From assembly GCF_014203735.1 (NCBI RefSeq), contig NZ_JACHJQ010000008.1, positions 331,787 through 395,786 of the forward strand: a DNA stretch of 64,000 nt, read 5' to 3'. Each line of letters starts with the position of its first letter. The first letter of the stretch is position 1. This DNA comes from Actinophytocola algeriensis (GTDB lineage: Bacteria; Actinomycetota; Actinomycetes; Mycobacteriales; Pseudonocardiaceae). Of the stretch, positions 1-64,000 are shown one piece after another. The notes under the pieces are model-generated. The model saw only the letters and a program-made list of their open reading frames with translations. It made no database searches and was not told the origin of the DNA. A program made the translations under genes and the position numbers.

Positions 1-124
1 TGAGCGGAGCTTGCGGAGCGAGCATTGTTCCTGAGCGGAGCTTGCGGAGCGAGCATTGTTCCTGAGCGGAGCTTGCGGAGCGAGCATTGTTCCTGAGCGG
101 AGCTTGCGGAGCGAGCATTGTTCC
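1..124. repeat. 31-bp tandem repeat array (4 copies)
   Basis: Four identical head-to-tail 31-bp units start at 1, 32, 63 and 94. Each opens with TGAGCGGAGCTTGCGGAGCG and closes with AGCATTGTTCC. The array begins exactly at the window edge, so it may extend further left, and the first TGA could be the stop codon of a gene outside the window. The core GAGCTTGCGGAGCGA recurs at gene junctions elsewhere in the window and in the livF minisatellite. There is no spacer variation, so this is not a CRISPR array. Confidence 0.95.
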
Positions 125-142
125 TGATGGATCCGTGAACGC

Positions 143-180
143 ACCGTGCGGAGCCGGTCGGCCGACCGGCTCCGCACGGT
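143..180. terminator. Perfect 38-bp palindrome, probable bidirectional terminator
   Basis: Two 19-nt arms (143-161 and 162-180) are exact reverse complements with no loop bases. The hairpin lies 22 bp past the stop of the leftward DUF1540 gene and after whatever gene lies to the left. No T-run follows on either strand, as is common for high-GC actinobacterial hairpin terminators. A regulatory role cannot be excluded. Confidence 0.6.
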
Positions 181-202
181 TTCGTGCCGTGCTGCGTTCC
201 TG

Positions 203-505
203 TCAGCGGGCGGTGTAGGTGAGGCAGTTCGCGGCGTGATCAGCGTCGCCGGGACCGACCCGCACCGCGTCCGCGGTGCACTCGAGGTGCTGGTTGTGCA
301 TGCAGTCGGCTCGCGTGCACGCGCCGACCTGGGACACGATCATGGGCAGGCCGCCCTTGGCGGACAACGGGATGAACGTGCCGCAGTCGGCCGCTCCGTT
401 CGAGCCGCTCACGGTGATCGCGAACGCGTGGCACCCCTCGTGGTCGTTGTACGAACACGCGGTGACCGTGCACTCGCTGACGGCGGGCATTTCCGTGGTG
501 GTCAT
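203..505 (-). CDS. DUF1540-type cysteine-rich protein
   Basis: This is a 100-residue protein with two copies of a Cys-rich module: CTVTACSYNDHEGC ... DCGTFI, then CTRADCMHNQHLEC ... NCLTY. The spacing and the CxxxxCxxxxxxxC pattern match DUF1540 proteins, which are thought to bind metal; the function is unknown. I chose the ATG at 505 because GGAGGAGA lies just upstream on the minus strand. A longer reading to 550 has no ribosome site. The gene stands alone, preceded by an inverted repeat at 574-591 and followed by a strong palindrome. No signal peptide, so it is presumably cytoplasmic. Confidence 0.8.
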   Translation of the reverse strand: MTTTEMPAVSECTVTACSYNDHEGCHAFAITVSGSNGAADCGTFIPLSAKGGLPMIVSQVGACTRADCMHNQHLECTADAVRVGPGDADHAANCLTYTAR

Positions 506-573
506 GTCATCTCCTCCGAAACAGTTCGGCGTATTTGACGGTGCCACCATCGGAATGGGTCCGCAACAGGAAG

Positions 574-591
574 GGTAAGGCCATCCTTACC
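574..591. promoter_or_regulatory. GGTAAGG-CCAT-CCTTACC inverted repeat
   Basis: Seven-base perfect arms with a 4-nt centre lie between the end of the enoyl-CoA hydratase pseudogene (637) and the DUF1540 start (505). It could terminate the upstream leftward operon or be an operator for the DUF1540 gene. The GGTAAGG half-site is reminiscent of DtxR/IdeR iron boxes, but the spacing does not fit their 19-bp consensus, so no regulator is assigned. Confidence 0.45.
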
Positions 592-636
592 TTATCTGCC
601 TGCGGAAACACGTTTCGAATTCAACCCCGAAATCGA

Positions 637-1396
637 TCAGGTGCGATTCCGCAAAGCCGCGATCGCCGTGGCGACAACGGGTTTCGTGGCCGAGGACGCC
701 TGTGCCCACGCCTCGAAATCGAGCACCGCGTCGAACGCCCCGCCCGCGGCGATCGCGACGGTCCGTTTGACATCCGCGACGAGCCCCGGATCGAGCGCGG
801 CGTACCGGGTGGCGGTGGCGAGCGCGGCACCGAGCGGGTCGTCGACGACCCGCCAGCACGAGGCCGGCCGCCTCGGCCTCGGCGGCGCTGAGCGTGGCGC
901 CGTCGAGGAGCACCGCCAAGGCGCGCTGCGGGCCGAGCGCGTCGACGAGGAAGGCCGTGCACCCGCCGCCGGGGTGGAGGCCGAGCCGGGTGAACGTGAT
1001 GCCGAACCTGGCGCGCGGGCCCGCGATCCGCAGGTCGCAGCACAGGGCGAGATTGGCCCCGGCGCCGACCGCCGCGCCCTGCACGGCCGCGATCGTGGGG
1101 ATCGGGAGGCGGCGGACGCGCAGGAAGCTGTCGTAGGTGGCGCGCAGCCGGTCTCGCAGCACGTGCACGGGGAGGCCGGGGTCGCCGAAGGTGGCGGTGA
1201 GGTCGGCGCCCGCGCAGAACGCGGTGCCGTTGCCGGTGAGCACGAGCGCACGAGCGTCCCCGTCGGCGGCGACCGCGTCGACGGCGGCGCACAGGTCGTC
1301 CCGCAGCGCGGGTGAGATCGCGTTGCGGCGGCCGGGGTCGTCGAGCCGCAGCAGGCGCACGCCGGGTGCGGGTTCTTCCAGCCGTACCAGAGACAT
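637..1396 (-). pseudogene. Enoyl-CoA hydratase/isomerase, frameshifted
   Basis: A crotonase-family gene, last in the leftward beta-oxidation operon, five bases after the fused acyl-CoA dehydrogenase. From the ATG at 1396 it reads as a normal crotonase: LVLTGNGTAFCAGADL (oxyanion-hole segment), then AAVQGAAVGAGANLALCCDL, then FGITFTRLGLHPGGG. Near position 852 the frame breaks. The upstream frame reads GLVLAGRRRP, while the downstream frame continues with RVVDDPLGAALATATRYAAL to the natural end at 637. A two-base loss in CTGGC(GC)GGGTC explains the shift, giving LVLARVVDDPL in the intact form. All else is well conserved, so a recent mutation or a sequencing error is likely. If real, translation ends out of frame near 587. 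Confidence 0.8.
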
Positions 1397-1401
1397 CGCG
1401 G

Positions 1402-3414
1402 TCACCGGCCGGACGGACGGGTCGTGACCGCGGCCCACACGGTGTCCTCGGTGCCGGTGAGGTCGTACAGGCGTGCGGCGTGCCGCCGGGCGGGGCCGGT
1501 TTCGTCACGCAGTGCCCAGAGCAGGGTGGTGTAGCGGTGCAGTGAGTGCTCCTGGGTGATGCCCATGGCGCCGTGGAGCTGGTGCGCGAGCCGGGCCACG
1601 GTGGTGACGACGGGGTCGAGCAGCGCGGCGGCCGCGGCGACCCGCGCGGGTTCGAGCCCGACGGCGGCCGAGGCGGCGACCTCGAGCAGCACCCGCGCGC
1701 ACTCCATCTCGGCGAGCCGGTGCGCGACGGCCTGCATGCGCACGAGCGGCCTGCCGAACTGGACGCGGGTGGTCACGTACTCGCGGGTCAGGCGGCACAC
1801 GCCCTCGACGGCGCCGAGCGCGGCGTGCACCCGCAGCACGGTGAGCCGCCCGGCCGGGACCGGCACGGGGTCCGCCGCCACGTCCGCGCACTCGATCCGG
1901 ACCCGGGCCCGGCCGGCGAGATCACGCCAGGGCCGGGTCGTCACACCGCCCGCGGCCAGGTCGACGCGGACGGCGGTGTCCGGGCCGAGGAACAGCACGG
2001 AGCGGGGCGGCGCCGCGTCCGGCCGGTCCGGCCACGCCGCGTCACCTGCCACCGTGATCCGGCCGTTCCCGGCCGCGCCGTCCGCCGTCACCGCCACCAC
2101 GTCGACGGCCGCGGCCCTGGCCACGGCCACCTCGGCGAGCGGGAGTGGCTGAGCGTGCCTGCCGGTGGCCCGGACCAGGGCGGCGAGGTCGGCGAACGTG
2201 CCGCCCGCGCCGCCCTGCTCCTCCGGCACCGCCACCTCGGTCCAGCCGAGGTCGACGGCTGTCGCCCACGGGTCCGTCGTGGACGACAGCACCTCGTCGG
2301 CCATCCGGCCGACCTCGTCGATCTCCTGGGCGGGCGCCTGGCGGGACACGATCGTCAGCAGCATCTCGTCGGTGCCGCCGCGGATCGCGGCACCCGGCAC
2401 CGCCAGCTGTGCCTGTGCCAGGAGACCGGCGAGCCCGTCCCCGTCCAGCTCCGGCACGACCTCGCTCACCGTGCGGGCGACGTCGACCAGCTCACGTTCG
2501 AAGGTGGTGCCGAGGTACTTCAGCACCGCGGCGGCAGCGGCGGGCGCGTGTCCCGCGTCCATCGACTCCGCGACCCGGCACGCCAGTTCCCGCAACGTCA
2601 TCAGCCGCGCCACGAGCGTGCCGACCGAGGCCCGGTCGGGTCCCGACAACGGGCGGGCCAGCACCGCGGCCAGCAGCGGGTAGGTCGACAGCACCCGTTC
2701 CATCCCGCCGCGTTCGAACGACAGCTGTTCGGTGACCTGCCGCCAGCCCGCGCCCTCGGTGCCGATGACGTGGTCCGCGCGCACGTCGTCGAACACGACC
2801 TCGTTGAAGTGGTGCTCGCCGGACAGGCCCAGGATCGGCCGGACCGTCACCCCCGGCGCGCCCATGTCGACGACGAACTCGGTGAGGCCGTCATGCTTGC
2901 CGCCGCTGTCGTCGGTGCGGGCGAGGACGTACGCGTGGGTGGCGCGGTGTGCGTAGGTGGTCCAGATCTTGCTGCCGGTGATCCGCCACCCGGCGCCGTC
3001 CGCGGCGTCGTCGCGGACCGCCTTCGTGCGCACCGACGCGAGGTCCGAGCCCGACTCGGTCTCGCTCATGCCGAGGCAGAAGGTCATCTCGCCCGCCGCG
3101 ATGCCGGGCAGAACCGCGGCCTGGAGCTCCGCGCTGCCGTTGCGGAGGATGGCGGGGCCGATCTGCCGGTCGGCGATCCAGTGCGCGGCCACCGGTGCAC
3201 CGGCGCGCAGCAGTTCCTCGGTCACCACGAGCCGTGCCAGGTTCGACCGGCCCGCGCCGAAGGGGGCCGGCCAGGAGAGGCCGATCAGTCCCCGCCGCGC
3301 CAGCTCGCGCGTGAACGCCGCGTCGTGGCCGCGCATCCACCCGTCACAGCGGGGCGCCACGCCCACGACCAGGTCGCGGACCTCGCGGCGCAGCTCGTCC
3401 AGTTCGTCACCCAT
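1402..3414 (-). CDS. Fused double acyl-CoA dehydrogenase
   Basis: A 670-residue protein made of two acyl-CoA dehydrogenase units in one chain. Residues about 1-365 are a full unit with the flavin/substrate motif CLGMSETESGSDLASVRTKA, ITGSKIWTTYA and a C-terminal RGGTDEMLL segment. Residues about 370-670 are a second, more divergent unit with VAVPEEQGGAG, TTRVQFGRPLVRMQAVAHRL and QLHGAMGITQEHSLHRY. Family members are normally 380-400 residues and act as tetramers or, in sterol degradation, as heterotetramers of two different FadE chains. Fusion of an active and a partner unit is a reasonable reading. It should oxidise an acyl-CoA at the alpha-beta bond and pass electrons to ETF. Its ATG overlaps the end of the CoA-transferase beta gene by 8 bp. 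Confidence 0.88.
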   Translation of the reverse strand: MGDELDELRREVRDLVVGVAPRCDGWMRGHDAAFTRELARRGLIGLSWPAPFGAGRSNLARLVVTEELLRAGAPVAAHWIADRQIGPAILRNGSAELQAAVLPGIAAGEMTFCLGMSETESGSDLASVRTKAVRDDAADGAGWRITGSKIWTTYAHRATHAYVLARTDDSGGKHDGLTEFVVDMGAPGVTVRPILGLSGEHHFNEVVFDDVRADHVIGTEGAGWRQVTEQLSFERGGMERVLSTYPLLAAVLARPLSGPDRASVGTLVARLMTLRELACRVAESMDAGHAPAAAAAVLKYLGTTFERELVDVARTVSEVVPELDGDGLAGLLAQAQLAVPGAAIRGGTDEMLLTIVSRQAPAQEIDEVGRMADEVLSSTTDPWATAVDLGWTEVAVPEEQGGAGGTFADLAALVRATGRHAQPLPLAEVAVARAAAVDVVAVTADGAAGNGRITVAGDAAWPDRPDAAPPRSVLFLGPDTAVRVDLAAGGVTTRPWRDLAGRARVRIECADVAADPVPVPAGRLTVLRVHAALGAVEGVCRLTREYVTTRVQFGRPLVRMQAVAHRLAEMECARVLLEVAASAAVGLEPARVAAAAALLDPVVTTVARLAHQLHGAMGITQEHSLHRYTTLLWALRDETGPARRHAARLYDLTGTEDTVWAAVTTRPSGR

Positions 3415-4120
3415 GCACGGCCTCCCGAGCCACCACGTATCCCCGCCCGGCCGCCTCGGTCAGCACCTCGGCGGCCACGTCCATCTCCCGCCCGGTCGGC
3501 GGTTCCTCCTGCTCCGCACCCTCGGTGTCCACCCCCAGCTGCCGCAGCCGGTGCACGAGCACGTCGCCGGTGGCGGTCAGCAGCCGCGGCTCGGCGCCCA
3601 ACCGGACCGTGCCCCACCGGGTGCGCAGCCGCACCGGGCCGCCGGGCGCGGCGGTGACGTGTTCGACCCGCTCGACGATCCGCGCGGGATCCGCGCCGCC
3701 GTAGAGCAGGAGCAGATCGCGCGCCGCGCCCGCCGCGTCCGCCGCGCCTCCGCCACCCGGCATCCGGACGCGCGGTGCCCGGTAGTCGCCGATCGCGGTC
3801 GAGTTCACGCACCCCGCCAGGTCGACGTTCGCCGCGTCCAGGACCACCAGGTCGGCCCGGCGCACCAGCGTGCCGAGCACGTCACCCCGCCACACGATCG
3901 CGCCGCCGAACGCGGCGAAGTCGGTGGTGGACGTCGGCAGCACGTCGGCGGGCCCCTCGGTCGCGAACCCGGCCTCGAACAGCTGCCGGAACGACCGCGA
4001 GCCGCCGTCCAGCCGCGCGGCCACCTCCCCGGCCAGCACGGGCCAGTGGAACCCGGTGAACACCCAGCCCCGGAACTCCCTCGCCGCCACGGCGAGGAAC
4101 GCGACGACCTCCCGGTTCAC
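3407..4120 (-). CDS. CoA-transferase beta subunit (GctB/IpdB-like)
   Basis: A 237-residue subunit of a family I CoA-transferase, partner of the gene immediately upstream. It opens VNREVVAFLAVAAREF and contains ADLVVLDAANVDLAGCVNSTAIGDY and GPVRLRTRWGTVRLG, typical of the small glutaconate/IpdB-type beta subunits rather than SCOT or acetate CoA-transferases. The GTG start at 4120 overlaps the alpha-subunit stop as GTGA, a sign of translational coupling. In mycobacteria IpdAB acts as a ring-opening hydrolase on a CoA thioester during sterol ring C/D degradation, so transfer and C-C hydrolysis are both possible here. The substrate is unknown. Confidence 0.78.
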   Translation of the reverse strand: MNREVVAFLAVAAREFRGWVFTGFHWPVLAGEVAARLDGGSRSFRQLFEAGFATEGPADVLPTSTTDFAAFGGAIVWRGDVLGTLVRRADLVVLDAANVDLAGCVNSTAIGDYRAPRVRMPGGGGAADAAGAARDLLLLYGGADPARIVERVEHVTAAPGGPVRLRTRWGTVRLGAEPRLLTATGDVLVHRLRQLGVDTEGAEQEEPPTGREMDVAAEVLTEAAGRGYVVAREAVHG

Positions 4121-4842
4121 GCGTCCCTCCCGGTGTAGGCCGCGACGTCTCGCGGATAGCGGCCCGGGACACCGTCGGGGGCCGCCGCGCCCGGTGACAC
4201 CACGACGGTGTCGACGAGCAGCCCCGGCAGGTCGGCGCGCACCCCGGCGGGCAGGCCGGGTTCCTCGGCGACCACCACGACCCGGCGGGCGGCCTGCGCG
4301 GCGACCACCGCCTCCCCAGGCGGCGCGCTGAAGACGCTGTTGCCGACCGCGTCGGCGCGGTCCACGTGCACGAACGCGATGTCGACCGGCAGCGCCTTCA
4401 CCACGGTGGCCGCCCCGAACGGGGTGCTGACGGTCGCGAGCATCCCGCCGGACCAGTCGCCGGTGGCGTACCCGGTGCCGGGGTGCACGCGGACCGGTGC
4501 GAACGGCACGCCCTGTGCGGCGGCACCGAGCGCGGCCGCGAGGACGCCCATCGGCAGTTCGTGCCACCGGATGTCCACGCCGTCCTGCCACGCGCGCCGG
4601 AAGTGCCGCGTCGGGGCGGGACCGACGGCGTTCCAGCAGTGCGCGAACGTCACCTCCGACACCACGCCGGCACCGATCAGCCGGTCCAGCAGCAGACCCC
4701 CGGAGGCGAGCACGACATGCAGGCCACGGGCCTCCTGGCGGACCAGCTCCGCCCCCACCGCGAACAGCTGGGTGCCGAAGTTGCCGAGCCACACGGTGTC
4801 GCCTGCCGAGACGGTGGCGACGGCCTCGGCGAGCGTGGTCAC
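4117..4842 (-). CDS. CoA-transferase alpha subunit (GctA/IpdA-like)
   Basis: A 241-residue protein starting VTTLAEAVATVSAGDTVWLG. The segment VVLASGGLLLDRLIGAGVVSEVTFAHCWNAVG is characteristic of GctA/IpdA-type alpha subunits, and PFAPVRVHPGTGYATGDWSGGM follows the family pattern. The GTG at 4842 overlaps the stop of the hydroxyacyl-CoA dehydrogenase gene by four bases. It forms a heteromer with the beta subunit. IpdA of Mycobacterium is about 290 residues, so this is a shorter relative, and the reaction (CoA transfer or ring hydrolysis) cannot be decided from sequence alone. Confidence 0.78.
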   Translation of the reverse strand: MTTLAEAVATVSAGDTVWLGNFGTQLFAVGAELVRQEARGLHVVLASGGLLLDRLIGAGVVSEVTFAHCWNAVGPAPTRHFRRAWQDGVDIRWHELPMGVLAAALGAAAQGVPFAPVRVHPGTGYATGDWSGGMLATVSTPFGAATVVKALPVDIAFVHVDRADAVGNSVFSAPPGEAVVAAQAARRVVVVAEEPGLPAGVRADLPGLLVDTVVVSPGAAAPDGVPGRYPRDVAAYTGRDA

Positions 4843-6275
4843 CGGCGGCTCCCGGCGGCCTGCCGGACGAGGAGCTGCGCAGGCCGGTACCGGGGATCGC
4901 CGAACTCGTCGAGCAGGCCGCGCAGTCCCGCCAGCACCTCGGCGGCACCGGCCTGTGCCAGGTACTCCAGCGGCCCGGCCGGGTGGTTCATGCCGAGCCG
5001 CAGCGCGAGGTTCACGTCGTCGGCGGTCGCGGTGCCCTCCTCGACGAGGGTGAGTGCCTCGTTGACCATGGTGTGCGCCAGCCGGTCCACGACGAGCCCC
5101 GGCAGCGCGAGCACCAGGACCGAGGCGGCCCCGACCGCGTCGACGGCGTCGTGCGCGGGTGCGATCTTCGCGACCTCGTCGGCGACGACCTCGGCGAAGA
5201 ACCCGTCCGCGGTCCGGTGCAGCCGCACCCAGCCGACGTCCCACGGCAGGGCGGACACCCAGCCGCCGTGGGAGGAGTCGACGACGACCCGGCCGTGGCG
5301 GGCGAGTGCGGTCACGACGGCCACGTCGGCGTCGGTGCAGGACGAGGTGCGGTAGAGCACGACGTCACCGTCGCCGTCGGTGGGCAGCGGGAGCTGCGCG
5401 GCGCCGGGGCCGGTGATCCGCACGCGGAGGGCGGTCGGCTCCGGCGCGCGCACGACCGCGGCCTGCGCGGCTTTCGGTTTGCCCTCGGCGTAGTCGTAGT
5501 AGCCGCGGCCGGCGGCGCGGCCGGTGGTGCCTGCCCGCACCAGCTGCCGGGTCAGCGGGATCGGCCGGTAGCGCGGGTCGCCGAACTCCCGCAGCGCGGT
5601 CTCGGACGATCCGAGGTGGGTGTGCAGACCGGTGAAGTCCAGCAGTTCCAACGGACCCATGCGGTGGCCGAGGGCACCCCGCACCGCCGCGTCGACCACC
5701 GGCGCCGCCACCCCCTGCGTCACCAGCAGCTGCGACTCGTAGTACAGCGGGCGGCAGACGCGGTTGACGATGAAGTTCGGCGAGTCCGCGCACAGCACGG
5801 CCGTCTTGCCGAGCGCGGCGACCCAGTCGCGGGCCTGTGCCACGACTTCCGGGTCGGTGCGCGCGCCGCGGATGACCTCCACGAGGCGCATCTTCGTGGG
5901 CGGGTTGAAGAAGTGCATGCCCACGACGCGGGCCGGATCGCCGTAGGCCACCCCGAGTTCCCCGATGGACAGCGACGACGTGTTGGACGCGACGACGAGT
6001 TTGTCGTTGCCCGCGGCACGCACCTTCGCCAGCAGCGCCTGTTTGGCGTCGAACCGTTCCACGATGGCTTCCACGAACAGGTCCGCGTCGCGCACGGCCT
6101 CCGTCACGTCCTCGGCCGTGGTGACCTCGACCGGGCCCTCCGCCACCAGCAGCGCGTGTCCCCTGGCGGTCGCCTCCGCGTCCACGTCCACCACGGTCAC
6201 CTCGGCTCCGGCCGCCGCGAACACGCGTGCGATGCCCCGTCCCATCGGGCCGAGCCCGGCCACCGTCACCCGCAT
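4839..6275 (-). CDS. 3-hydroxyacyl-CoA dehydrogenase with duplicated C-terminal domain
   Basis: A 478-residue NAD-dependent enzyme. The Rossmann motif GLGPMGRGIARVFAAAG is at residues 6-22, the catalytic region GMHFFNPPTKMRLVEVI near 123-139 and SPNFIVNRVCRPLYYE near 169. A second 3HCDH C-terminal domain (LVVDRLAHTMVNEALTLVEE ... NHPAGPLEYLAQAG) ends the protein. The length and double C-terminal domain match PaaH/PaaC-type 3-hydroxyadipyl-CoA dehydrogenases better than short FadB2 types. It performs the second oxidation of beta-oxidation, feeding the thiolase. The ATG at 6275 shares one base with the thiolase stop (TGATG). A longer reading to 6326 would lie inside the thiolase gene and is unlikely. 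Confidence 0.9.
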   Translation of the reverse strand: MRVTVAGLGPMGRGIARVFAAAGAEVTVVDVDAEATARGHALLVAEGPVEVTTAEDVTEAVRDADLFVEAIVERFDAKQALLAKVRAAGNDKLVVASNTSSLSIGELGVAYGDPARVVGMHFFNPPTKMRLVEVIRGARTDPEVVAQARDWVAALGKTAVLCADSPNFIVNRVCRPLYYESQLLVTQGVAAPVVDAAVRGALGHRMGPLELLDFTGLHTHLGSSETALREFGDPRYRPIPLTRQLVRAGTTGRAAGRGYYDYAEGKPKAAQAAVVRAPEPTALRVRITGPGAAQLPLPTDGDGDVVLYRTSSCTDADVAVVTALARHGRVVVDSSHGGWVSALPWDVGWVRLHRTADGFFAEVVADEVAKIAPAHDAVDAVGAASVLVLALPGLVVDRLAHTMVNEALTLVEEGTATADDVNLALRLGMNHPAGPLEYLAQAGAAEVLAGLRGLLDEFGDPRYRPAQLLVRQAAGSRR

Positions 6276-7453
6276 CACGCCACCCTCTCCAGTACCGCCG
6301 CCACGCCCTGACCACCGCCGACGCACAGGCTCGCCACCCCGAGCGTCCCGTCGCGGCGGGCCAGCTCGTGCAGCAACGCCACCACCAGGCGGCAGCCGCT
6401 CTGCCCGGTCGGGTGACCGAGCGCGATGCCGCCACCGTTCACGTTGACGCGTTCCTCGTCCAGCTTCAACGCGCGGGTGTTCTGCACGATCTGCGCGGCG
6501 AACGCCTCGTTGATCTCCACCAGGTCCATGTCCGATGTGGACAGTCCGGTGCGGTCGAGTGCCATCGGGATCGCGGCGGCCGGCCCGATCCCCATGACCG
6601 TCGGGTCCACCCCCACCGCGCTGAACGAGCGCAGCCTGCCCTGCGGGCGCAGTCCGTGCGCGGCGACGACGTCGGCGCCCGCGAGCACCACGGCCGCGGC
6701 GCCGTCGGCCATCTGGCTCGCGTTGCCCGCGGTCACGGTGCCGTCCGCCACGAAGGACGGCTTCAGCCGTGCCAGCCGCTCGGCGGTGGTGTCGGTGCGG
6801 AACCCCTCGTCGCGGTCGAGCACGTCACCGTCGGACAGCGGCACGTCGACGACCTGGCTCGCGAACCGGCCCTGCTCCCACGCGGCGGCGACCCGCTGGT
6901 GGCAGCGCAGCGCCCACGCGTCCTGGTCCTCCCGCGAGATCCCGTACCGCGCCACGATGTTCTCCGCGGTCTGTCCCATGTTGAGTCCGCAGACCGGGTC
7001 GGTGCCGCCGTCGCGCCAGCCGTCGGCGAGGACGATGTCGCCGCGGCGCACACCGCCCCACCGGAGCGCTCCCGGTGCGAGGTAGGGCATGGTGCTCATC
7101 GACTCGGCGGCGACGGCGACCGCGATGTCGGCTTCCCCGGAGGCGACCGACTGCCACGCCAGCTGCACGGCCTTCAGCCCGGACGCGCACGCCATGTTGA
7201 TGGTCTGCGACGGCGCTCGCTCGGGGAACCCCGCACGCAGTGCGACCTGGCGGCCCGGGTTGGGACCGTTGCCAGCCTGCCTGCAGTTGGCGAGCACGAC
7301 CTCCTCCACCAGCTCCGGCCCGAGGCCAGCGCGGGCGACCGACTCGCGGGCGGCGAGCGCGGCCAGCTCGACGACGCTGGTGTCGCGCAGGGCACCGCCG
7401 TAGCGCCCGTTGGGCGTGCGGACGGCACCGAGCAGCAGGACGTCACGGGACAT
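6275..7453 (-). CDS. Acetyl-CoA C-acyltransferase (thiolase)
   Basis: A 392-residue thiolase with all catalytic elements: nucleophilic Cys in TINMACASGLKA, the EINEAFAAQ loop, the His in NVNGGGIALGHPTGQSG and the second Cys in ASLCVGGGQG. It cleaves a 3-ketoacyl-CoA with CoA, closing the beta-oxidation cycle encoded by its neighbours. The chosen ATG at 7453 gives MSRDVLLLGAVRTPNGRYGG, the normal thiolase opening. Upstream in-frame residues belong to the ligase gene, which overlaps by 11 bp. Similar length to PaaJ/PcaF beta-ketoadipyl-CoA thiolases, but the chain-length preference is not visible. Confidence 0.93.
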   Translation of the reverse strand: MSRDVLLLGAVRTPNGRYGGALRDTSVVELAALAARESVARAGLGPELVEEVVLANCRQAGNGPNPGRQVALRAGFPERAPSQTINMACASGLKAVQLAWQSVASGEADIAVAVAAESMSTMPYLAPGALRWGGVRRGDIVLADGWRDGGTDPVCGLNMGQTAENIVARYGISREDQDAWALRCHQRVAAAWEQGRFASQVVDVPLSDGDVLDRDEGFRTDTTAERLARLKPSFVADGTVTAGNASQMADGAAAVVLAGADVVAAHGLRPQGRLRSFSAVGVDPTVMGIGPAAAIPMALDRTGLSTSDMDLVEINEAFAAQIVQNTRALKLDEERVNVNGGGIALGHPTGQSGCRLVVALLHELARRDGTLGVASLCVGGGQGVAAVLERVA

Positions 7454-8789
7454 GAAGCACCTCCGGTACCTCGCGGTCTCCGGCGCGGACGACCCGCCGC
7501 GCCTTGTGGGTCGTCCGCGGCAGTGCACCGGGCGCGACGATGTCGACGACGGCCCGGACCTGTAGCTCCGACCGGAGCGCGGCCGCGAGCCGGTCGCCCA
7601 GCTCGGCACCCGTCGCCGCTTCGACCTGCACGCGCAGCGCGGTCGGGTAGCCGGTGCCGGGGTCGGCGAGTGCCGGGTCGAGGACGACGCGGAACTCGGC
7701 GAGGTCGCCGACGGTGTGGCGGACGACGTTCTCCACCGCGGACGGGAACACGTTCACACCGCGCACGACGAGCATGTCGTCGGCGCGGCCGCGCACCCCG
7801 CCGGCGAGCCGCGCGTGGGTGCGGCCGCAGTCGCAGCGGGTGCGGTCGCGGACCACGACGTCCCCGGTCCACCAGCGGACCAGCGGGCAGGCCTGCTTGT
7901 CGAGGTGGGTGAGCACGAGGACGCCGGGCGCACCGTCCGGTACGGGTGCGCGGGTGACGGGGTCGACCACCTCGGCGTAGGCGAAGTCCTCGGCCAGGTG
8001 ACCGCCCGCCTGCGCGGCGCACTCCCACGCGGTGGGCTGGAACTCCAGGCTGCCGTAGCCGTCGTAGCAGCGGGCGCCCCATTCGCGTTCGATCAGCGCC
8101 CGGGTGGCGGGGACCTGGCCACCCGGTTCACCGCCGACCATCACGTGCCGGACGACCGAGTCCGTGAGGGGCCTGCCGAGGTCGCGGGCGCGATCGGCGA
8201 GGTGCAGCAGGAACGACGGCGTGCCGCCGACGGCGGTGGTGCCGTACCGGAAGAGCGTCTCTAGCTGGCGTTCCGTGTCGCCGGAGCCGCCCGGGATGAC
8301 GGTCGCGCCGAGGCGCGTGTACCCGAGCGTGCCGCCGAGCCCGCCGACGAACCACGCGAAGGAGAACAGGCACTGGTACACGTCACCCGGCCGCACGCCC
8401 TGGCTGTGGGCGGCGCGGGCGTAGAGGTCCGCCCAGCGGCCGAGGTCCTCGGCGGTCCAGCCGACCGGGGTCGGCACACCGGTGGTGCCGGAGGAGAAGT
8501 GCAGCCGGGCGAGGTTCTCGCGTGGTGTGGCGAGGAAGTCGCCGTAGGGCGGGTGTTCGTCGATCGAGCGCTGGTAGTCGGCCTTGCCGGTGCACGGCAG
8601 CGCGGCGAGGTCGTCGAGGTCGGTCAGGTCCGAGGGGTGCCAGCCCAGGTCGTCCCACTGGCGGCGGTAGTGCGCGCTGTCGGCGTGGAGGCGGGTCAGC
8701 TGGGTGCGCAGCGCGGCGAGCTGGTGGTCGCGGATCTGTTCCGGTGCCCAGGTTTCGCAGTCGTGCCGGGTGTCCGGCGTCGTCGGCAT
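7443..8789 (-). CDS. Phenylacetate-CoA ligase-like acyl-CoA ligase
   Basis: A 448-residue adenylate-forming enzyme of the PaaK type. It has the P-loop-like HFSSGTTGVPTPVGWT, the aromatic acid ligase motif GYGSLEFQPTAWECAAQAG, and GRADDMLVVRGVNVFPSAVE, the hinge/A8 region that is diagnostic of PaaK. A CxC-x-RTH segment (RTRCDCGRTHARL) is the usual PaaK metal-site-like element. It should activate an aromatic or cyclic carboxylic acid to its CoA thioester with ATP. No PaaABCDE epoxidase genes are in the window, so the classical phenylacetate route is not indicated. The ATG at 8789 lies 2 bp after the stop of the small SDR-like gene. Confidence 0.88.
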   Translation of the reverse strand: MPTTPDTRHDCETWAPEQIRDHQLAALRTQLTRLHADSAHYRRQWDDLGWHPSDLTDLDDLAALPCTGKADYQRSIDEHPPYGDFLATPRENLARLHFSSGTTGVPTPVGWTAEDLGRWADLYARAAHSQGVRPGDVYQCLFSFAWFVGGLGGTLGYTRLGATVIPGGSGDTERQLETLFRYGTTAVGGTPSFLLHLADRARDLGRPLTDSVVRHVMVGGEPGGQVPATRALIEREWGARCYDGYGSLEFQPTAWECAAQAGGHLAEDFAYAEVVDPVTRAPVPDGAPGVLVLTHLDKQACPLVRWWTGDVVVRDRTRCDCGRTHARLAGGVRGRADDMLVVRGVNVFPSAVENVVRHTVGDLAEFRVVLDPALADPGTGYPTALRVQVEAATGAELGDRLAAALRSELQVRAVVDIVAPGALPRTTHKARRVVRAGDREVPEVLHVP

Positions 8790-8791
8790 GG

Positions 8792-9139
8792 TCAGACCGC
8801 CTCCAGCACGGCACCCGTGCACATGGTGCTCGCGGGGCTGCCGAGGAACGCGACCAGATCGTCGATCTCGGCGTCCGGGGTGGCGAGGATCGCGTTCACC
8901 CGGACCCCGCGCGGCGCGGCTTCGCGGGCGAGGCTGCGGCACAACGAGGTCACCGCACCCGTCAGCGCCGGACTGTCCACTGTGGTGCACCGGATCAGCA
9001 CGCCGTCGCCGGGGGCCGCCGCCAGCACCGCGTCGCGGGCCGCGACGAACGCGTCGCCGAGGTCGGCGGCGACCGCACCGGACGCGGACGCCGCCAGGTC
9101 CCCCTCCCCCGCCACGTCGACGACGACCTGTGCGGTCAC
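8792..9139 (-). CDS. Truncated SDR-like protein
   Basis: A 115-residue protein that aligns only with the C-terminal half of short-chain dehydrogenases: LTGAVTSLCRSLAREAAPRGVRVNAILATP, then DLVAFLGSPASTMCTGAVLEAV. The TGxxxGxG dinucleotide motif and the YxxxK catalytic pair are missing, so oxidoreductase activity is not expected. It could be a remnant kept by position or a small structural partner. The GTG start at 9139 overlaps the preceding acyl-CoA dehydrogenase stop as GTGA, and the reading frame is intact, which argues against simple decay. Confidence 0.65.
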   Translation of the reverse strand: MTAQVVVDVAGEGDLAASASGAVAADLGDAFVAARDAVLAAAPGDGVLIRCTTVDSPALTGAVTSLCRSLAREAAPRGVRVNAILATPDAEIDDLVAFLGSPASTMCTGAVLEAV

Positions 9140-10293
9140 GCCGCCGCCTCAGCCGCGATCGCGCGCGACAGCACGAGCCGCTGGATCTCCGACGAACCCT
9201 CGTAGATCTCCAGCACGCGCTGGTCGCGGTAGAGCCGCTCGGCCGGGCAGGGCTTGCAGAAGCCGTCACCGCCGTACACCTGGACCGCGAGGTCCACGGC
9301 CCGGTGCGCGACCTCGCTCGTGTACAGCTTCGCCATCGCGCCGGGCATGGACACCGGCTGCCCCGCGTCGTAGGCCGCGGCGGCCTGGTAGGTGAGCATC
9401 CGCGCCGCGGACAGCTCGACGGCGAGGTCGGCGAGCCGGAACCCGATGCCCTGGTTCTCGACGACCGGTCTGCCGAACGTGTGCCGCCGCGTCGCCTCCG
9501 CGGCGGCGAGCCGGTACGCGGCGTGCGCGATGCCGAGTCCTTGCGCGGCGACACTGACGCGGCCGAGGTCGAGGGTCTGGAACGCGAGCTTCAGCCCCCG
9601 GTTCACCTGCCCGAGCACGTCGGCCGCCGCGACGCGCACGTTGTCGAGCTTGAGGTTGCTCGTGCGGGTGCCGCGGATGCCCATCTTGTCCTCGATGCGG
9701 TCGATCACCACCCCGGGCGCGTCGGCAGGCACGACGAACGCGGTGATACCGCGGGCACCCGCGCCAGGGTCGGTCTTCGCGAACACGACGTAGCGGGTGG
9801 AGACGCTGCCGTTGCCGATGTAGATCTTCTCGCCGGTGAGCCGGTACCCGTCACCGTCGGCCTCGGCGCGGGTGCGGATCGCGGCCGCGTCGCTGCCCGC
9901 GCCCTGCTCGGTGAGCGCGAAGCTGATCGCCTCGCCCGCCCGCAACGGGCCGAGGAGGTCCCGCTTCTGGTCGTCGGTGCCTGCCAGGCGGACCGGCACG
10001 GCACCGAGCGCGTGCGCGGCGAGGATGGCGCCGGTCGACGCGCACGCGGCGGAGACCTCCTCGACGACCGCGCTGATCGCCGTCATCGACAGTCCGGCAC
10101 CGCCGAACTCGGCGGGCACGAGCATCCCGGACAGTCCGGTCTCGACGAACGTCGCGATGTGCTCGTGCGGGTAGCGCTGTTCGCGGTCGAGTTCCTCGGC
10201 CAGCGGCGCGAACCGCTCGGCGGCGGTCCGCCGTGCCAGGTCCCGCCACCCGGCGGCATCGGCGTCCAAGGTCGGTTCCCAGAGCACCGTCAT
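9136..10293 (-). CDS. Acyl-CoA dehydrogenase
   Basis: A canonical 385-residue FAD acyl-CoA dehydrogenase. It has SFALTEQGAGSDAAAIRT (flavin-binding segment), ITGEKIYIGNG-like YRLTGEKIYIGNGSVS, the RTSNLKLDNVRV loop, QVYGGDGFCKPCPAERLYRD, and the catalytic glutamate region LEIYEGSSEIQRLVLSR near the C terminus. It is the first gene of the leftward operon and faces a divergent enoyl-CoA hydratase across an 86-bp gap that holds an inverted-repeat operator at 10314-10331. The ATG is preceded by GGAGGGGC on the minus strand. It introduces the alpha-beta double bond into an acyl-CoA and reduces ETF. Confidence 0.94.
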   Translation of the reverse strand: MTVLWEPTLDADAAGWRDLARRTAAERFAPLAEELDREQRYPHEHIATFVETGLSGMLVPAEFGGAGLSMTAISAVVEEVSAACASTGAILAAHALGAVPVRLAGTDDQKRDLLGPLRAGEAISFALTEQGAGSDAAAIRTRAEADGDGYRLTGEKIYIGNGSVSTRYVVFAKTDPGAGARGITAFVVPADAPGVVIDRIEDKMGIRGTRTSNLKLDNVRVAAADVLGQVNRGLKLAFQTLDLGRVSVAAQGLGIAHAAYRLAAAEATRRHTFGRPVVENQGIGFRLADLAVELSAARMLTYQAAAAYDAGQPVSMPGAMAKLYTSEVAHRAVDLAVQVYGGDGFCKPCPAERLYRDQRVLEIYEGSSEIQRLVLSRAIAAEAAA

Positions 10294-10313
10294 GGCCGCC
10301 CCTCCTTGCCAAA

Positions 10314-10331
10314 ATCAACGTCGACGTAGAT
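10314..10331. promoter_or_regulatory. 8-2-8 inverted-repeat operator (TetR type)
   Basis: ATCAACGT-CG-ACGTAGAT, with one mismatch between the arms, lies in the 86-bp divergent promoter between the acyl-CoA dehydrogenase (start 10293) and enoyl-CoA hydratase (start 10380). It closely matches the perfect GTCAACGT-TT-ACGTTGAC element at 23054-23071. The size and symmetry are typical of TetR operators in actinobacterial acyl-CoA catabolism. The TetR gene at 15731-16447 is the obvious candidate ligand; binding is inferred. Confidence 0.65.
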
Positions 10332-10379
10332 GCTGACAAACGTACACACGGGAACCGCCAAGTCAAGGGGTCGCCGGGC

Positions 10380-11147
10380 ATGGGCAAGCTCACCATCAGC
10401 AGGAACGACCCGGTCGCGGTCGTCACCATGAACTCGCCGGAGAACCGCAACGCGCTGTCGACGGACGTGCTGGTCGAACTGGCCGACGCGCTCGACTCGC
10501 TCGACGCCGACCCCGAGGTACGCGCGATCGTCCTGACGGGCGGCCCCGCGCTGTTCGCGTCCGGCGCGGACGTGCGGCAGCTGCGCGACATCGCGCCGGT
10601 CGAGTACGCGGCGTCGGCCCGCGGGACGAGCTGGCGCCGGATCGGCGCCCTGGACACCGTGCTGGTCGCGGCGGTCGCCGGCTACGCGCTCGGCGGCGGC
10701 TGCGAGCTGGCGCTGGCGGCGGACCTCGTGGTCGCGGCCGACACGGCGGTGTTCGGGCAGCCGGAGGTGAAGCTGGGACTCGTGCCGGGCGCGGGCGGCA
10801 CCCAGCGGTGGGCACGGGTCGCCGGGCGGTACGCGGCCGCCGGCGTGGTGCTGACCGGGCGGACCGTCGACGCGTTCGAGGCCCGCGAGCTCGGGCTGGT
10901 GCACCGGATCGTGCCCGCGGAACGGCTGGTGCCCGCCGCGATGGCGCTCGCCGGGGAGATCGCCGCGAACGGCCCCCTGGCCGTGACCGCGGCACGGGCG
11001 GCGGTGCGGCGGGCGGAGGAGCTGCCGCTGTCGGCGGCGCTGGAGTTCGAACGGCAGCAACTGCTGCTGATGCTGACGAGCGACGACCACGTCGAGGGGA
11101 TCACGGCGCTGCTGGACAAGCGGCCGCCGCGGTTCACCGGACAGTGA
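10380..11147 (+). CDS. Enoyl-CoA hydratase/isomerase
   Basis: A 255-residue crotonase. The oxyanion-hole segments are FASGADVRQLRDI and VAGYALGGGCELALAADL, followed by GQPEVKLGLVPGAGGTQRWAR, which carries the second glycine-rich loop and the glutamate position used for hydration. The complete motif set indicates an active enoyl-CoA hydratase. The ATG at 10380 gives MGKLTISRNDPVAVVTMNSP, the usual crotonase opening. Its promoter is shared with the divergent acyl-CoA dehydrogenase operon. It is followed 8 bp later by a degenerate crotonase paralogue and then an aldo/keto reductase. Confidence 0.92.
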   Translation: MGKLTISRNDPVAVVTMNSPENRNALSTDVLVELADALDSLDADPEVRAIVLTGGPALFASGADVRQLRDIAPVEYAASARGTSWRRIGALDTVLVAAVAGYALGGGCELALAADLVVAADTAVFGQPEVKLGLVPGAGGTQRWARVAGRYAAAGVVLTGRTVDAFEARELGLVHRIVPAERLVPAAMALAGEIAANGPLAVTAARAAVRRAEELPLSAALEFERQQLLLMLTSDDHVEGITALLDKRPPRFTGQ

Positions 11148-11155
11148 GGATGACC

Positions 11156-11659
11156 ATGACCGTTGCGCGAATCTCCGTCTCCGCCCAGGAGTTGCGGGCC
11201 GCGGAAGGTGACGCCGTGCTCATCGCGGCGCCCGGGGTGCGGTACTCCCCCGAGGTGGCGTCATTCGTGCGGCGCCTGGCGTCGCTGCCGCTGCCGACCG
11301 TCGCCGTCGTGAGTGGACAGTGCGACGCGAGCGCGCTGGCCGTGCTGGCGTCGGTGAGCCTCGGGTTCGTGACCGATGACGTGGTCGTGTCGGTCGACGC
11401 CAGGACCGTGCTCGCGCTCGGGCTCACCTCCGCGCTGCCCGCCGCGCTGGGCGGGACGCGGGCACGGGGTCTGTTGTTCGCGGAATCGGTCGACGCCACC
11501 GGGTTGCGCGCCTGTGGGCTCGCGCAGAGCGGGGACGCCGAGGACGCCGTGAAACGCCTCGCGCGGCCGTCGGCCGCGCTGGTGGTCCGCTCGCTGCGGG
11601 TGGCTGCCCGGTCCACACCGGACCAGGCGCGGCTGTACGACGCCGAGTTGCCGGCATGA
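11156..11659 (+). CDS. Degenerate crotonase-fold protein
   Basis: A 167-residue protein aligning by eye with the central part of enoyl-CoA hydratases: PLPTVAVVSGQCDASALAVL occupies the place of the glycine-rich AAVNGYALGGG segment, VSVDARTVLALGLTSALPA that of FGxPEVxLGLVPG, and GLLFAESVDATGLRACGLA that of the late helix. The oxyanion-hole glycines and catalytic acidic residues are absent, so catalysis is doubtful. The ATG at 11156 has GAGGA at a good distance; an ATG six bases upstream would sit on top of it. The end overlaps the aldo/keto reductase start as ATGA. It may be a partner subunit of the neighbouring hydratase. Confidence 0.6.
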   Translation: MTVARISVSAQELRAAEGDAVLIAAPGVRYSPEVASFVRRLASLPLPTVAVVSGQCDASALAVLASVSLGFVTDDVVVSVDARTVLALGLTSALPAALGGTRARGLLFAESVDATGLRACGLAQSGDAEDAVKRLARPSAALVVRSLRVAARSTPDQARLYDAELPA

Positions 11660-12549
11660 GCGGAGCTTGCGCACAGGGCGCCGCCCTCGCGTTCGGGTGC
11701 GGGCCCATCGGCGGCCGCGGCGACGCAGGGCGGGCCGAGTCGCTCGCCGCGCTCGACGCCGCGTGGGCCGGTGGCATCCGGCACTTCGACACCGCGCCCA
11801 GCTACGGCGACGGCGCGGGGGAACGGCTCCTCGGCGCGGCGCTGCGGCGGTTCCCGCGTGCCGAGGTGACCGTGTCGAGCAAGGTCGGCCGCGTGCGGAT
11901 GGCGATCGCCGACCCGTACGGCCCCGACACGTCCCGCAGGGAGCCGCTGTTCGACTTCACCTCGGCCGCCGTGCGGCGGAGCGTGGCCACGAGCCTCGAC
12001 CGGCTGGGACTCGACCGCCTCGACCTGGTGCTGGTGCACGACCCGGACCAGCACCTCGACGTGACGCTCGCGGAGACCGTGCCCGCGCTGCGCGAGATGC
12101 CGGAGGTCGGCGCGGTGGGCGTCGGCACGACGTCGGTCGCGACCGCGGGCGCGCTGCTCGGCGTGGTGGACGTGGTGATGATCGCGAACGCGTGGAGCCT
12201 CACACGCCGCGACGCCGCCGGGCTGCTCGACCGGTGCGCGGCGGCCGGTGTGGCGGTGCTGGCGGCGGCCCCGTTCGACTCCGGGCTGCTCGCCGACGGC
12301 ACCGCGAAGTACCTCTACCGGGACGCACCCGCCGACGTGCTCGCCCGGGTGCGGGTCATGGCCGCGGTGTGCGAGGCCCACGGTGTGCGGCTCCCCCAGG
12401 CCGCGTTGCGGTTCCCGCTGCGGCACCCGGCGGTCAGCCGGGTCGTCGCGGGCATGCGGTCGGCGGCCGAGGTGCGGGAGAACCTCGCGCTGATCGGCAC
12501 GCCGGTGCCCGAGGCGCTGTGGGCGGCGCTCGATCAGCTCGTCACGTAG
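11656..12549 (+). CDS. Aldo/keto reductase
   Basis: A 297-residue NAD(P)H-dependent aldo/keto reductase resembling the L-fucose/D-threo-aldose 1-dehydrogenase subgroup. The catalytic tetrad is visible: Asp and Tyr in RHFDTAPSYGDGAGE, Lys in TVSSKVGRVRM, His in LDLVLVHDPDQH. The C-terminal VVAGMRSAAEVRENL is the cofactor-phosphate region. The first codons (ATGAGCGGAGCTTGCG) coincide with the junction repeat described elsewhere, so the N terminus may have been reshaped by a repeat insertion. It is the last gene of a rightward three-gene unit and overlaps the convergent luciferase-like gene by 16 bp. Confidence 0.87.
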   Translation: MSGACAQGAALAFGCGPIGGRGDAGRAESLAALDAAWAGGIRHFDTAPSYGDGAGERLLGAALRRFPRAEVTVSSKVGRVRMAIADPYGPDTSRREPLFDFTSAAVRRSVATSLDRLGLDRLDLVLVHDPDQHLDVTLAETVPALREMPEVGAVGVGTTSVATAGALLGVVDVVMIANAWSLTRRDAAGLLDRCAAAGVAVLAAAPFDSGLLADGTAKYLYRDAPADVLARVRVMAAVCEAHGVRLPQAALRFPLRHPAVSRVVAGMRSAAEVRENLALIGTPVPEALWAALDQLVT

Positions 12550-13310
12550 TCCTCGAAGACGCGGTCCGCGTCGTCGTCGCTCCACATCGGACCGGGCGGG
12601 TAGTAGAAGGCGAACTCGTCGATGCCGGCCTCCCGGTAGCGGCCGGTGAAGTCCTCGACGGCCGCGACCGACCGCCAGATCGGCGTCTCGGTGACGGCCG
12701 GGCTGCCCGCCAGGAGCATCCTCCTGATCGGGCCCACCCGCTCCGCGCGGCGGCGGGTCAGCGCCAGGTGCTCGGACATCGGCAGCCCGAAGCCGCCGTA
12801 GGACACCCAGCGGTCTGCGTGGGTGGCGGCGATGTCCAGTGCGCGTGGGCCGTGTGCGGCGACCGTCAGCGGCACGCGGCCGGTCACCGGGGCCAGCGCG
12901 GGGACACCGTCGAGGACCGGCTCGCCACGCAGCGCCGCGGCCACGGTCGCGACCACGTCCGCGAACGGCACGTCCGCACCCGCCGCGCGGTCGGCCGCCG
13001 CGTAACCCGAGCCGAGGCCGAGTTCGAGTCGGCCGCCGGAGATGTGGTCGACCGACAGCGCGTGGCGCGCCAGCACCGCGGGTGGGCGCAGGATTCCGTT
13101 GGCCACCAACGGTCCCAGCCGGAGCCGCGTGGTCGACGCGGCGAGCGCGGGCAGGACGCTCCACGCGTCGAGCCACGGCTGTGCCGGGTGGGCGGGGTTG
13201 AGCAGGTGGTCGTCGACCCAGACCGTCGACACGCCCATGTCCTCGAGCCGCCGCGCCCTCGCCAGCAGCTCCGGCCAGCCGACGTTCGGGATGAGCAGCG
13301 CGTGGATCAC
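12534..13310 (-). CDS. LLM-class flavin-dependent oxidoreductase
   Basis: A 258-residue luciferase-like TIM-barrel protein of the F420-dependent type: VSTVWVDDHLLNPAHP, TRLRLGPLVANGILRPPAVLARHALSVDHISGGRLELGLGSGY across residues about 70-115 is the hallmark of the superfamily. Compared with the two larger LLM proteins at 18-21 kb it is short and lacks their HHFLDEY-type motif, so it probably uses F420 or FMN on a different intermediate. The GTG at 13310 overlaps the lyase stop as GTGA. It is the last gene of the long leftward unit that starts at ribBA. Confidence 0.82.
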   Translation of the reverse strand: MIHALLIPNVGWPELLARARRLEDMGVSTVWVDDHLLNPAHPAQPWLDAWSVLPALAASTTRLRLGPLVANGILRPPAVLARHALSVDHISGGRLELGLGSGYAAADRAAGADVPFADVVATVAAALRGEPVLDGVPALAPVTGRVPLTVAAHGPRALDIAATHADRWVSYGGFGLPMSEHLALTRRRAERVGPIRRMLLAGSPAVTETPIWRSVAAVEDFTGRYREAGIDEFAFYYPPGPMWSDDDADRVFEDYVTS

Positions 13311-14206
13311 CGGGGAAACCCGCCGACCTTCGCGAGCCGTCCCGACACCGGGACGCCCAGCTTCCCGGTCACCCACTCGGCGTGTGCGATGGCCTCGCCG
13401 AGGTCCAGTCCGGTGTCGTAACCCATGCGGTGCAACGTGTACACGAGGTCCTCGGTGGCGACGTTGCCGGACGCGCCGGGCGCGAACGGGCAGCCGCCGA
13501 TGCCGCCGAGGGACGCGTCGAGCGCCCGCACCCCGCTGCGCACGGCCGCGACCGCGTTCGCGACACCGGTGTTGCGGGTGTCGTGGAGGTGGATCCGCAT
13601 CGGCACGTCCGGCGACAGCTCCCGCAGGATCCCGAACCGGGTCTCGACATCCGACGGCACGGCCACGCCGATCGTGTCGGCGAGACACACCTCGTCGGCA
13701 CCGAGGTCCGCGACCGCCGCCGCCACCGACGTGAACCGGTCCTCGGGCACCTCGCCCTCGAACGGGCAGCCGAACGACGCGCCGATCGTGACCGCGACCT
13801 TCACCCCGTCGACCCGGCCCCGGCCGCGGATCTCCCGCACCACGTCCAGGGCGTCGAGGGTCGACATGCCCTGGTTGCGTTCGCTGAAGGTGTCGCTGGC
13901 GAGCACGACCGTGGTCACCTCGCGGATGCCGGTGGCGACGGCCCGTTCGTAGCCGCGCACGTTGAGCACGAGCGCGCTGTAGCCGATGCCGTCAGTCCCG
14001 TTCGCCGGCAGCGCCGTGGCGACCTCGGCCGCGTCCGCGAGCTGCGGCACCCGGTCGGGGCGGACGAACGAGGTGACCTCGATCCGCCGCGCACCGGTGC
14101 GGCGGGCCCGGTCGACCAGCTCCAGCTTGTCCGCTGTGGACAGCGTGGTCCTCTCGTTCTGCAGGCCGTCGCGTGGGGACACCTCGACGATCTCGACGCG
14201 GGTCAC
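13307..14206 (-). CDS. Hydroxymethylglutaryl-CoA lyase-like enzyme
   Basis: A 299-residue HMGL-type TIM-barrel lyase with EVSPRDGLQNE (metal Asp), EVTSFVRPDRVPQLADAAEV, IHLHDTRNTGVANAVAAV (two metal-binding His) and GGIGGCPFAPGASGNVATEDLVY carrying the catalytic Cys loop. It should cleave a 3-hydroxy-3-methyl acyl-CoA to acetyl-CoA (or a longer acyl-CoA) and a keto acid. In a pathway rich in branched or terpenoid intermediates this is a plausible way to remove a methyl-branched beta-hydroxy thioester. The GTG start at 14206 has no competing upstream start. It is followed directly by the third LLM gene. Confidence 0.92.
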   Translation of the reverse strand: MTRVEIVEVSPRDGLQNERTTLSTADKLELVDRARRTGARRIEVTSFVRPDRVPQLADAAEVATALPANGTDGIGYSALVLNVRGYERAVATGIREVTTVVLASDTFSERNQGMSTLDALDVVREIRGRGRVDGVKVAVTIGASFGCPFEGEVPEDRFTSVAAAVADLGADEVCLADTIGVAVPSDVETRFGILRELSPDVPMRIHLHDTRNTGVANAVAAVRSGVRALDASLGGIGGCPFAPGASGNVATEDLVYTLHRMGYDTGLDLGEAIAHAEWVTGKLGVPVSGRLAKVGGFPR

Positions 14207-14215
14207 CGGCGTCTC

Positions 14216-14947
14216 CTATCCCGTCAGGGACGCGGCGGAGACGAGCCCCGAGCCACCGTCCAGTTCGATCAACGCGCCGCTCACCGCGTCGGCGACCCCG
14301 GACCCGAGCGCGGCCACCCATTCCGCGACCTCCGCGAGGGACGTGTCCCGGCCGAGCGGGGTGGTCGCGACGATCCGCGCGAGCACCTCCGGTGGCAGTT
14401 CGTCGCCGACACCGGCGGTGAGCACGGTGCCGGGTGCGAGGCAGAACAGGCGGACGCCCGGCCATTCCCGGGCGAGCGAGCGGGTCAGCGCGGCGATCCC
14501 GGCGCGGGCGGCGGCCGAGTGCGCGAGCCCGGCGATGCCGCGGTCCGGCGCGGACAGCGACAGGTTCACGACGCGCCCGCCCGCAGTGGTCAGGCCGGCG
14601 CGCGCGGCCTGCAGGAGCGCGGCGAGCGCGGTGAGGTTGAGGTCGGCGACGGCGTCGAAGCCACGCCGGGAGATGCCGGCCGCGGGGGCGACGAACTGGC
14701 CGCCCGCGTTGTTGACGAGCAGGTCGAGCCGCCCGAGCCCGGCGACGAACGCGGCGGCGGCGGCCCGGTCGCGGACGTCGAGCGGGGTGGCTTCGAACCG
14801 CTCCCCCGCGAGCCGCGCGGTCTCGGCGAGCCGCTCTGGCCTGCGCCCGACGCCGACGACGTCCGCGCCCAGTTCGACGAGCCGCAGGGCGACGGCCCGC
14901 CCGATGCCGGTCCCGGCACCGGTGACGAGCGCGGTCCGGCCCCTCAT
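14216..14947 (-). CDS. Short-chain dehydrogenase/reductase
   Basis: A 243-residue SDR with the cofactor motif TGAGTGIGRAVAL at residues 8-20 and LDLLVNNAGGQF. The active-site region reads NLSLSAPDRGIAGLAHSAAARAGIAAL, where the expected YxxxK is replaced by HxxxR, so it is an atypical SDR whose redox activity is uncertain. The ATG at 14947 gives the usual distance to the glycine motif. A GTG at 14995 overlapping the preceding SDR stop is an alternative and fits the local habit of GTGA coupling. It lies between a canonical SDR and the HMG-CoA-lyase-like gene. Confidence 0.8.
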   Translation of the reverse strand: MRGRTALVTGAGTGIGRAVALRLVELGADVVGVGRRPERLAETARLAGERFEATPLDVRDRAAAAAFVAGLGRLDLLVNNAGGQFVAPAAGISRRGFDAVADLNLTALAALLQAARAGLTTAGGRVVNLSLSAPDRGIAGLAHSAAARAGIAALTRSLAREWPGVRLFCLAPGTVLTAGVGDELPPEVLARIVATTPLGRDTSLAEVAEWVAALGSGVADAVSGALIELDGGSGLVSAASLTG

Positions 14948-14991
14948 GGCGCCGGCGGGGAGGACCCGGCACCCGGCCGGTCGCGAGGCGG

Positions 14992-15714
14992 TCACGACAG
15001 CCCCGGCACGGCCGCGAGCAGCCCGCCGTCGACGGGCAGGACCGCGCCGGTGACGAACGAGGAGCGGTCGTCGAGGAGCCACCACACGGCCTCGGCCACC
15101 TCCTCGGGTTCTGCGGCGCGGCCGATGGGGTGCGCGGCGGTGAAGTCGTCGAGCCCCTGCACGAGACCGGTGCGGACGAGCCCGGGCGCGACGGCGTTCA
15201 CGCGGACGCCCCGCGTGGCGTACTCGACGGCGGCGGTCTTGGTGAGCCCGACGATGGCGTGCTTGCTGGCGACGTACGCGGCCGACCGCGCCACGCCGCC
15301 GAGCCCGGCACCGGACGCGGTGTTGACGATCGCGCCACCACCGGCGGCGAGCAGGTGCGGCAGCTGGGCACGCATGCAGGCGAGGACCCCGCCGACGTTG
15401 ACGCGCTGGACGCGCCAGAACACGTCGTCGGGGTAGTCGGCCAGCTCGGCCCGTGTACCGGTGACCCCGGCGTTGTTGCAGGCGAGGTGCAACCCGCCAC
15501 CCCACTCGACCGCCCGTGCGACGGCGGCGTCGACCGCGGCGCTGTCGGAGACGTCCACCCGCACCGCGAGCCCACCGATGTCGGCGGCGACGACCCGTGC
15601 CGCGTCGAGGTCCCGGTCGGCCACGACGACGGCGATGCCTTCGCGGGCGATCCGGCGGGCCGTGGCGGCACCGATCCCCCGCCCGCCCCCGGTGACGAAC
15701 GCGACCCGGCTCAT
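14992..15714 (-). CDS. Short-chain dehydrogenase/reductase
   Basis: A 240-residue canonical SDR: VTGGGRGIGAATARRIA (dinucleotide binding), ACNNAGVTG, IVNTASGAGLGGVARSAAYVASKHAIVGLTK with Ser, Tyr and Lys of the active site, and ATRGVRVNAVAPGLVRT. It probably oxidises a secondary alcohol or reduces a ketone intermediate with NAD(H). The ATG at 15714 gives MSRVAFVTGGGRG. It follows the TetR gene by 16 bp and is coupled to a second, atypical SDR. Confidence 0.9.
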   Translation of the reverse strand: MSRVAFVTGGGRGIGAATARRIAREGIAVVVADRDLDAARVVAADIGGLAVRVDVSDSAAVDAAVARAVEWGGGLHLACNNAGVTGTRAELADYPDDVFWRVQRVNVGGVLACMRAQLPHLLAAGGGAIVNTASGAGLGGVARSAAYVASKHAIVGLTKTAAVEYATRGVRVNAVAPGLVRTGLVQGLDDFTAAHPIGRAAEPEEVAEAVWWLLDDRSSFVTGAVLPVDGGLLAAVPGLS

Positions 15715-15730
15715 GCCCGGCCCCCTCGGG

Positions 15731-16447
15731 TCAGCCCTTGGGTGCCAGGGAGGACAGCGCCATCTCGATGAAGACCTCGCCGAAGTCCGCCAGGCTGCGT
15801 TCGCCCTCCGGGTTGTACCAGCGGTGGATCCAGTTGAACATGCCGATGATGCCCAGGACGGCGATCGACGGGTCGATGTCGTCGCGGAACTCGCCCGCGT
15901 CGGCACCCGACTTGATGACCTGGGAGAGGACGCGGCCGTAGCGGTCGGCGTTCTCCCGGATGTGGTCGGCCTCCGGGCCGGACATCACCTGGTGCACGTT
16001 CTCGCTCAGGAAGATGAACAGCTCCGGCAGCTCGGCCATCGTGCGCACGTACTCGCGCAGCGCCGCCGCGAGGCGTTCCGGCGCCGGGTCGGGCTGGGCC
16101 GCGACCTCCTCCAACCGGGTGCGCATCGTCTCGATGGGATCGTGCAGGAGGCCGACGAGCAGCTCCTCCTTGGTCCCGACGTAGTAGTAGAGCGTCGCGC
16201 GCCGGATGCCGACCTCGGTGGCGACGTCCTCCAGCGTCGACTGGCCGTAGCCGAGCCTCGTGAACACGCGGCCCGCACCCGCCAGGATCTCCTCCCAGCG
16301 GGCGTCCGACCGGCGGCCGCTCGCCTGCCTGCGTTCCATGCGCCTGCGTGCGATGTCGCTCGCGGGTGCCGTGGATTTCGCCGCGCTTTTCGCGGCGGTC
16401 TCCCCAGCGGCTTTCGGCGCGGTACGGCGTTGACGTGGCGCGGCCAC
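15731..16447 (-). CDS. TetR-family transcriptional regulator
   Basis: A 238-residue TetR regulator. A basic, Ala/Lys-rich leader (about residues 1-40) precedes the DNA-binding domain: ILAGAGRVFTRLGYGQSTLEDVATEVGIRRATLYYYVGTKEELLVGL, a classic TetR helix-turn-helix. The rest is an all-helical ligand domain with FNWIHRWYNPEGERSLADFGEVF, common in regulators of acyl-CoA catabolism. I chose GTG 16447, with GAGGGGG upstream; ATG 16339 is a shorter alternative. It sits inside the leftward ribBA-to-LLM unit and is a good candidate to bind the 8-2-8 inverted repeats at 10314 and 23054, giving autoregulation by an acyl-CoA ligand. Confidence 0.88.
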   Translation of the reverse strand: MAAPRQRRTAPKAAGETAAKSAAKSTAPASDIARRRMERRQASGRRSDARWEEILAGAGRVFTRLGYGQSTLEDVATEVGIRRATLYYYVGTKEELLVGLLHDPIETMRTRLEEVAAQPDPAPERLAAALREYVRTMAELPELFIFLSENVHQVMSGPEADHIRENADRYGRVLSQVIKSGADAGEFRDDIDPSIAVLGIIGMFNWIHRWYNPEGERSLADFGEVFIEMALSSLAPKG

Positions 16448-16497
16448 TCCCGATCGAACCCCCTCGCGGTCCAGAGACGTTCCCTGCCGCACACACC

Positions 16498-18042
16498 CTA
16501 GACCGCACGGAGCGTCCGCTTGAGGACCTTGCCACTCGCGTTGCGCGGCAGGTCCTCGTCGACGTGGAAGACGGCGGGCACCTTGTACCCGGCGAGCCGG
16601 TCGCGGCAGTAGGCCCGCACCGCGTCCTCGTCGAGCCGGGCACCGGACTCCAGCACGATGTGGGCGCGCACGACCTCGCCCCAGTGCTCGTCCGGCACGC
16701 CGACCACGGCGACCTCGCGGACCCCGGGGAAGCGGCCGAGGACGTCCTCGATCTCGACCGGGTAGATGTTCTCGCCACCTCGGATGATCATGTCCTTCTT
16801 GCGGCCGGACAGGTACAGGTACCCGTCCTTGTCCCGCCACGCCATGTCCCCGCCGCGGAACCAGCCGTCGACGATGACCTTCGCGGTCTCCTCCGGCTGG
16901 TCCAGGTAGCCGGACATGACCGCGTCGGACCGGGTGACGATCTCGCCGACCTCACCGTCCGGCACGTCGTTCAGGCCGGCGGTGTCGTCGGGGTCGCACA
17001 GGCGCAGCACCACACCCATGCCCGCCTTGCCGATGGACCCGAGCAGGTGCTCCTGGCCGTCCAGCGCCAGGCGGTGGTCCTCTGGTGTCAGCACGGTCTG
17101 CAGCCCGGCCTCGGTGCCGGCGCCGAACATGTTCATGAAGTCGCAGTGGAACCGGTCCATGGCCCGTCGGAGCAGCGACGGCGACATGGGCGCCGCGCCG
17201 TAGCCGATGGAGCCGAGCTTCGAGAAGTCGCCCGTGACCACGGCCGGTTCGTGCAGCAACGTGTCGATCATGGTCGGCACGAGGAACACGCCGTCGAGGC
17301 CGCGGTTGGCCATCCAGTGCGCCACCGTCGCCGCGTCGAACGCGGGCAGCACCAGCGACGTGTGCCCGCGTGCGACACCCGCGAGCGTGTAGAGCATGCC
17401 GCCGACGTGGAAGAGCGGCGCCGCCGAGTAGTGGAAGGAGATGTTCGTCATCCGCCGCTCGACGATGCACTGCATGACCATGTGCTTGGCCATGCGCTGC
17501 GAGTGCATGACGCCCTTCGGCAACGCGGTCGTGCCGCTGGTGAACGCGAGGCACACCAGCTCGTCGTCGGACACGGGCGTGTCGATCTCGACGTCGTCGC
17601 CGCCGGCGACCAGCGCCTCGTACGACTCGTCCCCGGACGCCGAGTCGTAGCTGATGGTCGCGGTGAGCCCCGGCACGTCCACGGCGCGCACCATGTCGGT
17701 GTACCGGTCGGAGAAGAACAGCACCTTCGCCCCCGCGGTCCGCAGCAGCGTCTGCAGCTCCGGCTTCGCGAGGCGGAAGTTCAGCGGCACGTACACCGCG
17801 CCGAGCTTCATGCAGGCGAGCAGGGTCTCCACGTACTGTGGCGAGTCGGTGGCGAAGAGTGCCACCCGGTCACCCTTCCCGACCCCCATCCGCCGCAGGT
17901 GGGAGGCGATGCGGTTGACCCGGCTGTTGACCTCCCCGAACGTGTACGAGACGGTGCCGGTGACGAAGCAGTCGCGGTTGGGCACCGTACTCGCGTTGAT
18001 GCGGATCCAGTCCGCGATGCGGGAGTTCTGCTGGACACTCAT
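16498..18042 (-). CDS. Acyl-CoA synthetase (AMP-forming)
   Basis: A 514-residue ANL-superfamily ligase with LAFTSGTTALPKGVMHSQ (P-loop), MNMFGAGTEAG (adenine motif), GWFRGGDMAWRDKDGYLYLSGRKKDMIIRGGENIYPVEIED (hinge and A7/A8), and the catalytic lysine in LPRNASGKVLKRTLR. It activates a carboxylic acid to acyl-CoA and is similar in length to FadD medium/long-chain ligases. The ATG at 18042 has CCGGAGTGG upstream. It follows the first LLM gene by 38 bp and precedes TetR, so it probably activates the acid produced after oxygenation and lactone opening. Confidence 0.92.
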   Translation of the reverse strand: MSVQQNSRIADWIRINASTVPNRDCFVTGTVSYTFGEVNSRVNRIASHLRRMGVGKGDRVALFATDSPQYVETLLACMKLGAVYVPLNFRLAKPELQTLLRTAGAKVLFFSDRYTDMVRAVDVPGLTATISYDSASGDESYEALVAGGDDVEIDTPVSDDELVCLAFTSGTTALPKGVMHSQRMAKHMVMQCIVERRMTNISFHYSAAPLFHVGGMLYTLAGVARGHTSLVLPAFDAATVAHWMANRGLDGVFLVPTMIDTLLHEPAVVTGDFSKLGSIGYGAAPMSPSLLRRAMDRFHCDFMNMFGAGTEAGLQTVLTPEDHRLALDGQEHLLGSIGKAGMGVVLRLCDPDDTAGLNDVPDGEVGEIVTRSDAVMSGYLDQPEETAKVIVDGWFRGGDMAWRDKDGYLYLSGRKKDMIIRGGENIYPVEIEDVLGRFPGVREVAVVGVPDEHWGEVVRAHIVLESGARLDEDAVRAYCRDRLAGYKVPAVFHVDEDLPRNASGKVLKRTLRAV

Positions 18043-18080
18043 CGTCCACTCCGGAGGGTCTCGCTGCGGGCGTCGGGAGG

Positions 18081-19166
18081 TCAGGACAGCTTCGGCATTA
18101 CCTCGGTGCCGATCAGTTCGATGGAGCGCATCACCTTCTCGTGCGGGATGTTGTACGACTGCACGAGCAGGAGCAAGATGTCCACGCCCACCGCTTCGTA
18201 GCGTCGGCACATGGACACGAAGTGGTCGGGGTCGCCACACAGGACGGTCTCGTTCTGGACGAGGTAGTCGAAACTGAGGTCGTTCAGCTCCATGCCGCCG
18301 AGCAGCTTGCGGGCGTACTCGTAGCTGCCGAGGTTCGTGCCCTCCTGCCACGCGCCCAGCTCGGCGATGGTCTTCAGCGACGTCTGGATGTACCAGGGGA
18401 ACGCCTCGCGCGAGTCGTCGTGGGCCTGCGCCGTGGTCTCCGCGCAGTGGGCCTGCGCGAAGGTCGCGATCCGGTTGTTGACGAACTTCCCGACGGGCTT
18501 CACCTGCTCGAGACCCTCGTGGTAGCGCCCGATCCGCTTGGTGAGCGCCTCCGGCGGGACGGCGACGGAGAACGACAGCAGGCCGAGGCCCTTCTGCCCG
18601 ATGATCTCGTGGCTGTCCGCGCTCGAACTGGCGCCCCAGATCGGCGGGTGCGGCGCCTGCATCGGCTTGGGCACGACCCCGCGCGGCGGCAGCTTGAAGA
18701 ACTCGCCGTCCCAGCTGAACTCCTCCTCGGTCCAGCAGCCGACGATGACGTCGAGGGCCTCCTCCCACATGGGCCGCGTGTCCGGCGGGCTGATGCCGAA
18801 CCCCTCGATCTCCAGGCGGGTGCCGGAGCGGCCGGTGCCGAACTCGAGACGGCCCTTGGACAGGATGTCCACGGTGGCCGCCGCCTCCGCGGCGCGGACC
18901 GGGTGGTTGTACGGGAACGGCAGCAGCCGCACGCCGTGACCGATGCGGATGTTCTCCGTGCGGGCGGCGATCGCGCCGTAGAACACGCCGGGCGCCGACG
19001 AGAACGAGTACTCGTCGAGGAAGTGGTGTTCGACCGTCCACACGCTGTGGAACCCGAGCCGGTCGGCCAGCTCGATCTGCTGGAGGGTGTTCTCGAACGC
19101 GTTGTAGGCGCTGTCCGGGCCCCATGGACGGGGCACCGGCAGCTCGTACATCAAGGCCAGCTTCAT
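18081..19166 (-). CDS. Luciferase-like monooxygenase (LLM class)
   Basis: A 361-residue luciferase-superfamily TIM barrel. It carries FHSVWTVEHHFLDEY near residue 40, TENIRIGHGVRLLPF, RAAEAAATVDILSKGRLEFG and GRLEFGTGRSGTRLEIEGFG, all family signatures of FMN-dependent alkanal-monooxygenase-like proteins. Relatives include bacterial luciferase and the diketocamphane monooxygenases, which use free reduced FMN made by a separate reductase. Such a reductase and ribBA lie in the same unit. It is coupled (ATGA) to the SMP-30 gene, with a second LLM on the other side. The substrate is unknown; ketone-to-lactone oxygenation is inferred from the neighbouring lactonase. Confidence 0.88.
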   Translation of the reverse strand: MKLALMYELPVPRPWGPDSAYNAFENTLQQIELADRLGFHSVWTVEHHFLDEYSFSSAPGVFYGAIAARTENIRIGHGVRLLPFPYNHPVRAAEAAATVDILSKGRLEFGTGRSGTRLEIEGFGISPPDTRPMWEEALDVIVGCWTEEEFSWDGEFFKLPPRGVVPKPMQAPHPPIWGASSSADSHEIIGQKGLGLLSFSVAVPPEALTKRIGRYHEGLEQVKPVGKFVNNRIATFAQAHCAETTAQAHDDSREAFPWYIQTSLKTIAELGAWQEGTNLGSYEYARKLLGGMELNDLSFDYLVQNETVLCGDPDHFVSMCRRYEAVGVDILLLLVQSYNIPHEKVMRSIELIGTEVMPKLS

Positions 19167-20044
19167 GCCGCGGCTCCCGCGATCGATCCGGTGTGGACGG
19201 TACCGGGCGTGAGGCCCAGGTCGTAGGCGACGAGCTGCCCGGTCAGCCCGAACGTGACGTAGAGCGAGCCGTCGGCGCCGACGCAGCAGTTGGTCGGCTG
19301 GGTGCCGTCGCCGGTCTCGATGGACTCCTTGCGCTCACCGTCCACATAGACGTGGACGGCGTTGCCGATGCTGCCGCACACGTACAGCGTGCCGTCGCCG
19401 TCGAAGCAGAACCCGTCCGGCATGCCGGACGGCAGTTTCAGGACCTGCCGAGGCTCCCCGAACTCGCCGCCGCTCACCTCGAACGCGAGCACCTTGCGGG
19501 TGAGCGACTGGCTCAGGTACAGGCGGCCGTCGGGTCCGAACGCGACACCGTTGGGCATCGCGGGGACCTCGACGTGCCCGAGCCGCGTGCCGTCCGGCCC
19601 GATCGCGACGATCCGGCCCGGCCTGATGTTCCGCAGGTCCTCCCAGTTGGCGCTGTCGGTGACGTACAGCGTGCCGTCCTGGCCGAAGCACAGGTCGTTC
19701 GGGCGGTGCGGGGCGTCACCGGGGAGTGGGCCGCCGACCGTGGTGACCGTCCCGTCCTGGTCGACGCGCTGCACACATCCGTCGAACTCGCGGGGTGCGT
19801 GCCAGTAGCCGGTGCCTTCCGCGGACAGCCCGCCGTTGTTGGCGACGTACACCTCGCCTGCCGCGCCGAGCGCGCTGCCGTTGGGACCGCCACCGCAGTC
19901 ACCCAGCACGGTCACGGTCCCGTCGGGTGCGACCCGGCTGACCGACTCGCCCTTCATCTCCACCACCGCGACCGAGCCGTCGCCGAGCCAGCTCGGCCCC
20001 TCGGGGAAGCGGAGTCCGCTCGCGACGACACGTGGCGCGGTCAT
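19163..20044 (-). CDS. SMP-30/gluconolactonase-family protein
   Basis: A 293-residue six-bladed beta-propeller of the SMP-30/LRE family. It has LRFPEGPSWLGDGSV (metal-binding Glu), GGGPNGSALGAAGEVYVANNGG, APHRPNDLCFGQDGTLYVTDSAN (metal-binding Asn/Asp), AMPNGVAFGPDGRLYLSQSL and GMPDGFCFDGDGTLYVCGS, the repeated PNG/PDG-x-D blade motifs. Family members hydrolyse lactones with a divalent metal. It is wedged between two luciferase-like genes with ATGA overlaps on both sides, so stoichiometric expression with a monooxygenase pair is likely; opening a lactone they make is the natural inference. Confidence 0.88.
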   Translation of the reverse strand: MTAPRVVASGLRFPEGPSWLGDGSVAVVEMKGESVSRVAPDGTVTVLGDCGGGPNGSALGAAGEVYVANNGGLSAEGTGYWHAPREFDGCVQRVDQDGTVTTVGGPLPGDAPHRPNDLCFGQDGTLYVTDSANWEDLRNIRPGRIVAIGPDGTRLGHVEVPAMPNGVAFGPDGRLYLSQSLTRKVLAFEVSGGEFGEPRQVLKLPSGMPDGFCFDGDGTLYVCGSIGNAVHVYVDGERKESIETGDGTQPTNCCVGADGSLYVTFGLTGQLVAYDLGLTPGTVHTGSIAGAAA

Positions 20045-21147
20045 GCCTGCGCTCCCGCGGCTTCCAGCTCCGCGAAGTCCACCGGCGGCACCTCTTTCAG
20101 CCGCGGCATGACCTCGCTCGCGAACAGCCGCATGTTGGCCTCCGCCATCTCGTGCGACATCCCGGAGAACGAGCAGACCGCGTTGAAGCCGTCGTTGCCG
20201 ACCTTGGACCGGATGTCCATGATCCGCTCGTGGCACTGGTCGGGCGTGCCGTAGATCTGCAGCTCGATGAAGTTGTCGACGACCTTGCTGCTGCCCTTGT
20301 TCTGGATGTAGGACGCGAGCTTGCGGTAGTACTCGTAGCCCTGCGTGTTGGCGAAGTGCCGCCCGCCGAGCTCGTAGTGCGACATCACGGACTCGTAGTA
20401 GGCGCCGATGTACTCCTGTGCCATGTCCTTCGCCTTCACCGGGTCCTTGTCGCAGCACACCCAGCCGGTCACCATCGGCGCGGGCGCCGCGACGCCCTTC
20501 AGCTCCTGGAACTGCTTGCGGTAGGTGCGCATGTCCTCCGACACCTCCTCCCAGTCCTTCTGGGGGTTGATGAGGATGCCGGCACCGACGTCGGCCATGA
20601 TCCGCACCGACTCGGGTGACACCGCGGCGGCGTAGAGCCGGTCGCGGAACGACCTCACCGGCGCGGGCCGCAGATCACGCCTGGGGATCTGGTAGTACTT
20701 GCCGTCCGCCTCCAGGACACCGGTCTCCAGCGCCCGCAGCACGATCTCGGCCGACTCGACGAACCGCTCCCGCGACTCCTCCATCGGGATCCGCAGGCCC
20801 TCGAACTCGATCCGGCCGAGGCCGCGGCCCATGCCGAAGATGAACCGGCCGCCCGACATCAGGTCGAGCATCGTGACCTGCTCCGCCACCCGCACCGGGT
20901 CGTGCCACGGCAGGATGACCGCGCCGGAGCCCAGCAGGATGTTCTTGGTGCGACCGGCCATGTAGGACAGGAACTGCACCGGGTCCGGGCACATCGTGTA
21001 GGAGGTGAAGTGGTGCTCGACGCCCCACAGCATCTCGAAGCCCAGCGGCTCCGCGAGGTCGCACAGCGCCAGCTCGTCGGTGTAGACGCGCTGGTCGTCG
21101 GCCGCGTCGCCGCCGCCCTGGAAGATCGTGGTGTAGCCGACTCGCAT
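20041..21147 (-). CDS. Luciferase-like monooxygenase (LLM class)
   Basis: A 368-residue luciferase-superfamily protein, paralogous to the LLM at 18081-19166. It has GFEMLWGVEHHFTSYTMCPD, TKNILLGSGAVILPWHDPVR, VTMLDLMSGGRFIFGMGRGL and the C-terminal CSFSGMSHEMAEANMRLFASEVMPRLKE. Two similar but distinct LLM chains flanking a lactonase are compatible with an alpha/beta pair, as in bacterial luciferase, or with two enzymes for different intermediates. The ATG at 21147 follows a 131-bp gap after the flavin reductase; no strong ribosome site is seen there. It overlaps the SMP-30 start by 4 bp. Confidence 0.88.
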   Translation of the reverse strand: MRVGYTTIFQGGGDAADDQRVYTDELALCDLAEPLGFEMLWGVEHHFTSYTMCPDPVQFLSYMAGRTKNILLGSGAVILPWHDPVRVAEQVTMLDLMSGGRFIFGMGRGLGRIEFEGLRIPMEESRERFVESAEIVLRALETGVLEADGKYYQIPRRDLRPAPVRSFRDRLYAAAVSPESVRIMADVGAGILINPQKDWEEVSEDMRTYRKQFQELKGVAAPAPMVTGWVCCDKDPVKAKDMAQEYIGAYYESVMSHYELGGRHFANTQGYEYYRKLASYIQNKGSSKVVDNFIELQIYGTPDQCHERIMDIRSKVGNDGFNAVCSFSGMSHEMAEANMRLFASEVMPRLKEVPPVDFAELEAAGAQA

Positions 21148-21278
21148 CGGGGTCAGACCCTTCTGTGCTCGATTTGGTCGCTTCGCTTCTCCGCTAGCAC
21201 GCCGTCTTCCCTCGTCACGTGCTCGGCGCTGGCGCGCCTGCGCGCGCTCCTCAGTCCAGACGGCGTCCGCTCCGGCCC
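21148..21278. other. Intergenic gap with a decayed junction repeat
   Basis: This is the only gap above 40 bp other than 16448-16497 inside the leftward ribBA unit. Read leftwards it contains GCGGAGAAGCGAAGCGACCA, similar to the GCGGAGCTTGCGGAGCGA junction element, and two complementary tracts ACGCCGTC and GACGGCGT about 60 bp apart that could pair. It may hold an internal promoter or a partial terminator. No gene is seen in it. Confidence 0.4.
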
Positions 21279-21779
21279 TCAGCTCCCGTCCCCCAGCCGC
21301 TGGTAGGTGCCGTGGCAGAAGACCAGCGGGCGCCCGGCGGGGCGCGCCGACAGGTCGTGCACGTCGGCGAGGACGAACCGGTGGTCGCCCGCGTCGCTGA
21401 TCGTGTTGGCCGTGCAGTCGAACCAGGCCAGCGCGGTGTCCAGCACGGGCGAGCCCATCGGCGAGGGGTGCCAGCCGACGCCCGCGAACTTGTTCCCGCC
21501 GCGCATCGCGAAGGCCCGGCAGGTCGCCTCGTCGTCGTCGGCGAGCACGTTGACCGTGAACCGGCCGAGCGGCTCGATCCGCGGCCACGTGGTCGAGTCG
21601 TGGGCGACGAAGAAGCCGACGAGCGGCGGGGCCAGCGACACCGACACGAACGAGCCGACGGCGAGCCCGACCGGCGCGCCGTCCGGGGTCGTGGCCGCGA
21701 CCACGACCACACCCGTCGGCACGTGCCGCATGACCGACCGGAACCGGTCAGGGGTGATGTCCTCCCGCATGGTGGTCAC
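21279..21779 (-). CDS. Flavin reductase (FMN-binding, two-component type)
   Basis: A 166-residue flavin reductase-like domain: MRHVPTGVVVVAATTPDGAPVGLAVGSFVSVSLAPPLVGFFV covers the conserved VTVVT...G..vGlTvNSF.SVSLdPP pattern, and TFTVNVLADDDEA-type FTVNVLADDDEATCRAFA follows. Such enzymes reduce FMN with NAD(P)H and hand it to a partner monooxygenase. The partner is very likely one or both LLM proteins downstream. The gene overlaps the ribBA stop. I chose GTG 21779 (GTGA overlap); GTG 21782 and ATG 21770 are alternatives. Confidence 0.88.
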   Translation of the reverse strand: MTTMREDITPDRFRSVMRHVPTGVVVVAATTPDGAPVGLAVGSFVSVSLAPPLVGFFVAHDSTTWPRIEPLGRFTVNVLADDDEATCRAFAMRGGNKFAGVGWHPSPMGSPVLDTALAWFDCTANTISDAGDHRFVLADVHDLSARPAGRPLVFCHGTYQRLGDGS

Positions 21780-22993
21780 CACGGCTCCCGTCCGTCGGTG
21801 GTCCCGGTCGAGGCCAGCCCGAGGTCGTGGCCCAGCCGGACCTGCTTGGTGTGGAGGTAGTGCACGTTCTGCGGCGCGGGGACCGTCCGCAGTGGACGAC
21901 CGGTGACCCGCAGCCCGGCCGCGCGCAGCGCGCGGACCTTGTCGGGGTTGTTGGTCAGCAGCACCACGTCGGTGAGCCCGAGCCGGGTGAGCAGCTCGGC
22001 GGCGGGCGCGAAGTCGCGGGCGTCGGCCGGGTGGCCGAGGCGCAGGTTCGCGTCCACGGTGTCCGCGCCGCGGTCCTGCAGCGCGTAGGCGCGGAACTTG
22101 TCGGCGAGGCCGATCCCCCGGCCTTCGTGGCCGCGTTCGTAGACCAGCACGCCCCGGCCCGCCTCGGCGATCGCGGCCAGCCCGGTGCGGAGCTGTTCGC
22201 CGCAGTCGCAGCGCAGCGAGCCGAACAGGTCACCGGTCGCGCACTCGGAGTGCACCCGCACGAGCACCGGGTCCGTGCCGGACAGGTCGCCCATCGAGAG
22301 CACGAGGTGCTCGGTGCCGTCGGGCTCGGTGGTGAGGTTCGCGGTGAACTCGCCGTACGCGGTGGGCAACGGGATGGTCGGCACCTCGCGCTCGTGCCTG
22401 CGGGCGGCGACGATCTCCCCGATCTCGACGACCGGCAGGTCGTAGCGGCTCGCGAACGCGGCCACGTCCTCGCCGCGGACCATGCCGCCGTCCGGCCGGG
22501 TCAGTTCGCAGATCACCATCACCGGGTCGATCCCCGCCATGGCACCGAGGTCGACCGCCGCCTCCGTGTGCCCGGTGCGCCCGAGGACGCCGTCCGGGTG
22601 GGCGCGGAGCGGGAACATGTGGCCGGGGCGGGAGAAGTCCGCCGGGCCGGCGTTCGGGTCGGCCAGCTTGCGGGCCGTCACCGCGCGGTCACTCGCGCAC
22701 ACGCCCGTCGTGGTCCGCATCAGCGCGTCCACGGTGACCGTGAACGCCGTGCTGTGCCGCTCGGTGTTGTCGGTGACCATCAGCGGCAGGTCCAGCGCGT
22801 CGGCGCGCTCGGCAGGCATCGGCACGCAGACGATCCCGGAACTGTGCCGCAGGAGGAACGCCATCTTCTCCGGCGTCATGTGCGCGGCGGCGAGGACGAG
22901 GTCCGCCTCGTTCTCGCGGTCCGCCGCGTCCACCACGACCACGAACTCCCCGTGGGCCACGGCGTCGAGTGCATCGTGCAACTTGCCAACCAT
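21776..22993 (-). CDS. ribBA: RibBA: DHBP synthase / GTP cyclohydrolase II
   Basis: A 405-residue fusion of two riboflavin-biosynthesis enzymes. Residues about 1-200 are 3,4-dihydroxy-2-butanone 4-phosphate synthase (VVVDAADRENEADLVLAA; TDNTERHSTAFTVTVDA; RPGHMFPLRAHPDGVLGRTGHTEAAVDL). Residues about 205-400 are GTP cyclohydrolase II with the zinc site HSECATGDLFGSLRCDCGEQL and ERGHEGRGIGLADKFRAYALQ. Both halves look catalytically complete. It heads the leftward unit with the flavin reductase and LLM genes, which suggests dedicated flavin supply for FMN-dependent oxygenases rather than housekeeping. No FMN riboswitch is recognisable in the 179-bp leader; instead an inverted-repeat operator lies at 23054. 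Confidence 0.95.
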   Translation of the reverse strand: MVGKLHDALDAVAHGEFVVVVDAADRENEADLVLAAAHMTPEKMAFLLRHSSGIVCVPMPAERADALDLPLMVTDNTERHSTAFTVTVDALMRTTTGVCASDRAVTARKLADPNAGPADFSRPGHMFPLRAHPDGVLGRTGHTEAAVDLGAMAGIDPVMVICELTRPDGGMVRGEDVAAFASRYDLPVVEIGEIVAARRHEREVPTIPLPTAYGEFTANLTTEPDGTEHLVLSMGDLSGTDPVLVRVHSECATGDLFGSLRCDCGEQLRTGLAAIAEAGRGVLVYERGHEGRGIGLADKFRAYALQDRGADTVDANLRLGHPADARDFAPAAELLTRLGLTDVVLLTNNPDKVRALRAAGLRVTGRPLRTVPAPQNVHYLHTKQVRLGHDLGLASTGTTDGREPW

Positions 22994-23053
22994 CGCGCGG
23001 CTCCTCCGTCATCACTCGTGTTGACGATGACGGTAACCCGGTGCGATTCCTAC

Positions 23054-23071
23054 GTCAACGTTTACGTTGAC
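23054..23071. promoter_or_regulatory. Perfect 8-2-8 inverted-repeat operator
   Basis: GTCAACGT-TT-ACGTTGAC has exact 8-base arms in the 179-bp divergent region between ribBA (start 22993) and the E1-alpha gene (start 23173). It matches the element at 10314-10331 in length, spacing and core (TCAACGT ... ACGT). The spacing is typical of a TetR dimer site. It could repress both directions; the regulator is inferred to be the TetR encoded at 15731-16447. Confidence 0.75.
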
Positions 23072-23172
23072 TATTGCCAAAGGTGCAGGTCGGAACCTAC
23101 ATTGACGGCGCGGCAGTGCTTTGAGACCGCACCCGTGCCCGTTTCCGTCGATGACGACAGGGGTCTACGCAC

Positions 23173-24198
23173 ATGACCGTCAGCACGGAGCCCACCGCTC
23201 TCCCGGCCGAGTTCGCCTGCGCCGGGGGGCGCGAGTTGGCCATGGAGATGATGCGCAGGATGCAGCGCGTGCGCCTGTTCGAGGAAGCCACCAAGGTCCT
23301 GTTCCACGCGGGCGAACTGCCCGCCATGGTCCACCTGTCGATCGGGCAGGAGGCGGCCGTCGTCGGCGCGTGCCTCGCGACCGGGACGTCGGACTACATG
23401 ACCGGCAACCACCGCTCGCACGGGCACCCGATCGCGAAGGGCGCCCGGCTGGACGCCCTCATGGCAGAACTGCTGGGCAAGGCGACCGGGGTGTGCGGCG
23501 GCAAGGGCGGCAGCATGCACCTGGCCGACTTCTCGGTCGGCAGCCTCGGCGAGTCCGGCATCGTCGGCTCGGCCATCCCGGTGGCGACGGGCGCCGCCCT
23601 CGCCGCGCAGGTGCGCGGGTCCGGGCAGGTGGCGCTGTGCTTCTTCGGCGACGGCGCGGCCAGCGAGGGCGTGCTGCACGAGTCGATGAACATGGCGAGC
23701 ATCTGGAAGCTGCCGGTCGTCTACTTCTGCGAGAACAACGGCTACGCGGTGAGCGTGACGGCCGAGGAGTCGCTGTCCGTGCCGGACGTGTCGATGCGGG
23801 CGGCCGGGTACTCGATGCCCGGGGTCACCGTGGACGGCCAGGACGTGCTGGCCGTGTACCGCGCGACGGCCGAGGCGGTGCGCCGGGCACGGGCCGGGGA
23901 GGGGCCGAGCCTGGTGGAGGCGAAGACGTACCGGTTCCACGAGCACGCCTACGGCCTCCAGGTGCCGACGCCCTACCGCGACCAGTCCGTTGTGGACAGC
24001 TGGTTCGCGACGGTGGACCCGCTGACGCTCTTCCACGACCGGCTGGTCGCGTGGGACGTGGCCACGTCCCAGGAACTGGACGCACTGCGTGCCGAGGTGC
24101 GGTCCGAAGTGGACGCGGCGGTCGAGTTCGCACGGGTGTCCCCGTTCCCACCGCCCGAGGCGGCTTACACCGACGTGTACAAGGAGGTGACCGCGTGA
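23173..24198 (+). CDS. Thiamine-PP dehydrogenase E1 alpha subunit (PDH/acetoin type)
   Basis: A 341-residue E1-alpha subunit. The TPP motif GDGAASEGVLHESMNMASIWKLPVVYFCENN starts at about residue 159, and SIGQEAAVVGACLATGTSDYMTGNHRSHGHPIAKG and GKGGSMHLADF are the standard substrate-channel motifs. It resembles acetoin dehydrogenase and branched/pyruvate E1-alpha chains. It would decarboxylate a 2-oxo acid (or cleave acetoin) and acylate a lipoyl group, together with the beta subunit and lipoyl protein that follow. No E2 acyltransferase or E3 is encoded in the window. It is transcribed divergently from ribBA under a shared operator. Confidence 0.9.
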   Translation: MTVSTEPTALPAEFACAGGRELAMEMMRRMQRVRLFEEATKVLFHAGELPAMVHLSIGQEAAVVGACLATGTSDYMTGNHRSHGHPIAKGARLDALMAELLGKATGVCGGKGGSMHLADFSVGSLGESGIVGSAIPVATGAALAAQVRGSGQVALCFFGDGAASEGVLHESMNMASIWKLPVVYFCENNGYAVSVTAEESLSVPDVSMRAAGYSMPGVTVDGQDVLAVYRATAEAVRRARAGEGPSLVEAKTYRFHEHAYGLQVPTPYRDQSVVDSWFATVDPLTLFHDRLVAWDVATSQELDALRAEVRSEVDAAVEFARVSPFPPPEAAYTDVYKEVTA

Positions 24199-25187
24199 CC
24201 ACGGCTACCCGCGCCAAGCAGCTGGGTTTCCTGCAGGCCATCAACCGCGCGCAGACCGAGGAGATGACCCGGGACGAGCGGGTGATCCTGATGGGTCAGG
24301 ACCTGCGCGCCAACGTGTTCGGCGCCGCGGCGGGCGCGCTGGAGAAGTTCGGCCCGTCGCGCATCCGCGACCTCCCGCTGGCCGAGGCCGGGTCGATCGG
24401 CGTCGCGGCGGGTGCCGCGATGGCGGGCCTGCGCCCGATCATCGACCTGACGGTGGCGAGCTTCGTGTTCGGTGCCATGGACCAGTTCGTGTCACAGCTG
24501 GCGAAGGCGCGCTACATGTTCGGCGGGCAGGCGACACTACCAGTGGTGGTGCGCGCGGCGCTGTACTACCACGGCGGCACCGCGGGCCACCACGCCGACC
24601 GGCCCTACCCGATGTTCATGAACGTCCCCGGCCTGAAGATCATCCTGCCGTCGACCGCCCCGGACCTGCTCGGCCTGCTGAAGTCCGCGATCCGCGACGA
24701 CAACCCGGTGCTGTGCTTCGAGGACGCGAACCTGTGGGGCCGCAAGGGTCGCGGCCCGATCCCGGACGCGGACCACATCGTGCCGCTGGGACAGGCGGCG
24801 GTGCGCCGGACGGGCACGGACGTGACGATCGTCGGCATCGGACTGGGTGCGTTCCTGGCCGAACAGGCCGCGGCGGAACTGGCGGCGGACGGCATCAGCG
24901 CGGAGGTCATCGACCCACGCACCCTCGTGCCGATGGACTGGCCGACGATCTTCGAGTCGGTGACCCGCACCGGCAGGCTGGTGGTGGTGGACCCGGCGAA
25001 CCGCACGTGCAGCGCCGCGAGCGAGATCGCCGCCCGCGTGGCGGAGGACTGCTTCGACGCGCTGCGCGGCCCCCTGGTCCGCGTGACGACGGACGACACG
25101 CACGTGCCGTTCAGCCCGGCGCTGGAGAAGCAGATCTACCCGAGCAAGGACAAGGTCGTCGCGGCCGTGCGCCGCACATTCGTCTGA
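24195..25187 (+). CDS. Thiamine-PP dehydrogenase E1 beta subunit
   Basis: A 330-residue E1-beta (transketolase pyrimidine-binding plus C-terminal) subunit. It has QAINRAQTEEMTRDERVILMGQDL, RDLPLAEAGSIGVAAGAAMAGLRPIIDLTVASFVFGAMDQ, ARYMFGGQATLPVVVRAA and AEVIDPRTLVPMDWPTI, typical of PDH/acetoin E1-beta. The GTG at 24195 overlaps the alpha stop (GTGA) and is preceded by a strong AAGGAGGTGA. It forms an alpha2-beta2 heterotetramer with the product of the previous gene. Confidence 0.92.
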   Translation: MTTATRAKQLGFLQAINRAQTEEMTRDERVILMGQDLRANVFGAAAGALEKFGPSRIRDLPLAEAGSIGVAAGAAMAGLRPIIDLTVASFVFGAMDQFVSQLAKARYMFGGQATLPVVVRAALYYHGGTAGHHADRPYPMFMNVPGLKIILPSTAPDLLGLLKSAIRDDNPVLCFEDANLWGRKGRGPIPDADHIVPLGQAAVRRTGTDVTIVGIGLGAFLAEQAAAELAADGISAEVIDPRTLVPMDWPTIFESVTRTGRLVVVDPANRTCSAASEIAARVAEDCFDALRGPLVRVTTDDTHVPFSPALEKQIYPSKDKVVAAVRRTFV

Positions 25188-25198
25188 AGGAGAACACG

Positions 25199-25441
25199 TT
25201 GGCACGGCACGAGGTCAGACTCCCCCAGCTGTCGATGGGCATGAGCGACGCCGAAATCGTCGACTGGTACGTCGAGGACGGCGAGGAGGTCACCGAAGGC
25301 GCGGACCTGGTCGAGATCGAGGCCGAGAAGGCCCGGCAGGTGATCACCGCCCCACAGACCGGCGTGGTCCGCGAGCTACAGGGAGACAGCGGTGACGTAC
25401 TGGAGGTCCGCGACCTCCTGTGCGTCATCGAGACCGGGTGA
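25199..25441 (+). CDS. Free-standing lipoyl/biotinyl-domain protein
   Basis: An 80-residue protein consisting of a single lipoyl domain: LPQLSMGMSDAEIVDWYVEDGEEVTEGADLVEIEAEKARQVITAP, with the modifiable lysine in EAEKARQ, followed by GVVRELQGDSGDVLEV and ending at LCVIETG. There is no E1/E3-binding or acyltransferase domain, unlike a normal E2. The start is TTG at 25199, with GAAGGAGAA upstream; it was chosen because this gives the exact domain boundary. It follows E1-beta by 11 bp. It presumably carries the acyl group made by E1 to an unlinked acceptor enzyme. A biotin carrier role is less likely given the neighbours. Confidence 0.85.
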   Translation: MARHEVRLPQLSMGMSDAEIVDWYVEDGEEVTEGADLVEIEAEKARQVITAPQTGVVRELQGDSGDVLEVRDLLCVIETG

Positions 25442-25472
25442 GCGCCGCCGCGGCCGCCGACGGCGCTCACCC
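25436..25472 (+). terminator. Terminator hairpin after the E1/lipoyl operon
   Basis: Perfect 12-bp arms GGGTGAGCGCCG (25436-25447) and CGGCGCTCACCC (25461-25472) with a 13-nt GC loop. The stem includes the TGA of the lipoyl gene. No T-tract follows. It also lies just past the end of the leftward SDR pseudogene and could serve both directions. Confidence 0.75.
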
Positions 25473-25540
25473 GACGAGGACTGCTCTCCCCACGCGCGTG
25501 CCTTTCGCGCCTTGCGGGCCGGCCCGGCCACGTGACCCAA

Positions 25541-26202
25541 CGAGGAGCCATGCGGAAGTCGGCCAGGTCCGGGTAGCTCGCCCGGATCAGGTCGATCTCG
25601 TCCATCGCGCAGCCCGGGACCGCGGCGACGCGTTCGTCGGCCGCCACGCCGGGCAGGACCGTGGCGGCTTGCTCGTCGTCCAGGGCCGGGTCGAAGTGGC
25701 CTTCCGTCGCTGCCAGTAGCAATCGTGAGATCCGGCCGCCGCCCGCCGAGATCACCTCGCCCGTGACCGTCGACGACGGGTGGGCCAGCGCCAGCACCGC
25801 CGCCGACACGAAGGCCGGGTCGAGCTTGTCGTTCAGCCTGCCGTAGACATCCGCCGCCATGCGGGACTGGGCGACCGGCGCGATCGCGTCACCCGTACGT
25901 CGGTGAAGTGGTTCGTCCGCGCGATGCCCGCGCGTTGTTGACCAGGACGTCCACCCGGCCATATGCCGACACCGCCATCCACAACGGACTCACCTCCGCC
26001 GCCACCGCTTCTCCCCCTGCCGCGCGGACCTCGGACACCACCCGCTCCGCCGGGCTGTCGCCGTTGGCGGCGCCGTCCACGCCGACACCGATGTCGTTCA
26101 CCACCACCCGGGCACCCGCCGCGCGAAGTCGAGTGCGTACCGCCTGCCGAGGCCGTTGCCCGCGCCGGTCACGATCACGACCTGCCCACTGAAGTCCAGC
26201 AC
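25541..26202 (-). pseudogene. Decayed SDR (HSD17B4/MFE-2-like)
   Basis: Three reading-frame pieces of one short-chain dehydrogenase lie in order on the minus strand. Piece one, from GTG 26202 behind GAGGAGGT, reads LDFSGQVVIVTGAGNGLGRRYALDFAR and then shifts frame. Piece two (about 26107-25889) reads VVVNDIGVGVDGAANGDSPAERVVSEVRAAGGEAVA and reaches VDVLVNNARA. Piece three (about 25880-25541) reads DVYGRLNDKLDPAFVSAAVLALAHPSSTVTGEVISAGGG and LAATEGHFDPALDD. The YxxxK centre and roughly 100 residues after VNNA are missing. The sequence type (VNDxGVxxDG ... GGEAVA) is that of multifunctional-enzyme-type 3-hydroxyacyl-CoA dehydrogenases. It was once co-transcribed with the hydratase upstream. Confidence 0.85.
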
Positions 26203-26204
26203 GA

Positions 26205-26936
26205 CTACCTCCTCGCGAACTCGGGGCCCGCCAGCGCCTGCTCCTCCAACACCAGCCCGTACCCCAGTGCGTTGCTCGCGGCCGCCTTCAGGTGCCGGTT
26301 CAGCACGGACTTCGTGCTCCGCAGGGCGAACGGCGGCAACCCCGCCCACCGCGCGGCCAGCGCGCGGGCCGCCGACAGCGGGTCGTCCACCACCTCGTGC
26401 ACCAACCCCACGGAGAACGCCTCCTCCGCTGTCAGCACCGACCCGTTCAGCACGAGGTACTTCGCCCGGTTGAGCCCGACCAGCACCGGCCACAGCGCCG
26501 CGCTGCCGTTGCCGGCCGTGACGCCACCGAGGACGTGGCGGTCCCCGAGCTGGGCCGACGGCGCCACGAACGCCACGTCCGCGAGCGTCGCCAGGATCGC
26601 GCCGAGGCCCAGCGCGTCACCGTTCACCGCCGCGATCACGGGCTTGTCGAGGTCCAGCAGCGTCTCGACGATCAGCGCCGCCTCCTGGATCGGCGTCAGG
26701 CCGGTGAGCGTCGTGAAGGTCCGGGCCGGGCTGCTGTCCCCACCCCGGCAGAAGGTGTCACCCGCGCCGGTCAGCACGACGACATCGACCCGCGAATCCC
26801 GTTGCAGGTCCGGGAAGATCGTGGTCAGTTCGGAGTGCATCGCGTCGTCGACGGCGTTGCCGTGGGCCGGGCGGTCCAGAGTCAGGGTGGCGACGCCACC
26901 GTCCACTTCGGTCCGGATCCTGGTGTAGTCGACCAT
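26205..26936 (-). CDS. Enoyl-CoA hydratase/isomerase family protein
   Basis: A 243-residue crotonase: VVVLTGAGDTFCRGGDSSPA (first oxyanion-hole strand), IAAVNGDALGLGAILATLADVAF (second), then LGDRHVLGGVTAGNGSAALWP. The usual EVxLGLxPGxG is replaced by HVLGGVTAGNG, so hydration activity may be altered or the enzyme may be a different crotonase type. The ATG at 26936 lies only 8 bp from a GntR-type operator. It stands divergent to nothing but follows the GntR gene in the same direction, with its own regulated promoter. The decayed SDR follows 2 bp downstream. Confidence 0.85.
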   Translation of the reverse strand: MVDYTRIRTEVDGGVATLTLDRPAHGNAVDDAMHSELTTIFPDLQRDSRVDVVVLTGAGDTFCRGGDSSPARTFTTLTGLTPIQEAALIVETLLDLDKPVIAAVNGDALGLGAILATLADVAFVAPSAQLGDRHVLGGVTAGNGSAALWPVLVGLNRAKYLVLNGSVLTAEEAFSVGLVHEVVDDPLSAARALAARWAGLPPFALRSTKSVLNRHLKAAASNALGYGLVLEEQALAGPEFARR

Positions 26937-26944
26937 GATCGCAA

Positions 26945-26956
26945 ATTGTATGCAAT
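26945..26956. promoter_or_regulatory. GntR-type operator ATTGTATGCAAT
   Basis: A near-perfect 12-bp inverted repeat 8 bp upstream of the enoyl-CoA hydratase start, in the 26-bp gap after the GntR gene. Close copies occur at 27765-27774 (AGCATACAAT) and 27826-27837 (ATTGTGTGCAAT). FadR/FCD GntR regulators commonly bind such ATTGTATACAAT sites, and a gene for one lies between the copies. Confidence 0.72.
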
Positions 26957-26962
26957 CGAGAA

Positions 26963-27670
26963 CTACGCGTCCAGGCTGCGCAGGATCCGGTCGCGGCCCT
27001 GCATGATGTGCTCGTGCATCAGCTGCGCGGCGCGCACCGGTTCACCCTTCGCGATCGTGTCGCGGATGAGCTGGTGGAAGAGGTTCGACCGTGCCAGCTC
27101 ATTGTTCGTGAACTCGTGCAGGGCCTCGAAGACGAGCGGCGCGTCCACCGCGCTGCTGAGCAGGTGCGCGAGCCGGGCGTGCCCGCTCGCGGCGATGATC
27201 GCGGCGTGGACGCGGCGGTTGGCCTCCCCGATCAGCCGGGTGCGCTCGAGGTGGTCGAGGTCGCGCCGCCGGATCGCCCTGCCGAAGTCCCGGATGCCGT
27301 CGTCGATGGCGGCGATGTCCCCGGCGGCGGCGCGGGAGGCGGCCAGCTCGGCGGCGTAGGACTCCAGCCGGGCGCGCAGTTCGTACAGGTCGAGCACGTC
27401 CTGGCGGCCCAGTGACCGCACCACCGCGCCGCGGTTCCGTTCGGTGACCACGAGTCCGTCCGCGGCGAGCATCCGCACCGCCTCGCGCACCGGCGTGCGG
27501 GACAGTTTCAGTTCGGCGGCGATCCGCGCCTCGATCAGCCGCTCCCCCGGGCGCAGCCTGCCTTCCACGATCCAGGCGCGGATGGAGCTGTAGGCGAGGA
27601 CCGGGCCTGCCATGCCCGCGTCCGGCAGGGGCCCGCCGCCGTACGCCGCCGCGACGCCGTTCTCGTTCAC
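26963..27670 (-). CDS. GntR-family regulator (FadR/FCD subfamily)
   Basis: A 235-residue regulator. The winged helix-turn-helix reads AYSSIRAWIVEGRLRPGERLIEARIAAELKLSRTPVREAVRMLAADGLVV (about residues 20-70), followed by RNRGAVVRSLGRQDVLDLYELRARLE and an all-helical FCD ligand domain with the metal-site pattern including ANRRVHAAIIAASGH and MHEHIMQGRDRIL. GTG 27670 was chosen (AAAGGGG upstream). Three ATTGTATGCAAT-like sites flank it, one before its own promoter region, one at the CoA-transferase start and one at the hydratase start, so it probably regulates itself and both neighbours in response to an acyl-CoA or organic acid. Confidence 0.9.
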   Translation of the reverse strand: MNENGVAAAYGGGPLPDAGMAGPVLAYSSIRAWIVEGRLRPGERLIEARIAAELKLSRTPVREAVRMLAADGLVVTERNRGAVVRSLGRQDVLDLYELRARLESYAAELAASRAAAGDIAAIDDGIRDFGRAIRRRDLDHLERTRLIGEANRRVHAAIIAASGHARLAHLLSSAVDAPLVFEALHEFTNNELARSNLFHQLIRDTIAKGEPVRAAQLMHEHIMQGRDRILRSLDA

Positions 27671-27764
27671 CCGAACCCCTTTCCGCCCTGCTCGGACGTG
27701 GAGGGTACGCGCCCGGTGACACGGTGTGCCCGGACGTGGACGCGCGCCATCGCCGGTGCCGGTC

Positions 27765-27774
27765 AGCATACAAT
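27765..27774. promoter_or_regulatory. GntR-type operator half AGCATACAAT
   Basis: Matches one strand of the ATTG(T/C)ATACAAT motif found at 26945 and 27826. It lies 95 bp upstream of the chosen gntR start, in the divergent region between gntR and the CaiB-type gene. Probably the autoregulatory site. Confidence 0.55.
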
Positions 27775-27825
27775 CCGGACCTCGCGTCAACAAGAGTGCT
27801 GACAAACCCTTGTCTCGATCTCCGG

Positions 27826-27837
27826 ATTGTGTGCAAT
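27826..27837. promoter_or_regulatory. GntR-type operator ATTGTGTGCAAT
   Basis: A 12-bp inverted repeat that ends directly before an ATG at 27838 and 36 bp before the likely TTG start of the CaiB-type gene. Its position would block the promoter of the CoA-transferase/transport operon. Confidence 0.7.
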
Positions 27838-27873
27838 ATGTGTCCACTGTCGAATCAGGAGGGTGGCGCGGCG

Positions 27874-29061
27874 TTGGGTCCCCTTAGTGGAGTCAGAGTT
27901 CTCGAACTGGGCAGCTTCATCGCGGGCCCGTTCGCAGGCCAGTTGCTCGCCGACTACGGCGCGGAGGTCATCAAGATCGAACCGCCCCGTACCGGCGATC
28001 CCATGCGGCACTGGGGAATCACGAAGGACGGAGAGTCCCTGTGGTGGCCCGCGATCGCGCGGAACAAGAAGTCGGTGACCGTCGACCTGCGGGGCGACCG
28101 GGGGCAGCGGCTGGTGCGTGATCTCGTCGCGAGCTGCGACGTGGTGCTGGAGAACTTCCGGCCGGGCACGATGGCGCGGTGGGGTCTCGACTACGAGAGC
28201 CTGCGCGCGGTCAACCCGGGCGTCGTGGTCGTGCACGTCTCCGGATTCGGCCAGACCGGGCCGAATGCGGGACATGCCGGCTTCGGCAGCGTCGCGGAGG
28301 CGGTCGGCGGCATCCGGTACACGACCGGGTCGCCGGACGACACGCCGGCGCGCGCGGGCATCAGCCTCGGCGACTCGCTCGCCGCGTTGTTCGCCGTCAT
28401 CGGCACCCTTTCCGCGCTGCGGGAGCGCGACACCAGCGGCGCGGGCCAGGAGGTCGACGTCGCCATCTACGAGGCGGTGTTCGCGCTCATGGAGTCGATG
28501 CTCGCCGACTACCACGTCGGCGGCGTCATCCGGACCCGCAGCGGCAGCGTCCTGCCCGGTGTCGCACCGTCCAATGTGTACCCGACGGCGGACGGCGCGG
28601 AGGTCGTCATCGCCGCCAACGCGGACTCGGTGTTCGGCAGGCTCACCGAGGCGATGGGCACACCGGAGCTGGCGACCGACCCGCGCTACGCGACCCACCA
28701 GGCCCGCGGTGCGGCGATGGTGGAGCTGGACACGCTCGTCGGGGCGTGGACGAAGTCCTACGACAGCGGTGAGCTGGTCGAGCTGCTCCAGCAGCACGGC
28801 GTCCCGGTCGGCATGATCAACACGGCCGCGACGATCCTCACCGACGCGCACTTCGCCGCCCGCGACATGATCCTGTGGCGGCAGGCCATGACCGGCACGG
28901 AGCTGCCGATGAACGGCGTGGTCCCCAAGTTCTCCCGCACCCCGGGCGAGATCGAGCGCACCGGCCCGGCACTCGGTGCCGACACCGAGGACGTGCTCAC
29001 CAGGCTCGCGAACGTCGACGGCACGGAATTCGCCACCCTGCGCGCGGACGGTGTCGTATGA
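27874..29061 (+). CDS. CaiB/BaiF-type (family III) CoA-transferase
   Basis: A 395-residue family III CoA-transferase: PLSGVRVLELGSFIAGPFAGQLLADYGAEVIKIEPPRTGDPMR, with the catalytic Asp expected in LENFRPGTMARWGLDYESL/ISLGDSLAALFAVIG, and GQEVDVAIYEAVFALMESM. It moves CoA between a donor thioester and a free acid, giving ATP-independent activation. TTG 27874 is preferred because CAGGAGGG lies upstream and it gives the usual family N terminus. ATG 27838 is in frame but abuts the operator, and would be used only if the transcript were leaderless. It leads an operon with the LivGFHMK transporter, so it probably acts on the imported compound. Confidence 0.9.
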   Translation: MGPLSGVRVLELGSFIAGPFAGQLLADYGAEVIKIEPPRTGDPMRHWGITKDGESLWWPAIARNKKSVTVDLRGDRGQRLVRDLVASCDVVLENFRPGTMARWGLDYESLRAVNPGVVVVHVSGFGQTGPNAGHAGFGSVAEAVGGIRYTTGSPDDTPARAGISLGDSLAALFAVIGTLSALRERDTSGAGQEVDVAIYEAVFALMESMLADYHVGGVIRTRSGSVLPGVAPSNVYPTADGAEVVIAANADSVFGRLTEAMGTPELATDPRYATHQARGAAMVELDTLVGAWTKSYDSGELVELLQQHGVPVGMINTAATILTDAHFAARDMILWRQAMTGTELPMNGVVPKFSRTPGEIERTGPALGADTEDVLTRLANVDGTEFATLRADGVV

Positions 29062-29078
29062 GCGGAGCCAATCATCGA
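29058..29078 (+). repeat. Junction repeat remnant
   Basis: ATGAGCGGAGCCAATCATCG directly overlaps the stop of the CaiB-type gene. It is a shortened version of the TGAGCGGAGCTTGCGGAGCG ... AATCAT element seen at 1-124, 11657, 29879 and 47895. Confidence 0.6.
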
Positions 29079-29113
29079 ACGCCGTGGCGCCTCGGCGCCT
29101 GTGAGGAGGCGGC

Positions 29114-29881
29114 ATGACGAACGACCTCCTGTCACTGGACAACGTCACCGTCCGCTTCGGTGGGGTGGCCGCACTCGACAAGGTCTCCTTCACCGTCCGC
29201 GGAGGACAGGTCGCCGCACTCATCGGCCCCAACGGTGCGGGCAAGACCACCGCGTTCAACGCGATCAGCCGTCTCGTGCGGCCCGCGGAAGGGCGCATCC
29301 ACTTCGACGGCAAGGACCTGCTCCGGCTCGACGCCGCCGCGCTGAGCGGGCTCGGCATCGCTCGCACGTTCCAGAACCTCGCGCTCTGGCCGGGGATGAC
29401 GGTGCTGGAGAACGTGATGGTCGGCGGGCACGCCCGCGGCCGGGTCGGCTTCGTGACCTCGCTGCTCGGCAGGCCCGCCCGCCGCGAGGACGGCGAGCTG
29501 CGGGCCCGCGCGTACGCGATGCTCGACTGGTTCGGCGTCAGCGACGTGGCCCACCGCGAGTGCAAGGGCCTCCCGTTCGGCACGCTCAAACGTGTCGAGC
29601 TGGCCCGCGCCCTCATCAGTGACCCCACGCTCCTGCTCCTCGACGAACCAGCGGGCGGTCTCGCGCACGGCGACGTGCGCGAGCTGGGTGAGCTGCTGCT
29701 GCGGCTGCGCGACGAACGCGACATGACGCTGCTGCTCGTGGAGCACCACATGCAGTTCGTCATGGGCATCTCCGACTACGTGGTCGCGCTCGACTTCGGC
29801 CGCAACCTCGTCGCGGGCACCCCCGCCGAGCTGCGGGACTCCCCCGAGCTGGTCGAGGCCTACCTCGGGACACCGGCATGA
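29114..29881 (+). CDS. livG: Branched-chain-type ABC transporter ATPase LivG
   Basis: A 255-residue ATP-binding subunit. Walker A is LIGPNGAGKTTAFNAI, the Q-loop sits in IARTFQNLALWPGMTVLENVMVG, and Walker B is LLLDEPAGGL. The ABC signature is replaced by GLPFGTLKRVELARAL (FGTLK for LSGGQ-like), which is common in LivG. The C-terminal TLLLVEHHMQFVMGISDYVVALDFGRNLVAGTPAEL is typical LivG. GAGGAGGC precedes the ATG. It pairs with LivF to power the LivHM permease. Confidence 0.93.
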   Translation: MTNDLLSLDNVTVRFGGVAALDKVSFTVRGGQVAALIGPNGAGKTTAFNAISRLVRPAEGRIHFDGKDLLRLDAAALSGLGIARTFQNLALWPGMTVLENVMVGGHARGRVGFVTSLLGRPARREDGELRARAYAMLDWFGVSDVAHRECKGLPFGTLKRVELARALISDPTLLLLDEPAGGLAHGDVRELGELLLRLRDERDMTLLLVEHHMQFVMGISDYVVALDFGRNLVAGTPAELRDSPELVEAYLGTPA

Positions 29882-30798
29882 GCGAGCTTGCGAGCGAATC
29901 AATGAGACAGGGCGAGCTTGCGAGCGAATCAATGAGACAGGGCGAGCTTGCGAGCGAATCAATGAGTCAGGGCGAGCTTGCGAGCGAATCAATGAGTCAG
30001 GGCGAGCTTGCGAGCGAATCAATGAGACAGGGCGAACTTCCGGGCGAATCAGTAACACAGCGCGAGCTTCCGGGCGGATCAAGGACACATGGCGCGCTTC
30101 TCGAACTCCGCGACGTCCACGCCTACTACGGCGACGTCGAGTGCCTGCACGGGATCGACCTCACCGTCGACCAGGGTGAGGTGGTCGTGGTGCTGGGCGC
30201 GAACGGCGCGGGCAAGACCACACTGCTGCGGTCGATCTGCCGGCTGGTGCGCACGAAGGGCGACATCACCTTCGGTGGCAAGCAGATCGGCGGGAAGTCC
30301 ACCTACGACGTCGTCCGCCGGGGCGTGTCGATGGTCCCCCAGGGCCGCGGCACGCTCGTCGACCTGTCCGTCGACGACAACATCCGCGCGGGCGGCTACA
30401 TCCGCCGCGACAAGGAGGTCGAGGCGGACGTCCGCTACTGGTACGACGTCTTCCCCCGGCTGGCGGAGCGCAAGTCGACGTCGGGGGGCAGCCTGTCCGG
30501 CGGTGAGCAGCAGATGCTCGCGATCGCACGGGCGCTGATGAGCAGGCCCACGCTCCTGCTGCTCGACGAGCCGTCACTCGGGCTCGCGCCGATCGTCGTG
30601 CGGCAGCTGTTCGACGTGCTGGCCCGCGTGTGCGCGGAACGCTCGGTCGCCATGGTCGTCGTGGAGCAGAACGCGGCGCTGGCGCTCGACATGGCCCAGC
30701 GCGGCTACGTCCTCGAGGCGGGCACGGTCGCGGTCACCGGCGCCGCCGACCGGCTGCGGAACGACGAGTCCGTCCGCCGCGCCTACCTCGGTTACTGA
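29878..30798 (+). CDS. livF: Branched-chain-type ABC transporter ATPase LivF with repeat-encoded N terminus
   Basis: The core from about residue 73 is a standard LivF: LLELRDVHAYYGDVECLHGIDL, Walker A VVLGANGAGKTTLLRSI, signature TSGGSLSGGEQQMLAIARALM, Walker B LLLLDEPSLGLAP and final AYLGY. In front lies an unusual 72-residue extension built of seven decapeptides, five close to ELASESMRQG and two decayed (ELPGESVTQR, ELPGGSRTHG). Normal LivF proteins start within a few residues of the core. ATG 29878 overlaps the livG stop, and each of the five good repeats has an in-frame ATG (29902, 29932, 29962, 29992, 30022). Where translation begins, and whether the extension is in the mature protein, cannot be told. 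Confidence 0.9.
   Translation: MSELASESMRQGELASESMRQGELASESMSQGELASESMSQGELASESMRQGELPGESVTQRELPGGSRTHGALLELRDVHAYYGDVECLHGIDLTVDQGEVVVVLGANGAGKTTLLRSICRLVRTKGDITFGGKQIGGKSTYDVVRRGVSMVPQGRGTLVDLSVDDNIRAGGYIRRDKEVEADVRYWYDVFPRLAERKSTSGGSLSGGEQQMLAIARALMSRPTLLLLDEPSLGLAPIVVRQLFDVLARVCAERSVAMVVVEQNAALALDMAQRGYVLEAGTVAVTGAADRLRNDESVRRAYLGY
29884..30093 (+). repeat. In-frame 30-bp minisatellite in livF
   Basis: Seven consecutive 30-bp units begin at 29884. Units 1-5 are nearly identical (GAGCTTGCGAGCGAATCAAT plus GAGACAGGGC or GAGTCAGGGC). Units 6 and 7 have drifted. The core is related to the junction element at 1-124. The 30-bp period keeps the livF frame whatever the copy number. Confidence 0.95.
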
Positions 30799-30835
30799 CA
30801 CCAGGACCCCCACCACACCCGAAGGAGGGTGCCAA

Positions 30836-31891
30836 GTGGCGATCACCACCACCGGCAGGCCGGAGACTCCGACCGGCCGCACACCTCGAGGCGGTGACCT
30901 GCTCGCGGCCCGTCGCCGACGTTCCGCCGCGAGGAGCCTCGGCGTGGTCGGCGCGCTCCTCGCGGCGTTCTCCGTGTACGCGGTCATCGACGGCGGCCTC
31001 ACCCTGTACCTCCAGCGCGTCATCGACGGCGCGACCAACGGGGTGCTGTACGGCATGGTCGCGCTGGCGCTGGTACTGGTGTTCAAGGCGACCGGCGTCA
31101 TCAACTTCGCGCAGGGCGCCATGGCGATGGTCGGCACGTTCCTCGCGTTCACCGCCTTCGACAAGTGGGGGCTGCCGCTCATCGTCGCGATCATCGTCGG
31201 CATGGCGATCTCCGCGGTCGCGGCCGCGGGCATCGAACGCACGCTGATCCGGCCGTTCGACCCGAGCAACCACCTGGCCATCACGATCGTGACGCTCGCG
31301 CTGTACCTGGCGTTCAACGCACTGGCCGCGCTGCTCTGGGGCTTCGACCCACGCGGGTTCCCGTCCCTGTTCCCCACCGGCTCCGGCGACTACCTGTCCA
31401 TCGCGGGCGCCCGGCTGTACTACACGAACCTCGGCACCGCACTGTTCGTCGGGCTCGTCGTGCTGGTCCTGCACCTGGTGCTGTCCCGCGCCCGGCTCGG
31501 TCTCGCGTTCCGCTGCGTGGCCACGAACGTGGAGTCCTCGCGGCTGCTCGGCATCCACATCGGACGGACCGTGCAGGGCAGCTGGGCGATCGCGGCCGCG
31601 GTCGGCACGCTCGCGGGGTGCCTCGCGGCACCGACCACCTACCTGGACCCGACGTTCATGGACAAGATCCTCGTCTACGCCTTCGCGGCGGCCACCCTCG
31701 GTGGGCTCGACAGCATCGCCGGTGCGCTCGTCGGCGGGGTCGTCGTCGGTCTGTCGATCGCGTTGCTGACCGGCTACATCCCCGTGCTGGGCGGGCAGTT
31801 CGCGCTCGGCTGCGCGTTCTTCGTGATCATCGCCGTGCTGCAGTTCAAACCCTCCGGCCTGCTCGGCCGCCGCACCCAGGACCGTGTGTGA
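30836..31891 (+). CDS. livH: Branched-chain-type ABC permease LivH
   Basis: A 351-residue inner-membrane permease. After a basic N terminus (LAARRRRSAARSLG) it has about eight hydrophobic segments, with the LivH motif GATNGVLYGMVALALVLVFKATGVINFAQGAMAMVG and the coupling loop LAFRCVATNVESSRLLGIHIGRTV. ATATLGG-like FAAATLGGLDSIAGALVGGVVVGL is the conserved C-terminal pore motif. GTG 30836 follows GAAGGAGGGT at good distance. It overlaps livM by one base (TGATG). Confidence 0.93.
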   Translation: MAITTTGRPETPTGRTPRGGDLLAARRRRSAARSLGVVGALLAAFSVYAVIDGGLTLYLQRVIDGATNGVLYGMVALALVLVFKATGVINFAQGAMAMVGTFLAFTAFDKWGLPLIVAIIVGMAISAVAAAGIERTLIRPFDPSNHLAITIVTLALYLAFNALAALLWGFDPRGFPSLFPTGSGDYLSIAGARLYYTNLGTALFVGLVVLVLHLVLSRARLGLAFRCVATNVESSRLLGIHIGRTVQGSWAIAAAVGTLAGCLAAPTTYLDPTFMDKILVYAFAAATLGGLDSIAGALVGGVVVGLSIALLTGYIPVLGGQFALGCAFFVIIAVLQFKPSGLLGRRTQDRV

Positions 31892-33009
31892 TGGCCAGGT
31901 ACACGATCGACGAGGGCAGCACCACCCACCGGAGGCTCAGGTGGGGCCTCGGGTCGCTCGCCGCCGCGTTCCTCGTGGTGCTGCCGCTCATGATCCCGTC
32001 CGTGGCGCAGATCGAGACGATCACGCAGATCGTCTGCTACAGCGTCGCGATCCTCGGTCTCGGGCTGCTCACGGGCCATTGTGGACAGATCTCGCTCGGG
32101 CACAGCGCCTTCGTCGGCGTCGGTGCCTACACCACGATCATCCTGGTCGCCGACCACGGCTGGCCCTACCTCGCCACGATTCCCGTCAGCATCGTGCTGT
32201 GCCTCGTGGCCGGTGCGCTCGTCGGCATCCCGGCGCTGCGCATCCGCGGGCTCTACCTCGCGACGGTCACCCTCGCCGTCGCGGCGCTGTTCCCCGTGCT
32301 CATCAACCAGTTCCCGAGCTTCACGGGAGGTCCCAACGGCAAGTTCGCCGCCGAGGAGATGACGGCGCCGGACTGGTTCTTCGTCAACCCCTACACCCCG
32401 ACCGGTCCGCCGACCGACCACTACTACGCCATCCTCGTGGTGGCGGCGCTGATGTTCCTGATCGCGGGCAACATCGTGCGCAGCAGGGTGGGCCGGGCGA
32501 TGCACGCCGTGCGCGACGCACCGCTGTCGGCCGCCGCAGCGGGCGTCCGGGTCGCGCCGGTGAAGATCTTCGCCTTCGCCGTCAGCGCCGCGTTCGCGGG
32601 TGTCGCTGGTTCCCTGCTCGTGATCCAGGTCCCGGCCGTCTCGGACGCGCGGTTCGACCTGTACCTGTCCATCTTCCTGCTCGTCGCGCTGATCGCCGGG
32701 GGCAGCGCGTCGATCTGGGGTGCGATCCCGGGCGCCATCGTGTTCGTGGTCCTGCGCACCTACATCGCCGACTGGGCCGAGTCGCTCGACCTGCTCAGCG
32801 GCCGACCCGACGGCGGTCAGATCGTCGGCATCATGTCCGGCGCCCTGCTCATCGCCTTCGTGTTCCTGTTGCCGGGCGGGGTGATCGACGGACTCGCGCG
32901 GCTGCGCCGCCGGGTCGTCGAGATCGTCCCCCGGCCCCCACGCGACTGGGAGCGGTACCGCAACGCCACGCCGTCCCGGACCGCACAACCGGCTGTGAGA
33001 GAGAGCTGA
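31891..33009 (+). CDS. livM: Branched-chain-type ABC permease LivM
   Basis: A 372-residue permease with the signature LTGHCGQISLGHSAFVGVGAYTT and GIPALRIRGLYLATVTLAVA, followed by RAMHAVRDAPLSAAAAGVRV (EAA-like coupling region) and GGSASIWGAIPGAIVFVVLR. The Arg-rich C-terminal tail (RLRRRVVEIVPRPPRDWERY) is cytoplasmic. It pairs with LivH. Confidence 0.93.
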   Translation: MARYTIDEGSTTHRRLRWGLGSLAAAFLVVLPLMIPSVAQIETITQIVCYSVAILGLGLLTGHCGQISLGHSAFVGVGAYTTIILVADHGWPYLATIPVSIVLCLVAGALVGIPALRIRGLYLATVTLAVAALFPVLINQFPSFTGGPNGKFAAEEMTAPDWFFVNPYTPTGPPTDHYYAILVVAALMFLIAGNIVRSRVGRAMHAVRDAPLSAAAAGVRVAPVKIFAFAVSAAFAGVAGSLLVIQVPAVSDARFDLYLSIFLLVALIAGGSASIWGAIPGAIVFVVLRTYIADWAESLDLLSGRPDGGQIVGIMSGALLIAFVFLLPGGVIDGLARLRRRVVEIVPRPPRDWERYRNATPSRTAQPAVRES

Positions 33010-33012
33010 ACC

Positions 33013-34491
33013 ATGATCCGATCCACCTGGCAACGGCGCCTGGCGATCCTGGTGGTCGCCGCCGCCACGACCTCGCTGGTGGCGTGCTCGCACGAGGAGG
33101 CCAAGCAGGCCGCCGAGGCGCAGAAGTGCGGCCCGTCGACCTCGAAGCCCGCCGACACCACGACACCGGACGACGGCACCGTCCCGGCCCCGAACCCCGA
33201 CGCGAAGAACTGGGGCCAGTCGGAGGGCTGTGTCTACACCGGACCCGGTGACTTCACGCTCGACCTGAGCGACTGCCCGTCGAGCTGGGACAACAACGCG
33301 GGCATCACCGACGACGAGATCCGGCTGTTCACCAGCATGCCGCACTCCGGTGCGCTCGCCGCGTACGGCGCGATCAGCGAGGGCATCAAGACCTACCTCG
33401 ACTACGTGAACCGCAACGGCGGCGTGCAGGGCAGGAAGGTCACGATCGACGTCAAGGACGACCAGTACCAGCCGGACCAGACGCGCAAGAACGTCGAGGA
33501 GGCCGTCCAGTCCGGGGACTACGCGGCGAGCTTCGCGGTGCTGGGTTCGCCGAACAACCTCAACCTGATGGACTACACCGACAAGAACTGCGTCGGCCAC
33601 TTCATGGTCGCCGCGTCGGACAACGAGTTCGGCGACCCGACAAACCACCCGTGGACCACCGGGTTCGGTCTCGACTACTACAACGAGAGCGGCATCTGGG
33701 CATCCTGGATCAAGGAGAAGTTCCCGCAGGGCGCGAAGGTCGCGACGATCTCGATCGGCAACGCGCTCGGGCAGGCCTACATCAACGGGTTCAAGCGGGC
33801 CGTGGCACAGACCGACGGCATCGAGATCATCGACGAGCAGACCAACGACGTGACCGCGCCGAACGTGGACAACGAGGTGACGAGCGCGGCCGCGTCGAAG
33901 GCGGACGTGGTGGTCGTCGCGGAGGCGGGCACGTTCTGCACGCAGGCGATCGGCGCCATCGAGAAGTCCTCCTGGGACCCGGTCGTGGTGGCGGCGCAGC
34001 CGTGCGCGCAGATCCAGACCACCTACGCACCGCTCGGCAAGCAGGGGCTCACCGGCAACGGCACCAACGTCGTCCGCTACTACTACGCGCCGACCGACCC
34101 GGACAACGCCAACAAGGAGTTCGCGCAGCTGTACACCGACACGGTGACGGCGGCCGGGCTGGACGCGAAGAACGCGCAGATCGCGAACGGCTGGTTCTGG
34201 GCGTGGTACGTCGTGCAGGCGCTGCAGGACGCGTCGGTGATGAAGGGCGGGCTGACCCGCGCCTCGATCAACATCGCGGCGCACTCGTACACGTCGACGT
34301 ACCCGCTGATGATCGAGGGTGTCGAGGGTTCGGTCAGCGGCACCCAGGACGCCTACCCGTTCGAGGCCGGCGGCATGTACACCTACACCGGCGCGACGCC
34401 GAGCACGACCGGGCACTTCGAACCGGCGGGCCCGTTGATCGACAACGGCGGCAAGCTCGGCAACTGGGAGAAGGCCAAGGCAGGCAAGTGA
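33013..34491 (+). CDS. livK: Substrate-binding lipoprotein, LivK/Peripla_BP_6 type
   Basis: A 492-residue extracytoplasmic binding protein. The signal ends with lipobox SLVAC, Cys25, so it should be anchored to the membrane outer face. A Pro/Thr-rich linker with [14 protein letters not shown] precedes the two-lobed domain: [46 protein letters not shown] and [23 protein letters not shown]. It is longer than Leu/Ile/Val-binding proteins (about 390), as in relatives that bind aromatic or other hydrophobic acids. It completes the five-gene transporter. The stop overlaps the start of an amidase pseudogene. Confidence 0.92.
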
Positions 34492-35477
34492 GGCACGCCG
34501 AGGCTCGCGAGCTGGCACGGGCGGTCACCGCACGGTCCGTGTCCAGCCGCGAGCTGGTCTCCGCACACCTCGACCGCATCGCCGACTCGGACCTCAACGC
34601 GGTGGTCACGCTCGACGCGGACCGGGCGCTGGCCGAGGCGGCGGCCGTGGACGCGGAGACCGCACGGGGTGCCTCGCGGGGGCCGCTGCACGGGGTGCCG
34701 GTCACGGTGAAGGACGCGATCGCGACGGCCGGGCTGCGCACCACCGGCGGGTCACCGGAGCTGGCGGACCACGTGCCGTCGCGGGACGCTCCCGCGGTGG
34801 CGCGGTTGCGGGCGGCGGGCGCGATCGTGCTAGGGAAGACGACGTGCCGACCTGGTGCGGCGACATCCAGACCTACAACGAGGTGTTCGGCACCACCCGC
34901 AACCCGTGGGACGTCACCCGCACACCCGGTGGGTCGTCCGGTGGCAGCGCGGCCGCGGTCGCCGACGGGTTGGCCGCGTTCGACCTCGCGTCCGACATCG
35001 CGGGCTCGATCCGCATCCCGGCGCACTTCTGCGGGGTGTACGGGCTGAAGCCGTCGGTCGGGGGTCGTGCCGGACGGCCCGGTGCCGAGGACCTTCCACG
35101 TCGCCACCTGGCTCGACGACCCGTCATGCCTGGTGGGCGGCGCGGTCGCCGGGGTGCTGGCGCGGGCGGTGGACGCGCTCGCGTCCTCTGGCATGCGGGT
35201 GTCGGCGCCGCCCCCGCCCACCACGTTCGACGAGCTGTGGGCGCTGCACATGACGACGATCGGCTGGTGCGGGCTGTTCAGCGTGCTGGGCCTGCCGTCG
35301 ATGGTGCTGCCCGCCGGCCTGACCGCAGACGGGTTACCGGTGGGGGTGCAGGTGGTGGCGCCGCACGGGCACGACCACGTGGCGGTCGCGTTCGCCCGTG
35401 CGGCGACCACTGCCATCGGCGCGGTCATCGGCGGCGGGGACCGAAACGCAGTCCGAAGTCCACCGCCGCGATCGTGA
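34488..35477 (+). pseudogene. Amidase (amidase-signature family), multiply broken
   Basis: The GTG at 34488 overlaps the livK stop. The first frame encodes an amidase N terminus with the catalytic Lys in [12 protein letters not shown] and runs to VLGKTT. A one-base loss near 34843 moves it to the next frame, which carries [39 protein letters not shown] and [22 protein letters not shown], holding both catalytic serines. A second shift near 35060 leads to a third frame with [31 protein letters not shown] and [10 protein letters not shown]. About 100 or more residues are also missing between these last blocks. Function is lost. As last gene of the transporter operon it may once have hydrolysed the imported amide. 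Confidence 0.88.
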
Positions 35478-36063
35478 CGAAGGGGCGGTACGGGCGCAAC
35501 CAGGCCAGCGGCCCGCCGACCCGCCAGTTGCCCCGCGCGAGGTGGACCTTTCCGGCGGCACGCAACGGTGTCCTGGCGAGCGCGGCGTCCAGTGCCTGCC
35601 AGATGGTGCCCGGCAACGGGAACGGCAGTCGCAGCCCGGCCCGGCGGCGCGCCACCCGTGCCTCGGCCACCACCTCGCCGTCCACCCTGGCGACGCCGTG
35701 GAACGCCGGTTCGTGGGTCATCTCGAAGCGGGCCAGCTCCTTCGGGATGCCCCACAGTTCCCGGCCACCCGCCTTGGACGCGGCGCTGTCCACCCAGATG
35801 TCCGTGATGGACAGTCCGGGGATCGCGCCGTGGCGGACCAGCGGTGCCGCCAGGAACTCGTGGTAGGGCAGCAACCCGCCCGGCTGGTAGTCCACGAATC
35901 CGGTGGCGACGAGCGACTTGCCGAGCACGGAGACCGGCCGCACCCCGGGCGGCAGGGTCGGGAGTACCCGCGTCGGCACCAGCCACAGCGAGACGTACCC
36001 GAGTCCCTTCAGGTCCCACGGCTCCGGCGGGTAGGAGGTCTCCTGGCGACGAGGGGCGTTCAT
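35425..36063 (-). CDS. Acetoacetate decarboxylase-like family protein
   Basis: A 212-residue protein with the acetoacetate decarboxylase-like fold: [79 protein letters not shown]. The Lys-Glu arrangement of true Adc is not obvious, so decarboxylation is uncertain; many actinobacterial relatives are of unknown function. The ATG at 36063 overlaps the GMC oxidase stop. It ends inside the third frame of the amidase pseudogene on the other strand, so its C terminus and that remnant share DNA. Confidence 0.8.
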
Positions 36064-37757
36064 CGGGCACCTTCCCTGGGGATGATCGGCAGCCGCAGCG
36101 CGGCGGGCGCCGACTCGGGTACCACCGGGTTCCCCGGTCGCACCGGCGGCAACCGTTCGTAGGCCGCGCCGAGCGGTGGCCGGCCGTCGGCCTCGCCTTT
36201 GTTGGGCCACAACGACATCGCGCGTTCTGCCTGCGCGGTGATGGTCAGCGCCGGGTTGACGCCAAGGTTCGCCGAGATCGTCGAACCGTCCACGACGTGC
36301 AGGCCCTCGTGCCCGAACAGCCGGTGGTAGGGGTCGACGACCCCGGTCTCCTGCGTCGCGCCGATGGGGCAGCCACCGATGAAGTGCCCGGTGAGCGGGA
36401 TGTTCGCGAGGTCGGTCCACGCGCCGCCGGGGATGCCGCCGATCTTGTCCGCCATCCGGCGGGCCACGTCGTGCCCGGCGGGGATCCACACCGGGTTCGG
36501 CTCGCCGATCCCCTGCCTGGTCGTCATCGTCCGGCGCCCGAACAGGCCACGCTTCGTGTAGGTGGTGAGCGAGTTGTCGAGGTTCTGCATGATCAGCAAC
36601 CCGATCGAGCGTTCCGACCAGCGCCGAGGCAGGAGCAGCCTGGGCAGGTCGCGGCGGCGGCGCACCATCTCACGCAGGCCGAGCGCCCACCGGCGGCGGC
36701 CTGCCTTCGGGTCGGCCAGGACGGTCATGAGCATGCCCATGAGGTTGCTGCCCCGCCCGTAGCGCACGGTCTCGACGTGGGTGTTCGGGTCCGGGTGCAT
36801 CGACGAGGTGATGGCGATGCCGGCGGAGTGGTCGACGTCGTCGGTGCGGGTCTTGACGCCGAGCACCGCCTCGGAGTTGGTCCGCGCGAGCGTGCCGAGC
36901 CGGTCGGAGATGCCGGGCAGGCTGCCGCGGTCCCGCAGCCGGTGCAGGAGTCGCTGGGTGCCGAGGGACGCGGCCGCGAACACGACCTGGTCGGCGGTGA
37001 ACGTCCGCGCACGTCCGCGGACCTTGGCGCCGGTCCGTCGCGTGTGGACGGTGTAGCCACCGCCGGGCCGCGGCCGCACGTCGGTGGCGGTGGTCAGCGC
37101 GTGCACCTCCGCACCGGCCTGTTCTGCCAGGTAGAGGTAGTTCTTGACGAGCGTGTTCTTCGCGCCCTGGCGGCAGCCCGTCATGCACGAGCCGCAGTGC
37201 GTGCACCCGGTCCGCTCGGGGCCCGCACCGCCGAAGAACGGGTCGGCCACCCGCTTGCCCGGCCCCGTGCCGAAGTACACGCCGACGTCCGTGGGGTGGA
37301 ACGTGCCGCCGACGCCGAGGTCACCGGCGACCGCGCCGAGCACCCGGTCCGCCGGGGTGGTCGTGGGGTAGCTGGTCACGCCCAGCATCCGCTTCGCCTG
37401 GTCGTAGAACGGGGCCAGCTCGGCACGCCAGTCGGTGATATCCGCCCACTGCGGGTCGCGGTAGAACGGCTCCGGCGGCTCGTACAGCGTGTTCGCGTAC
37501 ACGAGCGACCCGCCGCCGACACCCGCGCCGGACAGCACGAGGACGTCCTTGAGGAGCGTGATCCGCTGGATGCCGTAGCACCCGGCCGCGGGTGCCCACA
37601 GGTAGTCGCGCACCCGCCAGCTGGTCTTCGCGAACTCCTCGTCGGCGAAGCGCCTGCCGGCCTCCAGCACCCCGACGCGGTAGCCCTTCTCGGTCAGCCG
37701 CAGCGCGGTGACGCTGCCGCCGAACCCGGACCCGATCACCAGCACGTCGTAGTGCAT
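36060..37757 (-). CDS. GMC-family oxidoreductase (cholesterol oxidase/ChoD-like)
   Basis: A 565-residue FAD oxidase. The ADP-binding motif is DVLVIGSGFGGSVTALRLTE, FAD pyrophosphate contacts are in VLVLSGAGVGGGSLVYAN, a CTHCGSCMTGCRQGAKNT cysteine cluster follows, and NIPLTGHFIGGCPIGATQETGVVDPYHRLFGHEGLHVVDGSTISANLGVNPALTI is the C-terminal FAD/active-site block (His and Asn). This type corresponds to ChoD-like GMC proteins of mycobacteria, where sterol oxidation is suggested but not always shown. The Cys-rich segment resembles a ferredoxin-like motif in these relatives. The ATG at 37757 is 1 bp from the monooxygenase stop. Confidence 0.9.
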   Translation of the reverse strand: MHYDVLVIGSGFGGSVTALRLTEKGYRVGVLEAGRRFADEEFAKTSWRVRDYLWAPAAGCYGIQRITLLKDVLVLSGAGVGGGSLVYANTLYEPPEPFYRDPQWADITDWRAELAPFYDQAKRMLGVTSYPTTTPADRVLGAVAGDLGVGGTFHPTDVGVYFGTGPGKRVADPFFGGAGPERTGCTHCGSCMTGCRQGAKNTLVKNYLYLAEQAGAEVHALTTATDVRPRPGGGYTVHTRRTGAKVRGRARTFTADQVVFAAASLGTQRLLHRLRDRGSLPGISDRLGTLARTNSEAVLGVKTRTDDVDHSAGIAITSSMHPDPNTHVETVRYGRGSNLMGMLMTVLADPKAGRRRWALGLREMVRRRRDLPRLLLPRRWSERSIGLLIMQNLDNSLTTYTKRGLFGRRTMTTRQGIGEPNPVWIPAGHDVARRMADKIGGIPGGAWTDLANIPLTGHFIGGCPIGATQETGVVDPYHRLFGHEGLHVVDGSTISANLGVNPALTITAQAERAMSLWPNKGEADGRPPLGAAYERLPPVRPGNPVVPESAPAALRLPIIPREGAR

Positions 37758-37758
37758 C

Positions 37759-39246
37759 TCAGGCTCCCTGCCGCAGCCGAGGGCCGACCACCGCGTACTC
37801 GGCCGCGTCCACCCGAGCCGTGCGCCTGCGGTACTCGCGGACCAGGCCCGGCCAGTTGGTGGTGACGCGGCCGTTCTCCTCGCGGTACCAGCTCTCGCAG
37901 CCGACCCACACGCTGCGGCCAAGGCGATCGCGCATCTCGGTGTCGAACCGGTCGGCCGCCGTGCGCTTGACGTCCACATAGGACCGCGGCCGGGCGGCGA
38001 CCAGCCGGACGAGGTCGCGGATGTAGCCGAACTGGCCCTCCATCATCGCGATGATCGAGTTGCCGCCGAGGTTGGTGTTGGGGCCGTAGACCAGGAACAT
38101 GTTCGGGAAGCCGGGCACGGCGATCCCGAGGTGGGCGCGGGCGCCGTCGGCCCACTCGTCGTTCAGGTCGCGGCCGCCGAGCCCGCGGATCGCCATGGGG
38201 GCGAGGAAGTCGGTGGCGGTGAAGCCGGTGCCGTAGACGAGCACGTCGGCCTCGTGCACGCGGCCGTCCTCGGTGCGCACCCCGGCCGGGGTGATCTCGG
38301 TGATCCGGCCGGTGACGACGTCGACGTTCGGCTGTGTCAGCGCCGGGTACCAGTCGTTGGAGAAGAGGAGCCGCTTGCACCCGATGCGGTAGCCGGGCAT
38401 GAGCCGGGCGCGCAGCTCCGCGTCGGGGACCTGGACGCGCAGGTGCAAGCGGAAGATCAGGTCGGCCAGCCTGCCGAGCGGCAGCCACGCGGTGAGCGCG
38501 GTGGTCAGCAGCTCGCCGATGCCGAAGGTGGCGCCCCGGCCCAGTTGCTGGCTCGCGGGGACCGCGGTGAACATCCGGTGGTGCCACGGCCGATACGCGC
38601 GGTCGGGCTTGGGGATCACGTACGGCGCGGACCGCTGGAACACGGTGACCTGTGCCGCCGATGGCTGGATGCGGGGCACGAACTGGATCGCGCTCGCACC
38701 GGTGCCGACCACCGCGATCCGCTTGCCGGTGAGGTCGACGTCGTGGTCCCACCGCGCCGAGTGGAACGCGGGCCCCGCGAACGTCGCCGCGCCCGGCAGG
38801 TCGGGCACGATCGGGCGCGACAGCTGACCGACCGCCGGGATCAGCACGTCGGCGGTGACGGTCTCGCCGCCCGCGAGGTCGACGTGCCAGACGCCGTCGC
38901 CTTCGTCGAACCACGCGCCGGTGACCTCGGTGCCGAACCGCACCTGGTGCAGGACTCCTTCCGCCTCGGCGGTCCGGCGCAGGTAGGCGAGGATGTCGGG
39001 CTGCTCGGAGTAGCGGCGCGGCCAGGTCCGGTTGGGTGCGAAGGAGTACGAGTAGAGCGAGGACGGGACGTCGCAGGCCGCACCGGGGTAGGTGTTGTCC
39101 CGCCACACGCCGCCGATCCCGTCGGCCTTCTCGAGGATCGTGATGTCGGTGAAGCCGGCCCGCCGCAGCACGCACGCGACACCGATGCCGCCGAACCCGG
39201 CACCGATGACGACGACGGACGGTGTCGTTGTGCTGCTCACCTCCAT
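37759..39246 (-). CDS. Flavin monooxygenase, Baeyer-Villiger type (MymA/EthA-like)
   Basis: A 495-residue FAD/NADPH monooxygenase. VVVIGAGFGGIGVACVLR is the FAD Rossmann motif, and FAGPAFHSARWDHDVDL carries the Baeyer-Villiger fingerprint FxGxxxHxxxW. VVGTGASAIQFVPRI is the NADPH Rossmann motif, and VYGTGFTATDFLAP is the late ATG-type motif. The length equals mycobacterial MymA. It would oxidise a ketone, thioether or similar group. It is divergent from an AraC gene across a 64-bp gap and heads a three-gene unit with the GMC oxidase and decarboxylase-like gene. ATG 39246 was chosen since upstream residues fall in that gap. Confidence 0.9.
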   Translation of the reverse strand: MEVSSTTTPSVVVIGAGFGGIGVACVLRRAGFTDITILEKADGIGGVWRDNTYPGAACDVPSSLYSYSFAPNRTWPRRYSEQPDILAYLRRTAEAEGVLHQVRFGTEVTGAWFDEGDGVWHVDLAGGETVTADVLIPAVGQLSRPIVPDLPGAATFAGPAFHSARWDHDVDLTGKRIAVVGTGASAIQFVPRIQPSAAQVTVFQRSAPYVIPKPDRAYRPWHHRMFTAVPASQQLGRGATFGIGELLTTALTAWLPLGRLADLIFRLHLRVQVPDAELRARLMPGYRIGCKRLLFSNDWYPALTQPNVDVVTGRITEITPAGVRTEDGRVHEADVLVYGTGFTATDFLAPMAIRGLGGRDLNDEWADGARAHLGIAVPGFPNMFLVYGPNTNLGGNSIIAMMEGQFGYIRDLVRLVAARPRSYVDVKRTAADRFDTEMRDRLGRSVWVGCESWYREENGRVTTNWPGLVREYRRRTARVDAAEYAVVGPRLRQGA

Positions 39247-39310
39247 GAAAGTAGGGATCGGTTGGGGGCCCGGCCAGACAACAGCGGCCAGGCGATCCAT
39301 AATTTCGGCC

Positions 39311-40348
39311 ATGACGCGTTTGGCCGAGTCCGCGGTCCGGCACTGGGACTTCCGTCGCGGGGTCGAGGGCACCAGCGTGCTGGTGCGGTTCGGCACCGAC
39401 CACGGCGTCCCGCGCCGGACCCTGCTGGCCGGGTCCGGGCTCACCGCGGCCCAGCTGGCGGACCCGTCGCTGGAGGTCGAGGCGCGGCAGGAGCTGCGGG
39501 TGGTCCGCAACCTGGCGGCCGCGCTCCCGGACGCGGGGGTGGCGGCGGGCCGCGAGTACCACGCGACGACGTTCGGGATCCTGGGCTTCGCGTTCCTGTC
39601 CAGCCCGACCATGGGGGCCGCGGTCGCGGTCGCCCTGCGCTACTACGACCTCAGCTTCGCGTTCAGCATCCCGGACGTGACCGTGGCCGACGGGCAGGTG
39701 CGCCTGGTGCTCGACGACCGGCTCCTCCCGGCCGACGTGGCCCGCTTCCTCGTCGAACGCGACCTGGCCGCGATCCACACGGTGATCGACGAACTGCTGC
39801 CGGCCGGGGTCCCGCTGACCGGCCTCGAGTTCCGCTTCGCCGAGCCCGAGGTGTCCGACCAGTACGAGGCCACCTTCGGCCTCCGGCCGCGGTTCGGCTG
39901 CCCGGCGAACGTGGCGACCTTCGACGCGTCGTACCTCACCGAGCCACTGCCACTGGCGAACGCCCACACGGTGGCGATGTGCGAGGCGCAGTGCCGGGAC
40001 ATCGTGGCCCGCCGCAGGGCCCGCTCCGGGACGGCGCACGAGGTCCGTGAGCTGCTGACCAGGCTGGGCGCCCTCGGTTCGCCGATGCCCGAGGTCGCGC
40101 GGGAGCTGAACCTGAGCACCCGCACGCTCCGGCGCCGCCTGGAGGAGGAGGGCACCAGCTTCCGGGCCCTGCTCGACGAGGTGCGGGAGGCACTCGCGGA
40201 GGAACTCCTCACGAAGGGCGCGGTTCCGGTCGAGGACGTGGCGGTCCGCCTCGGCTACGCGGAGGCGTCGAGCTTCATCCACGCGTTCAAGCGCTGGAAG
40301 GGCGTCACCCCGATCGCGTACGTACGGCAGCGGCCGGGTGCCCGATAG
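39311..40348 (+). CDS. AraC-family regulator (arabinose-binding-domain type, VirS-like)
   Basis: A 345-residue regulator. The N-terminal half matches the AraC 'Arabinose_bd' sensor type (GILGFAFLSSPTMGAAVAVALRYYDL). The C-terminal DNA-binding domain has two helix-turn-helix units: MPEVARELNLSTRTLRRRLEEEG and VEDVAVRLGYAEASSFIHAFKRWKGVTP. Size and divergent position next to a Baeyer-Villiger-type monooxygenase mirror virS-mymA in Mycobacterium tuberculosis, where VirS activates the mymA operon, so activation of the leftward operon is inferred. Confidence 0.9.
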   Translation: MTRLAESAVRHWDFRRGVEGTSVLVRFGTDHGVPRRTLLAGSGLTAAQLADPSLEVEARQELRVVRNLAAALPDAGVAAGREYHATTFGILGFAFLSSPTMGAAVAVALRYYDLSFAFSIPDVTVADGQVRLVLDDRLLPADVARFLVERDLAAIHTVIDELLPAGVPLTGLEFRFAEPEVSDQYEATFGLRPRFGCPANVATFDASYLTEPLPLANAHTVAMCEAQCRDIVARRRARSGTAHEVRELLTRLGALGSPMPEVARELNLSTRTLRRRLEEEGTSFRALLDEVREALAEELLTKGAVPVEDVAVRLGYAEASSFIHAFKRWKGVTPIAYVRQRPGAR

Positions 40349-40439
40349 CGAAGCTGCGGGGAAGTTGCCGGTCCACTGTGGCCATCCGTGGGTGAGGATT
40401 GTGGTGTCACGTCACGATAATTCCTGGGGGGCTCCCACG

Positions 40440-42659
40440 ATGCGACGCATCGGAAGTTCCGCGCTGGCCTTCGGGCTGGCGTTGTCCGTGCTCACGGTCG
40501 CGCCCGCGGCAGCGGCGCCGAGACCGGCGGAGAGACAGGCAGCCGCCGCGGCGAGCGGGTTCACCCCCGTGTCGCCGAAGCGGGTGCTCGACACGCGGAT
40601 CGGGGGTGGGCCGGTCGGTCCGGCGGGCACCGTCACCATCGACCTGTCGGCGGCCGTGCCCGCGTCGGTCACCGCGGTGGCCCTGAACGTCACCGGCACC
40701 GGGCCGACGACCGCCACGTTCGTCACCGCCTACCCGGCCGGGACCGCACGGCCCACCGCGTCGAACCTCAACCTGGTGACCGGGGAGACCCGGGCCAACC
40801 TGGCGACGGTCGCGGTCGGCGCGGACCGGAAAGTGGTGCTGTACAACAACACCGGCTCGGTCCACCTGCTCGCCGACCTCACCGGGTACTACGCCGCCGA
40901 CGCACCGGGCCGGTTCTCGGCGGCGAGCCCGAACCGGGTGATGGACACCAGGACCCAGGTCGAGTTCCGGCCGCCGGGGCCGTTCGGGCCGGACACGGTG
41001 GAGACGCTCGACCTGTCGGGCAAGGTGCCGGCGTCGGCGACCGCCGTGACGTTCACGCTCACCGGGACCGCGGCCACGACGAGCACGTTCGTCACGGCCT
41101 GGCCTTCTGGCACCCCGCGGCCCACGGCGTCGAACCTCAACCTGGCGGCCGGGGCCACCACGCCGAACCAGGTCGTGGTCGCGCTCGGCGCGGACCGGAA
41201 GGTCGACCTGTACAACAAGAACGGCGACACGCACCTGATCATCGACCTCGCCGGGTTCTACACGCCGGACTACGGCGCGCTGTTCACGCCGGTGCCGCCC
41301 AAGCGCGTGCTCGACACCCGCCGCAGCGGGCCGGTCGGCGCGGGGGGTTCGCTGGACGTCGGTATCGGGCCGCTGCCCGCGCTCACCACCGGTGTGGTGC
41401 TGAACCTGACCGGCACCCAGCCCACCGCGGGCACGTACCTCACGGCGTGGCCGCCGCCGGAGCCGCGACCGACCGCGTCCAACCTGAACCTGACCCGTGG
41501 GCAGACGGCCGCGAGCCTGGTCACGGTGGGCATGGGCGACAAGTCGGTGCGGCTGTTCAACAACGCGGGCACCGTCCACCTGATCGCCGACATGGCGGGC
41601 TACTTCTCCCTGCCGCCGTTCTCCTGCACCGACGGCTGCGTGTACGCGTGGGGCGACAACGGGTGGGGCGTGCTCGGCACCGGCTCCCCCAACGCGACCG
41701 CCGCCGTGCCCGCCCTGGTGTACGGGCTCTCCGACGTGGTCGCCGTGTCGGACGGGACCGCGCTGAAGGCGGACGGCACCGTGTGGGCGTGGGGCCACAA
41801 CTACGCCGGCCAGCTCGGCAACGGCTGGTCCGGGTACGGCGCCAAGTCCGTGTTCCCGGTGCCCGTGCTCGGGCTGGCCGACGTGGTCGCGATCGACGGC
41901 ACCCTGGCGCTGAAGAGCGACGGCACGGTGTGGGCGTGGGGTGACACGCCCGGCGGCGGGTACGACGTGCCCGCCCAGGTGCCGGGACTGACCGGGGTCA
42001 CGGCGGTCGCGAGTGCGCCGGGCTCCGGGTACGCGCTGAAGGGCGACGGCACCCTGTGGACGGTCGGCACCGAGCCGGCCCAGGTGCCGGGGCTGACCGA
42101 CGTCCGGCAGGTCGAGGTCGGCCTCTACAACGTCTACGCGCTCACCGGCGACGGCACGATGTGGGCCTGGGGCGACAACCGGCAGGGCCAGACGGGCAAC
42201 GGCACGGTCGGCGGTGTGGACTGCATCGACCTCCCGGACGCCGAGAACTGCTGGTTCGACGAACCGGCGCCGGTGACCGGCCTGAGCGACGTCACGTCGA
42301 TCGGCGCCGACTCCGGCCACGGGTTCGCCGTGACGGCCGACGGCAGGGCGTGGGCATGGGGCAGCAACTACCGCGGCGGCCTCGGCAGAGGACTCGACTG
42401 CAACGCCTGTGCCTCCGGTACCCCGATGCCGGTCGCGCTGACGAACGCGCGGACGATCACCGGCTTCCAGGACGGTGGCTACGCAGTGGACGCGGACGGC
42501 CAGGTCTGGGCCTGGGGCAACAACGAGAAGCACGCCCTCGGCCAGACCGGCGGCACGCAGCCCGGTGAGTACTCGACCGTTCCGGTGCGGTTGGCCGCAC
42601 CGACGGGCGTCACCGCGGTGGCGGGCGGGTTCAACTCCGGTTTCGCACTGGTTCCGTAG
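40440..42659 (+). CDS. Secreted VLDTR-repeat / RCC1-propeller protein
   Basis: A 739-residue exported protein. Signal peptide: MRRIGSSALAFGLALSVLTV with AxA cleavage near residue 26. Residues about 41-393 hold three copies of a 115-residue beta-rich domain, each opening like FTPVSPKRVLDTRIGGG and containing ARPTASNLNLVTG and VHLLADLTGYY. Residues about 396-739 form RCC1/BNR-like repeats with VYAWGDNGWGVLG, VWAWGHNYAGQLGNG, MWAWGDNRQGQTGNG, AWAWGSNYRGGLGRG and VWAWGNNEKHALGQ, predicting a seven-bladed propeller. VLDTR domains occur in actinobacterial cell-wall-associated proteins. The role is probably in surface binding. ATG 40440 is preceded by a GGGGGG tract. Confidence 0.9.
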   Translation: MRRIGSSALAFGLALSVLTVAPAAAAPRPAERQAAAAASGFTPVSPKRVLDTRIGGGPVGPAGTVTIDLSAAVPASVTAVALNVTGTGPTTATFVTAYPAGTARPTASNLNLVTGETRANLATVAVGADRKVVLYNNTGSVHLLADLTGYYAADAPGRFSAASPNRVMDTRTQVEFRPPGPFGPDTVETLDLSGKVPASATAVTFTLTGTAATTSTFVTAWPSGTPRPTASNLNLAAGATTPNQVVVALGADRKVDLYNKNGDTHLIIDLAGFYTPDYGALFTPVPPKRVLDTRRSGPVGAGGSLDVGIGPLPALTTGVVLNLTGTQPTAGTYLTAWPPPEPRPTASNLNLTRGQTAASLVTVGMGDKSVRLFNNAGTVHLIADMAGYFSLPPFSCTDGCVYAWGDNGWGVLGTGSPNATAAVPALVYGLSDVVAVSDGTALKADGTVWAWGHNYAGQLGNGWSGYGAKSVFPVPVLGLADVVAIDGTLALKSDGTVWAWGDTPGGGYDVPAQVPGLTGVTAVASAPGSGYALKGDGTLWTVGTEPAQVPGLTDVRQVEVGLYNVYALTGDGTMWAWGDNRQGQTGNGTVGGVDCIDLPDAENCWFDEPAPVTGLSDVTSIGADSGHGFAVTADGRAWAWGSNYRGGLGRGLDCNACASGTPMPVALTNARTITGFQDGGYAVDADGQVWAWGNNEKHALGQTGGTQPGEYSTVPVRLAAPTGVTAVAGGFNSGFALVP

Positions 42660-42666
42660 TCCACGG

Positions 42667-42704
42667 CACGGTCACCCGCGAGTAGCGTCTCGCGGGTGAC
42701 CGTG
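42667..42704. terminator. 16-bp perfect stem hairpin over the LuxR start
   Basis: CACGGTCACCCGCGAG (42667-42682) pairs exactly with CTCGCGGGTGACCGTG (42689-42704) around the loop TAGCGT. It starts 8 bp after the RCC1 gene stop, so it is a good terminator. The right arm also contains the first GTG codons of the LuxR gene (42696, 42702), so it could hide that start in read-through transcripts. Confidence 0.8.
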
Positions 42705-44867
42705 GTCGTGGGTGTGGACGGCGCGGGGCGAACCCATCGCCTGCGCCGGATCCTGGCCGCCACACCGTCGAGCCGGTGGTTCACCGGCGTCGACGACCTG
42801 GCCGCCGCCGACGGCCTGGTGGTGGTCGACGACGCCCACCGCCTCGACCCGGCCGCACTGCGTGCGCTGACCGTGGCCGCACGCGCGGGGACGAAGCTGG
42901 CGATCGCCCGGCGCCCCACGATCACGAGCCGCGCACTGGCCGAACTGGACGAACTGGCCGCGGCGGACGGCGTCGAGGTACTGGCCCCGCTCGACCGGGA
43001 CGGCGTGGCCGCGCTGCTGGCTGAGGTCACGGGACGCCCGGTGTCGCCGGACGTGGCCGTCCGGGCACACGAGGCGTCGGCGGGGATGCCGGTGGTGGTG
43101 GCGCTGTCGCGGGACCGGGGCGCACTGGTCGCCAGGATGCAGCGGTGCCTGGCGGTACTGCCCGAGGAGGCCGCGGCGGTGGCCCGGCTACTGGCACTGC
43201 GCCTCGACCTGCCCGACGACGTCCTCGGTGGCGCCGCGACCATGCGCACCCTCAAGGAAGCGGGCCTGCTCGAACCGGGTGGCGAGCGGATGATCCCGGC
43301 GCTCGCGGACGTGGTGCTGGATGAGCTGTCGCCGCCGGAACGGCGCTCCCTGCACGACACCGCCGCCCGCGCCATGCTCGCCACCGGCGCCGACCCGGTC
43401 GCGACCGCCACCCAGCTGCGCGCGGCCCGCATCCGGACCCCGGCCGCGGCGCAGGTATACCTGCGGGCGGGCGAACAGACCCGCTTCACCGACCCGACCG
43501 CCGCACTGTCGTGGTTCGACGACGCCACCGACGCGGGCGCCGACCCCACCGCGGTGGCCCCGGGCAGAGCCGAGGCCGCCACACTGCTCGGCCTGACCAC
43601 CGACGTCGAACCGGGTGCGGGACGGCTCGCGCTGGTCGCCGGTGCGGCCGCGGCCCACGACGGCCGCACGGCCCGCGCCGCGGACGCACTCCTCACCGCT
43701 CCCCCGCCTGGCCTGCTCCTGGCCGTCCCGTTGCTGGCGGCGACGGGGAGGCTGGGCGAAGCCCGCGACCACCGGCCCGGGGACGGCACCGGTCCGCTGG
43801 CCAGGTTCGCGGCCGCCGCCGTCGTGGCCGCCGAGGACCCGGAGGCGGCGGTGCCGCTTCTCATCGAGGCGGCCGAGGACGTCGAGCGGGCCACCCCCAC
43901 CGCCGTCCTGCCCGACACGCCGCACGCCATCGGGGCGGTCGTCGCCGTCGCCGTCGGGGACCTCGCCACCGCCGAACACCTCCTCACCCGCGCGCTCACC
44001 GCCGGGATCGGTGGCCCGGCAGGCGCGGAGCGGCACCGGCTACTCCTCGCCTGGGCACGCATGCGGGCGGGCCGCTACGACACCGCGCTCGCCGAGCTGC
44101 GCCGGGACATCGAGCTACCCGGCCGCGAACGGCTCCTCCGCGCCGCCATCAGCGCGGGCATCGCCCGCAGGCGGGGTGACATCGCCGGGCTGCACGCCGT
44201 CTGGGACGCCGTCGAACCCGTGCTCGCGCGCCGGGCCGTCGACCTCTGGCAGCTCGAAGCCGTCGAGGAGCTGCTCGTCGCCGCCGCCCGGCTGCGGCAC
44301 CGGCGCCGCGTCGAACCGGTCCTCGCCGCGCTCGACGGGATCGTCCCGCCCGCGTGGCGCCCCGCGCTCGGCTGGCTGCGCGTGCAGGTCGCGGTCGCCG
44401 ACAACGACCCGGACACCGTTGCCGCGCAACAGCTCCCCGGCACGCTCGGGGAGGCGGCGGCATTGTGGGCGACCGTCCTGCGCGGGGAGACGGCCGACCC
44501 GGACACCGTCCACGACCTCACCGAACGCCTCGCGGACCGGCAGCTGCCGTGGGAGGCGTCGCGGCTCGCGGGTCAGGCCGCCATCACCACCACCGACCCG
44601 GCCGCCGCGCGCAGGCTCCTCGAACGCGCGCGGGAACTGTCCGATCCCGACAAGGCGGCGAGCCCGGACACGGCCGGCCTGTCCGAACGGGAGCTCGAGG
44701 TCGCCCGGATGGTCCTCGCGGGCAGCACGCACCGGGAGATCGGCGCACAGCTCTACATCTCGCCCAAGACCGTCGAGCACCACGTCGCCCGCATCCGCGG
44801 CAAGCTCGGCGCGACCTCACGGGCGGAACTGCTGGCCATGCTCCGGGAGATCGTGCCCGTGCGGTGA
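42696..44867 (+). CDS. Large LuxR-type regulator (LAL/MalT-like, IniR-like)
   Basis: A 723-residue regulator. The N terminus retains a reduced ATPase: VVVGVDGAGRTHRLRRILAA in place of Walker A (no GKT/S) and GLVVVDDAHRL as Walker B. A helical, TPR-like middle (about 200-640) follows, and a C-terminal LuxR domain: LSERELEVARMVLAGSTHREIGAQLYISPKTVEHHVARIRGKLGATSRAELL. It sits directly before iniB, as Rv0339c/IniR lies near iniBAC in M. tuberculosis, so activation of iniB is the likely job. The start is one of several in-frame GTGs (42696, 42702, 42708, 42714), the first two inside a hairpin stem. Confidence 0.87.
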   Translation: MTVVVGVDGAGRTHRLRRILAATPSSRWFTGVDDLAAADGLVVVDDAHRLDPAALRALTVAARAGTKLAIARRPTITSRALAELDELAAADGVEVLAPLDRDGVAALLAEVTGRPVSPDVAVRAHEASAGMPVVVALSRDRGALVARMQRCLAVLPEEAAAVARLLALRLDLPDDVLGGAATMRTLKEAGLLEPGGERMIPALADVVLDELSPPERRSLHDTAARAMLATGADPVATATQLRAARIRTPAAAQVYLRAGEQTRFTDPTAALSWFDDATDAGADPTAVAPGRAEAATLLGLTTDVEPGAGRLALVAGAAAAHDGRTARAADALLTAPPPGLLLAVPLLAATGRLGEARDHRPGDGTGPLARFAAAAVVAAEDPEAAVPLLIEAAEDVERATPTAVLPDTPHAIGAVVAVAVGDLATAEHLLTRALTAGIGGPAGAERHRLLLAWARMRAGRYDTALAELRRDIELPGRERLLRAAISAGIARRRGDIAGLHAVWDAVEPVLARRAVDLWQLEAVEELLVAAARLRHRRRVEPVLAALDGIVPPAWRPALGWLRVQVAVADNDPDTVAAQQLPGTLGEAAALWATVLRGETADPDTVHDLTERLADRQLPWEASRLAGQAAITTTDPAAARRLLERARELSDPDKAASPDTAGLSERELEVARMVLAGSTHREIGAQLYISPKTVEHHVARIRGKLGATSRAELLAMLREIVPVR

Positions 44868-44955
44868 CCGCCCGGGTGCGGACAGGGACATTCGGCGTTC
44901 CCCGACACGTCCGGCCCGCCGCACCGATCTACCCCCTAGCGGCCCCCAGCGGTGA

Positions 44956-44990
44956 CGGGGGTCTCCCCGATGTCCGCACGGGGTCTCCCG
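44956..44990. promoter_or_regulatory. Direct repeats GGGGGTCTCCCCGA / CGGGGTCTCCCG upstream of iniB
   Basis: CGGGGGTCTCCCCG (44956-44969) and CGGGGTCTCCCG (44979-44990) are 22 bp apart, two helical turns, and end 59 bp before the iniB start. Each is itself dyad-symmetric. The 14-mer GGGGGTCTCCCCGA reappears with one change upstream of the second IniB-type gene (52192-52205). Upstream CCCCTAGCGG/CCCCCAGCGG tracts may add to the site. Candidate target of the adjacent LuxR regulator. Confidence 0.68.
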
Positions 44991-45049
44991 CCGCACTCTG
45001 GTGTCACGCCCGAAACGCCAGGGGCCGCAGCCCGAGCCAGGAGGTAGCA

Positions 45050-45997
45050 ATGACCGTCAACGTGACCGACTCCCTCAAGGACTTCATCCGCAACATCATG
45101 TCCGACCGGCAGTTCGCCGGGAACTACGCGGAGGACCCGCAGGGGATGCTCGCCGCGCAGGGCGTGACCGACCACGATCTGTCCGCGGTGGACGTGCAGG
45201 CCGCCGTCCGCGAGGTGTGCGCCGACCCGTCGGTGCCCGCCGAGGCCCGCACCGCCGTGCAGAACAGCGGCCCGCCACCGTCGTCCGGTGGCGCCTCGCA
45301 CTCGGTGGACAGCGTGGTCCAGCACCTGAACCACATCACCTACGCCACCTACGAGGGCGACGACTACATCACCAACCTCATCGACCAGTCCGTCGACAAC
45401 AGCGTGGACATCAGCGGTCCCGTGTTCGGCGACGTCAACGCGGTCACCGGCGAGCAGGGCCAGATCATCGACGGCCCGAACTTCGGCCAGGCCAACACCG
45501 GCGACGGCGCCGTCCAGGCAGGCGACGACGCGTCCGGCGTGAACACCGGGGTCAACACCGGCATCAACGCGGGTGGCGACGTCGAGAACGCGGTCGTCGG
45601 CGACGGCAACCAGTCCGCGCAGGTCAGCGGCGACGCCGACGGCACGGTGTTCAACTTCGGCGGCGGCGACGTCAACAACCTCGGCAACGCCGACATCGAC
45701 GACTCGTCCCTGTCCTTCGGCGACGGCGATGCCACCACCATCTCCGACGTCACCGTCGACGACGGGTCGGCGATCGCGGTCGGCGGCAACGCCAGCGGCT
45801 CGAACGTCGAGGACAACGACACCACGGTCGTGACCACGGTCGAGGACAACGACACCACGAGCAACGACACCACGATCAACGACAACGACGTCTCGCTGCA
45901 GGACAACGACACGACCGTCACCGCGGTGCAGGACAACGACGTCGTGCAGGACAACGACACCGCTGTCGCGGGCGACGACCAGCTGGCCGTCCAGTAA
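45050..45997 (+). CDS. iniB: IniB-like acidic repeat protein
   Basis: A 315-residue protein with an IniB-type N-terminal domain (residues 1-65: SLKDFIRNIMSDRQFAGNYAEDPQGMLAAQGV), then a long, very acidic, Asn/Asp/Gly/Thr-rich region: GPNFGQANTGDGAVQAGDDA, VNTGVNTGINAGGDVENAVVG, and near the end repeats of DNDT/VEDNDTT/VQDNDVV. Mycobacterial IniB is glycine-rich and its role is unclear; the complex is induced by cell-wall stress. No signal peptide is seen. CAGGAGGT precedes the ATG. The first gene of iniB-iniA-iniC-Hsp70, behind a repeat-containing promoter. Confidence 0.88.
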   Translation: MTVNVTDSLKDFIRNIMSDRQFAGNYAEDPQGMLAAQGVTDHDLSAVDVQAAVREVCADPSVPAEARTAVQNSGPPPSSGGASHSVDSVVQHLNHITYATYEGDDYITNLIDQSVDNSVDISGPVFGDVNAVTGEQGQIIDGPNFGQANTGDGAVQAGDDASGVNTGVNTGINAGGDVENAVVGDGNQSAQVSGDADGTVFNFGGGDVNNLGNADIDDSSLSFGDGDATTISDVTVDDGSAIAVGGNASGSNVEDNDTTVVTTVEDNDTTSNDTTINDNDVSLQDNDTTVTAVQDNDVVQDNDTAVAGDDQLAVQ

Positions 45998-46073
45998 CAC
46001 CGGAAGACAGCAGGCCGGTTCGGGTCCACGGGCCCGCGCCGGCCGCTGCCCTGCCCTCCTCTCGGGAGTCACG

Positions 46074-47897
46074 ATGACCAAGGCAGCAGCGTCCACCGCA
46101 CCGGCCGTGCCCACCGGGGGCCCGGCGGCCCGCGCGGGCGACCTCGTGGACCTCGGGCTGCGCGCCTGCGAGGCGTTCGGCAGACCGGACCTCGCCGGGC
46201 GGCTCGCCGGGATGAAGGCCCGGCTGGCCGACCCGGTGTCGCACATCGTCGTCGCCGGAGAGTTCAAGCAGGGCAAGAGTTCCCTCGTCAACGCGCTCGT
46301 CGGGGCGCCGGTGTGCCCGGTCGACGACGACGCGGCGACCGCGGTGCCGACGTACGTGCGGCACGGCGACGAGGCGAGCGCCGAGCTGGTCTGGCAGGGC
46401 GACGAGCAGCGGCGTGAAGCCATCGCGCTGGCCGACGTGCGGCAGCACGTGGTCGAGAACGGGACCGAGGGCGAACGGGTCGCCGGCGTGGAGGTCCGCA
46501 TCCCGCGCGCGATCCTCGCGGGCGGGATGGTCCTCGTCGACACCCCCGGTGTCGGCGGTCTCGGGTCTGCGCACGCCGCCGCGAGCCTCGCCGCGATCTC
46601 GCTGGCCGACGCCGTCCTGTTCGTCACGAGCGCCGCGCAGGAGCTGACCCGCAGCGAGATCGACTTCCTCCGCCGCGCCCGCGCCCTGTGCCCGACGGTC
46701 GCGTGTGTGCTCACCAAGACCGACTTCTACCCGGCGTGGCGGCGCATCCGCGAGCTGGACGAGGCACACCTGGCCGCCGAGCCGGGGCCCGCGGTCCCGC
46801 TGCTCGCGGTGTCCTCGTCGCTGCGTGCCCGCGCGGTGAAGAACAGCGACGCGGGGCTGAACGCCGAGTCCGGGTACCCCGGGCTGATCGAGTTCGTGCG
46901 CGACCTCGTCGGCGGCTCCGCGGAGCAGCGGCTCGCGAACGAGGCCGCCGCCGAGGTGGTGTCGCTGTGCGACCAGCTCGGGGCGTCGTTCGCCGCCGAG
47001 CGGGAGGCGCTCGCCGACCCGGTCTCGGCGCAACGGGTGGTCGACGAGCTGACCGCGGTGAAGTCCCGCGTCGAGCAGCTCAAGACCGCGGCCGCGAGGT
47101 GGAACCAGACGCTGACCGACGGCATCGCCGACCTCACCTCGGACATCGACCACGATCTGCGGTCCCGCATCCGCGCGGTCACCGCGGAGGCCGACGAGGC
47201 GCTCGAGAAGAGCGACCCGGCGGACACGTGGCAGGAGATGGGTTCCTGGCTGCAGGCCAAGACCGCGGCGGAACTGCTCACGAACTACGAGCTGCTGCGC
47301 GACCGCGCGACCGACCTGTCCGAGCGGGTCGGCGAGCACTTCCGCGCGGCGTCCGGGGTGCTGCTGCGCACGCCCACCGTGCACGACCCGACACCGCTCG
47401 CCGCCGGCGAGGTCGACCAGGACCTCGACCTGAAGAAGATGCGCGTGGTCAAGCAGGCGATGGTCGCCATCAAGGGCGCGTACGGCAGCGCGGTCATGTT
47501 CTCCCTTCTGGGCAGCATGGTCGGCATCGTCCTCGGTCCGATCGGCGTCGGGATCGGCCTCGTGCTCGGGCATCGTGGCCTGCGCGAGGAGAAGAAGCGA
47601 CAGGTCCAGAAGAGACGGACGGAGGCCCGCAACGCCGTGCGCCGGTACTGCGACAAGGTCACGTTCGTCGCCGCCAAGGACTCCCGCGACACGCTGCGCC
47701 GCGTGCAACGCGAGCTGCGCGACCACTACACGTCCCTGGCCGAGGAGCTGAACAAGTCCAACGCGGCCGCGCTCACCGCCGCGACCGAGGCCGCGAACCG
47801 GTCGCAGACCGACCGCGTCAAGCGCCTCAAGGACGTCGACGCCGAACTGGAGCGGCTCCGCAAGCTCCGCGCGCGTGCCGAGGCGGTCGCACGATGA
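46074..47897 (+). CDS. iniA: IniA-like bacterial dynamin GTPase
   Basis: A 607-residue dynamin-like protein. GTPase motifs: G1 GEFKQGKSSLVNALVG at about residue 62, G3 VDTPGVGGLGS near 155, G4 LTKTDFYP near 214. A long helical stalk follows, and a hydrophobic hairpin at about 468-500 (GSAVMFSLLGSMVGIVLGPI, then GVGIGLVLGH) that should insert in the membrane, then a basic coiled coil. M. tuberculosis IniA has this layout and performs membrane fission. ATG 46074 has GGGAG upstream. It is coupled (ATGA) to iniC, whose product may form a hetero-assembly with it. Confidence 0.93.
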   Translation: MTKAAASTAPAVPTGGPAARAGDLVDLGLRACEAFGRPDLAGRLAGMKARLADPVSHIVVAGEFKQGKSSLVNALVGAPVCPVDDDAATAVPTYVRHGDEASAELVWQGDEQRREAIALADVRQHVVENGTEGERVAGVEVRIPRAILAGGMVLVDTPGVGGLGSAHAAASLAAISLADAVLFVTSAAQELTRSEIDFLRRARALCPTVACVLTKTDFYPAWRRIRELDEAHLAAEPGPAVPLLAVSSSLRARAVKNSDAGLNAESGYPGLIEFVRDLVGGSAEQRLANEAAAEVVSLCDQLGASFAAEREALADPVSAQRVVDELTAVKSRVEQLKTAAARWNQTLTDGIADLTSDIDHDLRSRIRAVTAEADEALEKSDPADTWQEMGSWLQAKTAAELLTNYELLRDRATDLSERVGEHFRAASGVLLRTPTVHDPTPLAAGEVDQDLDLKKMRVVKQAMVAIKGAYGSAVMFSLLGSMVGIVLGPIGVGIGLVLGHRGLREEKKRQVQKRRTEARNAVRRYCDKVTFVAAKDSRDTLRRVQRELRDHYTSLAEELNKSNAAALTAATEAANRSQTDRVKRLKDVDAELERLRKLRARAEAVAR

Positions 47898-49384
47898 GCG
47901 GCGCGACGGAGCGAATCATGACACCGCGACTCACCGACCGCACCAGGACCGTGCTGGCACACGGCATCGAGGTCTACCGCGGCACGCCGCACGCGGCCCG
48001 GCTCGCCGCCGCGCGGGACCGGCTCGACGACCCGCTGCGCGTCGCGGTCGCGGGCCGGGTCAAGGCGGGCAAGTCCACGCTGCTCAACGCCCTCGTCGGG
48101 GAGCGGCTCGCGCCGACCGACGCGGGCGAGTGCACGCGGATCGTCACCTGGTACCGGGACGGGCACACCTACCAGGTGCGTGCCCAGGTCGGCCGGGAGC
48201 AGCGGCAGCTGCGGTTCGCGCGGGAGCACGACCGGCTCGACATCGACCTCGGCGGGCTGAATGCAGACGACGTCAGCGAGCTGGTGGTGACCTGGCCCGC
48301 GCAGGCGTTGCGCGCGGTGACGCTCGTCGACACCCCGGGCATCGGCTCGCTGACGACTTCGGCGGCGCGGCGGACGTGGGACCTGCTGGTGCCAGACGAG
48401 GAGGAGACCCCGGCCGACGCCGTCGTCTACCTGATGCGCCACCTGCACGCGGGGGACGTCGAGTTCCTGCGTGCCTTCCACGACGCCGAGGTGTCCCGGC
48501 CGAGCCCGGTCAACGCCATCGGCGTGTTGTCGCGGGCCGACGAGATCGCCGTCGGCCGGCTCGACTCGATGGCGTCGGCCCGCCGCGTCGCCACCCGGCT
48601 CGGCGCCGACCCGAACGTCCGGCGGCTCGTGCAGTCGGTGGTGCCGGTGGCCGGGCTGCTCGCGGAGACGGCGGTCACGCTGACCGAGGAGGAGGTCGCG
48701 CGGCTGCGCCGGATCGCGGACCTGCCGGTGAAGGAGGCCGAGGAGCTGCTGCTGTCGGCCGACCGGTTCACCTCGTCGAAACCGGAGCTGGGCCTGACCG
48801 AGCTGGAACGGTCGGCACTGCTCACGCGGTTCGGCGTGTTCGGGGTGCGGCTCGCGAGCACCATGCTGCGCCGCGGCGTGGCGGGCACGGCGAGCGAGCT
48901 GGCGACGGAGCTGGCCGACCGCAGCGGGCTTGGCAGGCTGCAGGAGTTGTTGCGGTCGCTGTTCTTCGAGCGGCGCGACGTGCTGAAGTGCCGGTCCGCG
49001 CTGCTCGCGGTCGCCGAGCTCACCCACGCGTGGCCGCGACCGGGGTCGGAGCGGCTCGCCGCGGAGGTCGAGGAGGTCGTGGCGTCGGCGCACCCGTTCA
49101 ACGAACTGCGCGTGCTGTCCGGGCTGCGGGCCGGCTGGGTGTCCGGCAAGGACGAGGTGCTCGACGAGCTGGAGCGCGTCATCGGCGGCTCCGGCGGTGC
49201 CACCCACCAGCGGCTGCGGCTACCTGCCGACGCCGGTGGCCCGGAACTGAACGCGGCCGCCGTGACCGCGCTCGAGCGGTGGCAGCGCCGCGCGGAAAGT
49301 CCCATGACCAGCTACGAGATGGCGGTCGCCGCCCGGGTGGCGGTCCGTTCGTGCGAGGGCATGCTCGCCGACCTGTCCCGATAG
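47894..49384 (+). CDS. iniC: IniC-like dynamin GTPase
   Basis: A 496-residue GTPase paralogous to IniA. G1 is AGRVKAGKSTLLNALVG at about residue 52, switch GECTRIVTWYRDG, G3 VDTPGIGSLTTSA near 145, and a G4-like VLSRADEI. A helical C-terminal stalk follows; the membrane hairpin seen in IniA is absent. ATG 47894 overlaps the iniA stop, but the next 24 bases (ATGAGCGGCGCGACGGAGCG ...) match the junction repeat, and ATG 47918 would give MTPRLTDRTRTVL, so the first eight residues may derive from a repeat insertion. Probably acts with IniA at the inner membrane. Confidence 0.9.
   Translation: MSGATERIMTPRLTDRTRTVLAHGIEVYRGTPHAARLAAARDRLDDPLRVAVAGRVKAGKSTLLNALVGERLAPTDAGECTRIVTWYRDGHTYQVRAQVGREQRQLRFAREHDRLDIDLGGLNADDVSELVVTWPAQALRAVTLVDTPGIGSLTTSAARRTWDLLVPDEEETPADAVVYLMRHLHAGDVEFLRAFHDAEVSRPSPVNAIGVLSRADEIAVGRLDSMASARRVATRLGADPNVRRLVQSVVPVAGLLAETAVTLTEEEVARLRRIADLPVKEAEELLLSADRFTSSKPELGLTELERSALLTRFGVFGVRLASTMLRRGVAGTASELATELADRSGLGRLQELLRSLFFERRDVLKCRSALLAVAELTHAWPRPGSERLAAEVEEVVASAHPFNELRVLSGLRAGWVSGKDEVLDELERVIGGSGGATHQRLRLPADAGGPELNAAAVTALERWQRRAESPMTSYEMAVAARVAVRSCEGMLADLSR
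47895..47920 (+). repeat. Junction repeat at the iniA-iniC boundary
   Basis: TGAGCGGCGCGACGGAGCGA followed by ATCATG overlaps the iniA stop and the first iniC codons. It is a diverged copy of the TGAGCGGAGCTTGCGGAGCG ... AATCAT element. Confidence 0.55.
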
Positions 49385-49394
49385 GAGCTTTGCG

Positions 49395-51527
49395 ATGTAC
49401 GCGTTGGGCATCGACCTCGGCACGACCTACACGGCCGCCGCGGTGTGGCGGGACGGCCGCGCCGAGATCGTCTCGCTCGGTGACCGGACCGCCGCCATCC
49501 CGTCGGTGGTCCTGCTCCGGGAGGACGAGACCTTCCTGACCGGTGAGGCGGCGAACCGTCGCGGGCTCACCGAACCGAACCGGGTGGCGCGGGAGTTCAA
49601 GCGCCGCATCGGTGACACCACACCGATCATGCTCGGCGGCACGCCGCACTCGGCGGAGTCGCTGACGTCGCGGCTGCTGCGCGCGGTCGTCGAGGAGGTC
49701 GTGAAACGCGAAGGCGGCCCGCCGGCGCAGGTGTGCGTGTCGCATCCCGCGAACTGGGGTCCGTACAAGACCGACCTGCTGGGGCAGGCGGTCCGGATGG
49801 CGGACCTGCCTTCGGTGCGGTTCATCACCGAACCCGAGGCCGCGGCGACGCACTACGCGCAGGAGCAGCGGCTCGGCGTCGGCACGGTGGTGGCGGTGTA
49901 CGACCTGGGCGGTGGCACGTTCGACGCGGCCGTACTCCGCCGTACCGCGGGCGGTTTCGCGATCCTCGGCAAGCCGGAGGGCATCGAGCGCCTCGGCGGC
50001 ATCGACTTCGACGCGGCGGTGTTCAACCACGTCCGCACCGCGCTGGGCGGCAAGCTCGACGACCTGGACGAGGACGACCCGGCCGCGATCACCGCGGTGG
50101 CCCGGCTGCGCGAGGAGTGCGTGCAGGCGAAGGAGGCGCTGTCGGCCGACACCGACACGACGATCCCGGTGCTGCTGCCGTCCGTGACCACCGATGTCCG
50201 GTTGACCCGCGGCGAGTTCGAGGCGATGGTGCGGCCCGCGCTGCACGGGTCGATCGAGGCGCTGCGGCGCGCGGTGCGGTCGGCGGGGAGCACACCGGAG
50301 CAGCTGCATTCGGTACTGCTGGTCGGTGGGTCGTCGCGGATGCCGATCGTGGGGCAGCTGGTGTCGGCGGAGCTGGGCAGGCCGGTCGCGGTGGACACGC
50401 ATCCGAAGCACGCCGTGGCGCTGGGTGCGGCGTGGCGTGCGGGTGCCGCCTTGGGACGTCCGGCCGGGAGTCCGGCGGTGCCGCGCGGGCCGGTGGGCGT
50501 GCCACCCGTGCCCGGCACACCTCCCCGAGGCGTGCCGATGGCGGCGCCGGTCGCGGCGCCGCTGCCGGGCGCGGCCAGGACCGAACCGCTGCGCCAGCCC
50601 CGCGGCACCGAACCGGCGGCCCCTGGCCGCGGTCCCGAACCGACCTCCAGCCGTGTTCCGGAGACGACCCCCCACCGCGGTCCGGAAACGGTGACGCGCC
50701 AACGCGTCCCCGACCTGGCGTCCGGCCCGGCGACCCGCACCCGTCCGCCGGTCGCCGAGCCGATCGGCCCGCCGCCCGCCGAGAAGTCCGACCGCCGCAA
50801 GCGGCTCCTGGCGCTGGGGGTCGCGGGCGCGGTGGTGGCGTTGCTGGCAGGCGGCGGCGTGGCGTTCGCGGTGTTCGGCGGTGACGACGACCCCGCGGGC
50901 ACCGGTGCGGGCACCCCGGCCACCACGTCCACGACGGTGTCCGAGGCGTCCCTGCTCCCACCCGACGAACAGTGCACCGACGCGATCATGGCCAACCCGC
51001 ACTGGGTGTGCCTGACCTCGGCGGTGGTCGCGGACGGCACGATCACCATCCAGTACGTCAGCGACGGCGGGGCACTGACCGTCAACGGCGGCAGGCACCT
51101 CCACATCTACGGCGGCGACGGCACGAACCCGTCCGACCAGGTCATGGGCCACCAGGTCCCGGAGTCCGAGCAGGGCAAGTGGTACGTGGAAGACCGCCGC
51201 CCCGCGGTGCTCGACGTGACCGACCAGCGGTTCGCGCTGGCGATCGGCGACGCCCCGAAGGTGTGCGCCCGCATCGCGACCGCCGACCACGTCCTGGTCA
51301 CCGCCCAGGACGGCACCTACCGGACCGGCAACTGCATCCCGATCACCCGCGGCGCCGACACCGCACCGGAACCCGCGCCGAAGACGACGAAGAAGAACCG
51401 TCAGCCGCGCACCGACACCCCGACCACGACGACGGAGACGACCACCACCACGACCGACACCACGACAACGGACCCGACTCCGGACAGCGAACCGGAAACC
51501 CCGTCAGCGGAGCACGCGGACGGCTGA
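49395..51527 (+). CDS. Membrane-spanning Hsp70-like protein
   Basis: A 710-residue protein. Residues 1-360 are an Hsp70/actin-fold ATPase: phosphate 1 GIDLGTTYTAAAV, phosphate 2 VYDLGGGTFDAAV at about 168, adenosine motif LLVGGSSRMPIVGQL near 308. The peptide-binding domain of DnaK is missing. A Pro/Arg-rich linker (360-465) leads to one membrane helix LLALGVAGAVVALLAGGGVA (about 470-495), then an outside domain with four cysteines (EQCTD, HWVCLTS, KVCARI, GNCIPI) and a Thr-rich tail. It thus links a cytoplasmic ATPase to an extracellular domain. AGGAG precedes the ATG, 10 bp after iniC, so it belongs to the ini operon. A receptor-like or envelope-scaffold role is inferred. Confidence 0.9.
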   Translation: MYALGIDLGTTYTAAAVWRDGRAEIVSLGDRTAAIPSVVLLREDETFLTGEAANRRGLTEPNRVAREFKRRIGDTTPIMLGGTPHSAESLTSRLLRAVVEEVVKREGGPPAQVCVSHPANWGPYKTDLLGQAVRMADLPSVRFITEPEAAATHYAQEQRLGVGTVVAVYDLGGGTFDAAVLRRTAGGFAILGKPEGIERLGGIDFDAAVFNHVRTALGGKLDDLDEDDPAAITAVARLREECVQAKEALSADTDTTIPVLLPSVTTDVRLTRGEFEAMVRPALHGSIEALRRAVRSAGSTPEQLHSVLLVGGSSRMPIVGQLVSAELGRPVAVDTHPKHAVALGAAWRAGAALGRPAGSPAVPRGPVGVPPVPGTPPRGVPMAAPVAAPLPGAARTEPLRQPRGTEPAAPGRGPEPTSSRVPETTPHRGPETVTRQRVPDLASGPATRTRPPVAEPIGPPPAEKSDRRKRLLALGVAGAVVALLAGGGVAFAVFGGDDDPAGTGAGTPATTSTTVSEASLLPPDEQCTDAIMANPHWVCLTSAVVADGTITIQYVSDGGALTVNGGRHLHIYGGDGTNPSDQVMGHQVPESEQGKWYVEDRRPAVLDVTDQRFALAIGDAPKVCARIATADHVLVTAQDGTYRTGNCIPITRGADTAPEPAPKTTKKNRQPRTDTPTTTTETTTTTTDTTTTDPTPDSEPETPSAEHADG

Positions 51528-51540
51528 GATCCGGTGCCGG

Positions 51541-51575
51541 ATGGCTGGGCAGGTGCGGAGCGCCTGCCCAGCCAT
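51541..51575. terminator. Bidirectional terminator hairpin
   Basis: Perfect 13-bp arms ATGGCTGGGCAGG and CCTGCCCAGCCAT surround a 9-nt loop. It lies between the convergent ends of the Hsp70-like gene (51527) and the second IniB-type gene (51617) and should stop transcription from both. Confidence 0.85.
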
Positions 51576-51616
51576 TGCCGTGGAATTCGTTCGACGGGGC
51601 TCCGGGACGGTGTGGC

Positions 51617-52156
51617 TCAGTCGAGGGGGTCCTCGTCCGCGCTGTCGTCCTCGTCCGGGGTGAGGCCCTCGATCGGGGGTTCCGGGGTGAACGTGGCGGG
51701 TGACCACTCCGGCTCGGGCGCTTCCACCCGGTCCGGCGCGGTGTCCTCGACCGTCTCCGCCGGCTGCGTCGACGGCTCCGTGACGCCACCGGCGCCCGCG
51801 CCGAAGTCCAGTTCGTCCGGGTCTGCCCAGTCGGCGGGCTCCTGTGGTTCCTCGGCGGGCTCGTCGAGGTCCGCTGCCGGTGGCGCCGCCGAGGTCAGCA
51901 GGTCGAACCAGTTCGCGGGTTCCGCCGACTCGACGGGGACCGGGCCGTGGGCCGCCACGTAGGGGGCCAGCGCCTCCGCCACCGCCACCGGCGCGGTGTC
52001 CGCGTACGACACCACGGCCTCGCTCACCAGCGGTTCCGGGAGGTCGGCGTGCCCATGCTCGGCCAGGTACCCGGCCGGGTCCGCGCCGTAGGCCGCGCGC
52101 GCCCCGGCGTCGCCGGCCAGGTCGGCCAGCAGTTCGCGCAGGGGGCGGGCATCCAT
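51617..52156 (-). CDS. Second IniB-type acidic protein
   Basis: A 179-residue protein whose first 65 residues resemble the IniB N-terminal domain: LRELLADLAGDAGARAAYGADPAGYLAEHGH compares with IniB LKDFIRNIMSDRQFAGNYAEDPQGMLAAQGV (aromatic, DPxGxLAxxG core). The rest is acidic and Pro/Glu-rich (PPAADLDEPAEEPQEPAD) and has no fold that I recognise. ATG 52156 has TTGAGGAC upstream. Its promoter contains GGGGGTTTCCCCGA, one base off the iniB promoter motif. Convergent to the ini/Hsp70 operon, it is probably a co-regulated partner. Confidence 0.78.
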   Translation of the reverse strand: MDARPLRELLADLAGDAGARAAYGADPAGYLAEHGHADLPEPLVSEAVVSYADTAPVAVAEALAPYVAAHGPVPVESAEPANWFDLLTSAAPPAADLDEPAEEPQEPADWADPDELDFGAGAGGVTEPSTQPAETVEDTAPDRVEAPEPEWSPATFTPEPPIEGLTPDEDDSADEDPLD

Positions 52157-52191
52157 GTCCTCAACTGTAGAGAACGGTCCGCGGCCCGGCG

Positions 52192-52205
52192 TCGGGGAAA
52201 CCCCC
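52192..52205 (-). promoter_or_regulatory. Ini-type operator GGGGGTTTCCCCGA
   Basis: On the minus strand this 14-mer differs from the iniB motif GGGGGTCTCCCCGA by one base and lies 36 bp before the start of the second IniB-type gene. A palindrome GACCCCGGGGTC (52211-52222) lies just upstream, overlapping the AraC gene's stop. Confidence 0.68.
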
Positions 52206-52220
52206 ACCCGGACCCCGGGG

Positions 52221-53141
52221 TCACGGCAGTGCCGGGACCGCGACATCCTCCCGCAGCCGGGCCGCGTCCTGGCCGGGTGGCGCGCCGAACAGCCTGCGGT
52301 ACTCGCGGTTGAACTGCGACGGGCTGTCGTAGCCGACCACGTGCCCCACCGCCGCCACGTCGCCAGGCCGGGCGATCAGCAGCGACCTGGCCTCCTGCAG
52401 GCGGATCCGCTTCTGGAACTGCAGCGGGCTCATCGTCGTGACCTCCCGGAAACGCCGGTGGAACGCCGACTCGCTCATGCCGGCCAGGCGCGCCAGGTCG
52501 GCGATCCGCAGCGGCGACGCGTAGTGGTCACGGATCCACCGGATCGCCCGGCTCACGTGCGTCAGCCCGCTGTCCGCCAGACCGATCTGCCGGACCATGC
52601 CGCCGTGTGGGCCGGTGAGCAGCCGCCACAGGATCTCCCGTTCGATCAGCGGTGCCAGCACCGGTATGTCCGCGGGCCGGTCGAGCAGCCGCAGCATGCG
52701 GGTCACCGCGTCCAGCAGGTCCACGTCCGCGTCGCCGGTCGCGATGGTCGGTGCGCCGGTGCGGGACCACTGGGTGGCCGGTGTGTCCAGCAGGAGCGGG
52801 GCGATCGACGCCGGGCGCAGTTCGAGGCCGACGCCCAGTGCGGGAGTCGCCCGGCTCGCGCCGACGAAGTTGCCCGTCACCGGCAGGTCGGCACTCACCA
52901 CGAGGCACTGCCCGGCGCGGTACGAGTACGTCCGGTCGCCGAGCACCAGCCGTTTGCCGCCCTGTGCCATGACGACCAGCAGCGGTTCGGTCAGCGAGTA
53001 CTCGTGCGCCGATGTCTCCACTTTGGACACGAGGAGGCCAGGGACCGGAGTGGTCAGGTCCGCTCGGGCATGTCTCGCGACCAGGTCGCGGAGCTCGGCC
53101 AGCAGGCCATCGGGGGTGCGCACCTCCCAACGGAACCACAT
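52221..53141 (-). CDS. AraC-family regulator (AraC_N type)
   Basis: A 306-residue regulator with an AraC_N sensor half (LLVVMAQGGKRLVLGDRTYSYRAGQCLVVSADLPVTG) and a C-terminal pair of helix-turn-helix motifs (IADLARLAGMSESAFHRRFREVTTMSPLQFQKRIRLQEA; VVGYDSPSQFNREYRRLFG). Such proteins often control an adjacent divergent oxidoreductase gene, here the aldo/keto reductase 94 bp away. The start is uncertain: ATG 53141 was chosen, TTG 53180 and GTG 53123 are alternatives and none has a clear ribosome site. Confidence 0.88.
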   Translation of the reverse strand: MWFRWEVRTPDGLLAELRDLVARHARADLTTPVPGLLVSKVETSAHEYSLTEPLLVVMAQGGKRLVLGDRTYSYRAGQCLVVSADLPVTGNFVGASRATPALGVGLELRPASIAPLLLDTPATQWSRTGAPTIATGDADVDLLDAVTRMLRLLDRPADIPVLAPLIEREILWRLLTGPHGGMVRQIGLADSGLTHVSRAIRWIRDHYASPLRIADLARLAGMSESAFHRRFREVTTMSPLQFQKRIRLQEARSLLIARPGDVAAVGHVVGYDSPSQFNREYRRLFGAPPGQDAARLREDVAVPALP

Positions 53142-53234
53142 CGCGGGCACGATCGCGACCAACTGAGCAGGATCGTGCAAGAGCCTACGTGGATCGGTCT
53201 ACCGTCGCCATCGCCCGGCCGGTTCCATGGAGAC

Positions 53235-54317
53235 ATGCCACTCGATCACTACCTCACCCTCGGCCGGTCGGGCCTGCGGGTCAGCCCGTTCGCTCTCGGC
53301 GCCATGACCTTCGGCGAGGATCCCGGTGCCGCCGGGACCGGCGTCGAGGAGTCCGGGAGGATCCTCACGTCCTATCTGGACAGAGAAGGGAACTTCGTCG
53401 ACACCGCCAACTTCTACACCAACGGCCATTCCGAGAAGATCCTCGGCGACTACTTCGCCGCGCGGCCGGGAAGCCGCGACCGCGTCGTGCTGGCGACGAA
53501 GTTCTTCTTCAACATGCACCCCGGCGACCCGAACGGCGGCGGCGCCGGCCGCGGTTCGATCATCGCGCAGCTGCACGAGTCCCTGCGACGCCTGCGCACC
53601 GACCACCTCGACCTCTACTGGTTGCACAATTGGGACCGGAACACGCCGATCGAGGAAACGATGCGCACGCTCGACGACCTCGTCACCGCGGGCAAGATCC
53701 GCTACGTCGGCTTCTCCAACGTCCCGGCGTGGGTCACCGCGCAGGCACAGACGACGGCGCTGCTGCGGGGCTGGACCCCGCTGGTCGCGCTGCAGGTCGA
53801 GTACTCGTTGCTCGCTCGCACGGTCGAGGGTGAGATCGCACCGCTCGCGCGTGACCAGGGCATGGCGCTCGTCCCGTGGAGCCCGCTGAAGAACGGTTTC
53901 CTGTCGGGGAAGTACCGCCGAGGCACCGAGGTCGCCGATTCCGCCCGCTCCGCCTACGTCGGCGCCCCGACCGACGACGAGTTCACGGTCATCGACGCGG
54001 CCACCGCGGTCGCCGACGAGCTGGGCACCACCACGGCGGCGGTGTCACTCGCGTGGCTCCGCGCCCGCGAGGGCACGGTCGTGCCCATCGTCGGCGCGCG
54101 CCGCCTGGCACACCTGGAGGACAACCTCGCTGGGATCGACGTGACCCTCGCACCGGACCACCTGCGGCGCCTGGACGAGGCCTCCGCCCCCACCCTGGCC
54201 TACCCGGCCCCGTTGCACGGCGAACTGCGGGCGATGCTGCAGTTCGGCGGCACGACCGTCGACGGCGAACCGTCCACTGTGTACCCACCACTGCTGCAGA
54301 GCGCGGTCCGCTACTGA
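53235..54317 (+). CDS. Aldo/keto reductase
   Basis: A 360-residue aldo/keto reductase of the larger AKR11/13-like type: LGRSGLRVSPFALGAMTFGE, catalytic Asp/Tyr in FVDTANFYTNGHSEKILGDY, Lys in VLATKFFFNMHPG, His in LDLYWLHNWDRNTP, then KIRYVGFSNVPAW and VPIVGARRLAHLEDNL. It reduces carbonyls with NADPH; the substrate is unknown. The ATG has GGAGAC upstream. It is divergent from an AraC regulator, the usual pairing for an inducible reductase. Confidence 0.92.
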   Translation: MPLDHYLTLGRSGLRVSPFALGAMTFGEDPGAAGTGVEESGRILTSYLDREGNFVDTANFYTNGHSEKILGDYFAARPGSRDRVVLATKFFFNMHPGDPNGGGAGRGSIIAQLHESLRRLRTDHLDLYWLHNWDRNTPIEETMRTLDDLVTAGKIRYVGFSNVPAWVTAQAQTTALLRGWTPLVALQVEYSLLARTVEGEIAPLARDQGMALVPWSPLKNGFLSGKYRRGTEVADSARSAYVGAPTDDEFTVIDAATAVADELGTTTAAVSLAWLRAREGTVVPIVGARRLAHLEDNLAGIDVTLAPDHLRRLDEASAPTLAYPAPLHGELRAMLQFGGTTVDGEPSTVYPPLLQSAVRY

Positions 54318-54615
54318 GGCTCCCGCCGCCCGCCGGATTCGTTGACATTCCACTGGTTGGACCGTGCACCGGCGGCCCTTTCCCGGCGGGCCGCCCGGAT
54401 GTCATCCTGGGCGTGCCGACGATGGGGGTGACGAGGTCGCGCCGGAAGCAGGGCCGGCGCTCCTCCCCCGTCCCTTCGAGGGGTGCCCCCGATGCCGTCG
54501 GACTCCGGATCCGGTGCGCCGCCCGACCGGGTGGCCGCCGGATCCCGGGGCGCGGGCCGATTGTCCACAGTGGACATCAAAGGGTGCGCCCCGCACCTGG
54601 CTACACTGCTCCGTC
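54318..54615 (+). other. Non-coding interval with candidate leaderless promoter
   Basis: This 298-bp interval holds no convincing gene. It contains a perfect palindrome TGTCCAC-A-GTGGACA at 54562-54576 and a -10-like TACACT at 54602-54607, only 8 bp before the GTG of the next gene, so the dehydratase transcript may be leaderless. No good -35 is visible. TGTCCAC/GTGGACA words are frequent in this window, so the palindrome may not be a specific operator. Confidence 0.45.
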
Positions 54616-55575
54616 GTGCAGGAAACGCGCCTCGACATCGACCGGATCCGGGCGGCTCGCCGGGTGATCGCCCCGGTCTTCCTCGACACCCCGCTGTACC
54701 GCTGCGAGGCGCTGGAGCCCGGCCTCGGGTGCGCGGTGAGCATCAAGCTCGAGACCGCGAACCCGGTCCGCAGCTTCAAGGGCCGCGGCTCCGAACTCGT
54801 CGCGCACCTGCTCACCGGGGAGCGGGCCGTCGTGTGCGCCAGCGCGGGCAACCTCGGCCAAGCCCTTGCCTGGTCCGGCCGCGGCCGCGGTCTCGACGTC
54901 ACCGTCGTGGCGTCCCGCTTCGCGCCCGCGACCAAGCTCGACCGCATCCGCGCGCTGGGCGCCCGGCTCGAACTGGTGGACGGCGACCACGAGCTGGCCA
55001 GGGAGCGAGCAGCCGCCATCGCGCGGCACGACGGCATCCGGCTGGTCGAGGACAGCCTGGACATCGAGACCTGCGAGGGCGCGGCGACCATCGGCCTGGA
55101 GCTGGTGGCCGCCGCGCAGCCGTTCGACGCCGTCCTCATCGCCCTCGGCGGCGGAGCGCTCGCCACCGGTGTGGGGCACGTGCTGAAAGCGCTGGCCCCC
55201 GAGGTCGAGGTGATCTGCGTCCAGCCACTGGGCGCACCGGCCATGACGCGGTCCTGGCACGAACGGCGCGTCGTCACCACCGACTCGACCGACACCATCG
55301 CCGACGGCGTCGCGGGCCGGTACCCCATCCCGGCCGTGCTGGCCGACCTGCTCCTGGTCGCCGACGACGCTGTCCTGGTCCAGGAGGAGTCGATCACCAC
55401 CGGCATGCGGATGCTCCTCGACCACGCCGGCCTCGTCGTCGAACCGTCGGCCGCGCTCGGCATCGCGGCGATCCGCGAGGACCGGGACCGCTTCGCGGGA
55501 CGGCACGTGGTCACCATCGTGTGCGGCGGCAACGTCGACGTGGCCGCCTACCACCGCTGGGTCGGCGCGACCTGA
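54616..55575 (+). CDS. Threonine/serine dehydratase-like PLP enzyme
   Basis: A 319-residue fold-type II PLP enzyme: KLETANPVRSFKGRGSELVAHLL with the PLP lysine in SFKGRG, VCASAGNLGQALAWSGR (phosphate-binding Asn-Leu-Gly in place of the usual GNHAQ), and LIALGGGALATGVG, the tetraglycine loop. The C terminus ends VVTIVCGGNVD. No ACT regulatory domain is present, so it is like catabolic/biodegradative or serine-racemase-like forms. GTG 54616 is the only well-placed start. It is convergent with the transhydrogenase gene. Confidence 0.86.
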   Translation: MQETRLDIDRIRAARRVIAPVFLDTPLYRCEALEPGLGCAVSIKLETANPVRSFKGRGSELVAHLLTGERAVVCASAGNLGQALAWSGRGRGLDVTVVASRFAPATKLDRIRALGARLELVDGDHELARERAAAIARHDGIRLVEDSLDIETCEGAATIGLELVAAAQPFDAVLIALGGGALATGVGHVLKALAPEVEVICVQPLGAPAMTRSWHERRVVTTDSTDTIADGVAGRYPIPAVLADLLLVADDAVLVQEESITTGMRMLLDHAGLVVEPSAALGIAAIREDRDRFAGRHVVTIVCGGNVDVAAYHRWVGAT

Positions 55576-55587
55576 CCGGCGGTCAGG
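55571..55587. terminator. Short hairpin at convergent stops
   Basis: CCTGACC-GGC-GGTCAGG, with 7-bp perfect arms, contains the stop codons of both convergent genes (dehydratase-like TGA and transhydrogenase TGA). A weak bidirectional terminator at best. Confidence 0.5.
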
Positions 55588-56740
55588 ACACCGGGTTGTC
55601 GAGCAGCTCGCGGGTGGGCGCGTGCCGGACCTCGCCCGCGTGCGTCACGCAGCACCCGGCGACGATCTCGTCGTCGAAGTCGATGGTCGGTGCACCTCCG
55701 GACCGCAGGTGCAGCAACAGGTTCACGACGTTGGTGCTGTATAGCTGGCTCGCCTGCGCAGGCAGCTGGCTCGGCACGTTCGCGCCACCCCACACCAGCA
55801 CGCCGCCGATGGTGACCTCCTCGCCCGGCTTCGCGCCTTCGACGTTGCCGCCGGACTCCGCCGCCAAGTCCACCACGACCGAACCGGGCCGCATCGCGGC
55901 CACCATCTCCTCGGTCACCAGGATCGGCGCGGTGCGCCCTGGCACCGAGGCGGTGGTGATCAGCACGTCCGCGTCCGCGACGTGCGGCGCGAGCAGCTCA
56001 CGCTGCAGCCGCGAGCGTTCCTCGGTCATCTCCCGCGCGTACCCGCCCGTGCCCTCGAGCGTCGGCAGGTCCAGTTCGACGAACTCCGCGCCGAGGCTGC
56101 GCACCTCCTCCGCGGAGGCCGCCCGCACGTCGTAGGCACGCACTACGGCACCGAGCCGCCGTGACGTCGCGATGGCCTGCAGTCCCGCGACTCCGGCACC
56201 GAGTACCAGCACGGTCGCGGGCCGGATGGTCCCGGACGCCGTCATCGACAGCGGCAGGAACCTCGGCAGCCGCTCGGCGGCGACCACCGCCGCGCGGTAC
56301 CCGGCGACGAAAGACTGTGACGACAACGCATCCATCGCCTGTGCGCGCGAGATGCGCGGCACCAGCTCCATGGCGAGTGCCGTGTGACCGCCGTCACGCA
56401 GCGCGCGGACCAGGTCGAGTTCCTGCGCGGCGGGGAGGAAGGAGATGGTGATCGCACCGGGCGCGAGCTCGCCGATCCGGTACTCGGGGATCGGCTGCAC
56501 CGAGAGCACCACGTCCGCACCGCGCAGCGCGTCGCCGGCCACCACGGCGCCCGCCTGCCGGTAGTCGTCGTCGGTGTACCCTGCGGCGGCACCGGCCCCC
56601 GGCTCGACCGCGACCGCCACCTCGGCGGTGCCATCGGCGGAAACGTCGGTTGAAACGTCGGTAAGGCGCGACACCAGCCCGGGCACCAGCGCCACCCTGC
56701 GCTCGCCCGGTCTCGTCTCGCCAACCACGGCGATCTTCAC
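55583..56740 (-). CDS. pntAA: NAD(P) transhydrogenase alpha subunit, N-terminal part (PntAA-like)
   Basis: A 385-residue soluble NAD(H)-binding component (domain I) of proton-translocating transhydrogenase or the related alanine dehydrogenase: KIAVVGETRPGERRVALVPGLV, SFLPAAQELDLVRALRDGG, AMELVPRISRAQAMDALSSQSFVAGYRA, Rossmann VLVLGAGVAGLQAIATSRRLGA, and VVDLAAESGGNVEGAKPGE. The RAQxMDALSSQ loop fits PntAA rather than alanine dehydrogenase. pntAB and pntB, normally adjacent, are not in the window, which is odd. GTG 56740 was chosen (AGGGTGCGATTC upstream). Confidence 0.87.
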   Translation of the reverse strand: MKIAVVGETRPGERRVALVPGLVSRLTDVSTDVSADGTAEVAVAVEPGAGAAAGYTDDDYRQAGAVVAGDALRGADVVLSVQPIPEYRIGELAPGAITISFLPAAQELDLVRALRDGGHTALAMELVPRISRAQAMDALSSQSFVAGYRAAVVAAERLPRFLPLSMTASGTIRPATVLVLGAGVAGLQAIATSRRLGAVVRAYDVRAASAEEVRSLGAEFVELDLPTLEGTGGYAREMTEERSRLQRELLAPHVADADVLITTASVPGRTAPILVTEEMVAAMRPGSVVVDLAAESGGNVEGAKPGEEVTIGGVLVWGGANVPSQLPAQASQLYSTNVVNLLLHLRSGGAPTIDFDDEIVAGCCVTHAGEVRHAPTRELLDNPVS

Positions 56741-56994
56741 GAATCGCACCCTAGACCATCGATTTCTCGGAAAGCGACACCAAAACCGTTCACCAATCAA
56801 CCAATCCAATGAGGACAAAAGCGCCGGTGATCGCGCTTCGAGCACCTCATTGGGCCGAAAGAGTGAATCTTGCGATTGTCTGTCTTTTCACTCTTCCACC
56901 GTTCGGCGGCCCCGCCCCACACCCGTCGCCGATAACGTGGGGCGCCCACCAAATACCGGTCCGGGATGACAGACCTCGACCAGGAGAGGAACAC
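56741..56994. other. AT-richer divergent intergenic region
   Basis: This 254-bp interval separates the divergent transhydrogenase and lipoprotein genes. Its composition is clearly less GC-rich than its surroundings between 56755 and 56900 (for example ACCAATCAACCAATCCAATG). It must hold two promoters. No long inverted repeat or gene was recognised. An open frame starting at 56809 is the upstream extension of the lipoprotein frame and lacks a ribosome site. Confidence 0.6.
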
Positions 56995-57420
56995 ATGCGG
57001 TTCGTGCACGCGACATCACGGAGACCCCGGCTCCGTCCGATGTCCCTGATCACCGTCATCGCCGCGGCCGCCGTCGCCACGGCAGGCTGCGCAGGCGGCA
57101 CCGCCACGGGCGGTGGCACCGACGACGGCGCGACGGGAACGCCCACGCAGAACGGCGCGATCTCCACCGGCGCGGCGCGGCCCCCCACCGAGCTCGTGCG
57201 CGTGACCGGCAAGGTCGAGATCGGCTCGCAGCCCGGCTGCCTGGTGCTGAACGCCGAGTTCACCGCGTACGTCCTGGTCGGCGGGGACCCCGCGGCCCTG
57301 GAGGCGTACGAGGAGGACGACACCGTGGTCACGGTGACCGGTCAGGCGCACGCCCCGGCACCGCAGAACTGCACGGACGGCGTCCCGCTGGCGATCCAGA
57401 AGATCGAGCCCGCGATCTGA
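56995..57420 (+). CDS. Small lipoprotein of unknown function
   Basis: A 141-residue protein with a lipoprotein signal (basic start, hydrophobic stretch, lipobox TAGC at Cys32). After a Gly/Thr-rich linker comes a small domain VRVTGKVEIGSQPGCLVLNAEFTAYVLVGG ... VTVTGQAHAPAPQNCTDGVPLAIQKIEP with two cysteines likely to form a disulfide; the pattern looks like a beta-barrel (OB-like) domain. AGGAGAGGA precedes ATG 56995. Function unknown. It is convergent to the second lipoprotein gene. Confidence 0.82.
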   Translation: MRFVHATSRRPRLRPMSLITVIAAAAVATAGCAGGTATGGGTDDGATGTPTQNGAISTGAARPPTELVRVTGKVEIGSQPGCLVLNAEFTAYVLVGGDPAALEAYEEDDTVVTVTGQAHAPAPQNCTDGVPLAIQKIEPAI

Positions 57421-57431
57421 CGAACACCTGA

Positions 57432-57677
57432 CTACCGGGCCGGAGCCGGACCCGGACGGGACGCGGTGCCTGACAACGTGGTCGGCGCAGTCGTCGGTGC
57501 GGTGGTCGGCGCACCGCTCCCGGGGGACGGGTTCTGCTCGGTGTCGAAACTCGGGGTCGCGGGCGGCGGCTCCTGAGTGCTCTCCTCGATGAGCTGGGGT
57601 TCGTCCTCCGACCCGACCCCGCAGCCTGGCACGGCCAGCACGCACACGGCGGCGAGGCCCACGAGAACGGCTCTCAT
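57432..57677 (-). CDS. Small lipoprotein in the two-component operon
   Basis: An 81-residue lipoprotein: MRAVLVGLAAVCVLAVPGC with lipobox Cys19, followed by a Pro/Thr/Glu-rich disordered tail and no globular domain. The ATG overlaps the kinase stop (ATGA), so it is the third gene of the regulator-kinase operon. Position and type recall the CseA lipoprotein linked to CseBC in Streptomyces, which modulates that system; here this is only an analogy. Confidence 0.8.
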   Translation of the reverse strand: MRAVLVGLAAVCVLAVPGCGVGSEDEPQLIEESTQEPPPATPSFDTEQNPSPGSGAPTTAPTTAPTTLSGTASRPGPAPAR

Positions 57678-59038
57678 TCCGCCACCTCAGGCAGCTCCAC
57701 CACGAACCGCGCTCCCCCGCCGGGCCGCTCCTCCACCCAGGCGCGGCCGTCGTGCCCGCGCACGTGCTGCGTCACGAGCGCCAGCCCGAGCCCGGCACCG
57801 CTGTCGGTCGCCTCGCGATCGGCGGGTGAGCCGCGGGAGAACCGTTCGAAGACGCGTTCCCGGTCGGGGGCGGGCACGCCGGATCCCGCGTCGTCGACCT
57901 CGATTCTGGCCCGGCCGTCGCGGCTCGTGATGCCCAGGCGCACCAGGCCCTTCCCGTGCCGGGTCGCGTTGTCGACGAGGTTGACCACCACCCGTTCCAG
58001 CCTGCGCCGGTCGCCGGTGATCCACGGGTGCGCCGCCACGTCGAGCACCTCGGGCGACAGGGCGGCGTGGTGCTCGGTCACGGCGAGGACCAGCCCGGCG
58101 AGGTCGACCAGCTCGAACGTGGACCGGTCCTGGTCGGGTCGGGAGATCTCGAGCAGGTCGTCGACCATCCGGCGGAAGCGGCGCAGGTCGGTGTCGAGCA
58201 GTTCCACGGCCTGCCGCGACCCTGCCGGCAGCTCCTCCCTGCGGCGGTACAGCACCGCCATGGCGTTGAGCATCGTGGTCAGCGGCGAGCGCAGCTCGTG
58301 GCTCACGTCGCCCGCGAACCGGGTGTCCCGCGCGACCCGCTGCTGCAGCCGTTCCGCGGTGTCGTTGAACGCCTCGGCGAGCGGGACGAGGTCCGGGTCG
58401 CCGGTCGCGGGCAGCCGCACCGCCAGATCTCCTCGGGCGGCTTCCGCCGCGGCCGCGGTCACCCGCCGCAGCGGCCGCAGCGCGTGCGTGGCCGCCCACC
58501 TGCCGAGCAGCGCACCGGCCAGCGCGCTCACGACCGCGCCCGCGACGAGGAGCCAGCTCAGGAAGCGGAACGTGCGGTCCAGCTCCCGCATCGGCGACAC
58601 CTCGACGTAGGTCGCGGACTGGTCCGGGAGCGGCAGGCCGACCGCGAGCACCGGGACGCCGTCGAGCACGGTCCGCTGGTGCGCGCCCTGCCCGCCCCGC
58701 ACGGTGTCGAGGAACGCGGCGGGCAGCCGGAGCGGGTCGACCCGGTTGCCGCCGGAGATCCAGTCGCCGTCGTCCACGAGCAGGACCGCGGACTCGACCT
58801 CCGCGCCGAGCCCGGTCATCAGCTCGGCGAGCCCGTCGGGGTTGCGGCGCAGCTGCGCCTCGACCAGGCGCGCGTTGCCGTTGGCCTGCGCGATCGCGCT
58901 GCGCTCGCGCTGACCGAGCATGTACCCGGTGGACAGGTGCCAGGTGGCGACGGCGAGCGCGCCCGCGACCACCAGCGACACGAGGCTGAACCACGCCATC
59001 ACCCTGGCGCGCAACGGAAGGCGGCTGACGAGGCTCAT
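57674..59038 (-). CDS. Sensor histidine kinase
   Basis: A 454-residue membrane kinase. The first membrane helix is VMAWFSLVSLVVAGALAVAT, an extracellular sensor of about 120 residues follows, the second helix is WLLVAGAVVSALAGALLG, then a HAMP domain (RPLRRVTAAAAEAARGDLAV). The phosphoacceptor H-box is FAGDVSHELRSPLTTMLNAM, the N-box is VVNLVDNATRHGKG, and G-boxes are VDDAGSGVP and GAGLGLALV. ATG 59038 overlaps the regulator stop. The signal is unknown. Confidence 0.93.
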   Translation of the reverse strand: MSLVSRLPLRARVMAWFSLVSLVVAGALAVATWHLSTGYMLGQRERSAIAQANGNARLVEAQLRRNPDGLAELMTGLGAEVESAVLLVDDGDWISGGNRVDPLRLPAAFLDTVRGGQGAHQRTVLDGVPVLAVGLPLPDQSATYVEVSPMRELDRTFRFLSWLLVAGAVVSALAGALLGRWAATHALRPLRRVTAAAAEAARGDLAVRLPATGDPDLVPLAEAFNDTAERLQQRVARDTRFAGDVSHELRSPLTTMLNAMAVLYRRREELPAGSRQAVELLDTDLRRFRRMVDDLLEISRPDQDRSTFELVDLAGLVLAVTEHHAALSPEVLDVAAHPWITGDRRRLERVVVNLVDNATRHGKGLVRLGITSRDGRARIEVDDAGSGVPAPDRERVFERFSRGSPADREATDSGAGLGLALVTQHVRGHDGRAWVEERPGGGARFVVELPEVAE

Positions 59039-59724
59039 GGCGTGCCCGCCCGGTAGCCGACACCGCGCACGGTGACCACGTGCGTCGGCTGCCCCGGGTC
59101 CGGCTCGATCTTGCGGCGCAGCCTGCGGACGTGCACGTCGAGCAGCCGGGTGTCGCCGAAGTACCCGTACTCCCACACCCGCTCCAGCAGCTGCTCGCGC
59201 GTCACCACCGCGCCGCGGGCCAGCGCCAGCGCGCACAGCAGCCGGAACTCGGTCTTCGTGAGCGCGATCTCCTCGCCGCCGCGCAGCACCCGGCCCTCGG
59301 TGACGCGCACGGTCAGGTCGCCGAACTCGACCACCGGCGGCACGTCCGGGTCCCCGGTCCGCACTCTGCGCAGCAGCGCGCGGATGCGGGCGCCCAGCTC
59401 GCCGGCGTCGACGGGTTTCGTCACATAGTCGTCCGCGCCGGCCTCCAGCCCGGCGATGACCTCGTTCGGCCCGGTCCGCGCGGTCACCATGATGATCGGC
59501 AGGTCGCCGCGCTCCCGGATGCGGGCGCACACCTCGAGCCCGTCCATGCCGGGCAGCATCAGGTCGAGCAGCACGACGTCGGGTTCGTGCCCATCCTGCG
59601 CGAGCCGTTCGAGCGCGGCCTCGCCGGTCGCGGCCTCGAGCACGTGGTAACCCTCGTCGGCCATCGCGAGGTGCAGCGCCTCCCGGATCCGGGCGTCGTC
59701 CTCGACGAGCAACAGGGTGGTCAT
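59035..59724 (-). CDS. OmpR-family response regulator
   Basis: A 229-residue regulator. Receiver: TLLLVEDDARIREAL, phospho-acceptor Asp in VVLLDLMLPGMDG, conserved Thr in IIMVTARTG and Lys in DDYVTKPVDAG. Winged-helix output: RGGEEIALTKTEFRLLCALA and GDTRLLDVHVRRLRRKIEPDP. It pairs with the kinase encoded next. Direct repeats TCGTCAG spaced 11 bp lie just upstream of its start and may be its own binding site. Confidence 0.94.
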   Translation of the reverse strand: MTTLLLVEDDARIREALHLAMADEGYHVLEAATGEAALERLAQDGHEPDVVLLDLMLPGMDGLEVCARIRERGDLPIIMVTARTGPNEVIAGLEAGADDYVTKPVDAGELGARIRALLRRVRTGDPDVPPVVEFGDLTVRVTEGRVLRGGEEIALTKTEFRLLCALALARGAVVTREQLLERVWEYGYFGDTRLLDVHVRRLRRKIEPDPGQPTHVVTVRGVGYRAGTP

Positions 59725-59730
59725 GGTGAA

Positions 59731-59757
59731 TCGTCAGCCGTTCGTCAGGTTCGTCGT
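59731..59757. promoter_or_regulatory. Direct repeats TCGTCAG upstream of the response regulator
   Basis: TCGTCAG at 59731-59737 and 59742-59748, plus TCGTCGT at 59751-59757. The first two are 11 bp apart, one helical turn, as expected for a tandem OmpR-type dimer. The repeats begin 7 bp upstream of the regulator's ATG, between the divergent regulator and ATPase genes. Confidence 0.55.
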
Positions 59758-59782
59758 ACGTCCACGCGGCCAGGATGTCGAG

Positions 59783-60214
59783 GTGAGCGACACCGCGTCC
59801 GGCCAGGCGCCCCGCCTGCCGGCGGAGATCCACCTGACCGCGACCGACCCCAGGTTCCGCAGCGGACTGCCCACATGGTTGCGCGTCCCGCTCGACGGCT
59901 GCACCCGGGGCGCGATCCGTGAGGCGGCGGTCGTGCTCGGGGAGCTGGTCGGCAACGCGTTCGACCACGCGGCCCCGCCGTACCGGGTGCGGGTCACGGG
60001 CCGCTCGTCCGGCCACCTCATCCGGCTGTCGGTCACCGACTCCTCCCCTGGCCCGGCCGACGGGTGGCAGCTGGGCAGGGGGCTGCGGCTGGTGCGCGCC
60101 ATGTGCCCGCAGTGGGGCGTCGAACCGGCACGGGTGCGCGGGATCGCGGGCAAGACGGTGTGGGCGCAGCTGCGGGTGCTCGTGCCGCCGTCCGCGGCCG
60201 GGCGCTCATCGTGA
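59783..60214 (+). CDS. RsbW-like ATP-binding protein
   Basis: A 143-residue stand-alone HATPase: EAAVVLGELVGNAFDHAAPPYRV (N-box), RLSVTDSSPGP (G1-like) and GRGLRLVRAMCPQWGV, ending AGKTVWAQLRV. This is the layout of actinobacterial anti-sigma-factor-like kinases. GTG 59783 was chosen; frames further upstream would overlap the divergent response-regulator start. A partner sigma factor or antagonist is not in the window. Overlaps the convergent gene by 9 bp. Confidence 0.84.
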   Translation: MSDTASGQAPRLPAEIHLTATDPRFRSGLPTWLRVPLDGCTRGAIREAAVVLGELVGNAFDHAAPPYRVRVTGRSSGHLIRLSVTDSSPGPADGWQLGRGLRLVRAMCPQWGVEPARVRGIAGKTVWAQLRVLVPPSAAGRSS

Positions 60215-60754
60215 CGGCTCCCCGCCCTGGGCCACGGTCAGGGTGTGGGCCAGAGCCGCCAGCTCGACGGACGGCGGACAGCTCAGCAACACCAGGTCCG
60301 ACAGCGCGGTGCGGATGTCCACCCGGTCGCGCAGACGGGCGGCCCTGCGCCCGGTGGTGATGCCGATCGTCGCACCGCGGGCGACCACGTCCAGGATGCC
60401 GAGGACCCGGGTCGAGGGCAACAGGACCCGCATGCCGAACCGGACCGGGGCGACGCCCCGCACGTGCAGGCCGAGCAACGCGTTGGCGTGGTCCAGCACC
60501 GACCACGAGGTCTCGGCGGCGACCACCGCCGGCTCACCCTCGCGCCGGGGCCGGTCCAGCAGGTCGAACAGCGGCTGCGCGCCGCGGGCCAGCTCGCCGG
60601 GTGGTTCGGTCACGACCATCGCGAACACCGGCCACCGGCCCGCCTCCTCGGCGGTGGTGACCGGTCCGGCCACGCCGCGCGGCCACAGCAGCAGCACCTC
60701 GATCGCCACCGCGGTCGGCCACACCTCGCACGGCTCGCCGTGCCCCGGGGTCAC
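60206..60754 (-). CDS. Hypothetical protein in the RsbW/HxlR operon
   Basis: A 182-residue soluble protein that I do not recognise. It is rich in hydrophobic strand-like segments (VAIEVLLLWPRGVAGPV; VRGVAPVRFGMRVLLPSTRVLGILDVVARGATIGITTG) and ends VELAALAHTLTVAQGG. The GTG at 60754 overlaps the RsbW-like stop (GTGA), making it the last gene of an HxlR-RsbW-unknown operon. A sensor or regulatory partner is possible, but no motif supports a specific role. Confidence 0.72.
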   Translation of the reverse strand: MTPGHGEPCEVWPTAVAIEVLLLWPRGVAGPVTTAEEAGRWPVFAMVVTEPPGELARGAQPLFDLLDRPRREGEPAVVAAETSWSVLDHANALLGLHVRGVAPVRFGMRVLLPSTRVLGILDVVARGATIGITTGRRAARLRDRVDIRTALSDLVLLSCPPSVELAALAHTLTVAQGGEPSR

Positions 60755-61122
60755 AGCGGGACCTCCGCCCACACCGTCTTGGCACGGACCCGCCGTTCCA
60801 CGCCCCAGCCGCGGGACAGCCCGTCGACCAGCGCGAGCCCGCCGCGGGTCCGCCACGCGCCGCCGCTGTGCGGGGCGCAGTCCTCGACGTACACCCGCAG
60901 CGCACTGACCGAGCGGTCGAGCGCGACCCGCAGCACGAACGGCGGCTCCCCGTGCTGCCGGGCGTTGCGGACCAGCTCCTCGGCCACGAACGCGGTACGC
61001 AGCCGCGGCACCACCGGTACGGCGGCGAGTTCGATCCGGACCCAGCCCCGCACCACCGCGGGCGCCGGCTCGTCAGCGGTCGGGAGGATCAGTGTGGCCG
61101 GGTCGGCGAACGGCAGCGTCAC
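60751..61122 (-). CDS. RsbW-like ATP-binding protein
   Basis: A 123-residue stand-alone HATPase, paralogous in layout to the one at 59783: RTAFVAEELVRNARQHGEPPFVL (N-box), RVYVEDCAPHSGG (G1-like), RGGLALVDGLSRGWGVE and KTVWAEVPL. Probably an anti-sigma-like kinase or ATP-dependent switch. Start and stop overlap both neighbours (GTGA on each side), so it is tightly coupled to the HxlR regulator. Confidence 0.82.
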   Translation of the reverse strand: MTLPFADPATLILPTADEPAPAVVRGWVRIELAAVPVVPRLRTAFVAEELVRNARQHGEPPFVLRVALDRSVSALRVYVEDCAPHSGGAWRTRGGLALVDGLSRGWGVERRVRAKTVWAEVPL

Positions 61123-61817
61123 GCGGTCTCCCTGCTGGCGTACCGGCTGACGCCGACGCAGGCGAGCACCGTCCGGACCGCGTCGGGCGCGCCGGAGAAC
61201 ACCACGGTGCGGTCACGGACCGCGCGCAGCCAGCTGTGCCTGCCGAGCCAGGCACCGGCGAGACCGCTCAGCGTGCACACGGCGCGCACGTCGGCCTCGG
61301 GCGGCCGTCCGGGGTGCGGGGTGGCGCCGGACGGGGTGAGCGCGATCCACCACCGGCTGGTGCCGGGTGCGTCCGTGACCGTGAGCGCGACGGTCAGCGC
61401 GCGGTCCGGAAGTCGTTCCACCTGCGCACAGATGTCGCGCAGGAGCAGTTCGGTGTCGAGGTCGCGCAGACCGGGTGGGGCCAGCCAGCGCTGCCCCCAC
61501 CGGCCGAGCTGGTCGACCACCGGCCGCAGGCCCCGCCCGGCCTCGGTCAGCCGGTACCGCTTCTCCCGGGCCCGGTTCGGCACCTCGGCGACCAGCCCGT
61601 GCGCGGTGAGCGTGCGCAACCGGGCGGTGAGCAGGCTCGCCGACATCCTCGGCACGCCCTTGGCGATGTCCGCCCTTCGCTCGCTGCCCCGCAGCAGTTC
61701 CCGCAGCACGAGCAGCGTCCACGGTTCGGTCACCACCTCGGCGGCACGCGCGACCGGACAGTGCTGCTCGTAGCGGTACACCAGCCGGCCCCTTCGTGGA
61801 CGATCCGTCCGCACCAT
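61119..61817 (-). CDS. HxlR-family regulator with C-terminal SCP2-like domain
   Basis: A 232-residue protein. Residues about 15-110 are an HxlR winged helix (CPVARAAEVVTEPWTLLVLRELLRGSERRADIAKGVPRMSASLLTARLRTLTAHGLV). The C-terminal half (ALTVALTVTDAPGTSRWWIALTPSG ... VRAVCTLSGLAGAWLGRHSW) looks like the SCP2/sterol-carrier-type domain found on many actinobacterial HxlR proteins, perhaps a ligand sensor. The canonical redox Cys of HxlR (HCPVAR) is present. It heads the operon with the RsbW-like protein. Confidence 0.86.
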   Translation of the reverse strand: MVRTDRPRRGRLVYRYEQHCPVARAAEVVTEPWTLLVLRELLRGSERRADIAKGVPRMSASLLTARLRTLTAHGLVAEVPNRAREKRYRLTEAGRGLRPVVDQLGRWGQRWLAPPGLRDLDTELLLRDICAQVERLPDRALTVALTVTDAPGTSRWWIALTPSGATPHPGRPPEADVRAVCTLSGLAGAWLGRHSWLRAVRDRTVVFSGAPDAVRTVLACVGVSRYASRETA

Positions 61818-61862
61818 CCTGGCGGCGGGAACCCGCTGCTCACCTGACGACTTCCTGACGAA

Positions 61863-62246
61863 TCAGGAAGGCTGCCGCTGGTCACGCCGGATCGGGTGGT
61901 CGTCGGGCACCTGCACCACAACGATCCGCAGCCCGTCCGGGTCACGCAGCCACATCTCCACGAGGCCCCACGGTTCCTCCTCCGGCGCGCGCTCGACCGG
62001 CACGCCGAGGTCCCCGAGCCGCCGCGCGGTGTCGGCGATGTCCCGCACCTGCAGCCACAGCACCACGTCCGGTCCCGGTCCGGTCTCGCCGCGCCCGGAC
62101 ACCTCGAGGAGCCCGTTGCCCAGGAAGAACACCGTGCCGCCGGGGAACTCGCGGTAGATGGCCAGCCCGAGCGTGTCGCGGTAGAACGCCACGGACCGCT
62201 CCGGGTCGCGCGGGTGCAGGATCATCCGGCTCATCAGGAACTCCAT
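61863..62246 (-). CDS. VOC-family (glyoxalase/bleomycin-resistance) protein
   Basis: A 127-residue single-module VOC protein: PERSVAFYRDTLGLAIYREFPGGTVFFLGNG, LWLQVRDIADTARRL and GLVEMWLRDPDGLRIVVVQVP, the last with the metal-binding Glu and the DPDG turn. Members are lyases, dioxygenases or drug-binding proteins; no substrate can be assigned. ATG 62246 gives MEFLMSRMILHPRDPERSV. It is preceded by 188 bp (62247-62434) in which I see no gene or clear signal. Confidence 0.85.
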   Translation of the reverse strand: MEFLMSRMILHPRDPERSVAFYRDTLGLAIYREFPGGTVFFLGNGLLEVSGRGETGPGPDVVLWLQVRDIADTARRLGDLGVPVERAPEEEPWGLVEMWLRDPDGLRIVVVQVPDDHPIRRDQRQPS

Positions 62247-62434
62247 ACCCCTCAGCATCCCGTCTCGGTTCCGGTCCCGCCCACCCGGGATGGCCGAGCA
62301 GCCCAGCGCACCGTCGCTCGACCTCGACGAAGCACCGGAGGCCCGCGGCCCGGACCGCGGGTGCGACCCGGAACCCGATGGTGACCAGTCCGCGGCGAGG
62401 TGCCCACGCCTCGCCGCGCTGCTCGGCTGATCGG

Positions 62435-64000
62435 TCAGGTGCCGGACTCGAGGTCGCCTTCCGCCTTCAGGTACAGGGCCTGTACGGCACGCAAGGTGTC
62501 GGCGTCGGGTTCGGCCCACAGTTCGCGTTCCGCCGCTTCCAGCAGCCGCTCCGCGATGCCGTGCAGTGCCCATGGGTTCGACTCGGTCAGGAACTTCTGG
62601 TTCTCCTCGTCGAGCAGGTAGGTCCGCGCGAGCTGCTCGTACATCCAGTCGGTCACCACGCCGGTGGTGGCGTCGTAGCCGAACAGGTAGTCCACTGTCG
62701 CCGCCAGCTCGAACGCGCCTTTGTAGCCGTGCTTGCGCATCGCGGCGAGCCAGCGCGGGTTCACCACGCGGGACCGGAACACGCGTGCGGTCTCCTCGGT
62801 CAGTGACCGGGTGCGGACCGCGTCCGGGCGGGTGCTGTCGCCGACGTAGGCGGCCGGGGCGCGGCCGGTCAGCGCGCGCACGGTCGCGATCATGCCGCCG
62901 TGGTACTGGAAGTAGTCGTCGGAGTCGGCGATGTCGTGTTCGCGGGTGTCGGTGTTCTTCGCCGCCACCGCGATCCGGCGGTACGCGGACTCCATGTCCT
63001 CGCGTGCCGGGGCGCCGTCCAGCTCGCGGCCGTACGCGAACCCGCCCCACACCGCGTACACCTCGGCCAGGTCCTTGTCGTCGCGCCAGTTGTGGCTGTC
63101 GATCAACGGGAGCAGACCGGCGCCGTAGGAACCGGGTTTCGACCCGAACACCCGGGTGGTGGCGCGACGTTCGTCGGCGTGACCGTCCATGTCGGACCGG
63201 ACGTGGGCGCGGACGTAGTTGTCCTCATCGGACTCCTCCAGCGCGGCGACCATCCGGACCGCGTCGTCCATCAGGTACACCACGTGCGGGAACGCGTCGC
63301 GGAAGAAGCCGGAGATCCGCACCGTCACGTCGATCCTCGGGCGGCCCAGTTCCGCGAGCGGGACCACGTCCAGGCCGCTCACCCGCCGGGACGCCTCGTC
63401 CCAGCGAGGACGGACGCCGAGCAGCGCGAACACCTCGGCGATGTCGTCGCCCGCGGTGCGCATCGCGGACGTGCCCCAGATGGACAGTCCAACGGACTTC
63501 GGCCACTCGCCGGTGTCGGTGCGGTAGCGGGCGAGCAGCGAGTCGGCCATCGCCTGACCGGTGTCCCACGCGAGCCTGCTCGGGATCGCCTTCGGGTCCA
63601 CCGAGTAGAAGTTGCGGCCCGTCGGCAGGACGTTGACCAGGCCGCGCAACGGCGAGCCGCTCGGCCCGGCGGGCACGTACCCGCCGTCGAGCGCGTGCAG
63701 CACGTGGTCGATCTCGTCGGTGGTGCGCGCCAGCCGGGGCACGACCTCGGTGGCGGCGAAGGTGAGCACGTCGACCACCGCGGGTTCGACGCGACCGAGC
63801 ACCTCCTCGCACACGGAGGGAACGGCGTCGGCCGACCACGCCCGCGCTTCCATGGTGGCCACCAGAGCGGCGGACAGTTCCTCGACGCGGTCCACATCGG
63901 ATCGCGCGGACGACCCGTCCTCGGCCAGTCCCAGCGCTTCCCGCAAACCGGGCAGCGCGTTCGCGTTGCCACCCCACACCTGCCGGGCCCGCAGCATCGA
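62435..64000 (-). CDS. cobN: Cobaltochelatase CobN, C-terminal part (5' end outside window)
   Basis: About 520 residues of the large subunit of aerobic cobalt chelatase, which inserts Co2+ into hydrogenobyrinate a,c-diamide during cobalamin synthesis. Signature blocks: GRNFYSVDPKAIPSRLAWDTG, GLSIWGTSAMRTAGDDIAEVFALLGVRP, FGSKPGSYGAGLLPLID, EHDIADSDDYFQYHGGMIATV and MRKHGYKGAFELAATVDYLFGYDATTGVV. CobN proteins have about 1,200 residues, and the frame is open to the window edge, so the first half lies to the right. Any cobalamin riboswitch would be out of view. Confidence 0.95.
   Translation of the reverse strand, partial: SMLRARQVWGGNANALPGLREALGLAEDGSSARSDVDRVEELSAALVATMEARAWSADAVPSVCEEVLGRVEPAVVDVLTFAATEVVPRLARTTDEIDHVLHALDGGYVPAGPSGSPLRGLVNVLPTGRNFYSVDPKAIPSRLAWDTGQAMADSLLARYRTDTGEWPKSVGLSIWGTSAMRTAGDDIAEVFALLGVRPRWDEASRRVSGLDVVPLAELGRPRIDVTVRISGFFRDAFPHVVYLMDDAVRMVAALEESDEDNYVRAHVRSDMDGHADERRATTRVFGSKPGSYGAGLLPLIDSHNWRDDKDLAEVYAVWGGFAYGRELDGAPAREDMESAYRRIAVAAKNTDTREHDIADSDDYFQYHGGMIATVRALTGRAPAAYVGDSTRPDAVRTRSLTEETARVFRSRVVNPRWLAAMRKHGYKGAFELAATVDYLFGYDATTGVVTDWMYEQLARTYLLDEENQKFLTESNPWALHGIAERLLEAAERELWAEPDADTLRAVQALYLKAEGDLESGT

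Follow-up and report, generated by a model that had tools for sequence, protein, structure and literature searches.

The Ini system responds to anti-mycobacterial cell-wall drugs. As described by Boot et al. (2017; PMC5760070), the mycobacterial locus comprises the regulator gene iniR, a small gene with an IniB N-terminal-like domain (iniB*), iniB, iniA and iniC, with iniBAC and iniR arranged divergently, and iniBAC is induced in both M. marinum and M. tuberculosis. In the parts of that paper dealing with the regulator, ATPase, MalT-like and DNA-binding domains are named for IniR, a membrane part not being among them, and the authors conclude that passage of trehalose through the cytoplasmic membrane is probably unnecessary and that the periplasm houses the sensing system. 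One sentence there mentions, as a difference between species, that M. smegmatis has a dnaK-like gene beside iniR, in wording which implies that M. marinum and M. tuberculosis lack it at that place. In a full-text search of openly accessible journal articles, this sentence was the only mention found of a dnaK-like gene by an Ini locus. M. smegmatis IniA is a membrane-fission dynamin (PDB 6j72; Wang et al. 2019, PMC6715688), and no Hsp70 partner is described in that study, where the word hsp70 has 0 occurrences.

The Ini locus of Actinophytocola algeriensis

The window analyzed here, a 64,000-nucleotide stretch of A. algeriensis contig NZ_JACHJQ010000008.1 (positions 331,787 to 395,786), carries counterparts of the components described for mycobacteria (PMC5760070, locus description): an IniR-like regulator gene, an iniB*-like small gene, an iniB-like gene, iniA, iniC and, comparable to the dnaK-like gene of M. 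smegmatis, an Hsp70-like gene. Its genes run collinearly (R, B, A, C, Hsp70-like) rather than divergently. An earlier sequence-only reading had proposed iniB, iniA and iniC homologues closely followed by an Hsp70-like gene, with a second IniB-like gene converging on them, and all were located (Table 1). The IniR-like regulator upstream of iniB had been overlooked in that reading; its best NCBIfam match was IniR (NF038181, 175.5 bits; curated cut-off, 750), and a profile search gave GerE at 58.3 bits. The iniB-like product directly before iniA scored 30.3 bits against IniB_NTERM (NF038175), under the curated 40, and 57 bits against a profile of the family made from sequences of related loci. 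IniA matched 6j72 with 359.5 bits over residues 24 to 598 of 607 and has intact GTPase residues, and the iniC ATG overlaps the iniA stop codon. The second IniB-like product scored 18.1 bits with NCBIfam (cut-off, 40) and 38 and 32 bits with the profiles from related loci. It had been singled out as special, but a similar small gene, iniB*, is already published (PMC5760070, locus description), and as a new component it was rejected, two IniB-type copies being present in 49 of the 51 full-flank loci from named records (among the best 80 of 531 relatives).

Table 1. Features of the Ini locus, in window positions
Feature	Position	Strand	Remarks
iniR-like regulator	42696..44867	+	LuxR-type HTH at C terminus; GTG start as listed
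Operator-like site	44957..44972	+	GGGGGTCTCCCCGATG; 77 bp before iniB
Second occurrence of core	44980-44989		GGGGTCTCCC; start to start 22 bp from first core
iniB-like gene	45050..45997	+	IniB N-terminal domain (residues 8-53), then Asp/Asn/Gly/Thr-rich remainder
iniA, dynamin-like GTPase	46074..47897	+	match to M. smegmatis IniA structure 6j72
iniC, second dynamin-like GTPase	47894..49384	+	directly after iniA; Dynamin_N 48.3 bits
Hsp70-like membrane protein	49395..51527	+	start 10 bp past iniC stop
Predicted TM helix of Hsp70-like protein	50820..50876	+	about residues 476-494; hydropathy scan
Four-cysteine outer domain of Hsp70-like protein	50958..51344	+	residues 522-650
Second IniB-like gene (iniB*-like)	51617..52156	-	converges on operon
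Second operator-like copy	52190..52205	-	GGGGGTTTCCCCGACG; 33 bp before second iniB

The Hsp70-like protein consists of a nucleotide-binding domain (NBD; residues 1 to 355), a proline-rich linker, a predicted transmembrane (TM) helix preceded by a basic stretch, an outer domain and a Thr-rich tail. Pfam HSP70 (PF00012) matched with 188.8 bits in two stretches, the best joining residues 84 to 352 to profile positions 107 to 375 of 599, and DnaK 2v7y matched with 144.7 bits. As the match stops at position 375, the claimed lack of a peptide-binding domain holds, no part of that domain being found in the window protein by the Pfam HSP70 profile search; in all loci scanned, such a piece occurred in only eight ORFs, all full DnaK-like proteins. 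The window protein thus departs from Hsp70/DnaK, having a TM helix and outer tail in place of this domain. The hydropathy scan likewise bore out a single hydrophobic helix with four cysteines beyond it. The four-cysteine outer domain gave no Pfam match, and its single-sequence AF2 model was uninformative (mean pLDDT, 37.3). Although present in the window as claimed, it was found elsewhere only in two close relatives (L032 and L033) and in one genome outside the order (L254), and it was therefore rejected as a general sensor.

A common operator-like site precedes the two window iniB-type genes. The 9.73-Mb genome contains two perfect copies of the 14-mer GGGGGTYTCCCCGA, one before each of these genes, and with one mismatch allowed it has 11 further places, compared with 1 for the reversed control. 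When one mismatch was allowed, the shorter pattern GGGGTYTCCCC occurred 7 times in the window against 5.0 expected, which is chance level; only the longer operator-like site stands out from chance. Both iniB-type genes of the window and both of L032 have the core GGGGTYTCCC close by, as does L031, and L030 has a looser version; the core was not found near the iniB-type genes of L033, L029, L036 or L040, nor before any of 258 IniB-type genes of other families, which have a shorter box. The box, its consensus derived from the same loci on which it was scored, was present in only 4/11 f15, 2/6 f16, 0/1 f3 and 1/3 out-of-order loci having IniR. IniR would be the protein that binds the putative operator-like site.

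Linkage of the Hsp70-like gene to iniA

Loci were drawn from nonrandom sets: all IniA loci with an E value below about 1e-57 together with the window (S1, n = 94), the best 80 of 531 relatives whose genomes are named (S2), 35 of the 81 IniA-bearing genomes in the genus of G031, mostly picked for few contigs (S3), and, from 246 genomes, every locus lying outside the order (S4, n = 5). The best 20 of the weaker IniA matches served as controls; in one of these, L202, the Hsp70-like protein is a WD40 fusion with a doubtful TM call.

The sequence-only reading hinged on conserved linkage in related genomes. In the neighborhood survey, 161 of 166 distinct loci had an Hsp70-like gene no more than 6 kb from iniA, after 38 of the 214 S1 to S4 loci had been excluded for short flanks; the corresponding counts were 164 for iniC, 155 for iniR-type genes and 154 for iniB. 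Among the 38 excluded loci, 27 still show an Hsp70-like gene, and L124 shows only a DnaK-like ORF. DnaK-like ORFs were kept in the linkage count, but each full-flank locus having one also has an Hsp70-like ORF. Because 161 of 166 distinct loci keep this linkage, there is good support for a functional tie between the Hsp70-like protein and the dynamins. The Hsp70 profile gave 14 matches in the window genome, including two pairs that are each fragments of a single ORF, and the chance of such a match in a random 14-kb stretch is estimated at about 2%; yet all three iniA loci of this genome have an Hsp70-like gene, which exceeds chance.

The linkage was found across families, in named mycobacterial records and at 5/5 loci outside the order, and the idea that it is peculiar to the window's group was rejected. 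The combination had been thought to go beyond the mycobacterial system, but all 51 full-flank named-record loci (among the best 80 of 531 relatives) have the Hsp70-like gene. These loci are nearly all Mycobacterium or Mycolicibacterium, two are titled only Actinomycetota or actinobacterium, and M. smegmatis is absent from them. What PMC5760070 treats as a species difference is here a near-constant member of the locus.

The IniA and Hsp70 families have co-diversified: trees of the quick type, built from 49 chosen rows with long branches flagged, largely agreed, and the three paralogous loci of the window genome are separated in both. Among the discrepancies is L041, grouped with catalytically intact loci by the Hsp70 tree and placed next to degenerate ones by the IniA tree. 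Mere neighborhood, in which the Hsp70-like gene is carried along with no shared function, would accommodate the variable gene order (divergent, collinear or convergent), but the linkage has survived reordering of the genes and is kept at three paralogous loci of a single genome, the trees largely match and selection is purifying; we consider this explanation highly improbable. It is also quite unlikely that the protein serves as an escort or anchor of the low-complexity IniB proteins, with their conserved N-terminal domain as the point of contact. This domain is found in 154 of the 166 distinct loci, often encoded divergently from the Hsp70-like gene, but 9 of the 161 Hsp70-bearing distinct loci have no IniB in view, including 4 of the 5 outside the order.

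Catalytic residues, selection and membrane topology

Six residues (D8, T11, K70, E171, D194 and T199) were checked by alignment to the genome's own DnaK, their roles and numbering being those of E. coli DnaK. The window NBD has DTKEDT at these positions, that is, all intact, as do 18 other Ini loci. The set was not intact in 190 of 214 NBDs, a count that omits DnaK-like proteins and Hsp70 matches of fewer than 300 aligned residues and in which any change at the six residues qualifies (L039 is changed only at T11, to Ser). Those 190 include every one of the 125 NBDs from the two Mycobacterium sets, unlike the window NBD, and the window's genome holds two catalytically intact Hsp70-like copies and one degenerate copy. 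As judged from these alignments, this catalytic state, intact in the window and 18 other Ini loci and altered in most NBDs, is new here, and the mycobacterial and most of the sampled same-order NBDs are likely pseudo-ATPases. The mycobacterial genes are under purifying selection (dN/dS of 0.07 to 0.27 in 12 pairs), by which decay of these copies was rejected, and one predicted model of a mycobacterial NBD has the Hsp70 fold.

Catalytically intact loci branch first in the IniA tree, and in the Hsp70 tree they form one clade together with L037 and L039. Since the latter tree unites them, the direction from intact to degenerate rests on the IniA tree.

A function as a disassembly chaperone of dynamin polymers could be envisaged from the action of Hsc70 in clathrin uncoating, and the six catalytic residues of the window NBD and its steady linkage to a dynamin pair are in keeping with this. 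However, the window protein has no peptide-binding domain, the ORFs that do have such a piece being full DnaK-like proteins, and linkage persists where the catalytic set is not intact, which makes this role unlikely.

A TM helix with an outer tail was predicted in 17/17 complete catalytically intact proteins from Ini loci and in 132/133 complete proteins of family f8, which includes mycobacteria. Such a helix was predicted in 0/11 f15 proteins and was not predicted in 20/32 degenerate f1 proteins, and membrane anchoring is therefore not universal.

Proposed role and related systems

We give about an even chance to the view that the Hsp70-like protein belongs to the IniR regulon and serves IniA and IniC as an adaptor or switch at the membrane. 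It would then be part of the core of the Ini response to envelope stress and not a general chaperone, would be expressed together with iniB, iniA and iniC under IniR, and would span the cell membrane, the NBD facing the cytoplasm and the tail lying outside. By contact of the NBD with the dynamins, it may place or license IniA and IniC at damaged envelope, and could so couple an outside signal to them, the damage presumably being what is sensed. In loci with intact sites, the window included, the NBD might run an ATP cycle as a driven switch; the mycobacterial form, like that of most of the sampled order, would be a likely pseudo-ATPase acting through binding alone. The earlier proposal of an Hsp70-like transmembrane ATPase as dynamin partner retains its conserved linkage and its predicted helix and tail, and loses the suggestion that the combination goes beyond mycobacteria. 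Points against the adaptor are the versions with no predicted helix, the imperfect agreement of the two trees, the derivation of the box consensus from the scored loci and its low frequency in some families, and the induction of iniBAC in species that seem to lack the gene beside iniR.

The Hsp70-like gene shares the strand of iniR in 139 of 174 loci having both nearby, mostly side by side on maps (adjacency was not counted), which also fits a role with IniR and weighs against the adaptor. MalK holds MalT in E. coli, and in like fashion the Hsp70-like protein may be a membrane sensor or anti-activator for IniR, its outer tail seeing envelope damage, its NBD changing and IniR being freed or activated, with the dynamins as output only. 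The helix and tail of nearly all complete f8 proteins would suit such a sensor, as would the periplasmic sensing and the IniR domains without a membrane part given in the relevant passages of PMC5760070. Against it, the linkage to dynamins occurs with no iniR in view in 7 of 161 distinct Hsp70-bearing loci (in L242, iniR sits just beyond), the Hsp70-like gene is also found at 5/18 non-Ini dynamin pairs without iniR, it is the last gene of the dynamin operon in the window clade, and some versions have no predicted TM helix. Moreover, the gene would be dispensable for induction in M. marinum and M. tuberculosis, because iniBAC is induced there although the gene is seemingly absent beside iniR (PMC5760070, as far as its wording goes). 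This possibility seems doubtful to us.

With the adaptor or switch as the preferred role, a broader and tentative proposal, to which we would give somewhat less than an even chance, is that actinobacterial dynamin pairs are run by dedicated Hsp70-NBD membrane receptors. An ancestral ATP switch coupling envelope state to the dynamins, kept in the window, would have become a dead pseudo-Hsp70 scaffold, probably more than once and in all Mycobacterium copies sampled, and would have been overlooked because two Ini model species seem to have lost the gene beside iniR. M. tuberculosis and M. marinum presumably have no dnaK-like gene at that position. A near-constant membrane-spanning partner is a concrete candidate for the missing part between envelope damage and the regulator or dynamins. 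The loci also offer a natural series, from apparently active Hsp70 ATPase to pseudo-Hsp70 within one conserved neighborhood, with intact and degenerate copies together even in the single window genome, in which one can ask what the Hsp70 fold does without hydrolysis.

Ssz1, an atypical Hsp70 of the ribosome-associated complex, likewise keeps the Hsp70 fold for binding and is not known to hydrolyze ATP; it is soluble and ribosomal, with Zuo1 as partner, unlike the Hsp70-like membrane protein. GAP1-N2 GTPase conflict systems (Kaur et al. 2020, PMC7159879) also encode GTPases beside an Hsp70, which in a subset has no peptide-binding domain, but their GTPases are others and GrpE and DnaJ parts are present, whereas the window GTPases are dynamin-like; the main text of that paper contains neither the word dynamin nor IniB. 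Finally, although the membrane protein there is a cyclase and not an Hsp70, E. coli DgcE with RdcA/RdcB (PMC6510439) is alike in that a dynamin-like protein with a partner docks on the membrane domain of a signaling protein.

The Ini locus and linkage of the Hsp70-like gene

On the + strand of the window, genes for an IniR-like regulator, an IniB-like protein, the dynamin pair IniA and IniC, and an Hsp70-like protein follow one another in this order. Coordinates and profile matches bore out the sequence-only reading, which had described iniB, iniA and iniC homologues closely followed by an Hsp70-like ATPase gene, with a second IniB-like gene converging on the operon. In the Hsp70-like protein, a nucleotide-binding domain (NBD) is followed by a proline-rich linker, one predicted transmembrane (TM) helix, and an outer part that carries four cysteines and ends in a Thr-rich stretch; profile matches and sequence agreed with the same reading that it lacks a peptide-binding domain. 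An RCC1-repeat protein (RCC1, 108.9 bits) is encoded at 40338-42659, directly ahead of the iniR-like gene. The N terminus of the second IniB-like protein weakly matched TIGR04509, an NHLP-type RiPP leader family (16.6 bits; cut-off, 34), which points to a possible resemblance between the N-terminal domain of IniB and leaders of this type.

Genes of the Ini locus in the window (G000:C8:331787-395786)
Feature	Position	Strand	Remark
IniR-like regulator	42696-44867	+	
IniB-like gene	45050-45997	+	
IniA	46074-47897	+	
IniC	47894-49384	+	Start overlaps IniA stop
Hsp70-like protein gene	49395-51527	+	ATG 10 bp past IniC stop
Second IniB-like gene	52156-51617	-	

IniA searches matched 33 of 41 genomes from the same and related genera (E value of 1e-10 or better), 66 of 200 from the order (1e-35), 81 of 118 from Mycobacterium in the wide sense (1e-60), and 10 of 246 from the phylum (1e-60). 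About a third of the sampled Mycobacterium genomes (37/118) lacked an IniA match at 1e-60, and loss or strong divergence of the module may thus be frequent there; in two Mycobacterium-type genomes iniA was in two pieces (L117 and L260). Profiles derived from the window proteins were used to scan stretches around chosen IniA genes (sets S1 to S4). Both sides of iniA were covered for 6 kb in 176 of the 214 Ini loci, and 166 of these remained distinct at an IniA identity of 99%. These 166 held iniC (164), the Hsp70-like gene (161), iniR (155), and an IniB-type gene (154) no more than 6 kb from iniA, confirming in relatives the linkage on which the sequence-only reading depended. Among the five exceptions, L061 and L105 are lone IniA-like genes, L116 lacks the Hsp70-like gene yet has iniR and iniB, and L076 and L232 carry it just out of range (6.4 and 6.7 kb from iniA, respectively). 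Extra flanking sequence revealed the order iniB* (the published small IniB-type gene), Hsp70-like gene, iniR beside L232, L242, and L243. In the named set (best 80 of 531 relatives), all 51 full-flank loci had the Hsp70-like gene, and the 29 short-flank loci had the gene (20), only a DnaK-like ORF (L124), or neither (8). By family, it lies near iniA in f1, f3, f8 (which holds the mycobacteria), f10, f11, f15, and f16; in f4 its distance is 6.4 kb.

As controls, the 20 strongest of the weaker IniA matches, most of them from the same genomes, were handled identically. All 18 with full flanks had a partner dynamin, five had an Hsp70 NBD, and none had iniR or iniB. The pairing of an Hsp70 NBD with two dynamins thus extends beyond the Ini clade, although it is far from constant there. 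The five control Hsp70 proteins (L202, L204, L206, L210, and L218) occupy a separate position in the tree, as another subfamily; all are catalytically intact, and their tails vary from a WD40 propeller (L202) to TM helices.

Descent and membrane tails of the Hsp70-like proteins

IniA and Hsp70 trees were built for 49 loci (44 Ini and five control). In both, the window groups with L031, L032, and L033, the second locus of its genome (L029) with L036, L037, L039, and L040, and the third (L030) with L046 and L057. IniA and Hsp70 distances correlated at 0.54, exceeding all 2000 permutations (largest, 0.21). Despite partial differences between the trees (e.g., L041, L060, L062, and L065), the two genes have for the most part been duplicated and inherited together. 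Gene order shifted during this descent: the Hsp70-like gene is divergent in most loci, follows iniC collinearly in the window clade as well as in L251 and L254 from outside the order, and is convergent or doubled in some mycobacteria. The window's genome has 14 Hsp70 profile matches, with several NBD-type ORFs closely paired (e.g., C1:1101710 and 1104031; C2:957669 and 959918).

Judged by six catalytic residues, the Ini Hsp70-like proteins split, unexpectedly, into apparently active and dead ATPases. Among complete proteins, a predicted TM helix with an outer tail was found in all 17 intact proteins from Ini loci, 132 of 133 from f8, 4 of 4 degenerate proteins of f16, 12 of 32 degenerate proteins of f1, and none of 11 from f15. 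A P.RPPV-type motif was present in 11/11 of f15 and 23/32 degenerate proteins of f1. The tails inspected were mostly Thr/Pro-rich. The four-cysteine domain of the window recurs in L032, L033, and L254, preceded in the last (L254:12226-14613) by a BON domain (28.3 bits; cut-off, 27). Where Hsp70 is degenerate in f1 and f15, the dynamins drift too: in such f1 loci, 16/32 IniA and 15/32 IniC retain the G3 glycine (DTPG), and in f15 Ala replaces it in 12/12 IniC.

A putative IniR site

The 9.73-Mb genome has two perfect matches to GGGGGTYTCCCCGA, one ahead of iniB and the other ahead of the second iniB; one mismatch added 11 places (reversed control, 1). Two copies of the 16-bp form with at most one mismatch were reached in 0 of 100 shuffles of the window. 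The core recurs at both iniB genes of L032 and at iniB of L031, and is absent at L033. A shorter box, TCCCC[GT]A[AT][CTG], lies ahead of iniB or iniB* at loci with IniR in view in 105/106 cases in f8, 40/48 in f1, 4/11 in f15, 2/6 in f16, 0/1 in f3, and 1/3 outside the order, counts that are not independent of its discovery since it was derived from the same loci. Background was about 5% of random stretches and 0/20 controls. With no IniR in view, it was found in 0/4 loci of f1, 0/1 each of f4, f10, f11, and f16, 0/2 outside the order, 1/1 of f15, and 14/28 of f8, where contig ends truncate many of the loci. It also lies within 320 bp ahead of the Hsp70-like gene in 38/48 f1 and 51/106 f8 loci with IniR. 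Chromatin immunoprecipitation data located IniR directly ahead of iniBAC in M. tuberculosis (PMC5760070). The shorter box may represent the IniR site.

Proposed role and comparison with known systems

The main alternative for the Hsp70-like protein is a sensor for IniR: its gene shares the iniR strand in 139/174 loci, and sensing is periplasmic according to the published view (Boot et al. 2017, PMC5760070). In the loci outside the order, the dynamins and the Hsp70-like gene stay together and iniR and iniB drop out. These three are the firmest trio of the module, and the Hsp70-like protein was therefore assigned to the dynamins rather than the regulator. Most likely it is a membrane adaptor whose NBD would bind or gate IniA/IniC: in the window's class as an ATP-driven switch, in mycobacteria through binding only.

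A dnaK-like gene beside iniR in M. smegmatis was mentioned by Boot et al. (2017, PMC5760070), and a full-text literature search returned no further report of this gene. Hsp70 proteins without a peptide-binding domain have also been described in other GTPase systems (Kaur et al. 2020, PMC7159879). Thus, the Hsp70-like gene is a new, general component of the known Ini system.
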